From: a virus
IMG/VR virus record: IMGVR_UViG_3300017781_000120
Span: 1-24,978 of that record
DNA length: 24,978 nt
Reading direction: 5' to 3' (one strand)
The notes below the pieces were generated by a model. That model was given only the letters and a program-made list of their open reading frames with translations. It made no database searches and was not told the origin of the DNA. The translations under genes and the position numbers were made by a program. Shown piece after piece: positions 1-24,978 of the stretch (positions are counted from its first letter, which is position 1; each line of letters starts with the position of its first letter).

Positions 1-1
1 A

Positions 2-949
2 GATATAACAGGTGTAGCTATTACGTATGGAACTGCATGTGCAGCAGCAAGTGGTACCACATATCAAGCAGGTGATGGTATAGATATAGATGCATCAACG
101 TCTCCTGATACTATAAAAACTGATCAAAAAGCTAATGGTGGTATAGTGATTGAGTCAACTGAATTAGCAGTTGATTTAAGTGCATCTAATATAACCGGTA
201 CATTAGCTGTAGGTGATGGAGGTACGGGTAAGACTAGTGTATCTACAGGGTCCGTACTTGTAGGTAATGGAACTGGTGTTTTAAATGAAGCTGCTATGAA
301 TGTTAAAGGTAGACTTCTAGCTGGAGGACCATCTGGGAGTCCCACAACATTAGCTGTTGGTTCAAATGGAAAAGTATTGACTGCGGATAGTACACAAACA
401 ACAGGTCTAATTTGGAACACTCCTATTAATTATAAATCACAAGAGATTACTCATTCATTATATGCACGTAGTGATTGGAATGTAGCTAATCCGTATGCTT
501 TTGCTGGAGGAGGTAATGTTATTTACCTTTCTTCTACCCTAGATATTAATTTCACTCAAGCTTTTACTACTCTTGATGGAGATGCTCATCAAAGAGCAAC
601 AGCAGCATTTAAAAAAATTACTATTTATTCAATGTGTATAAGTAGTTTAACTGCTGCTCAAATTGCCGCATTAGGTACAGGTGGTGCAGTTAAAATAATT
701 GTTGTTAGATATGTACCAACTAATAATAATACTTCTATAGTATTTAGTAAAGAAACTGTAGGTACATTACAATTTAATACAACTGCTGATCAAATATACG
801 TTACATCATCCAGTTATACTTTATCAAGTCCACTAGCTGCAGGTGAATGGTGGGGTATTGCATATGAATGGACTATAACAAGTGGAAGTCCAAGTGGAAC
901 TATTACTGGATTTAAGATACAATCAACCGCACAAGCATGGGATGTATAA
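2..949 (+). CDS. Tail fibre / receptor-binding protein, 3' part
   Basis: This reading frame is open from the first bases of the window to the TAA at 947-949, so the gene begins upstream; the GTG at 146 is only an internal codon. The visible part is about 315 residues, rich in Gly, Thr, Ser and Ala. Its first half holds the GTLAVGDGGTGKTS type of repeat that is very common in the shafts of phage tail fibres, followed by GNGTGVLN and a short LIWNTP linker. The C-terminal ~180 residues are hydrophobic/aromatic and beta-rich, with no catalytic motif seen, as expected of a receptor-binding tip. It is the only structural-type gene here and faces the minus-strand early genes. Confident as a fibre or other virion surface protein; exact position in the tail is unknown. 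Confidence 0.72.
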   Translation, partial: DITGVAITYGTACAAASGTTYQAGDGIDIDASTSPDTIKTDQKANGGIVIESTELAVDLSASNITGTLAVGDGGTGKTSVSTGSVLVGNGTGVLNEAAMNVKGRLLAGGPSGSPTTLAVGSNGKVLTADSTQTTGLIWNTPINYKSQEITHSLYARSDWNVANPYAFAGGGNVIYLSSTLDINFTQAFTTLDGDAHQRATAAFKKITIYSMCISSLTAAQIAALGTGGAVKIIVVRYVPTNNNTSIVFSKETVGTLQFNTTADQIYVTSSSYTLSSPLAAGEWWGIAYEWTITSGSPSGTITGFKIQSTAQAWDV

Positions 950-993
950 AAAAAAGCCAGTAGGGAAATGGAAGTAAACCTATTGACTTTTTT
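948..993. terminator. Bidirectional intrinsic terminator between convergent genes
   Basis: Directly after the fibre stop codon, arms 956-964 and 979-987 form a 9-bp stem with one wobble and one mismatch on either strand. A run of A lies on the left and a run of T on the right, so a U tract follows the stem in both directions. It separates the plus-strand fibre gene from the minus-strand gene ending at 1014. Confidence 0.7.
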
Positions 994-1013
994 AAAAATA
1001 TAAAATGTTGGTT

Positions 1014-1340
1014 TTATATTTCTTTGTTAACTCTTTCTTTTAGAAGACCCTCAATAATAATTAAATAATTAATTGCATCACCAAATTTTTCATTAATTAG
1101 TTCATATCTAGGTGTTTCTTCAGGAAGCTTTGCTAATATAGATTGAATTGATTCTAGATGCTTGCATAAATATTCATACGCAACTTGCTCTGGTTCATTA
1201 TGAAATGAAAAACCAGTTCCATTTTTAAGTGATTTAAATACATCAACATCATGAGCATATTCAGATCTTTTTCTATTGAATGTGCTTTCTGTTCTATGAA
1301 AGATTCCTTCAAGAAGTAATTTAAACTTATCTAGATTCAT
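1014..1340 (-). CDS. MazG/DUF1599-like phage protein (putative)
   Basis: A 108-residue soluble, mostly helical protein and the last gene of the minus-strand cluster. It has a KRSEYAHDVDVF segment (about residues 24-35), a KHLESI segment near the middle and GDAINYLIIIEGLL near the end. This spacing resembles small phage proteins related to DUF1599 / nucleotide-modification-associated domain 1 and the MazG nucleotide pyrophosphohydrolase fold, where the late D-x-x-N-Y helix is conserved. I do not see a complete EExxD-type catalytic set, so enzymatic activity is uncertain. It overlaps the upstream gene by 14 bases, so the two are probably translated from one message. A profile search would settle the family. 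Confidence 0.5.
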   Translation of the reverse strand: MNLDKFKLLLEGIFHRTESTFNRKRSEYAHDVDVFKSLKNGTGFSFHNEPEQVAYEYLCKHLESIQSILAKLPEETPRYELINEKFGDAINYLIIIEGLLKERVNKEI

Positions 1341-1509
1341 TTATTTTTACTAGATCAGCATTGTATATTGTTTTTGCATTGTTTCTAAGTGTTGTTTCTT
1401 CAACATCTTCTATTAATGCGTTTTCAATATTTGGATCATTATCCATTACTACATTGTTTGGTACATTAGGCTCATTTTCCGTTTGTACATTTCTTAAATT
1501 TTCATTCAT
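1327..1509 (-). CDS. Small acidic protein of unknown function
   Basis: Sixty residues, rich in Asn, Glu and Asp, with no cysteines or hydrophobic segment; probably a small, largely disordered cytoplasmic protein. I recognise no family. The ATG follows an A/T-rich stretch typical of this genome. The 3' end overlaps the start of the next gene by 14 bases, and a 39-codon frame ends 18 bases upstream, so it sits inside an operon. The case for it being real rests on this tight packing. Confidence 0.5.
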   Translation of the reverse strand: MNENLRNVQTENEPNVPNNVVMDNDPNIENALIEDVEETTLRNNAKTIYNADLVKINESR

Positions 1510-1527
1510 TTTTTGAAATTTTAAAGG

Positions 1528-1647
1528 TTAATAATTTTTACTATTTAGTATTTCCTTCTCTTCTAGTCTTTTCATATTTTCTAGAAGCTCTTTGTTTTCA
1601 TTAGTAATTGTAAATAAGTTTTTGACAAATGTAATAAATTTTTTCAT
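1528..1647 (-). CDS. 39-residue coiled-coil-like small protein
   Basis: An ATG at 1647 opens a 39-codon frame ending in TAA at 1528-1530. It starts two bases after the stop of the radical-SAM gene (TAA-TT-ATG), the same close packing seen across the cluster. The N-terminus is hydrophobic/basic (MKKFITFVKNLF) and the remainder is charged and helical with leucines at heptad-like spacing (ENKELLENMKRLEEKE), so a short amphipathic or coiled-coil helix is likely. No family recognised. Support comes from position and residue pattern. Confidence 0.5.
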   Translation of the reverse strand: MKKFITFVKNLFTITNENKELLENMKRLEEKEILNSKNY

Positions 1648-1649
1648 AA

Positions 1650-2486
1650 TTAAAATATATATCTTATTGTTTCTAAATTAAAGTATTTTTTGTAAACATT
1701 TTTAAAATTTTCCAAAGCTACAGTTTTTTTTCTAATTGGGTATCTCATTACACCACTATAATTTTTTGGTTCATCAGAATATTTCATAAGCTCTCTAGCT
1801 TCTTCACTTGCTTTGTTCATTTGAAATACATGATTAGTTAATGCTATCACTTCACATTTATTCTCTCCAGCATGTTTTTTTACGAGTTTAAATAATGTAT
1901 CATACTCATTACTCCAACCAGGATAAAAAATTAAAGGACTATAATTAATATGTACTTCCCAACCTAATTTTTTAAGACGGTTAATATCTTTTATACGGCT
2001 CATAATGTTTTGCATCTTAGGCTCAAGTATATCAGAGTATTTTTGTGGCATTAAGCTAACACGGACTCTTGGAGATTTGTTAAAGTGATTTACATCAAGC
2101 TTAAGTAAACCAGGATACTTAGTAGCCATAGTGCTATTAAGTCTTGGGTGGTCATCATACCTTTTTATATAATCTAATAAAGGCTCACTCATCTGTTTTT
2201 GCATTAAAACTAAATCAGAATTGCAAGCAATGTCAACCATTACATAGACCGGATCTTGTTGATTAGGAACTTTATCATACGTTTTTTCCCATTCAACAAC
2301 AGAATTAAATATTGCATTAACATTCTCATTAACATAAACTCTATCTCCATTATATCTAGACATATAACAATAAGTATCTAAACAACCACCAAAGCATCCA
2401 TATATAATGTTAGGAGCAATGCAGTCTGAACTATTGTTATTTGTTTTTGTAACTAATGTTTTTGTTTTTTGCCTTTTTATGGCCAT
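1650..2486 (-). CDS. Radical-SAM protein of the spore photoproduct lyase (SPL) family
   Basis: A 278-residue protein that I assign to the SPL-like branch of radical-SAM enzymes, which bind a [4Fe-4S] cluster and cleave S-adenosylmethionine to a radical. Evidence: a cysteine cluster at residues 31, 35 and 40 (GCFGGCLDTYCYM), preceded by Cys22; the family block INYSPLIFYPGW around residue 185; a TNH block (LTNHVF) after it; and the closing RYxF motif (IRYIF). SplB repairs the UV lesion spore photoproduct; phage homologues have no assigned substrate. The spacing here is CX3CX4C rather than the usual CX3CX2C. A folded 148-base gap precedes the gene, and a 39-codon gene follows two bases after it. 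Family call fairly sure; DNA repair is only a guess. Confidence 0.75.
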   Translation of the reverse strand: MAIKRQKTKTLVTKTNNNSSDCIAPNIIYGCFGGCLDTYCYMSRYNGDRVYVNENVNAIFNSVVEWEKTYDKVPNQQDPVYVMVDIACNSDLVLMQKQMSEPLLDYIKRYDDHPRLNSTMATKYPGLLKLDVNHFNKSPRVRVSLMPQKYSDILEPKMQNIMSRIKDINRLKKLGWEVHINYSPLIFYPGWSNEYDTLFKLVKKHAGENKCEVIALTNHVFQMNKASEEARELMKYSDEPKNYSGVMRYPIRKKTVALENFKNVYKKYFNLETIRYIF

Positions 2487-2521
2487 ACTACTATTATTTT
2501 CATATTTATTTTTTTTTTAAA

Positions 2522-2605
2522 CATGTGAGGGGCATCTTCACAAATAGATTTCATTTAATTGTCTTCTGATAGACAAACCCCTTCATGCATCTGACATGAC
2601 TCAGA
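2522..2605 (-). other. Folded leader region upstream of the radical-SAM gene
   Basis: The gap 2487-2634 has no gene but several pairings in the minus-strand RNA. They are TCTGA/TCAGA (2594-2590 with 2605-2601), a 6-bp hairpin TTGTCT/AGACAA (2576-2571 with 2564-2559), and an enclosing stem made of CATG+GGGG (2587-2578) with CCCC+CATG (2532-2522), interrupted by short unpaired bases. The hairpin loop repeats the TCAGA sequence, so alternative pairing with TCTGA is possible. It could be a regulatory leader, a processing site or a weak terminator; function unknown. Confidence 0.4.
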
Positions 2606-2634
2606 CTATTATGATGGCCAAATTACAACTAGCA

Positions 2635-3552
2635 CTATATTTTAAATTCTCCAAATACTTCATCTTGTGCTTCCATATCAGCTTCCCAATTTGTTTCATT
2701 CATTGGTTCTGCTGCGTCAAGTTCATCTATAACTTCACCATTTGGTAATTCTATTTCACTATCCAATAAAGAAGTTTGATTTGGATCTACATACTTTTCT
2801 GGATCTTGGTCAAAGTTATGTAAATTTTTAGCACTAAGCAACTCTGCTGTCATAAATTCATGAAATTTCTTTTGATCACTCATCCATGATTTAGGATGTG
2901 ATATTTTTAATGCATGTGTAACATGGTTATAAAATGCCCATGCATTATTTAAGTCACATTTATAATCATAAGAAGGTTTATTCATTTCTTTTTTAATACA
3001 AGACATTTGACTTGCATCAATTAGATTTTCATCCAAGAATAATCTTCCTGCTAACTCTGACTGTGCTCTTTTATCTAAATAACACTGTTTTAAAGAATCT
3101 CTGTCTTTTATTAGTGTTATAAAGTGTTTGTTAGCCATTTTAATCTGAGAGCCAATTTGATTAAAAGCCTCTTGATCAGCATTACCTGTATGTTTTCTAG
3201 CATATGTTGACATATTTCCAGAAATCATACCGTTTCCACAAACAAAAACATGAGCACCTATTCCACATTGAAACCTTGTGCTTTTATCATATGAATTAGT
3301 CCAAGCAAACATCATTCCTAACTCTTCATCATGTGTAGATTGAATTTGATATATACCCTGTGCAACATTAGAATTATAATTAGTTCTATATTTTTCATTA
3401 GTTATATTGAAGCCGTGTGTAGCTAAAAGACTTCTTGCAGCATCAATCACAAACTTGTGACGGATAACTGTGTATGTATCCCCCTCATATACTGGAAGGG
3501 GTGCTAAAGATAAATCTTCAGCAGTTGTTGTTGTTGGTTTTGAATATCCCAT
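2635..3552 (-). CDS. DUF932 family phage protein
   Basis: A 305-residue soluble protein matching the DUF932 pattern as I know it: an N-terminal PLPVYEGDTYTVIRHK block, a central GIGAHVFVCGNGMISG block (around residues 100-115) and a following helical half with AFNQIGSQIKMANKHF and YDYKCDLNNAWAFYNHVTHAL. DUF932 proteins are common in phages and plasmids, usually near replication genes; the biochemical role is not established. The C-terminal ~45 residues are very acidic and end in GEFKI, similar to the tails of two other proteins here. It starts four bases after the polymerase-side boundary and is followed by the structured gap before the radical-SAM gene. Confidence 0.75.
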   Translation of the reverse strand: MGYSKPTTTTAEDLSLAPLPVYEGDTYTVIRHKFVIDAARSLLATHGFNITNEKYRTNYNSNVAQGIYQIQSTHDEELGMMFAWTNSYDKSTRFQCGIGAHVFVCGNGMISGNMSTYARKHTGNADQEAFNQIGSQIKMANKHFITLIKDRDSLKQCYLDKRAQSELAGRLFLDENLIDASQMSCIKKEMNKPSYDYKCDLNNAWAFYNHVTHALKISHPKSWMSDQKKFHEFMTAELLSAKNLHNFDQDPEKYVDPNQTSLLDSEIELPNGEVIDELDAAEPMNETNWEADMEAQDEVFGEFKI

Positions 3553-3556
3553 AATT

Positions 3557-5458
3557 TTAAAATAAGTTTAATTGATTAGTTTTTATTCCCATAATATTGT
3601 CTATTTCTTTTTCAATAGCATCTAAATAATATTTTTCATTAATATCATAATCTTCCCATTCTTTTTCATCTACTTTATTATAAAGTGTCTGCATCCATCT
3701 TCCTGATTCTAATTGAATTTCACGATTATCATTTTTATTAACTTTAATTATCTTAACACCTTTGTTAGAAATAAAATATCTATTAATTTTTTGAAGCTTT
3801 TCTTCACAACCTTCATTGTTTTTAATAGATCTTGCCACTTGTTGCCAAGCACCTTTAGATTTACCACCAATACAATAATCCAATATATTCTTATTGTTTT
3901 CTAGTGTATACTCAGGCAAATCCCCATTGACAAAATATGCATATATAGCTTTAGGTATAATAAGTTTAGACTTATTTTTATGAAGGGCTAAATTTTGAAA
4001 TTCAAAACGTCCTTTACATTTTGCCTTATTATTATCATCTATTGCTATATAATTATTTACATCAGCAAGAACAATTTTTTTATATGTATCATGTTCTAGA
4101 TTAAGATTGGTGATTTCCTCCCATTTTCTACATACATCATTGTAAATCTCTACCTTAGATCTAGGTATTATTGTCTCAACACCATCTGTATTTTGTAATA
4201 ATGGTATAGCTTCCGGTATTGCTTCCATGATCATTTCATAGAGCATCATTAGTGTAAGCTGACCATTGACAGTAATAAACATAGTAAATTGAGGATCATA
4301 TAGGAAAGAATTTTTATCATTACTAAGGCCATATGTACTATTAAGTATAATTTTATATACATAATTCATAGGATTACTCTTAGGAATTTTCTTTCTTTCT
4401 GTGAAGAACCACTCATATAAATGACAAAAAGCATTTTTATCTAAGTGAGCTGGAGAAATTTTATTCATAATTGCCAAGTTAGGATAAAAACTAGTAACAT
4501 CTGATGACATTATTATATTATCCTCATCTGATTCATATACACCAGGCTTAGTAGCACCGTGTGCTCCTCCAAGACCAAAATGAGTTTTAACTCCTCTATA
4601 GTTTACTGAATATTTAAAGCCACCTTTTGTTTGATTAGGATTAAGTTCCACTGTTTTAAATTTTTCAAGTAAGTTATTAAATTCAGGTGTATCAAACTTA
4701 ATATAATCAAGTATTAAATCTTTAATTTTAATTACATTTCTAAATGTTCTTAATTTTTTTAATTCATACTTAGGTATTTTAAGCTCCTTACTTAAATAAT
4801 ATGCAAACAACTCTTTACTAATACGTGGTTCAGATGCACTATATAGATTAATATTATATTGATCAGTAAGATCTTTTCTTAAACTAACTAAAGGTTTAGA
4901 TCTGTTAAAAATTTCTTTAGTTGCTTCAACATCATTAATACAATATTCTACTATAAGATTTAATTGATCTTGTGTATTTATTTCTGTTTCATGATGTATA
5001 GGCATATCTAAAATATTATCCCAATCCATAGTATACTCAATCCATTTGAGACTAGACATTTTGGCAACATTATCCCAATGATTTAATTTAAAAACATCAA
5101 TCTGCTTAATGGTCATTTCCCATTCAGGAAATTTTTGAAATTCTCTATTGTTAGATCTTTTTATTGCCTCTTGTGCATATCCATATATTTCTTCAGCAAT
5201 AGATTCACCATCCATTAACTTTAAATTTTTGTGGTCCTTTATTATACTATGAGTAACTTGTGCGTCAAATGCTAATCCATTATAAGAAATATGCCATTCA
5301 TTATTTTTTATATTTTGCTTTAAGAATTCTATAAACTTTTCATAATCATTTTGTAATTTACAAATTGAAAATATATGTGTCTCATCTTTTTTGTAGTGTT
5401 CAAACACTCCTACAAAACAATTCTTTAGAGTTTCATAATCCATTATCCAGTGATTCAT
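3557..5458 (-). CDS. Family B DNA polymerase with 3'-5' exonuclease
   Basis: The 633-residue replicative polymerase. Exonuclease motifs are complete: Exo I DYE (D7, E9), Exo II NGLAFD (60-65) and Exo III Y172...D176. The polymerase palm shows motif A (DVTSFYP, 320-326), motif B (KIILNSTYG, 369-377) and motif C as NTD (423-425). A GLGGAHG block near 295-301 is typical of short phage family-B enzymes. Motif C has Asn in place of the first Asp of the usual DTD; the second Asp, which carries more of the catalytic load in characterised enzymes, is kept. The protein ends in QLNLF (629-633), matching the bacterial beta-clamp-binding consensus. The protein is shorter than cellular PolB and no terminal-protein gene is evident. 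A terminator lies 19 bases upstream of the ATG, so expression may rely on read-through. Confidence 0.93.
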   Translation of the reverse strand: MNHWIMDYETLKNCFVGVFEHYKKDETHIFSICKLQNDYEKFIEFLKQNIKNNEWHISYNGLAFDAQVTHSIIKDHKNLKLMDGESIAEEIYGYAQEAIKRSNNREFQKFPEWEMTIKQIDVFKLNHWDNVAKMSSLKWIEYTMDWDNILDMPIHHETEINTQDQLNLIVEYCINDVEATKEIFNRSKPLVSLRKDLTDQYNINLYSASEPRISKELFAYYLSKELKIPKYELKKLRTFRNVIKIKDLILDYIKFDTPEFNNLLEKFKTVELNPNQTKGGFKYSVNYRGVKTHFGLGGAHGATKPGVYESDEDNIIMSSDVTSFYPNLAIMNKISPAHLDKNAFCHLYEWFFTERKKIPKSNPMNYVYKIILNSTYGLSNDKNSFLYDPQFTMFITVNGQLTLMMLYEMIMEAIPEAIPLLQNTDGVETIIPRSKVEIYNDVCRKWEEITNLNLEHDTYKKIVLADVNNYIAIDDNNKAKCKGRFEFQNLALHKNKSKLIIPKAIYAYFVNGDLPEYTLENNKNILDYCIGGKSKGAWQQVARSIKNNEGCEEKLQKINRYFISNKGVKIIKVNKNDNREIQLESGRWMQTLYNKVDEKEWEDYDINEKYYLDAIEKEIDNIMGIKTNQLNLF

Positions 5459-5476
5459 GTCATGTCATTTTTATCC

Positions 5477-5501
5477 AAAAAAAAAAGGGCCCGTAGGCCC
5501 T
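5477..5501 (-). terminator. Intrinsic terminator after the 151-aa gene
   Basis: On the minus strand a GC-rich 6-bp stem AGGGCC/GGCCCT (5501-5496 with 5491-5486) closes a 4-base TACG loop and is followed by a run of about ten T. This is a textbook Rho-independent terminator. It lies between the gene ending at 5522 and the polymerase start at 5458. Confidence 0.9.
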
Positions 5502-5521
5502 ATTCTTGTTGATGATTAATA

Positions 5522-5977
5522 TTATGCTATAATAATACCAGTATCTTTAGCAGTATCAGTTCCAACCATGCCATTTTCAACTAAAAAGAATTCATCAAGA
5601 TCTAATGCATCAGGATTAACTGCAAACATTTTGACCATTTCTCTAATTTCTTCTTCAGTAACAACATAGTGTTCTGAGCAAGTATCCATTGCTCTTCTTT
5701 CTTCTTTAATTTTTTTTCCGTTAGCTCTAGGTTTGCCTTTCACAGCAACTTCATCACCATTATCATCTAACTTTGGTACCATATGGTATGAATTTTTTAG
5801 GAACTTAGAAATTATTACCATAATTCTTTCACTTGGTGAAAATAAACACTCCACATATGGACAATCATTGCTGATTGGAAGTAGTTTGAAACTTTTCATG
5901 TTACCAAATGCTGATTTAACAAGCATCATTGTTTTAGGATTTTCATCCACGTACGTTTTGTTTGGTTTTTTAGCCAT
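5522..5977 (-). CDS. Conserved-type phage protein of unknown function, own transcription unit
   Basis: A 151-residue soluble protein I cannot assign. The N-terminal half is mixed alpha/beta with FKLLPISNDCPYVECLFSP; the middle is very basic (KGKPRANGKKIKEERR), which may bind nucleic acid; the C-terminal third is acidic. There is no signal peptide, membrane segment or catalytic motif. A TATATTTG box lies 28 bases upstream and a strong terminator 21 bases downstream, so the gene can be transcribed alone. That suggests it is needed at a higher level or a different time than its replication-gene neighbours. A DNA-binding or accessory replication role is possible but not shown. Confidence 0.7.
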   Translation of the reverse strand: MAKKPNKTYVDENPKTMMLVKSAFGNMKSFKLLPISNDCPYVECLFSPSERIMVIISKFLKNSYHMVPKLDDNGDEVAVKGKPRANGKKIKEERRAMDTCSEHYVVTEEEIREMVKMFAVNPDALDLDEFFLVENGMVGTDTAKDTGIIIA

Positions 5978-6004
5978 TTTTTTAATTTTTAATTATAATT
6001 AGTG

Positions 6005-6012
6005 CAAATATA
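6005..6012 (-). promoter_or_regulatory. Bacteroidota-type promoter -7 box for the 151-aa gene
   Basis: The minus strand reads TATATTTG here, an exact match to the TANNTTTG box of Bacteroides/Flavobacterium housekeeping promoters, in the short gap upstream of the gene starting at 5977. A TTG lies further upstream, but at about 28 bases it is farther than the usual 17-23, so the upstream element is weak or absent. Confidence 0.55.
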
Positions 6013-6017
6013 TACAA

Positions 6018-6572
6018 TTATTTAAATAATTCTACATTTACAAAATCTTTTTTTAGGTCTTCTCTTTCTAAATCAGGTACATCACAAAGTTCTCCAACCT
6101 TAATTAAAGATTCAATATCTATGTTTAATATTTTTGCATAATCATCCCAATAATAATCAGGATAAAGATAGCTTTCTACATAATCAGCTATTGTTCCTTT
6201 TTCACCAAAAAAATTACATATTATTTCTTTTGATTTTTTAGTCATCTTAGAGTACTTACCTTTTTTAAATTTTTTAATGTCTCTTTTAAACTTTGATAAG
6301 TCAAATACATATAAATGATTTTTATCATCTATTACATGATATTCTTCAAAATTTGGATGCATCCTCAAATGTAACTTTTCAAAAGTATTAAATTCAGGAT
6401 TATTTATATCCACAGAGTAAAGACATAAAAACTTGTTCATATCCTCAGTATAATATCCATTCCAGGATATATACGTTTGGATAGGAACAAATTTGACACC
6501 TTTCTTTATACCTAATAAAGGATAAAGAAAAACTTTACTTTTTTGAAAATATTCTCTGTATATTTTTTTCAC
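6018..6572 (-). CDS. Hypothetical protein, translationally coupled to the nuclease
   Basis: A 184-residue protein, rich in Lys, Tyr and Phe, with no family I recognise. The first third is aromatic and beta-like (FVPIQTYISWNGYY), the middle is strongly basic (FKRDIKKFKKGKYSKMTKKSK) and the C-terminus is acidic. It starts with GTG, whose G overlaps the last base of the upstream nuclease TAG stop, so translation is probably coupled. Steady co-orientation with the nuclease and polymerase suggests a DNA-metabolism accessory role, which is inference only. The next promoter box starts just past its stop codon. Confidence 0.65.
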   Translation of the reverse strand: MKKIYREYFQKSKVFLYPLLGIKKGVKFVPIQTYISWNGYYTEDMNKFLCLYSVDINNPEFNTFEKLHLRMHPNFEEYHVIDDKNHLYVFDLSKFKRDIKKFKKGKYSKMTKKSKEIICNFFGEKGTIADYVESYLYPDYYWDDYAKILNIDIESLIKVGELCDVPDLEREDLKKDFVNVELFK

Positions 6573-7564
6573 TATAATATTACATTACCTTTTGCAAATT
6601 CATATGGTAAACCATATTCTTTATTTGTATAATGATAATCTGCCACATTTAATATTTCTGATTCAAATCCATTATACCATTTTGATTTAGTTTCATTGGA
6701 TACATCAAATACATATATTTGATTTTGATTATCTATGACCACAAAATTAAAGTTTATTTTGTAACTAGAGACTTTTTTATCAGAATTTTTAATAACTAAT
6801 GTAATATATATAACAGCTTGCATCCAATACCTATAGAAATCAACTGTTTCTGCAAATTTTTCAAGACCTTTTGATGTAGTTTTTAAGTCAATTATAGTAA
6901 TTTCTTTTTTATCATGATCAATTGTATATCTATCTACAAACCCTTTTAGCCCAAATTTATAGTCTTTTAAATCACACTCTAAATACTTTTCATTATATAT
7001 TTCTACAGGGTCCATTTCAAAATCAGTTACTTCATGATCCATTATAGACATCACATCTTTATTAGCTTTAAGCATTTCTACTCTTTCAATTGCCTTAGTT
7101 AACATATCATTATCTATAATATCTTTGTTACCTGCAGAAGCTTCAAATGCGTAGTAATCTATACATTCAACTGTACGAACTTTAGCTATACGTTTAGTTT
7201 CATCTTTTAGTGATTGATACAATCCAACTTCTTTAAGAGAATCTAGTATAATTCTATCTTCTACTAAGTCAAGTTCTGTTACATCTGTGTAAAGAGTAAT
7301 GTTTTTTAATACTTTTCTTAAAGTATCTGATGGTATTTTACTGGGAACAATAGAAAACTCTTCATGTAGCTTCTCAGGCTGTAAAAACATTAAGTGAAGT
7401 AACTTACCTTCAATTAAATGCTTATCAGTCTTAAGTTCCCTTTCTTTAAGAATATAATCTTTATAAAAAAGCTTTGGTGAAAATAACAGCTTATTCAGTG
7501 AAGAGTAACTGAAGTTATAGTCTTTATTGTAAAATTCTTCTTCTTTAATTAAATCTTTTTTCAT
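6572..7564 (-). CDS. PD-(D/E)XK nuclease, RecB/Cas4 type
   Basis: I place the start at the ATG at 7564 (330 residues, MKKDLIKEEEF...), not at upstream codons that would run back into the preceding gene. RecB/Cas4-like nuclease motifs occur in order. The N-terminal SYSSLNKLLFSPKLFY helix and EGKLLHLMF (G-x3-H) come first, then GLKGFVDRY with the motif II Asp (about residue 217), ITIIDLKTT (D-x-K, about 230-236), and QAVIY (Q-x3-Y, about 256-260). Such nucleases cut ssDNA or resect double-strand ends and are frequent in phage replication modules (exonuclease VIII/RecB type). With the neighbouring RecA-fold ATPase it could supply end-resection for recombination-dependent replication. Motif III has Asp rather than the more common Glu, which is allowed in this superfamily. 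Confidence 0.85.
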   Translation of the reverse strand: MKKDLIKEEEFYNKDYNFSYSSLNKLLFSPKLFYKDYILKERELKTDKHLIEGKLLHLMFLQPEKLHEEFSIVPSKIPSDTLRKVLKNITLYTDVTELDLVEDRIILDSLKEVGLYQSLKDETKRIAKVRTVECIDYYAFEASAGNKDIIDNDMLTKAIERVEMLKANKDVMSIMDHEVTDFEMDPVEIYNEKYLECDLKDYKFGLKGFVDRYTIDHDKKEITIIDLKTTSKGLEKFAETVDFYRYWMQAVIYITLVIKNSDKKVSSYKINFNFVVIDNQNQIYVFDVSNETKSKWYNGFESEILNVADYHYTNKEYGLPYEFAKGNVIL

Positions 7565-7587
7565 ATTTATTGTTTTAGTTATGATTA

Positions 7588-7621
7588 AGAGGTGAGGGAA
7601 TTTATCAAAAACCCCACCTCT
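7588..7621 (-). other. Hairpin in the gap before the nuclease gene
   Basis: Arms 7588-7598 and 7612-7621 pair as a 10-bp GC-containing stem with one bulged base and a 13-base loop. In the minus-strand RNA it follows the stop of the 394-aa gene and precedes the nuclease start by about 24 bases. Only a short, interrupted U stretch follows, so it is a poor terminator; an mRNA-processing or stability element is as likely. Confidence 0.45.
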
Positions 7622-7634
7622 ATCACACAAATTG

Positions 7635-8819
7635 TTAGAATGGCAAGTCATTATCATGAATTGTTCCATTATTACTCCCAGCTCCAACAAGTTCACTTAA
7701 TTTTTCTTCAGGTTCATTAACCAACTTTTCAGCTATTTCTGGTCTAAGTTGTAATGATTCTTCACTAATTTTAAATACACCATCTTTGTTGCCAATACCA
7801 AAATTATTTTGAAGAACTCCTATAAACATTTTATTTGCAACATATCTAGATGCATATAATGTCAATATATCATCTTTAACTAGCATTTTTATAAGCATAT
7901 TATATGCATGACCCCAATTAGCAGGAGTAATATTAATATAATTTTCAAATTCTTTTCTAAGATATTTAAAGTTAACTTGATTCCATACTTTAGATCTTTT
8001 CATATGTTCAGAATAAAAAGCAAAAAGTAATGATATAAATGTTTCTGATTCTTTAATATTACAATTTGACATTAATGTTAAACCAATAGACACATTATCT
8101 GTATCAGTTGAACCAATCAATTCCTCCATTCTTTCAAAATCTTCTTTAGATAATTTAATTGAATCTGCTGTACAAAGTTTATTAACTTCAATGTCCATTA
8201 TTATCTTATGTTGATTATCTAATAACCATTTATAACTTTCAATGTCTTTAAAATAATTAACATATTGTCTATCAGAATGTTTATTCAAATTTTCTATAAT
8301 ATCATTATGATGCGTATTTTCCTTATCACTATTCCAATAGTGACCCGCATTAATGAATATAGAATCTTCAGGTGCATCACTTATACTTTTTTTAAAACCT
8401 AAATGATTATTATTCTTTTTAATGTATAAATATTTATCTAAATTTGGATTATTTATTACAGCATCACAATAATTTATCATTTCATCTTTATTGTATACCT
8501 TACACCAAACCTTTTCTACAGATTTTTCTAAATATTTATTAGAAATAACAACAATATCAGCTAACTCTTTATTTCTTGTAACTTTAAAATTACTTTTTTC
8601 TGCATAAATAGCTAATTTATCTCTTGATAAAGATAGATTAGGAAATCTATGTAATAGATCTACATTATTTTGAAAATGTGAATCATCAAATTTGTTATCT
8701 AAATTCAAATGCTCTTCCCAATTTGATTTTAAATTATAATGATTTGTTTGACTTGCAAAAAATTTATAATCTAGATCAATCTCAAAATCTCTAATGTTTA
8801 CGTTGTATACTCTTTTCAT
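7635..8819 (-). CDS. Tandem paralogue B, with SSB-like C-terminal tip
   Basis: A 394-residue acidic, soluble protein with no family I can name. It shares an ordered set of blocks with the gene just upstream: a FPNLSLSRDKL...KVTRNKELADIVVIS block (about residues 58-95) corresponding to FPNSPISQDRV...LTNDYEQADLYLTH, then MDIEVNKL corresponding to YDIEVNNA, then a helical C-terminal half. The two are therefore probably diverged duplicates. The first block loosely resembles a BRCT-like alpha/beta unit, but I would not name it so. A low-complexity GAGSNNG linker leads to a final HDNDLPF, which mimics the acidic D-D-x-P-F tip by which SSB recruits repair and replication partners. ATGA overlap with the upstream gene. 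Confidence 0.8.
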   Translation of the reverse strand: MKRVYNVNIRDFEIDLDYKFFASQTNHYNLKSNWEEHLNLDNKFDDSHFQNNVDLLHRFPNLSLSRDKLAIYAEKSNFKVTRNKELADIVVISNKYLEKSVEKVWCKVYNKDEMINYCDAVINNPNLDKYLYIKKNNNHLGFKKSISDAPEDSIFINAGHYWNSDKENTHHNDIIENLNKHSDRQYVNYFKDIESYKWLLDNQHKIIMDIEVNKLCTADSIKLSKEDFERMEELIGSTDTDNVSIGLTLMSNCNIKESETFISLLFAFYSEHMKRSKVWNQVNFKYLRKEFENYINITPANWGHAYNMLIKMLVKDDILTLYASRYVANKMFIGVLQNNFGIGNKDGVFKISEESLQLRPEIAEKLVNEPEEKLSELVGAGSNNGTIHDNDLPF

Positions 8820-9853
8820 ATTAATAATTTTTTATATTCTGGTTTTACTTCTACTCTAAAAGTATAAAGATCTCTGTTTTCTATCCTTATTTCTTTTCTT
8901 ACTATTGGTTCTAAATACTTAAATGATTTTTTACATAATTTAGAATTCTGTTCTAAAAATTGTATCATACCCAATGCATCAATGTGATAATAATCATTAA
9001 AATTAGATGCGTTCAACCAATATTGAACATCTTTATTTCTATTAAAATAATATAAATTAGTACCAATCTCTTGTGATAACTTCCACAATAAATGATAATT
9101 TTTATTATAATCAATAGTTGGAAGTATTGCACCAACCATTTCTTTACCATCATTACCTTGATTTATCTGACTAATAATATCACTAACCATTTGATCAGTC
9201 AATTCACACTTAGTTGCAGATTGATGTAATATTTTATCAACATCATAACAACTTGCATTATTAACTTCAATATCATATGCTATATTAACTGCAAGACCTG
9301 TTAACATCCAGGAATCATAAGGCATAGAATGTCTATCTATAGTATATTGATTAACAGAATTTTCAGCTCTATTGCAATATATAACTCTAGCTGACTCACC
9401 ATTCCTTGCATTATCTTCACAATACTTAACTATAAAAGAATTACCTTCTTCAAGTGCATCAAAATTGTAAAGTTTAGAAAACGTAGCTCTAGCATTTATA
9501 TTATCACCACAGTTATGATCTCTATGAAGGTCATAATGTGTTAAATATAAATCTGCTTGTTCATAATCATTTGTCAATGTAATATTGTGTTCTTTTAACG
9601 CTGATTTAACTCTATCTTGTGATATTGGTGAGTTAGGAAATAAAAACGCTTTTTTGTATAATGTCATATCTGGTTCATCATCTCTACCTTCTAGTATTTT
9701 TGATAATTTGTTAGTCAGATAATTTGACTCATCTATATATACTTTCTCTATTGTGCCTGCATTATCAACTATGACCCCATAAGGATCACAGTCAATAACG
9801 AAGTGCTCAATAGCATCAGGATTAAACTCCTGGTGTACTGATTTATTTGCCAT
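8816..9853 (-). CDS. Tandem paralogue A, unknown function
   Basis: A 345-residue acidic soluble protein sharing the conserved blocks FPNSPISQDRVKSAL / EQADLYLTH (about residues 72-107) and YDIEVNNASCYDVDK (near 193) with the following 394-residue protein, so the pair looks like an old tandem duplication. It lacks the SSB-like tail of its paralogue and ends in a basic, aromatic strand. No catalytic motif, zinc site or membrane segment is seen. It begins one base after the MoxR-type ATPase stop and overlaps the next gene by ATGA. Genomic order (VWA protein, AAA+ ATPase, two paralogues) makes these plausible clients or partners of the ATPase; that is inference. Confidence 0.78.
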   Translation of the reverse strand: MANKSVHQEFNPDAIEHFVIDCDPYGVIVDNAGTIEKVYIDESNYLTNKLSKILEGRDDEPDMTLYKKAFLFPNSPISQDRVKSALKEHNITLTNDYEQADLYLTHYDLHRDHNCGDNINARATFSKLYNFDALEEGNSFIVKYCEDNARNGESARVIYCNRAENSVNQYTIDRHSMPYDSWMLTGLAVNIAYDIEVNNASCYDVDKILHQSATKCELTDQMVSDIISQINQGNDGKEMVGAILPTIDYNKNYHLLWKLSQEIGTNLYYFNRNKDVQYWLNASNFNDYYHIDALGMIQFLEQNSKLCKKSFKYLEPIVRKEIRIENRDLYTFRVEVKPEYKKLLI

Positions 9854-9854
9854 A

Positions 9855-11117
9855 CTATTTAATTGTCATTTTAATGATTTCTGGATTCATCATCATTTTG
9901 TTAAATTTAGATTTATTACCATTAAATATAGTTCTTACAACTAAGTATTTAAGATCATTAGTAAAATAATCTTTAGTACAAAGTGCAATTAATCTATCAG
10001 TAATCTTTTGTGATACAGTTTTCTCTTTTGAGTATACCACGGCATAATTTGCTAGTCTTGTTGCTAATGTAGAAGCAATATCTGCTCTATAAGCATCATC
10101 TTTACCAACACATGATCCAAGTTCTCCAAGTATATACTCTTGGTTATCGTGAGTTAATAAATCTTTTGGTGTAACTAATTTATCTAATTTATTATTAATA
10201 AATGTAGTAAACATAGAAGCAAACACATCTCCAACAGATCCTTCACCAATCATTTGAATTAATAATAAGTTATCCTCAAAACTTTCAAAACTTGATATTG
10301 CATTAAAGAAAGCTGTGATAGATCTTGCATTGGTCTCTTGTGTTACAAGCTCTGGATTTAGTAACAAGAAGTTAATACATCTTGAATCTATACCTGCACC
10401 TTCTGCCCAACGAGCCCATACTTCAATATCAAATTTAAGATTAGCAGTAATATATCTTGTCTTTTGTGCTGAGTCAATACTATTTACCATATAATCACCA
10501 TTATCAGGATTAGATGTTAAAATAATATGCCAGTCTTTTGGTAAAGTCCAAGAAATATATGTCTGTCTATCTACTAATTCCATAACTGCTTGAATAAACC
10601 TCATATCTGCACGGTTCCAATCATCAAGAAGTAATATACCTCCTTCTTTTTGATTTGAAATCCATTCAGGTGCACAATATGACATTCTATTCTTACTTGT
10701 CATTTTCCAACCTTGTCTAAGGTATTCTTCAACAGCCAGTTCATCAACCCATTGTCCAACTTTTTTAGTCATAGTTGCATCTGCAACTTGTGAAGACGCT
10801 GCAGCTTTTTGTGCTGCTGTATATTGAAGATCATCAATCTTCTTTGTTACTTGTTTCTCTTTATACATTTGAAATTGTCTTACTGGAAAACCAACAAGAT
10901 CACCAAGCTCTTCTATTTGTGCTAAATTTAATTTAACAAAATTTAAATCATTTTCTTTAGCTAAATCAACAACTGCTGAAGTCTTACCAATACCAGATTC
11001 ACCAACAATTTCTACCGCAACAGGGTTTTTGTTCCCTTCTTGTAAGAACCTATTGTTCTTAATTATATGATTTACAAAATCTTTACATTCATCAATGTTT
11101 AAATTTACTTGTGCCAT
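9855..11117 (-). CDS. MoxR-type AAA+ ATPase
   Basis: A 420-residue ATPase with a Walker A at residues 39-46 (GESGIGKT), Walker B GILLLDDWNRAD (160-171), sensor-1 region ILTSNPDNGDY (199-209) and a downstream Arg in the SAQKTRY segment. The order and the LDDWNRA signature are those of the MoxR/dynein-related AAA_5 group. MoxR ATPases act with VWA-domain partners as chaperones that insert metals or remodel complexes (RavA-ViaA, NorQ-NorD); the gene just upstream encodes exactly such a VWA protein. The C-terminal ~170 residues are helical. In a phage early operon the target is unknown: replisome or host-complex remodelling is possible. Family call is firm; role is open. Confidence 0.87.
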   Translation of the reverse strand: MAQVNLNIDECKDFVNHIIKNNRFLQEGNKNPVAVEIVGESGIGKTSAVVDLAKENDLNFVKLNLAQIEELGDLVGFPVRQFQMYKEKQVTKKIDDLQYTAAQKAAASSQVADATMTKKVGQWVDELAVEEYLRQGWKMTSKNRMSYCAPEWISNQKEGGILLLDDWNRADMRFIQAVMELVDRQTYISWTLPKDWHIILTSNPDNGDYMVNSIDSAQKTRYITANLKFDIEVWARWAEGAGIDSRCINFLLLNPELVTQETNARSITAFFNAISSFESFEDNLLLIQMIGEGSVGDVFASMFTTFINNKLDKLVTPKDLLTHDNQEYILGELGSCVGKDDAYRADIASTLATRLANYAVVYSKEKTVSQKITDRLIALCTKDYFTNDLKYLVVRTIFNGNKSKFNKMMMNPEIIKMTIK

Positions 11118-11131
11118 TCTTTTTCTTTTTT

Positions 11132-12292
11132 TTAATTAATTTGAATTTTTTGTCCTGGTAACTCTTCATTTATATTACAACGAGTGCTGTGTACCCACAA
11201 TGTATTTGCTGGACAGTTTTCTGGTGTATATGCTTCACCATCTGTTAAATATATTAGAGCTGTATAAACCCCTTTCTTTTCATTAAATAAGTCTACAACA
11301 GGCTGAAAGCTTGTGCCCCCCCTACCTTTTATTTCCCAATCTTTTCTGGGATTAAATTTTTCTACTGAATTTATTTCAGTGTCACATTGTGCAACAGTGA
11401 TCATATGACCGGTCTTGTGCATGTGACATAACTCATTCATAAATTCTTTAAGTTCATCATTAGATACAGATCCACTTGTATCAACACCTACAAGAATATT
11501 ATTCTTGAATTTAATTTTGAGTCCTGGATTATCACTATATCTTTTATTATACTTACGCCTAAGCTTCTTTGTATAACTAATAGTTGAATTACCAACAAAT
11601 CTTTTTAAATAAGCCTTCCAATCAAATGATGGTGGCTCAAGTGTTCTAAGTCTACTTATTAAACCTGCTAACTCACCTGGTATATTACCCTGTCTTTTTT
11701 CAGTTTGTTCTGCAGTTTCTTTTAGTTGATGTTCAACTTGTTTTTGAACAAGTTTTTTTTCAGCTTCAGATAAATCATCAAATTCATCCCAAGTTTTATG
11801 ATCATACTGACTATCACCATCCATTTTACCTAATAAAGAATCTAATGAAGGACATGTACCTTCACATTGTGCTGCTTCTTCTAAAAGTCTATAATATTCT
11901 TTTGTACCTGCTTTTTCAGGAAGATTTAGTTCAGGAAATGTTTCTAATGTCAAACCTCCATCTGGTAAATAGTCATCCCATATATATTGATTAATTTCTA
12001 AATCTGCTGCAATATTAAATAGTTTATGATCAGAATAAAGATCTCTCATTATCATATGTCCAAATGAAACATGAAGTAACTCATGTTTAATTAAACCTAT
12101 TTGATGTTTATCAGGTAGACTTATAAAAAAATCTGGGTTAATAGATAATTGAATACCTATACCATTTTTACTGACACCTGCAGTAGGTATATCTTTACGC
12201 ATTGTTTTATTTAAACCAATCAAAAAGAGCCCGTAAAAGGGCTCATTTAATATTAGTGTTTTGCTAGCTCTTGCTAGTTTTTCTGCTACCAT
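11132..12292 (-). CDS. VWA-domain protein with HExxH metallopeptidase-like N-terminus (DUF2201-like)
   Basis: A 386-residue two-part protein. The N-terminal part has HELLH (70-74) with a further His at 79 and NIAADLEIN (93-101), a zinc-metallopeptidase-like arrangement typical of the domain that precedes VWA in DUF2201 proteins. A charged, acidic linker (about 140-200) follows. The C-terminal VWA domain has the metal-ion-dependent adhesion site: DTSGSVS (271-277), GGTSF (325-329) and LTDGE (349-353). It overlaps its upstream gene by 7 bases (ATGGTAG) and is followed 14 bases later by the MoxR-type ATPase, its expected partner. A terminator-shaped hairpin lies inside codons about 16-24. Whether it is an active protease is uncertain; the zinc site looks intact. 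Confidence 0.85.
   Translation of the reverse strand: MVAEKLARASKTLILNEPFYGLFLIGLNKTMRKDIPTAGVSKNGIGIQLSINPDFFISLPDKHQIGLIKHELLHVSFGHMIMRDLYSDHKLFNIAADLEINQYIWDDYLPDGGLTLETFPELNLPEKAGTKEYYRLLEEAAQCEGTCPSLDSLLGKMDGDSQYDHKTWDEFDDLSEAEKKLVQKQVEHQLKETAEQTEKRQGNIPGELAGLISRLRTLEPPSFDWKAYLKRFVGNSTISYTKKLRRKYNKRYSDNPGLKIKFKNNILVGVDTSGSVSNDELKEFMNELCHMHKTGHMITVAQCDTEINSVEKFNPRKDWEIKGRGGTSFQPVVDLFNEKKGVYTALIYLTDGEAYTPENCPANTLWVHSTRCNINEELPGQKIQIN
12222..12244 (-). terminator. Terminator-like hairpin inside the 5' end of the VWA gene
   Basis: The minus strand has a perfect GAGCCC/GGGCTC stem (12244-12239 with 12232-12227), a 6-base loop and then five T (12226-12222), 49-71 bases into the coding sequence. 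By shape it is an intrinsic terminator, but the same bases encode what may be a conserved EPFYGLFLIG segment, so it could be fortuitous. Confidence 0.45.
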
Positions 12293-12630
12293 TTTAATTG
12301 TATTTTTATATCATCAATAAATTTATGATGTTGTTTTATCATACTTATTAATGAATTATTAAACTCATCTTCAACTAATTCTTTTGTTTCTTTGTTTGGT
12401 TTTAATTTAGAAATAATAGGAAACAACTCTTCCCAAGGAACTAATTTATTTTCAATCTCAGGAAACATTTGTATAAAATCATATCTTTTATGATTATGTA
12501 AATATTTACCAATTAACATTAGTTGGATTTCTGAAGGATTGGAATTTTTTAATGCTTCTAATCCTAATGATCTATCTTCACCATTAGCTGATAATATAAC
12601 TTTAAATTTTTGATAATCTGATTTAGTCAT
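12286..12630 (-). CDS. Hypothetical protein
   Basis: A 114-residue, mostly helical cytoplasmic protein with no family I recognise. It starts MTKSDYQKFKVIL and contains IQLMLIGKYLHNHKRYDFIQMFPE, followed by alternating charged helices. It lies inside a chain of overlapping genes: 8 bases shared with the gene upstream and 7 with the VWA gene downstream, so it is certainly co-transcribed and probably translationally coupled to the MoxR/VWA pair. A role as a small adaptor for that pair would fit the location but nothing in the sequence shows it. Confidence 0.65.
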   Translation of the reverse strand: MTKSDYQKFKVILSANGEDRSLGLEALKNSNPSEIQLMLIGKYLHNHKRYDFIQMFPEIENKLVPWEELFPIISKLKPNKETKELVEDEFNNSLISMIKQHHKFIDDIKIQLKW

Positions 12631-12970
12631 CTATTTTCATTGTTTTTATAACCCATAAAGGTTTATCATTACTATTTAATACTTGTATCCATTCTTTGGC
12701 TGAGGGTATATAGTTATTACAATCCTCTCTAACATGTTGTTCACCAACATATCTTGTATATACGGTTTTACCGTCTGAGTTCTCAAAAGATTTCCCAAAT
12801 TTTTCTTCACAATTAAAAATCCCTTCACTATGATGTCTAAACATTCTGTGAAAGGAATTTCCTAACCATGCTTTGGTTTCATCAAACCATTCATGTATTT
12901 GTAAATAATCTTCAGGTTTGCCACCCCATTTTCTTACTGAGGATTTGGCATGTAAATTAGGATGGGCCAT
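12623..12970 (-). CDS. DUF6915-like small phage protein
   Basis: A 115-residue protein whose pattern I recognise from small conserved phage/bacterial proteins, DUF6915-like as far as I recall: an N-terminal AHPNLHAKSSVRKWGG, then EDYLQIHEWFDETKAW, a histidine-rich FHRMFRHHSEGIF, and YVGEQHVREDCNNYIPSAKEW. The many conserved His/Glu/Asp residues suggest a metal site, but the function is not established. It overlaps neighbours on both sides (14 and 8 bases) and follows the GGWG-motif protein, which I have seen as a neighbour in other genomes. Family name should be verified. Confidence 0.6.
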   Translation of the reverse strand: MAHPNLHAKSSVRKWGGKPEDYLQIHEWFDETKAWLGNSFHRMFRHHSEGIFNCEEKFGKSFENSDGKTVYTRYVGEQHVREDCNNYIPSAKEWIQVLNSNDKPLWVIKTMKIDD

Positions 12971-13316
12971 TAAGAACTGACATTATATCAGTTTTATCAG
13001 GAGTATACTCATAATCTTCTGTGTGTCTTTGTGAATGATTTATATTAATATCATTTTCAACTAAATCTATTATTAAAACACCCCAACCACCTTCATTATT
13101 TATCCAATCCCATTCTACATTGTTACATATATATGAATAAAAAAAATTTTGTAAATTATCATTAATTGACAATCCTTCAATTCTACTATCATTTATATCA
13201 TAAACTTCTATTTCCTCAATCATACCATCATCACCTCCACCTGAATAATTTACTTCAAGTCTTGCAACATTATGATCTCTTAGTTTTTGCAACTCCATTT
13301 TTTGTTTTATATCCAT
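12957..13316 (-). CDS. DUF6878-like small protein
   Basis: A 119-residue acidic protein. Key blocks are VNYSGGGDDGMIEEI (about residues 23-37) and a tryptophan-rich NNEGGWGVLIIDL (about 73-85) followed by an HSQRH segment. This Gly-Asp-Asp / GGWG layout resembles the DUF6878 type of small proteins found in phages and mobile elements; no biochemical role is known to me. The start overlaps the RusA-like gene by 47 bases; a start at Met7 (13298) would cut that to 29 and is equally possible. The 3' end overlaps the next gene by 14 bases. Confidence 0.6.
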   Translation of the reverse strand: MDIKQKMELQKLRDHNVARLEVNYSGGGDDGMIEEIEVYDINDSRIEGLSINDNLQNFFYSYICNNVEWDWINNEGGWGVLIIDLVENDININHSQRHTEDYEYTPDKTDIMSVLNGPS

Positions 13317-13683
13317 TTTGTTTTATAATTTTAATTTCTACTCCAGGATTTTCTTTATTATATTCAAATTTTTCAAATGCTGGTATAATAAATTCACAAT
13401 TATCATCTTCAATCCACCCATGTTTAACCATATCATCTTGCACTGTTTGTGCAGGATTAATATAATCAAACTTATGACGGCTTTTTCTAAAGAATTTAAA
13501 AGATATTGTAACAGGTAAATCATGTTTAAACAATTCTTTCTTAAAAGATTTTGCTAATTTTTTATAAATTGCAGTTGTATCTTTTCTATACTTCATAACA
13601 GTTTTACTTGATATAAGGTATTTTCCTGTCCATCTTTTCCCATTCTTACTACTTGGCACATTGCCCGGTATAAACCATTTCAT
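13270..13683 (-). CDS. rusA: RusA-like Holliday-junction resolvase
   Basis: A 137-residue protein with the RusA endonuclease pattern. The N-terminus is FIPGNVPSSKNGKRW, as in family members that begin with a Pro-rich strand and an N-gly segment. The acidic catalytic array is D73 with N76 (KFDYINPAQ), D83-D84 (VQDDMVKHGW) and D93-D94 (IEDDNCEF). RusA is a dimeric nuclease that resolves four-way junctions; phages use it to debranch replication and recombination intermediates before packaging. It overlaps the primase gene by ATGA and belongs to the replication operon. The first acidic residue usually sits in an R-x-D-x-DN block; here the second Asp is an Ile-Asn, a minor deviation. The C-terminal tail is basic. 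Confidence 0.8.
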   Translation of the reverse strand: MKWFIPGNVPSSKNGKRWTGKYLISSKTVMKYRKDTTAIYKKLAKSFKKELFKHDLPVTISFKFFRKSRHKFDYINPAQTVQDDMVKHGWIEDDNCEFIIPAFEKFEYNKENPGVEIKIIKQNGYKTKNGVAKTKRS

Positions 13684-14660
13684 AATTTTAAAGTTTTTCT
13701 TAATAAATCTTTCAATTCATGATGTACTTTATCAAATCCAAATTCTTTGTATGCATCTGATAAGTCTTTACTTAAACTAAGATGAAAACCATTAATATCA
13801 TACATACTTTTGTATTTATTAATAGCATTAATCCCAGCTGCATCATTATCAAACAAAGTTATAACTTTTTTATACTTAGTCTTTAAATTTTCAATTATAT
13901 ATGGTTTTATTAATGTATTCTCTGAGTCAGGAGCAATAACTTCTAAGTTATAACCAAACTGTTTTAAACACATTGCATCCTTCAGGGAAGAACATATAAC
14001 CAAATATGGTTCATTATATTGTAGTTGATCAAGACCCTGTAAATGAGCTTTAACCTTAATGAATTTATATTTCTTATGGCCGGGCTGGTATATTTTATAT
14101 ACATTCCCTTCCTTGTCAAAGTATCCATATAATTTTGGATTACTTATTTGAAGTGTCTTAAGACCGTCATCATCTTCTTTTGACATATTATAATATTCTA
14201 AAGCTTTCACATTATACTTTTCCAACATGGTTTTACCCACATTAAATGATAACCAAAACCTTTCATCTAACTTATTCCATGGTCTGCCATTACAGAAGTC
14301 CACTTTATACTTAGCATGATGTTTTATTTCTGCTTGAGAATATTTTCCTTTGTCTAGTGTAAACTTATTATACTCTTGTACTAACTTAAATACTGCCTTT
14401 GAATAATCTAAATTAAATATTTCCTTTATTATATCTATTTTACTACCGTAATTACCAGTAGAAAAATCTTTATACTTATACTCATTGTTCTTGGCATCTA
14501 AGAATATCCACATACTTGGAGTTCTCTCAGTTGGATTAAAAATAGATTGAATTTTTACATTCTGTCCTGTTAATCTTTCTGGGAGATCCAAATAATATTC
14601 AAACACCCAAGTACTAGGTATATTACTTTCATCTAATATTAAATTTTTTGTACTTATCAT
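13680..14660 (-). CDS. DnaG-like primase with TOPRIM domain
   Basis: A 326-residue primase, about half the length of a bacterial DnaG. The N-terminal ~90 residues (FNPTERTPSMWIF...YKDFSTGNYGSKIDIIKEIF) follow the CHC2 zinc-ribbon primase layout, but the zinc cysteines are absent, a form I know from phages of Bacteroidota. The TOPRIM domain lies at about 218-305: the position of the usual E-G-x-x-D motif reads CSSLKD (223-228), the metal-binding LFDNDAAG gives D271-x-D273, and KDLSD (298-302) matches the third acidic block. Thus the first catalytic Glu is replaced by Ser. No helicase domain is fused; the DnaB-like protein is encoded separately upstream. A stem with a U-run ends directly before the ATG. 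Confidence 0.85.
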   Translation of the reverse strand: MISTKNLILDESNIPSTWVFEYYLDLPERLTGQNVKIQSIFNPTERTPSMWIFLDAKNNEYKYKDFSTGNYGSKIDIIKEIFNLDYSKAVFKLVQEYNKFTLDKGKYSQAEIKHHAKYKVDFCNGRPWNKLDERFWLSFNVGKTMLEKYNVKALEYYNMSKEDDDGLKTLQISNPKLYGYFDKEGNVYKIYQPGHKKYKFIKVKAHLQGLDQLQYNEPYLVICSSLKDAMCLKQFGYNLEVIAPDSENTLIKPYIIENLKTKYKKVITLFDNDAAGINAINKYKSMYDINGFHLSLSKDLSDAYKEFGFDKVHHELKDLLRKTLKL

Positions 14661-14752
14661 AATAAAAAAACAAAATGGGGACTAACAAGTGTATTAACCT
14701 GGTTTTGGCTAGTAATTACTCTCTGCAATTCTATACCTTTATGCAGTCCCCA
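14661..14752 (-). terminator. Long stem plus U-run directly before the primase start
   Basis: In the minus-strand RNA an 8-bp perfect stem TGGGGACT/AGTCCCCA (14752-14745 with 14683-14676) encloses about 60 bases that include a CTGCA/TGCAG hairpin (14746-14742 with 14727-14723). TTTTGTTTTTTT follows at once, and the primase ATG comes 3 bases later. It could be a terminator after the ssDNA-binding gene, or an attenuator controlling primase. The two stems share two bases, so they may compete. Confidence 0.6.
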
Positions 14753-14765
14753 CCCTATTTATATA

Positions 14766-15479
14766 TTAAAGTTCAAAATCTGAACCACTTCCACTTTGTC
14801 CTTCAAAGTTTGTAACAGTTTGATTTGTGTCAGCTTGTTTCTTAGCCAAAGCTCTTACATGTGTACCTCTATCAAAAGTAAGAAGTCTTGATGGCTCTTT
14901 ACTTAAACTTTCTACAGGTATCCCATCTTTAGACATTCTTGGTAAATAAAGATCATTATTTATATAACCATCTTTGTTTTCCCATTCTCTTGATCCAATA
15001 CAAGCATTAAAGAAATCACTATTACCAAGAACTTTATTACACTGAGTCATAAAATCTTCAATAGTCCCCGCCTCAATAGCATCTAATGCATCTCTTTTGC
15101 CTAATTGTTCAGCCAAAAATATCATTGATTTAAGAACTTCTTGATCTCTTTCAATCTCACGCCCACTTGGTAATGTAGTATCTTTAAATGGATAAGGGCT
15201 ATATCTAACTCTACCTACTTGTCCTTCATATCTACCTGCACTTTGGTTATTCATATCTTTATAAAAACCTTCAAATTCACCAGTGATTGGCTCTGACTCT
15301 ACATGTAACATAATATTATATGCATCAGAATCATATGGCGTTTGATCAAAAGTAATACTATTGATTTTAATAATGTGATTACCTGGTCCCAACACAGGTT
15401 TAGTTCTGCCACTACCTGCAGACATGTCTTTAGTACTTAACATAATTTTTGTTTTTTTTGTTTCTAATTCACTGTTCAT
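14766..15479 (-). CDS. Putative ssDNA-binding protein
   Basis: A 237-residue protein next to a RecA-fold ATPase and the primase. The first ~110 residues look like an OB-type beta-barrel (GPGNHIIKINSITFDQ, YNIMLHVESEP, GFYKDM...YEGQVGRVRYS). The middle is helical, and the C-terminus is a Thr/Ser/Gly-rich linker ending in GSGSDFEL. A globular DNA-binding core plus flexible acidic-tipped tail is the plan of phage and bacterial SSBs. I do not see a named Pfam signature, so the call rests on architecture and location. The start may instead be Met13 (15443), which is preceded by an A-rich stretch like other starts here. It lies 11 bases after the ATPase gene and ahead of a structured gap. Confidence 0.55.
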   Translation of the reverse strand: MNSELETKKTKIMLSTKDMSAGSGRTKPVLGPGNHIIKINSITFDQTPYDSDAYNIMLHVESEPITGEFEGFYKDMNNQSAGRYEGQVGRVRYSPYPFKDTTLPSGREIERDQEVLKSMIFLAEQLGKRDALDAIEAGTIEDFMTQCNKVLGNSDFFNACIGSREWENKDGYINNDLYLPRMSKDGIPVESLSKEPSRLLTFDRGTHVRALAKKQADTNQTVTNFEGQSGSGSDFEL

Positions 15480-15490
15480 TTTTAATAATT

Positions 15491-16171
15491 TTAACTTTCA
15501 TATTTGATTATACAATCTTTAACTAATTGTAGATCATTGTTTATAAAGGAATCTTCAAACATATCCATTGGTGACTTACAAGTGTTTTCACCATTGTTTT
15601 GTGTATCAAATCCATATTCTAGACCATCCTCAGTCTTCTTAACTCTTCCAAATAATACTATAGAAAACAAACCTTCTAAAGTTAAAGCATTATCAATCAT
15701 TTTACCAACTGTTTTTGCTTTAACTTTTCTATGTCCATTTACATCAGTGCTTTCTTCTGAGTGTGTCAAAAAGAATATTGTTAAATCTTCTCTCATATCT
15801 TTAGGCATTTTAGCAACTTGTGCTAAGTTAGCTGCAATAGAAGTAAATTTATCATAACCTTTTTCATTTGCTCTGTCAAAATATTCAAAAGAGCTCATAT
15901 ATTGCCAATCATCAACAATAAGTGTTTTGATTTGTGGCATTTTATCATTAACATGTTGCATTGCTTTAATTATACCTGGTGCGGAGGAAGCTGATGTCAT
16001 ATTTCCTTTAGGATTATCCTTTGAAATATTGCTATAATTTTTCTTCCAACCTTTAAATGGTAATGGTTTGTTTGCAATGTTTATAATGAAAGTTTCTTTA
16101 GGGTCTAAACTTCTAATTGAAGTTGACTTTCCTGTCCCTGAGTCTGCAATGACTAATACACTTTGTGCCAT
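15491..16171 (-). CDS. RecA-fold ATPase, Sak4/AAA_24-like recombinase
   Basis: A 226-residue single-domain P-loop ATPase. Walker A ADSGTGKST is at residues 9-17, almost at the N-terminus. A Walker B strand KTLIVDDWQY is at 82-91, and a sensor-like strand TIFFLTHSEES at 131-141. Very short RecA-core proteins of this layout, annotated AAA_24 or Sak4, promote single-strand annealing or exchange together with a phage SSB. A putative ssDNA-binding gene follows 11 bases downstream, which supports this. There is no N-terminal domain and no HNH or helicase extension. The alternative is a non-recombinase P-loop NTPase. It starts one base after the stop of the 170-residue gene's neighbour boundary and shares the replication operon. 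Confidence 0.75.
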   Translation of the reverse strand: MAQSVLVIADSGTGKSTSIRSLDPKETFIINIANKPLPFKGWKKNYSNISKDNPKGNMTSASSAPGIIKAMQHVNDKMPQIKTLIVDDWQYMSSFEYFDRANEKGYDKFTSIAANLAQVAKMPKDMREDLTIFFLTHSEESTDVNGHRKVKAKTVGKMIDNALTLEGLFSIVLFGRVKKTEDGLEYGFDTQNNGENTCKSPMDMFEDSFINNDLQLVKDCIIKYES

Positions 16172-16172
16172 A

Positions 16173-16685
16173 TTATTTTAATTTTTGATTAATACTAAGT
16201 AATGCTTTTTCTATTCCTTTTAATACGTCAACTATATCTCTCTCAGTCTCTGGGTTAGGTATTGCGTCAAATTCTCCTTTATGATCAAAACCCTCTTCCA
16301 TAGCAGTTTTAATGTTATTCATTCTATCTGTAACATCATTTACTACTTTTAATTCACTTACTGGTATGATATGTCTTTCAAATCCTGAGTTACTTGTAAT
16401 TAATTCATACTCCTCTTTCCAATGTGGATTATATTTTATTAAATACAAAGTTCTTTTAGGATCTTCTGTATCATATTCAATGCTTACAAACTCCGTATAT
16501 ATATTTTTCTCCTTTTGTAATTCACTAGGAAAAAAAGATACATGAAGTTCATCTTTACCTCCAGGCCTGTATGCCATTTTAGGTATATATAATGCATCAT
16601 CCATTTTATTTGCAATAAAATAATCTTGATGCTCTTCTCTTAATTTTGCAACTTTTGCTTTACGTTCTGCTGGTGTCATTCCCAT
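16173..16685 (-). CDS. Hypothetical protein between helicase and recombinase genes
   Basis: A 170-residue soluble protein I cannot assign. The N-terminus is a basic helix (MTPAERKAKVAKLREEH), the middle is beta-rich with YRPGGKDELHVSFFP and RTLYLIKYNPHWKEEYEL, and the C-terminal ~60 residues form charged helices ending in IEKALLSINQKLK. The position, 15 bases after the DnaB-like helicase and one base before the RecA-fold ATPase, argues for a role in replication or recombination, for example a mediator or loader, but no motif shows it. Confidence 0.65.
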   Translation of the reverse strand: MGMTPAERKAKVAKLREEHQDYFIANKMDDALYIPKMAYRPGGKDELHVSFFPSELQKEKNIYTEFVSIEYDTEDPKRTLYLIKYNPHWKEEYELITSNSGFERHIIPVSELKVVNDVTDRMNNIKTAMEEGFDHKGEFDAIPNPETERDIVDVLKGIEKALLSINQKLK

Positions 16686-16700
16686 ATTAATAATTTAAAT

Positions 16701-17654
16701 TTATCTTCTTTCTTGTTGAGGTGGTGTATCCATCTCATGAATTTCCATTTTTTCAAATGCAGCTCTAAAGAAACTCATTCTAGTATCACCATTTCTTGCT
16801 TTAAGAAAGTGTAATACTAATGTTTTATCATCTTGTATAATATATCTATCAGGTCCATAGAATCTAATCTTTTGTTTAGCTGGACGGTTAATACCTATTA
16901 GCGTATCAGCGTGCTGTAACATTGCATCTGAACCAAATATATCTGATTCAAGTACATAATTACCATACTTACCGTCTACTGCTCTGTCAGGATTATCTAT
17001 ATTTCTATTTAATTGTGATAAACATATAAACATACAAGGATACTCACGTTTAGTTTGTGTAAAAAATTCACCTAATTCAAATAGCATATCTAATCTATTA
17101 TTTTGGTAAGGTGCTCTTTTTACAAGTATACTATGATCAAGAGTTATTATAGTCTTTTGACCTTTGTGCTCTTCCATATATTTATCAACTGTTTCTCTCA
17201 TTTGATTTACAGTCATTGGAGTTGAGACAATGTCAACAGGATATTTAATTCTTTCTTTGGAATACTCATGGCATTGTTTAAAAGTTGCTGGATCTAACAC
17301 TGTACCTGCACTACATAATTCTTTATATGTTTTACCTGTAATAGAGCTAAACTCTCTTAATGCTGAAGTCCTACCAACCATTTCAAATTGAAATTCTAAT
17401 ACTCTATAGTCTTCTCCAGGATTACGAACAAATGATTCTCTAATTATTTGATCTTTAATTAGTGTTTTACCACTACCAGGTCTTCCGCCTATAACTGTAA
17501 GTGTATTCCATTCTAAACCATCTGTAACTGCATCATTAAATTTTGGCCAAGGTGTTTGTATTGATTTCTCTTTACCACTTTGCCTATCAAGCATATATTT
17601 AAGAGCTTCATTAAATGCTGTATATTGTCCATTCCAAAGTTTATCATTACTCAT
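16701..17654 (-). CDS. DnaB-like replicative helicase (RecA-core only)
   Basis: A 317-residue SF4 helicase core without the N-terminal primase-interaction domain of full DnaB. Motifs run in order: Walker A GGRPGSGKT (56-64), the H1a-like VLEFQFEM (85-92), Walker B TIITLDHS (168-175), H3 CLSQLNRN (211-218), and a final HFLKARNGDTRMSF block that carries the arginine-finger region. It should form a hexamer that unwinds the fork 5'-3' ahead of the polymerase. Its start overlaps the stop of the putative loader gene by ATGA. The C-terminus is short and charged (TPPQQERR). Confidence 0.9.
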   Translation of the reverse strand: MSNDKLWNGQYTAFNEALKYMLDRQSGKEKSIQTPWPKFNDAVTDGLEWNTLTVIGGRPGSGKTLIKDQIIRESFVRNPGEDYRVLEFQFEMVGRTSALREFSSITGKTYKELCSAGTVLDPATFKQCHEYSKERIKYPVDIVSTPMTVNQMRETVDKYMEEHKGQKTIITLDHSILVKRAPYQNNRLDMLFELGEFFTQTKREYPCMFICLSQLNRNIDNPDRAVDGKYGNYVLESDIFGSDAMLQHADTLIGINRPAKQKIRFYGPDRYIIQDDKTLVLHFLKARNGDTRMSFFRAAFEKMEIHEMDTPPQQERR

Positions 17655-18421
17655 ACTACATTTTCTTTAAAGTGATCATCTTCAGTTGATACACCATCTC
17701 TAATCATATCACAATAATCAGCAAGGTCTGAAGATTTAACCTTATTTTTATCTTCCTTAGCAACAAAATATTGACTTGTTTTCATATACATATATTGAGC
17801 ATCTCTGTACTCATTAACATACATTCTTGTTGCATCAATTATTTCATCCCAACTAAAATCATAAGTTTCAAAAAACCATCTAAATGAATTTTCTAAAGTT
17901 CTAACATTAACTCTTGCCGGTTTACCACTTGGTAATTTACCTGCAGGAAAGATTTCTCTATACTCATTAAGTTTAGTAGCAAATTTTTTACCCATCAATT
18001 GTATAGATGTTTTCTTTTTGGCTTTAACAAAATAACTTTCATATTTATTTATTGTTCTTTTACCTTTAGCAGTTAGTTTGTTATCTTTTAATAATTCTAA
18101 CTTATGAAGACATTTAACTTCATCTTGTATATTATCCAAAGGAATTGAAAGGCTTTTTTTCATACCATAAAGCACTAAAAATTGATTTGGAGTCATTTTT
18201 TCTTGTAATATTTGTTGGAATAATTCCCACATATTTTTTGATTTTTTAAAGTATGCAAATATATCAATTTCTGTTGTCTTAGGCAAACCTTTTCCCAAAT
18301 AATCATCTAATGTGTAATAAGTTTTTAAACCACCAACTGTTTCTGTCTCTCTATATATTCTATCTTTGTTTCTTATGTTATCATACTCTTTTACAAAGTG
18401 TTCTATTAATTTTTTATCCAT
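17651..18421 (-). CDS. Putative replication initiator / helicase loader
   Basis: I use the ATG at 18421 (256 residues, MDKKLIEHF...); an upstream ATG at 18514 would run through the divergent promoter region. No named family recognised. A central segment (MTPNQFLVLYGM...LHKLELLKDNKLTAKGKRTI, about residues 84-133) looks like a winged helix. The C-terminal third (NVRTLENSFRWFFETYDFSWDEIIDATRMY then MKTSQYFV...SDLADYCDMI) is helical and resembles parts of phage initiator/loader proteins. It overlaps the DnaB-like helicase by ATGA, the place where helicase loaders commonly sit. This is the first gene of the replication-core operon and faces a plus-strand gene across a shared promoter gap. Function is inferred from fold impression and position. 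Confidence 0.6.
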   Translation of the reverse strand: MDKKLIEHFVKEYDNIRNKDRIYRETETVGGLKTYYTLDDYLGKGLPKTTEIDIFAYFKKSKNMWELFQQILQEKMTPNQFLVLYGMKKSLSIPLDNIQDEVKCLHKLELLKDNKLTAKGKRTINKYESYFVKAKKKTSIQLMGKKFATKLNEYREIFPAGKLPSGKPARVNVRTLENSFRWFFETYDFSWDEIIDATRMYVNEYRDAQYMYMKTSQYFVAKEDKNKVKSSDLADYCDMIRDGVSTEDDHFKENVV

Positions 18422-18425
18422 ATAA

Positions 18426-18455
18426 TTGTTTTTTTGTATATTATTAATATATTTG
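18426..18455 (+). promoter_or_regulatory. Bacteroidota-type promoter for the lone plus-strand gene
   Basis: TTG at 18426-18428, a 19-base spacer, then TATATTTG at 18448-18455: both elements and the spacing fit the Bacteroides/Flavobacterium consensus (TTTG or TTG, 17-23 bases, TANNTTTG). Predicted transcription start is near 18462, giving a leader of about 110 bases before the ATG at 18575. Confidence 0.75.
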
Positions 18456-18471
18456 CAACATGATACATTTA

Positions 18472-18612
18472 ATGTCAATTGCAGATATTTATAAACTTTG
18501 TGAAGAACCTTCATTAATTAAATTACAGGTTAAAAGAAACCTGAATAATTATAAAAAATTAAACTTATTAAAAAATGGCAAAACCACTAACAGCAAAACA
18601 AAAAAAAGCTAA
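18472..18612 (+). CDS. Possible 46-residue leader ORF
   Basis: Just after the predicted transcription start an ATG opens 46 codons (MSIADIYKLCEEPSLIKLQ...) ending in TAA at 18610-18612, in a frame different from the main gene, whose first 38 bases it overlaps. The first half reads like a normal protein helix; the second half is Lys/Asn/Thr-rich and may simply follow base composition. It could be a genuine small gene, a regulatory upstream ORF coupled to the next gene, or chance. Confidence 0.35.
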   Translation: MSIADIYKLCEEPSLIKLQVKRNLNNYKKLNLLKNGKTTNSKTKKS

Positions 18613-19090
18613 TTTAGAAAAAACTAAAAAACACTTAGCAGATAATAAAGTTGTTACTATAAACAGAAATGCAGTAATTGATATTCCTGTGTTAGGCTGG
18701 TTTAGAGATTATCTTGCAGAAACATTAAATTACATAATGGCCTCACACAATGAAGATGAAGTTATTGCTGTAATGCAGCATATTCAAGATAATTTTAAAA
18801 ATAAAAAAGAAGATGATCCATATGATCCATTATTAAATTCAGTATGGACACTAATGACTTTTATAAATGAAATTAATCATCAAGCTGCAGAGCAAGGTCA
18901 TACTATTGCTACTGAAGAAAAACTTGATGAATCAATTTCTGATTTATTAAATACAATGAATAGTGATCCAGATCCTGTTGGCTTAGAAAAAGCATATAAA
19001 GAAAATATAAAATCTTATATGTCTAAAGTTCCTGGTGATATAAATTTATCTAATGATAAGAAAAAAGGTAAAACTTCTAACGAAGATTAG
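18575..19090 (+). CDS. Unknown protein, only early-region gene on the plus strand
   Basis: A 171-residue cytoplasmic protein with no recognised family. The N-terminal ~30 residues are Lys-rich (AKPLTAKQKKANLEKTKKHL), the core is helical (VLGWFRDYLAETLNYIM, AVMQHIQDNFKNKKEDD), and the tail is charged with lysines. Acidic residues dominate the centre. It has its own promoter with both elements and a leader of about 110 bases. Its 3' end overlaps the 3' end of the opposing 127-residue gene by 14 bases. Separate control amid an otherwise one-way cluster suggests a regulator or an anti-host early protein, but no motif shows this. Confidence 0.7.
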   Translation: MAKPLTAKQKKANLEKTKKHLADNKVVTINRNAVIDIPVLGWFRDYLAETLNYIMASHNEDEVIAVMQHIQDNFKNKKEDDPYDPLLNSVWTLMTFINEINHQAAEQGHTIATEEKLDESISDLLNTMNSDPDPVGLEKAYKENIKSYMSKVPGDINLSNDKKKGKTSNED

Positions 19091-19460
19091 ATCCTAATTC
19101 ATCACCTAATTCTATAATCTCTTGTATTACAGAATTTAACTCTTCTTTACTACAATCTCCAAATGATTTGCAGTATTCTCCTCCATTTTTATTAAAGCAT
19201 AATCCTGCTCTTCTTTTTATTTGTAGTTTCATTTCACTAAAACTGTAACCTACATCATTAGCTAGTTGCCTTATACTAACATGTATTTTTGCTATTTGTG
19301 CATTAGTACCATTGTCACCTGATACACTTACAAATACTTCTACTTTAGCTCCTTCAGGAAGACTATCTATAAATTTATTATAAATAGTTTCCTGTGCTTT
19401 TATATTATATTCTAATTTACCATCTTTTTTTGTTAAATTTGAAAATAAGTTTTGTTTCAT
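19077..19460 (-). CDS. NinB/Orf-like recombination protein (tentative)
   Basis: A 127-residue protein with EVFVSVSGDNGTNAQIAKIHVSIRQLA, then GYSFSEMKLQIKRRAGL, and near the end KSFGDCSKEELNSVIQEIIELGDELG. This sequence of a beta segment, a helical N-x-Q region, a lysine-bearing helix and a closing S-x-E-E-L-x-x-x-I helix resembles NinB (lambda Orf), an ssDNA- and SSB-binding recombination mediator. The likeness is moderate and should be tested by profile search. It overlaps the zinc-ribbon gene upstream by 4 bases and the opposing plus-strand gene by 14 at their 3' ends. Confidence 0.5.
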   Translation of the reverse strand: MKQNLFSNLTKKDGKLEYNIKAQETIYNKFIDSLPEGAKVEVFVSVSGDNGTNAQIAKIHVSIRQLANDVGYSFSEMKLQIKRRAGLCFNKNGGEYCKSFGDCSKEELNSVIQEIIELGDELGSNLR

Positions 19461-19669
19461 AACCCTAATCTTTCCTCATCCATACGGTCCTCTAAATGAG
19501 CATCACGCATTTTATCTATATATTCATAATCTAATTCAGGTTCATCAAACAAATCTTTACATTGATGGCATTTAAAAACTAACTCTCCTAATATTTCTAA
19601 TTCTTCATAATCAGAACCACAACAAGGACTAATATTTTCAAATTCTGGTGGTGTATCATTATATCCCAT
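19457..19669 (-). CDS. Small zinc-ribbon-like acidic protein
   Basis: Seventy residues with SPCCGSDYEELEILG (Cys16-Cys17) and VFKCHQCKDLF (Cys34, Cys37), a likely single zinc ribbon in which the two pairs are separated by a short beta hairpin. The C-terminal half is strongly acidic and helical. The A of its ATG is the last base of the preceding gene's TAA stop (TAATG), and its end overlaps the next gene by ATGA. Possibly a nucleic-acid- or protein-binding adaptor; no family named. Confidence 0.65.
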   Translation of the reverse strand: MGYNDTPPEFENISPCCGSDYEELEILGELVFKCHQCKDLFDEPELDYEYIDKMRDAHLEDRMDEERLGL

Positions 19670-19770
19670 TATTTCTTTTTATTTTCTAGTCTTTGCCCTT
19701 CTTTTACAGCCCATATTCCTAATAAAGCTGTTACTATTATTAATATTATTAATATTATTATTCCATTCAT
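19669..19770 (-). CDS. 33-residue single-pass membrane protein
   Basis: The ATG at 19770 overlaps the stop of the 50-residue gene, and the TAA at 19669-19671 overlaps the next gene's ATG. The product is MNGIIILIILIIVTALLGIW followed by a basic tail (VKEGQRLENKKK): one hydrophobic helix near the N-terminus with the tail probably cytoplasmic. The helix codons create an ATT/AAT simple repeat at about 19731-19762. Coupling on both sides supports it as real. Small phage membrane proteins of this kind may act in lysis control or host takeover; none is identified here. Confidence 0.6.
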   Translation of the reverse strand: MNGIIILIILIIVTALLGIWAVKEGQRLENKKK

Positions 19771-19919
19771 TTTGATTTATTTTTAATTTTCTTTAATTTT
19801 TTTTCTTTTTTATCTATCATTTTAGCTTCATTGTTAATCCACCAAGTGAGGAACTCGTTTGGAGTTCCTTGCCACTCAGCTTCTGCCATTGCTATATACA
19901 ATTCTTTCATTTTTCCCAT
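19767..19919 (-). CDS. 50-residue basic protein
   Basis: An ATG at 19919, two bases after the lipoprotein gene's stop, opens 50 codons (MGKMKELYIAMAEAEWQGTP...) ending in TGA at 19767. The N-terminal half has conserved-looking aromatic residues (EAEWQGTPNEFLTWWINNEAK); the C-terminal half is almost all Lys/Ile/Asn. Soluble; possible nucleic-acid or protein contact through the basic tail. Its stop overlaps the next start (ATGA), consistent with an operon of tiny genes. No family recognised. Confidence 0.6.
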   Translation of the reverse strand: MGKMKELYIAMAEAEWQGTPNEFLTWWINNEAKMIDKKEKKLKKIKNKSK

Positions 19920-19921
19920 AA

Positions 19922-20125
19922 TTATTTTTCTTTATGATATTCAGTGTAAAGAGAATCAAGTGTATAATTGTATTCTGCTTGTACAAAGTCTATTTGTTTT
20001 TGAATGTTAGCTCTACGCATATATTCTGCATCACTTATATTACCATATATACCACATGATGATAAAAGTATTATTACTAACGAAATTAGTAACATTATTA
20101 GTATACCTCTTGATTTTCCAGTCAT
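19922..20125 (-). CDS. Small lipoprotein
   Basis: Sixty-seven residues. Basic N-terminus (MTGKSRG), hydrophobic core (ILIMLLISLVIILLS) and a lipobox ending in Cys24 (LSSCG) predict a type II signal peptide and lipid anchoring; the mature part of about 44 residues is charged and helical (IQKQIDFVQAEYNYTLDSLY). Phage lipoproteins of this size are either o-spanins (Rz1-like) or superinfection-exclusion/host-modifying proteins. A spanin role is less likely because no inner-membrane partner or endolysin lies nearby and the gene sits in the early cluster. It begins two bases after the helicase gene's stop. Confidence 0.7.
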   Translation of the reverse strand: MTGKSRGILIMLLISLVIILLSSCGIYGNISDAEYMRRANIQKQIDFVQAEYNYTLDSLYTEYHKEK

Positions 20126-20127
20126 AT

Positions 20128-21225
20128 TTAATTATTTAAAGGGTTATAATATTTAATTTTTTCTTGATCAAATGTAGATAATGCTGAGTTAACCCATTTA
20201 ACATCTTGTGTACCTTTATAACAAAGTATATGACACACTGCTGTTTGAGATGGATTAAGTCTTAATAACCTACCAATTCTTTGTGCTGTTTTTCTTTCAT
20301 TACCATATGCATGCATAATAATACCTTGTTTAAGATTAGGTATGCTAATACCTTCACTTAATTGTAATACACATGACATTTTATCAATTCTACCATCACT
20401 AAACAATTCTAAATTATCTTGAGATTTTTTATTACCTGAATGATAACTATGACTACACATTCTATCTGCTTGTTTTTGTGTATTAGCAAATACAAGACAT
20501 TTTTGTCCTATATTCTTTAATAAACCTTTAGCATAAGCTTCTTTAGTACCATAGTCCATCATTGCTTTCATTCTCATTATAGATGAAAATTGTTTTTGTT
20601 TTGGTGTTTGTGCATCTCCAACTCTTGAAGTAAAATAATCATAATCAGCTTGTTCTGATGTATACCAGAATCCACCATTTTTATTTTTCTTCTTATGAGT
20701 CTTTAATTTTGATAATTGTAGTTTATGTACAATTATTTGATAATCATTTAGAATATCACTGTCTGTTGCTTGATCTACAGAAAATTTATAAATTATTGGG
20801 CAATATTTATTTACCATTTTATATTTTTCAGATCCTTTTCTTGGTGGTGTACCAGTAAGTCCTAATATTTTACCTTTAAACTTAGATAAAAACTCTTCAT
20901 GGCCATCAAGTAAACTGTGACATTCATCTAAATAAACAATATCATAATCATTTGGTTCATGTTTATTTATAGATAAGTATGTAGTATATGTTAAATGCTT
21001 TGATAGAGTGTCTGTAAGATTCATTTTTAATAACTCATTAATCCAAGCTTTTTGGACAGTTAATTTAGGAACCACTACTAATACTCTTATAAAAGGATCA
21101 TAACATTTCTGCAGGTGTTGTATAGCTATGCGTGTTTTACCAACACCCATAGATATACCTAACCCACATCTATTATTTTTAAGTGCAAGATCTAATGCTT
21201 GCTGTTGAACCTCTTCTCTACTCAT
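20128..21225 (-). CDS. SF2 DNA helicase (UvsW/DEAD-like)
   Basis: A 365-residue helicase with the SF2 motifs in order. Motif I is GISMGVGKT (23-31), Ia VVPK (51-54), II DECH (100-103), III LTGTPP (123-128), the C-domain strand CLVFANT (243-249), and motif VI QRIGRLLRL (315-323). Motifs resemble the UvsW/type III restriction/ERCC3 group; it is short and consists of the two RecA-like domains only. Likely roles are fork remodelling, branch migration or origin R-loop unwinding during phage replication. It overlaps the upstream 83-residue gene by ATGA. Confidence 0.88.
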   Translation of the reverse strand: MSREEVQQQALDLALKNNRCGLGISMGVGKTRIAIQHLQKCYDPFIRVLVVVPKLTVQKAWINELLKMNLTDTLSKHLTYTTYLSINKHEPNDYDIVYLDECHSLLDGHEEFLSKFKGKILGLTGTPPRKGSEKYKMVNKYCPIIYKFSVDQATDSDILNDYQIIVHKLQLSKLKTHKKKNKNGGFWYTSEQADYDYFTSRVGDAQTPKQKQFSSIMRMKAMMDYGTKEAYAKGLLKNIGQKCLVFANTQKQADRMCSHSYHSGNKKSQDNLELFSDGRIDKMSCVLQLSEGISIPNLKQGIIMHAYGNERKTAQRIGRLLRLNPSQTAVCHILCYKGTQDVKWVNSALSTFDQEKIKYYNPLNN

Positions 21226-21473
21226 ATCCTTTGTTTAGTATTATGTTCACGTACTAAACGCTGAGCTAAAGGTACATTCATATAATCTTCAGAAGCATCA
21301 GCCATGAAAAACGTCATCATATTTATTTCCTTTTGCAACTCTACTGCTTTTTCACGTTGAGTAATAGCCTCAATTCTTAGTTGAGATTTACTCATGTCAT
21401 AAACTAAATGAGCATAATTAAGTTCTGCATTTTGCTCCTCTTGTTCTTCTAAATTTAATTCTTTATTTGTCAT
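21222..21473 (-). CDS. Small coiled-coil protein upstream of the helicase
   Basis: Eighty-three residues, acidic, with long helical stretches at heptad-like spacing (LNLEEQEEQNAELNYAHLVYDMSKSQ; REKAVELQKEINMM). No cysteines or catalytic motif. It overlaps the SF2 helicase by ATGA and lies four bases after the HNH gene, so it is translated with them. It may be an accessory subunit or adaptor of the helicase; that is inferred from coupling only. Confidence 0.6.
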   Translation of the reverse strand: MTNKELNLEEQEEQNAELNYAHLVYDMSKSQLRIEAITQREKAVELQKEINMMTFFMADASEDYMNVPLAQRLVREHNTKQRI

Positions 21474-21477
21474 TTTA

Positions 21478-21879
21478 TTAATTTCTTTTAATTGATAAAT
21501 TTAATTCTATTGCTTCTGTTGGATGCTCTTCTATCCATGTGTGGCAAGATCTACATACTGATAACCATGTGTCAACCACTAAATGATATTCTCCTCTACC
21601 TTTTTTGTGGTGCACATCAGTTGATTGTAAACTACAACCAACTAAATGTGCTTCACAATTAGGTTTCTTAGTTAAAAAGTTTTTCCTAAGCATTGTGTAG
21701 ACAGTATCTTTGGCAACCATTTTTTTAGATTTAACCTTTAGAGGTTTAACTTTCCTTTGTTTAAAAGGTTTTGCAGATTGTCTTGCCCAACAATTCTTGC
21801 AGTAACGGTTTCCTTTATCATTTTTCCAAATGAATTGATCTGTCTCACAACCAACGCAATATTTCTTTTTAGCTTTCAT
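21478..21879 (-). CDS. HNH-type nuclease with N-terminal zinc ribbon
   Basis: A 133-residue protein. CVGC (8-11) and CKNC (27-30) form a probable zinc ribbon; a basic linker follows (residues 35-57). The HNH part contains Cys75 and Cys82 (CEAHLVGC), the STDVHHKKGRG block (DVHH at 88-91) and LSVCRSCHTWIEEHP (Cys109, Cys112, His113), the treble-clef layout of metal-dependent HNH endonucleases. Free-standing HNH proteins in phages can be homing nucleases, packaging helpers or genome-degrading enzymes; the early-gene location and lack of an intron or terminase neighbour make packaging unlikely. It overlaps the upstream gene by ATGA. Confidence 0.78.
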   Translation of the reverse strand: MKAKKKYCVGCETDQFIWKNDKGNRYCKNCWARQSAKPFKQRKVKPLKVKSKKMVAKDTVYTMLRKNFLTKKPNCEAHLVGCSLQSTDVHHKKGRGEYHLVVDTWLSVCRSCHTWIEEHPTEAIELNLSIKRN

Positions 21880-22364
21880 TTAATAGTAAAAAAGTTCTTA
21901 GGTAGTAAACCCTCAGATATAAACTTTATTATTAAATGTTCATATCCTATTCCAAAAGCACTAAATGGTAATTTGTTTATATAATCAGGCATATAGACAA
22001 ATGGAGTATTAATAAAACTTTTAGCTAATGGACTGTGTTCAAAGATACTAAATATTTTATTTGAATCTTTATAAGATAACAATTGTTTCCATTTGTTAAT
22101 TACATTTTGTGAACGTTTCCATACTTTAGTTATTCTTCTTTTTTTATCCCAATGCATCATTGCAATTTCTTCTTTCTTGTACATCTTCAATCCGTGTAAC
22201 ACTCTTTTAAATAAGAAATGTTGAGTTGGATTAAGTTTTTTATATCTAATTGCTTTGTCTAAACCTTTAGATATTAATTCAAAATCTTCTAGTATACCTA
22301 GATAGTTTAAGTGTGAGTTAACTTTTGATACTTTTAATTTTTTAATTTGTATTTCATTAAGCAT
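21876..22364 (-). CDS. Unknown basic protein
   Basis: A 162-residue, Lys-rich, mostly helical protein with no recognised family. It has two basic helical blocks (IQIKKLKVSKVN; KKRRITKVWKRSQNVINKWK) and a hydrophobic C-terminal third (YMPDYINKLPFSAFGIGYEHL) without a clear membrane helix. The basic content suggests nucleic-acid contact. It is the first gene after the terminator at 22408-22442 and overlaps the HNH gene by ATGA, so it opens that operon. The gap upstream has no TANNTTTG box I can see. Confidence 0.65.
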   Translation of the reverse strand: MLNEIQIKKLKVSKVNSHLNYLGILEDFELISKGLDKAIRYKKLNPTQHFLFKRVLHGLKMYKKEEIAMMHWDKKRRITKVWKRSQNVINKWKQLLSYKDSNKIFSIFEHSPLAKSFINTPFVYMPDYINKLPFSAFGIGYEHLIIKFISEGLLPKNFFTIK

Positions 22365-22407
22365 AGTTTAAATTTATTAAGTTTGTTAGTAAGTGAGTTA
22401 TAAGTGT

Positions 22408-22442
22408 AAAAAAAGAGAGCCCATAATTAAATGAGCTCTCTT
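22408..22442 (-). terminator. Strong intrinsic terminator
   Basis: In the minus-strand RNA a 12-bp stem AAGAGAGCTCAT/ATGGGCTCTCTT (one U-G wobble) closes a 6-base loop and is followed by a run of seven T. The wobble would be an A-C mismatch on the other strand, so the element works for minus-strand transcripts. It ends the unit containing the 205-residue gene. Confidence 0.9.
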
Positions 22443-22447
22443 CTAAA

Positions 22448-22526
22448 TAGAAATGGAATCAGACATTGTAGGCTGGAATATCCAGTAGCATCCCACACGA
22501 CCATTGTGGTCAAGTTTTCATTTCTA
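22448..22526 (-). ncRNA. Candidate structured RNA in the 3' UTR of the 205-residue gene
   Basis: The 79 bases between the gene stop and the terminator fold as a three-way junction in the minus-strand RNA. P1 is the 8-bp TAGAAATG/CATTTCTA (22526-22519 with 22455-22448). P2 is GACCA/TGGTC with a 3-base loop (22511-22499). P3 is TGTGGG/CCTACA (22497-22492 with 22472-22467), topped after a 6-base bulge by CTGGA/TCCAG with a 3-base loop (22485-22473). P3 contains a G-U pair that would be an A-C mismatch on the opposite strand, which supports transcription from the minus strand. It fits no tRNA or RNA family I recognise. Confidence 0.55.
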
Positions 22527-22534
22527 AATCTTTA

Positions 22535-23152
22535 TTAAAGTGTAAATTCTGAATTTTCAACTTCAACTTCTTCAATCTTAGCTTCTTCTTCAATTTCTTC
22601 AATAGAATCTTCTAGATCAACTTGATTATCCTCCTCTTTCTTTTTTCTTCTAGAAGTTTTAGGTTCATCATCAGTTGGATTAGTTAATTCAGCTAATTTC
22701 TCTGCTGATACAGTTGTTCTTGGTGGAGCTCCGTTTGCTTCTCTAATAGCATCACCATTTGTATGAGCAACTAAAGTATCTCCTTCATCCGGATCAGTTG
22801 AATAGAATGTCTTTCTGTAGATAGGTTCACCGTGTCTACAACATACTATTTCAGTATCACCTGCAATTTTAAGATCTCTATCAGGATTATCAGCACTAAA
22901 TGCTTCCATTTGTTCTCTAATTACAATTTGTCCAGGTAGTTCTGTCTTATCAGCAATATTAATTGCTTGAAGATCTTCTACCTTACCGTGTATAAGTGTA
23001 CTTCTTGTAGATTTTTTTACCCATCCTTGGGCACCAAATGCTACTTTTTCTTGAGTCAGTCTAACGTGCCCGAATTCAGGGTTGTTTCTTGATACTCTAA
23101 TTACATTTCCTTGCTCATCTGGAGCAATAGTTACTTTACCATTGTCTGTCAT
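22535..23152 (-). CDS. Unknown protein with acidic C-terminal tail
   Basis: A 205-residue protein. The first ~150 residues are a compact beta-rich domain (GKVTIAPDEQGNVIRVSRNNPEFGHVRL, GAQGWVKKSTRSTLIHG, PGQIVIREQ, IVCCRHGEPIYRKTF). A basic KTSRRKKKEE segment follows, then a long Glu-rich tail ending in NSEFTL. A globular domain with a long acidic tail resembles SSB-like or DNA-mimicking accessory proteins, but I recognise no family. The gene has its own 45-base upstream gap and a strong terminator after a structured RNA, so it forms its own unit and is probably well expressed. Confidence 0.7.
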   Translation of the reverse strand: MTDNGKVTIAPDEQGNVIRVSRNNPEFGHVRLTQEKVAFGAQGWVKKSTRSTLIHGKVEDLQAINIADKTELPGQIVIREQMEAFSADNPDRDLKIAGDTEIVCCRHGEPIYRKTFYSTDPDEGDTLVAHTNGDAIREANGAPPRTTVSAEKLAELTNPTDDEPKTSRRKKKEEDNQVDLEDSIEEIEEEAKIEEVEVENSEFTL

Positions 23153-23197
23153 GTCAGTTTGGTTTTAAATTGGTTAATAAAATTGTGTGAATTGTTT

Positions 23198-23491
23198 CTA
23201 AATGTCATCAGGATGGAAGTATCCATCTAATAACTTGTCTATATCAGATATTTCATCTAATGATGGTTCTTTTTCATTTAAATATTCAATACCATCATTT
23301 TCTATACCTGTAGACTTTTCTACTTTACCTCTACTAATGTCTTTGAGGGAAGACTTATAAAAAGGATTTACTACATCTGAACTAAATTCATTACCTAAAC
23401 CATTAAGATCATTCAATTCTTCATCAGTCATTGAAAGAAATTGTTCAAGTGACATCTCTATCACTCTTCCGTTTGGTAATTGGTATAACAT
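23198..23491 (-). CDS. Small acidic protein with hairpin-flanked promoter
   Basis: I use the ATG at 23491 (97 residues, MLYQLPNGRVIEM...) rather than the GTG two codons upstream. Acidic and soluble; a LSMTDEELNDL helix, a serine/lysine-rich middle and a DEISDIDKLLDGYFHPDDI C-terminus. No family recognised. A TANNTTTG box ends five bases before the ATG, so transcription would begin at or very near the start codon (a leaderless or almost leaderless message). A large inverted repeat covers that box. Confidence 0.6.
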   Translation of the reverse strand: MLYQLPNGRVIEMSLEQFLSMTDEELNDLNGLGNEFSSDVVNPFYKSSLKDISRGKVEKSTGIENDGIEYLNEKEPSLDEISDIDKLLDGYFHPDDI

Positions 23492-23496
23492 AGTCA

Positions 23497-23504
23497 CAAA
23501 AGTA
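23497..23504 (-). promoter_or_regulatory. TANNTTTG box directly before the 97-aa gene
   Basis: The minus strand reads TACTTTTG, matching the Bacteroidota -7 consensus. A TTG is lacking at the usual 17-23 base distance; a T-run is present instead. The box lies within the right half of the hairpin at 23498-23535, so an operator or structural control is likely. Confidence 0.5.
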
Positions 23505-23535
23505 TGTAATTTATGTGTTCATAAAACATACTTTT
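23498..23535. repeat. Long inverted repeat overlapping the promoter
   Basis: Perfect 10-base arms AAAAGTATGT and ACATACTTTT (23498-23507 and 23526-23535) plus inner arms TTTATG/CATAAA around a TGTT loop give a 16-bp hairpin with a 2-base bulge. It can be an operator for a dimeric repressor, such as the winged-helix protein encoded just upstream, or a weak terminator for the genes above it. Confidence 0.65.
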
Positions 23536-23583
23536 CTTGTGTCAATGAAAATAAAAAGCAGTAGTATAGCTATCTATTGGTAT

Positions 23584-23835
23584 TTATCTTATAAGTTTTA
23601 TTATTTTACCACTTCTTTCTATACATTTTTTTATCTTTAACTCTTTCATTGACCTCCAAACGGTGCTATAACTAACACTTAACATGTCAGCTATAGTACC
23701 TATTGAAGGAAAACAAGTACGTTTTTTATTACAATGAACTGCAAGTACAGTATAAACTATCTTAGCATTAGTTGATACTTCAGGATCAGATATAACATTA
23801 TATGATACTATCCCAAACCTATACTTGGATTTCAT
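23584..23835 (-). CDS. Winged-helix DNA-binding protein (HTH_36-like)
   Basis: An 83-residue protein formed almost entirely of a helix-turn-helix domain: STNAKIVYTVLAVHC, then TCFPSIGTIADMLSVSYSTVWRSMKELKIKKCIERSG, the pattern of HTH_36 / replication-protein winged helices (residues ~22-80), with the recognition helix at SYSTVWRSMKEL. Full-length relatives in phages are replication initiators with extra C-terminal domains; this one is only the DNA-binding part, so a transcriptional regulator is more likely. It overlaps the upstream gene by 17 bases and is the last gene before the inverted repeat at 23498-23535, a good candidate target. Confidence 0.8.
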   Translation of the reverse strand: MKSKYRFGIVSYNVISDPEVSTNAKIVYTVLAVHCNKKRTCFPSIGTIADMLSVSYSTVWRSMKELKIKKCIERSGKIIKLIR

Positions 23836-24298
23836 TTTTAATAATCTTAAAATAAGGTATGTCTGATTCTTTTATTACATTTAAATCCATTGTATTAATT
23901 GATTCTTTTCTGTAAGTAAATTCATTATCATACCATACATATATATTCACTTTCATTTTGTGAGCATAAGGATTAAAATCATTACTATATGAATCATCAT
24001 CTAAAACTATACCATAAACGTAATCATCCTTTGTAGACAACCCCATGTCTATCATAGTATCTTGATCATAATCATCAAAAAAATATCTATTAGGTCTAAA
24101 CATTACATGTGATCCTTTTTTGACTGGTGTATACTTATTTCTAGCTACCAGTTCCAAAAACATTTCTAGATTATAATCAGGTAACATTGAGATAAATGCA
24201 TCAATCACAAATTGTTTATCACGTATACTCTTAGTAAACAAAGGATCAATCATTTGTTTTACTAAGCTTATTGGCATGTTTATCTTTCTATCACTCAT
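23819..24298 (-). CDS. Unknown protein
   Basis: I prefer the ATG at 24298 (159 residues, MSDRKINMPISLV...), which overlaps the upstream gene by 8 bases; an ATG at 24316 would give 165 residues. No family recognised. The N-terminal half is helical (DKQFVIDAFISMLPDYNLEMFLELVA), followed by a TPVKKGSHVMFRP strand, an acidic region (FFDDYDQDTMIDM; LDDDSYSNDF) and a beta-rich end with MKVNIYVWYDNEF. Cytoplasmic. It shares a message with the membrane protein above and the winged-helix gene below. Confidence 0.62.
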   Translation of the reverse strand: MSDRKINMPISLVKQMIDPLFTKSIRDKQFVIDAFISMLPDYNLEMFLELVARNKYTPVKKGSHVMFRPNRYFFDDYDQDTMIDMGLSTKDDYVYGIVLDDDSYSNDFNPYAHKMKVNIYVWYDNEFTYRKESINTMDLNVIKESDIPYFKIIKNEIQV

Positions 24299-24473
24299 CT
24301 GTATTCCTATTATCATTTATTATTTGTTCTGTTTCAACCACATTCATATCAGATTTAATGTAGCTTATTGATTTTATAAATGTAATCATTACTAAAAATA
24401 CTATAGCAAAACAACAAATAACTGCTTTAGTTATAAATTTCCATTCTTGTTTTAAAAATTTTAATGCACTCAT
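24291..24473 (-). CDS. Small single-pass membrane protein
   Basis: Sixty residues: a basic N-terminus (MSALKFLKQEWKFITK), one hydrophobic helix (AVICCFAIVFLVMITFI, about residues 17-33) and a polar, acidic C-terminal part of about 25 residues, predicted outside if the positive-inside rule holds. There is no cleavable-signal pattern. No family recognised. A hairpin-rich 212-base gap precedes it and may contain its promoter. It overlaps the next gene, which suggests coupled translation. Confidence 0.6.
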   Translation of the reverse strand: MSALKFLKQEWKFITKAVICCFAIVFLVMITFIKSISYIKSDMNVVETEQIINDNRNTDE

Positions 24474-24546
24474 AATTATCTTTTTATTTTTATTTATTAA
24501 TACTTTGTTGTCGTAACACTTGTCTTGTACATCCCGTAGTTAGAAA

Positions 24547-24574
24547 TAAGGGTGACAGTTTCCCATCACCCTTA
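24547..24574 (-). other. Strong hairpin in the leader of the 60-aa gene
   Basis: Perfect 9-base arms TAAGGGTGA and TCACCCTTA with a 10-base loop. In the minus-strand direction only TTATTTCT follows, so it is at best a weak terminator; it may instead stabilise the leader. No gene is seen in 24474-24692, which otherwise holds only the elements listed here. Confidence 0.5.
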
Positions 24575-24590
24575 GATCATCTCACTCACT

Positions 24591-24598
24591 CAAACTTA
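24591..24598 (-). promoter_or_regulatory. Possible promoter -7 box (TAAGTTTG)
   Basis: The minus strand matches TANNTTTG about 120 bases upstream of the 60-aa gene, with the start predicted near 24584 and the hairpin at 24547-24574 within the leader. There is no TTG at the proper distance, so this is a half match. Confidence 0.35.
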
Positions 24599-24632
24599 AT
24601 AATCAATGATTACTAAATTTCCCTTACGTTAT

Positions 24633-24688
24633 TACATATGTTATTATATGTATTAACTACTTGTGTTGTTAGTTGGTCACACGTGACC
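24633..24688. repeat. Two short inverted repeats, operator-like
   Basis: TACATAT-6-ATATGTA (24633-24652) and GGTCAC-AC-GTGACC (24675-24688) lie side by side, upstream of the TAAGTTTG box for minus-strand transcription. Each is the size of a dimeric repressor site. They could also form hairpins in RNA reading past the 34-residue gene. Confidence 0.45.
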
Positions 24689-24692
24689 ACAT

Positions 24693-24797
24693 TTAGAATA
24701 TATTTTCACATATTGCAACTGCAAGAGTTGTCAATACTATACCAACCCATCCTATCATCACAAGTTTACATGTTGTTTCATATTTCTCATCCTTCAT
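24693..24797 (-). CDS. 34-residue membrane protein
   Basis: An ATG at 24797 overlaps the final codons of the upstream gene and opens 34 codons ending in TAA at 24693. The product has a short charged start (MKDEKYETTCK) and one hydrophobic helix (LVMIGWVGIVLTTLAVAI) with ENIF at the end. The overlap and the well-formed helix support a real small gene. Function unknown. Confidence 0.55.
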   Translation of the reverse strand: MKDEKYETTCKLVMIGWVGIVLTTLAVAICENIF

Positions 24798-24978
24798 CTT
24801 TAAAAGTTTTTTTAGCTTTCTTAGTGAATTCATTAATAGTTCTTAATTTATTAATGTTTTCATAATGATTATTAAAATGTATACCATCATAAGTACGTAA
24901 AGATGTAGTCAATATATTAAAAGAAGTTATTGAAACTTTTATATACCCATTAGATAAGTCTACTTTCTTAACAAACTC
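24787..24978 (-). CDS. 3' end of an unknown gene
   Basis: The frame is open from the right edge of the window to a TGA at 24787-24789 (63 visible residues), so the gene starts outside. The visible part has NGYIKVSITSFNIL, then a polar stretch, then a Lys-rich helix (INEFTKKAKKTFKDEG). No family recognised. The stop overlaps the 34-residue gene's start region, showing the same tight coupling as elsewhere. Confidence 0.55.
   Translation of the reverse strand, partial: EFVKKVDLSNGYIKVSITSFNILTTSLRTYDGIHFNNHYENINKLRTINEFTKKAKKTFKDEG

Follow-up and report, generated by a model that had tools for sequence, protein, structure and literature searches.

A conserved phage AAA+/VWA gene pair is linked to fast-evolving partner proteins that may act as adaptors

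We analyzed the replication operon of a 24,978-base virus record, all of which is referred to here as the window, and found that a MoxR-like AAA+ ATPase (AAA) and a VWA protein with a metallopeptidase motif (VWA) are encoded in one tightly packed block with three related partners, PA, PB, and g114. Tentatively, and at a little short of even confidence, we read this block as an adaptor-guided AAA+ remodelling machine active in genome replication or recombination. Counting for this reading are the gene linkage, a strong contrast in evolutionary rates, the presence of three related partners per motor, a predicted BRCT-like fold, and the C-terminal tip of PB, together with the position of the block among replication genes and the existence of a phage, phi14:2, that has the same surroundings without the block. 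Counting against it are BRCT matches that stay below threshold, a tip missing from more than half of the PB proteins, and linkage seen in one clade. The AAA-VWA pair itself is already known in phages (N4 gp24/gp25; jumbo phages). What is new is g114, the BRCT-like and helical build of PA and PB, the rate contrast, the PB tip, a hairpin within the VWA frame, and an aspartate in Walker B; no description of the three partners or of the hairpin was found in the databases and literature searched. The features of the block, with their positions in the window, are as follows:

7635..8819, minus strand: PB, with an N-terminal strand pair, a predicted BRCT-like domain, a helical-repeat C-terminal domain, and a disordered tail
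7638..7649, minus strand: PB tip DLPF, resembling bacterial SSB C-termini
8454..8666, minus strand: predicted BRCT-like region of PB, about residues 52-122 (AlphaFold2 model, Foldseek)
8816..9853, minus strand: PA, with a predicted BRCT-like domain and a helical C-terminal domain; no annotated family
9497..9664, minus strand: predicted BRCT-like region of PA, about residues 64-119 (weak Pfam BRCT matches)
9855..11117, minus strand: AAA, a MoxR-like AAA+ ATPase
10620-10634, minus strand: Walker B of AAA, LLLDD, with Asp replacing the catalytic Glu
10980-11003, minus strand: Walker A of AAA, GESGIGKT
11132..12292, minus strand: VWA, with a DUF2201_N zincin-like metallopeptidase domain and a DUF2201 VWA domain
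11468-11482, minus strand: MIDAS motif of VWA, DTSGS
12071-12085, minus strand: HELLH of VWA, residues 70-74
12227..12244, minus strand: hairpin GAGCCC-TTTTAC-GGGCTC with a downstream T run, VWA codons 17-22; terminator-like
12286..12630, minus strand: g114, a small helical protein and fifth block member, whose stop overlaps the VWA start

The four open reading frames that an earlier note on this DNA had described are present on the minus strand where it placed them, and its statement that they are packed without gaps holds, with 14 nt between VWA and AAA, 1 nt between AAA and PA, and a 4-nt overlap between PA and PB; the note missed the fifth gene, g114, and the conserved hairpin within VWA. 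The replication setting that it proposed is borne out by the polymerase B, DnaB, Sak4, primase, RusA, and exonuclease genes around the block. In full, the minus-strand order is DnaB-like helicase, Sak4-like annealing protein, SSB candidate (so labelled from its position and tail; no SSB profile matched it), primase, RusA, two small DUF proteins, g114, VWA, AAA, PA, PB, PD-(D/E)XK exonuclease, and family-B polymerase.

We scanned IMG/VR with AAA and retained the best 80 of 514 relatives, to which small PA and PB scans added a few. Wherever the locus was long enough in this set, the order g114-like gene, VWA, AAA, PA, PB, exonuclease was retained. Because these loci had been picked via AAA, we repeated the linkage test starting from PB, retaining the best 80 of 307 relatives, of which 67 had enough upstream sequence. 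The AAA-PA-PB order was kept in 67/67 of these loci, with VWA directly before AAA in 64 and two AAA pieces before PA in the other 3. The two sets have many contigs in common and all come from one phage clade. The earlier note had staked its proposal on the four genes staying linked in related phages, and within this one clade they are linked in all relatives with enough sequence. Median spacing in the relatives is 1 nt from AAA to PA and -4 nt from PA to PB, whereas the exonuclease is placed more loosely (median 53 nt, up to 2 kb), and the block sits between RusA and the exonuclease. A broader claim, that every AAA-VWA phage has PA and PB nearby, was unsupported, with neither found at the Moorella, AR9, AD45, LIT1, G, Pag-Yong1, Va1, XC38, and S-TIM66 regions.

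The best annotated relative of the polymerase is that of Cellulophaga phage phi14:2 (order Crassvirales), and phi14:2 has the same Sak4, primase, RusA, exonuclease, g184, and polymerase families. Examination of half of the phi14:2 genome showed no AAA/VWA block and a single small gene between RusA and the exonuclease; the block therefore appears to be a cassette that a crAss-like replication operon either acquired or lost. The window phage would belong to Crassvirales, and the carriers of the block would form a marine crAss-like phage group. Contigs of this group were found in two bacterial metagenome-assembled genomes whose labels differ, which does not settle the host. Two human-gut matches of the AAA search, MT837937 and MT838754, were considered as possible crAss-like relatives and dropped, as their other genes read as bacterial.

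VWA matches the Pfam families DUF2201_N (E 3e-20) and DUF2201 (VWA domain, E 7e-16), and its HELLH site is intact in the window, as the earlier note had stated. Across 84 relatives, no variation was seen at the H, E, and H of this site, at E99, or at the MIDAS residues D271, S273, S275, T327, and D351. By motif VWA would be a metallopeptidase, and it may have peptidase activity. Relatives of VWA occur in 433 of 50,697 phage records. AAA belongs to phrog_1297 (E 6e-35; Pfam AAA_5 was below cut-off, E 0.0027), and its Walker A (G39-T46), sensor-1 N203, and R221, the arginine finger, are invariant in 86 sequences. The earlier assignment to the MoxR type stands on these features but not on Walker B, where the catalytic glutamate of the hhhhDE motif is absent and DD is found in 86/86 members; we therefore call AAA MoxR-like. 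Eight other lineages carry Glu at this position, and changed hydrolysis would be expected from the Asp. AAA would presumably assemble as a hexamer ring.

PA and PB are distant but genuine paralogues, as had been claimed. Their similarity is barely detectable by BLASTP (E 0.007 over 31 residues), and profile-profile comparison aligns them over nearly their whole length with 94% probability (E 1e-7), compared to 12% or less for unrelated profiles from the same operon. AlphaFold2 modelled both proteins with high mean pLDDT (PA 89.9, PB 84.6), and the PB model has the secondary-structure order b-a-b-b-a-b-a. When the PB model was compared to the PDB with Foldseek, BRCT chains stood at the top of the list and helical-repeat proteins lower, with a best probability of 0.89 at E>0.4; there was no fold match with E up to 0.001, and an OB fold was absent among the 50 best listed matches. 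Weak Pfam BRCT matches occur in 7/50 PA members at E up to 1 (best 0.0083). A BRCT match was also present in five phage records, and in four of them its site falls within PA (E 5e-4 to 3e-3), as placed from locus coordinates; the best score, 17.4 bits, lies below the curated cut-off of 21.3. We regard a BRCT-like domain in PA and PB as likely, not proven.

A structure search with PA returned no convincing whole-protein match, PA and PB profiles found nothing among PDB sequences, and tblastn of PA, PB, and their consensus sequences found no relatives in the 50,697 phage records. For PA, PB, and g114 alike, no relative with a solved structure or an annotation was found. Among predicted viral structures, PB matched four uncharacterised proteins (E 7e-10 to 1e-5), of which a crAss-like phage contributes one and a single podovirus two, so the PB family probably extends to other phages; the gut phages ctYsL76 and ctz6O13 are among those with such fold matches.

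The third partner, g114, is related to the C-terminal helical domain of PB. Its profile aligns with that domain at 87.8% probability (hhalign, E 3e-6), compared to 0.3% or less for unrelated operon proteins, and it retrieves 12 PB proteins below E 1e-3. Virtually every relative has a g114 counterpart immediately before VWA. In the window, the g114 stop and the VWA start both fall within ATGGTAG, which makes translational coupling of the two genes probable. By eye, the small genes adjoining the pair in N4-like phages appeared unlike g114.

We compared the evolutionary rates of the operon genes among relatives. Median pairwise identity was 84% for AAA, 84% for DnaB, 78% for Sak4, 73% for VWA, 69% for the polymerase, 58% for both the SSB candidate and the primase, 54% for the exonuclease, 46% for g184, 43% for PA, and 27% for PB. 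In close pairs, dN/dS by simple Nei-Gojobori counting was 0.06 for AAA, 0.08 for DnaB, 0.10 for VWA, 0.21 for g184, 0.22 for PA, and 0.34 for PB; distant pairs were set aside because dS was near saturation. PB is thus the least conserved and fastest evolving of the operon genes measured, and AAA is among the most conserved. Judged from these sequences, PA and PB are fast evolving yet under constraint, and their fast evolution could also stem from weak constraint. The earlier suggestion that PA and PB serve as clients or adaptors is plausible; of the two roles, that of adaptor would be favoured by the contrast in rates.

The same rates bear on a role in host takeover or counter-defence, in which the machine would dismantle or cleave a host complex serving as a hub of defence or DNA repair, with PA and PB as target-recognition subunits in an arms race. 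PB has the highest dN/dS measured and PA the next, level with g184; the metallopeptidase site is intact; mimicry of the SSB C-terminus (SSB-Ct) would target host SSB-binding proteins; and known biological conflict systems include ternary MoxR-vWA-X ones (PMC7159879). However, the block is strictly conserved in all relatives, whereas counter-defence genes are typically patchy, AAA is conserved as much as the replicative helicase, and the block matched no defence families beyond weak P-loop ones. We consider this role unlikely, though worth keeping in view.

The SSB-like tip reported for PB is real, as the protein ends in ...IHDNDLPF, preceded by a tail that is predicted to be disordered (pLDDT under 50). 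An [LI]PF end is found in 18 of 42 non-redundant PB proteins (under 70% identity) and is absent from the other 24, so a tip present in about 40% cannot be essential to the module. Mapped on the AAA+VWA tree, the tip requires at least 6 changes, which is consistent with an old feature that was lost several times, with repeated gain as the alternative. The tip could be a functionless product of chance or an inherited remnant, as its absence from most PB proteins and its changes on the tree might suggest; this is rather unlikely, given that the 18 PB proteins that keep it share 20-67% pairwise identity and have adjacent tail residues that cannot be aligned. Moreover, in the first-scan loci, of which a stretch of up to ~17 kb surrounding the block was examined, the sense-strand open reading frames ending in [DE]x(0-3)[ILVM]PF were PB alone; the C-terminus of the SSB candidate is DF[DE]L in every member. 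SSB-Ct docks many genome-maintenance proteins (PMC10164576), and the PB tip may dock in a similar way.

Within the VWA frame, the sense strand carries a GC-rich stem followed by a U tract, the form of an intrinsic terminator, which a terminator scan detected. Synonymous constraint at this hairpin is the highest of 1163 codon windows in 12 genes (17.7, compared to a mean of 2.4 and sd of 1.5). The hairpin codons CCC, GGG, and CTC are rare choices for their amino acids in these genes (4.9, 6.4, and 1.8%, respectively), whereas at the hairpin site they are used in 38/46, 45/51, and 38/49 members. All six stem pairs are kept in 53 of 59 distinct sequences and the stem is lost in six; two stem pairs are altered on both sides in a compensatory manner, and L002 and L003 retain six pairs despite a change from Pro to Ala. 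None of 500 shuffles reached the observed pairing or covariation score (a result to which the tool's caveat about sequence relatedness applies), and slid versions all scored lower. Rfam gave nothing relevant. A DNA operator is less likely because variants preserve pairing through G-U on the sense strand. The hairpin is most likely an RNA element, an attenuator at which transcription would terminate when VWA is untranslated; a protein-binding hairpin is the alternative.

In the adaptor-guided machine that we tentatively favour, AAA would form the motor ring with the VWA-metallopeptidase as its cofactor, an arrangement modelled on NorQ/NorD and RavA/ViaA. PA, PB, and g114, which have a helical-repeat module in common, would be dedicated partners, most likely substrate adaptors; their helical part would dock onto the motor or VWA, and the BRCT-like domain, with the SSB-like PB tail in many lineages, would catch variable host or phage DNA-transaction proteins. 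The motor would stay near constant while the adaptors change fast, tracking their targets, and the translational overlap and the RNA hairpin would govern how much of the machine is made compared to g114. We infer both the adaptor role and the targets of the three partners. A fuller version, in which an Asp-Walker-B AAA+/VWA-zincin motor, BRCT-like/helical-repeat adaptors, SSB-tail mimicry seizing a host genome-maintenance hub, and a VWA-frame attenuator make up a new remodelling-peptidase system, is very doubtful.

Two further roles fit less well. A chaperone-peptidase for virion assembly or maturation, with PA and PB as scaffolds or clients, follows a published proposal for homologous jumbo-phage pairs (PMC7824862), but it is distinctly unlikely. 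In the relatives, the block is part of the replication operon, flanked by RusA and the exonuclease, and the N4-like pair also adjoins helicase and polymerase genes, although neither observation is decisive. That PA and PB are instead the clients, a variable two-protein complex needing AAA/VWA for assembly or metal loading, has a precedent in NorQ/NorD, where the machine matures a product encoded in the same operon (PMC9976466), and fits the position of PA and PB directly after AAA, but it is improbable, given that g114, which is related to the C-terminal domain of PB and located before VWA, is a better fit for a docking module and that a client whose median identity is 27% would be unusual for a conserved motor.

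Phage MoxR-VWA pairs are common and, as the earlier note said, their function is not established; Iyer et al. 2021 (PMC7824862) proposed virion assembly for the jumbo-phage pair. Three fast-evolving partners and a frozen motor indicate where the target may be sought: if PA and PB are adaptors, their binding partners would reveal what phage AAA+/VWA machines act on. The PB tip offers a handle on binding, and the hairpin within a coding frame can be tested as a candidate regulatory element.

Among known systems, the N4 AAA-VWA pair (PMC2784036), gp24 (AAA ATPase) and gp25 (vWFA), represents the same two families (phrog_1297 and phrog_1314) in adjoining genes near a helicase and a polymerase. In the N4 type, however, the gene order is reversed, Walker B has Glu rather than the Asp of the window clade, and no PA or PB homologue was found nearby. 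The jumbo-phage MoxR-vWA pair, for which Iyer et al. proposed virion assembly with peptide processing, likewise places an AAA beside a zincin-vWA fusion (AR9); unlike the window block, the AR9 region has no BRCT-like or helical partners. NorQ/NorD and RavA/ViaA, our working model for mechanism, also pair a MoxR AAA+ with a VWA partner carrying a MIDAS motif (PMC9976466), but neither has a described metallopeptidase domain or multi-paralogue partners, and the target of NorQD is a respiratory metalloenzyme. Like bacterial SSB, whose C-terminus is DDDIPF (PMC10164576, PMC5872125), PB has a disordered tail, here ending in -DLPF; only the tip is alike, with no SSB-like fold among the PB structure matches. 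In the MoxR-vWA-VMAP conflict systems (PMC7159879), a motor and a VWA protein are again joined by a variable third component. PA, PB, and g114 had no VMAP match in Pfam, NCBIfam, or PADLOC, libraries that may not contain a VMAP model, and the third component was unrelated in the comparisons run; those systems are bacterial, whereas the window block is a core phage block.

The family of the VWA gene (11132-12292, minus strand) corresponds to phrog_1314, which carries the label "HNH endonuclease", whereas its proteins are DUF2201 metallopeptidase/VWA proteins. The same "HNH endonuclease" name is also present for this family in RefSeq phage records (e.g., NC_013692 and NC_031039). An additional ORF of approximately 128 to 136 aa separates VWA from AAA, the MoxR-like ATPase gene, in the related loci L027, L034, L035, L042, L048, L061, and L074. 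Hairpins were found near the VWA start and beside the polymerase gene, as follows:

12227-12244, minus strand: terminator-like hairpin, synonymously constrained, within the VWA reading frame
12263-12278: second, weaker hairpin (CTAGC-AAGA-GCTAG), immediately upstream of the conserved VWA-frame hairpin
5486-5501, minus strand: strong terminator-like hairpin ending in a run of 8 T, located where the polymerase gene and the 151-aa gene adjoin

Contigs of the window's phage group were found within bacterial MAGs labelled Campylobacteraceae and Pseudomonadales (L098 to L100); these contigs are probably binned virus.

The protein encoded at 1650-2486 is a phage-encoded spore-photoproduct-lyase-like protein (PF20903 match, E 1e-15), for which a role in DNA photoproduct repair is possible. 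In the SSB candidate (14766-15479), a replication-operon protein named from its position and tail, the C-terminal DF[DE]L is invariant among all relatives, and this C-terminus differs from the tips of bacterial SSBs.
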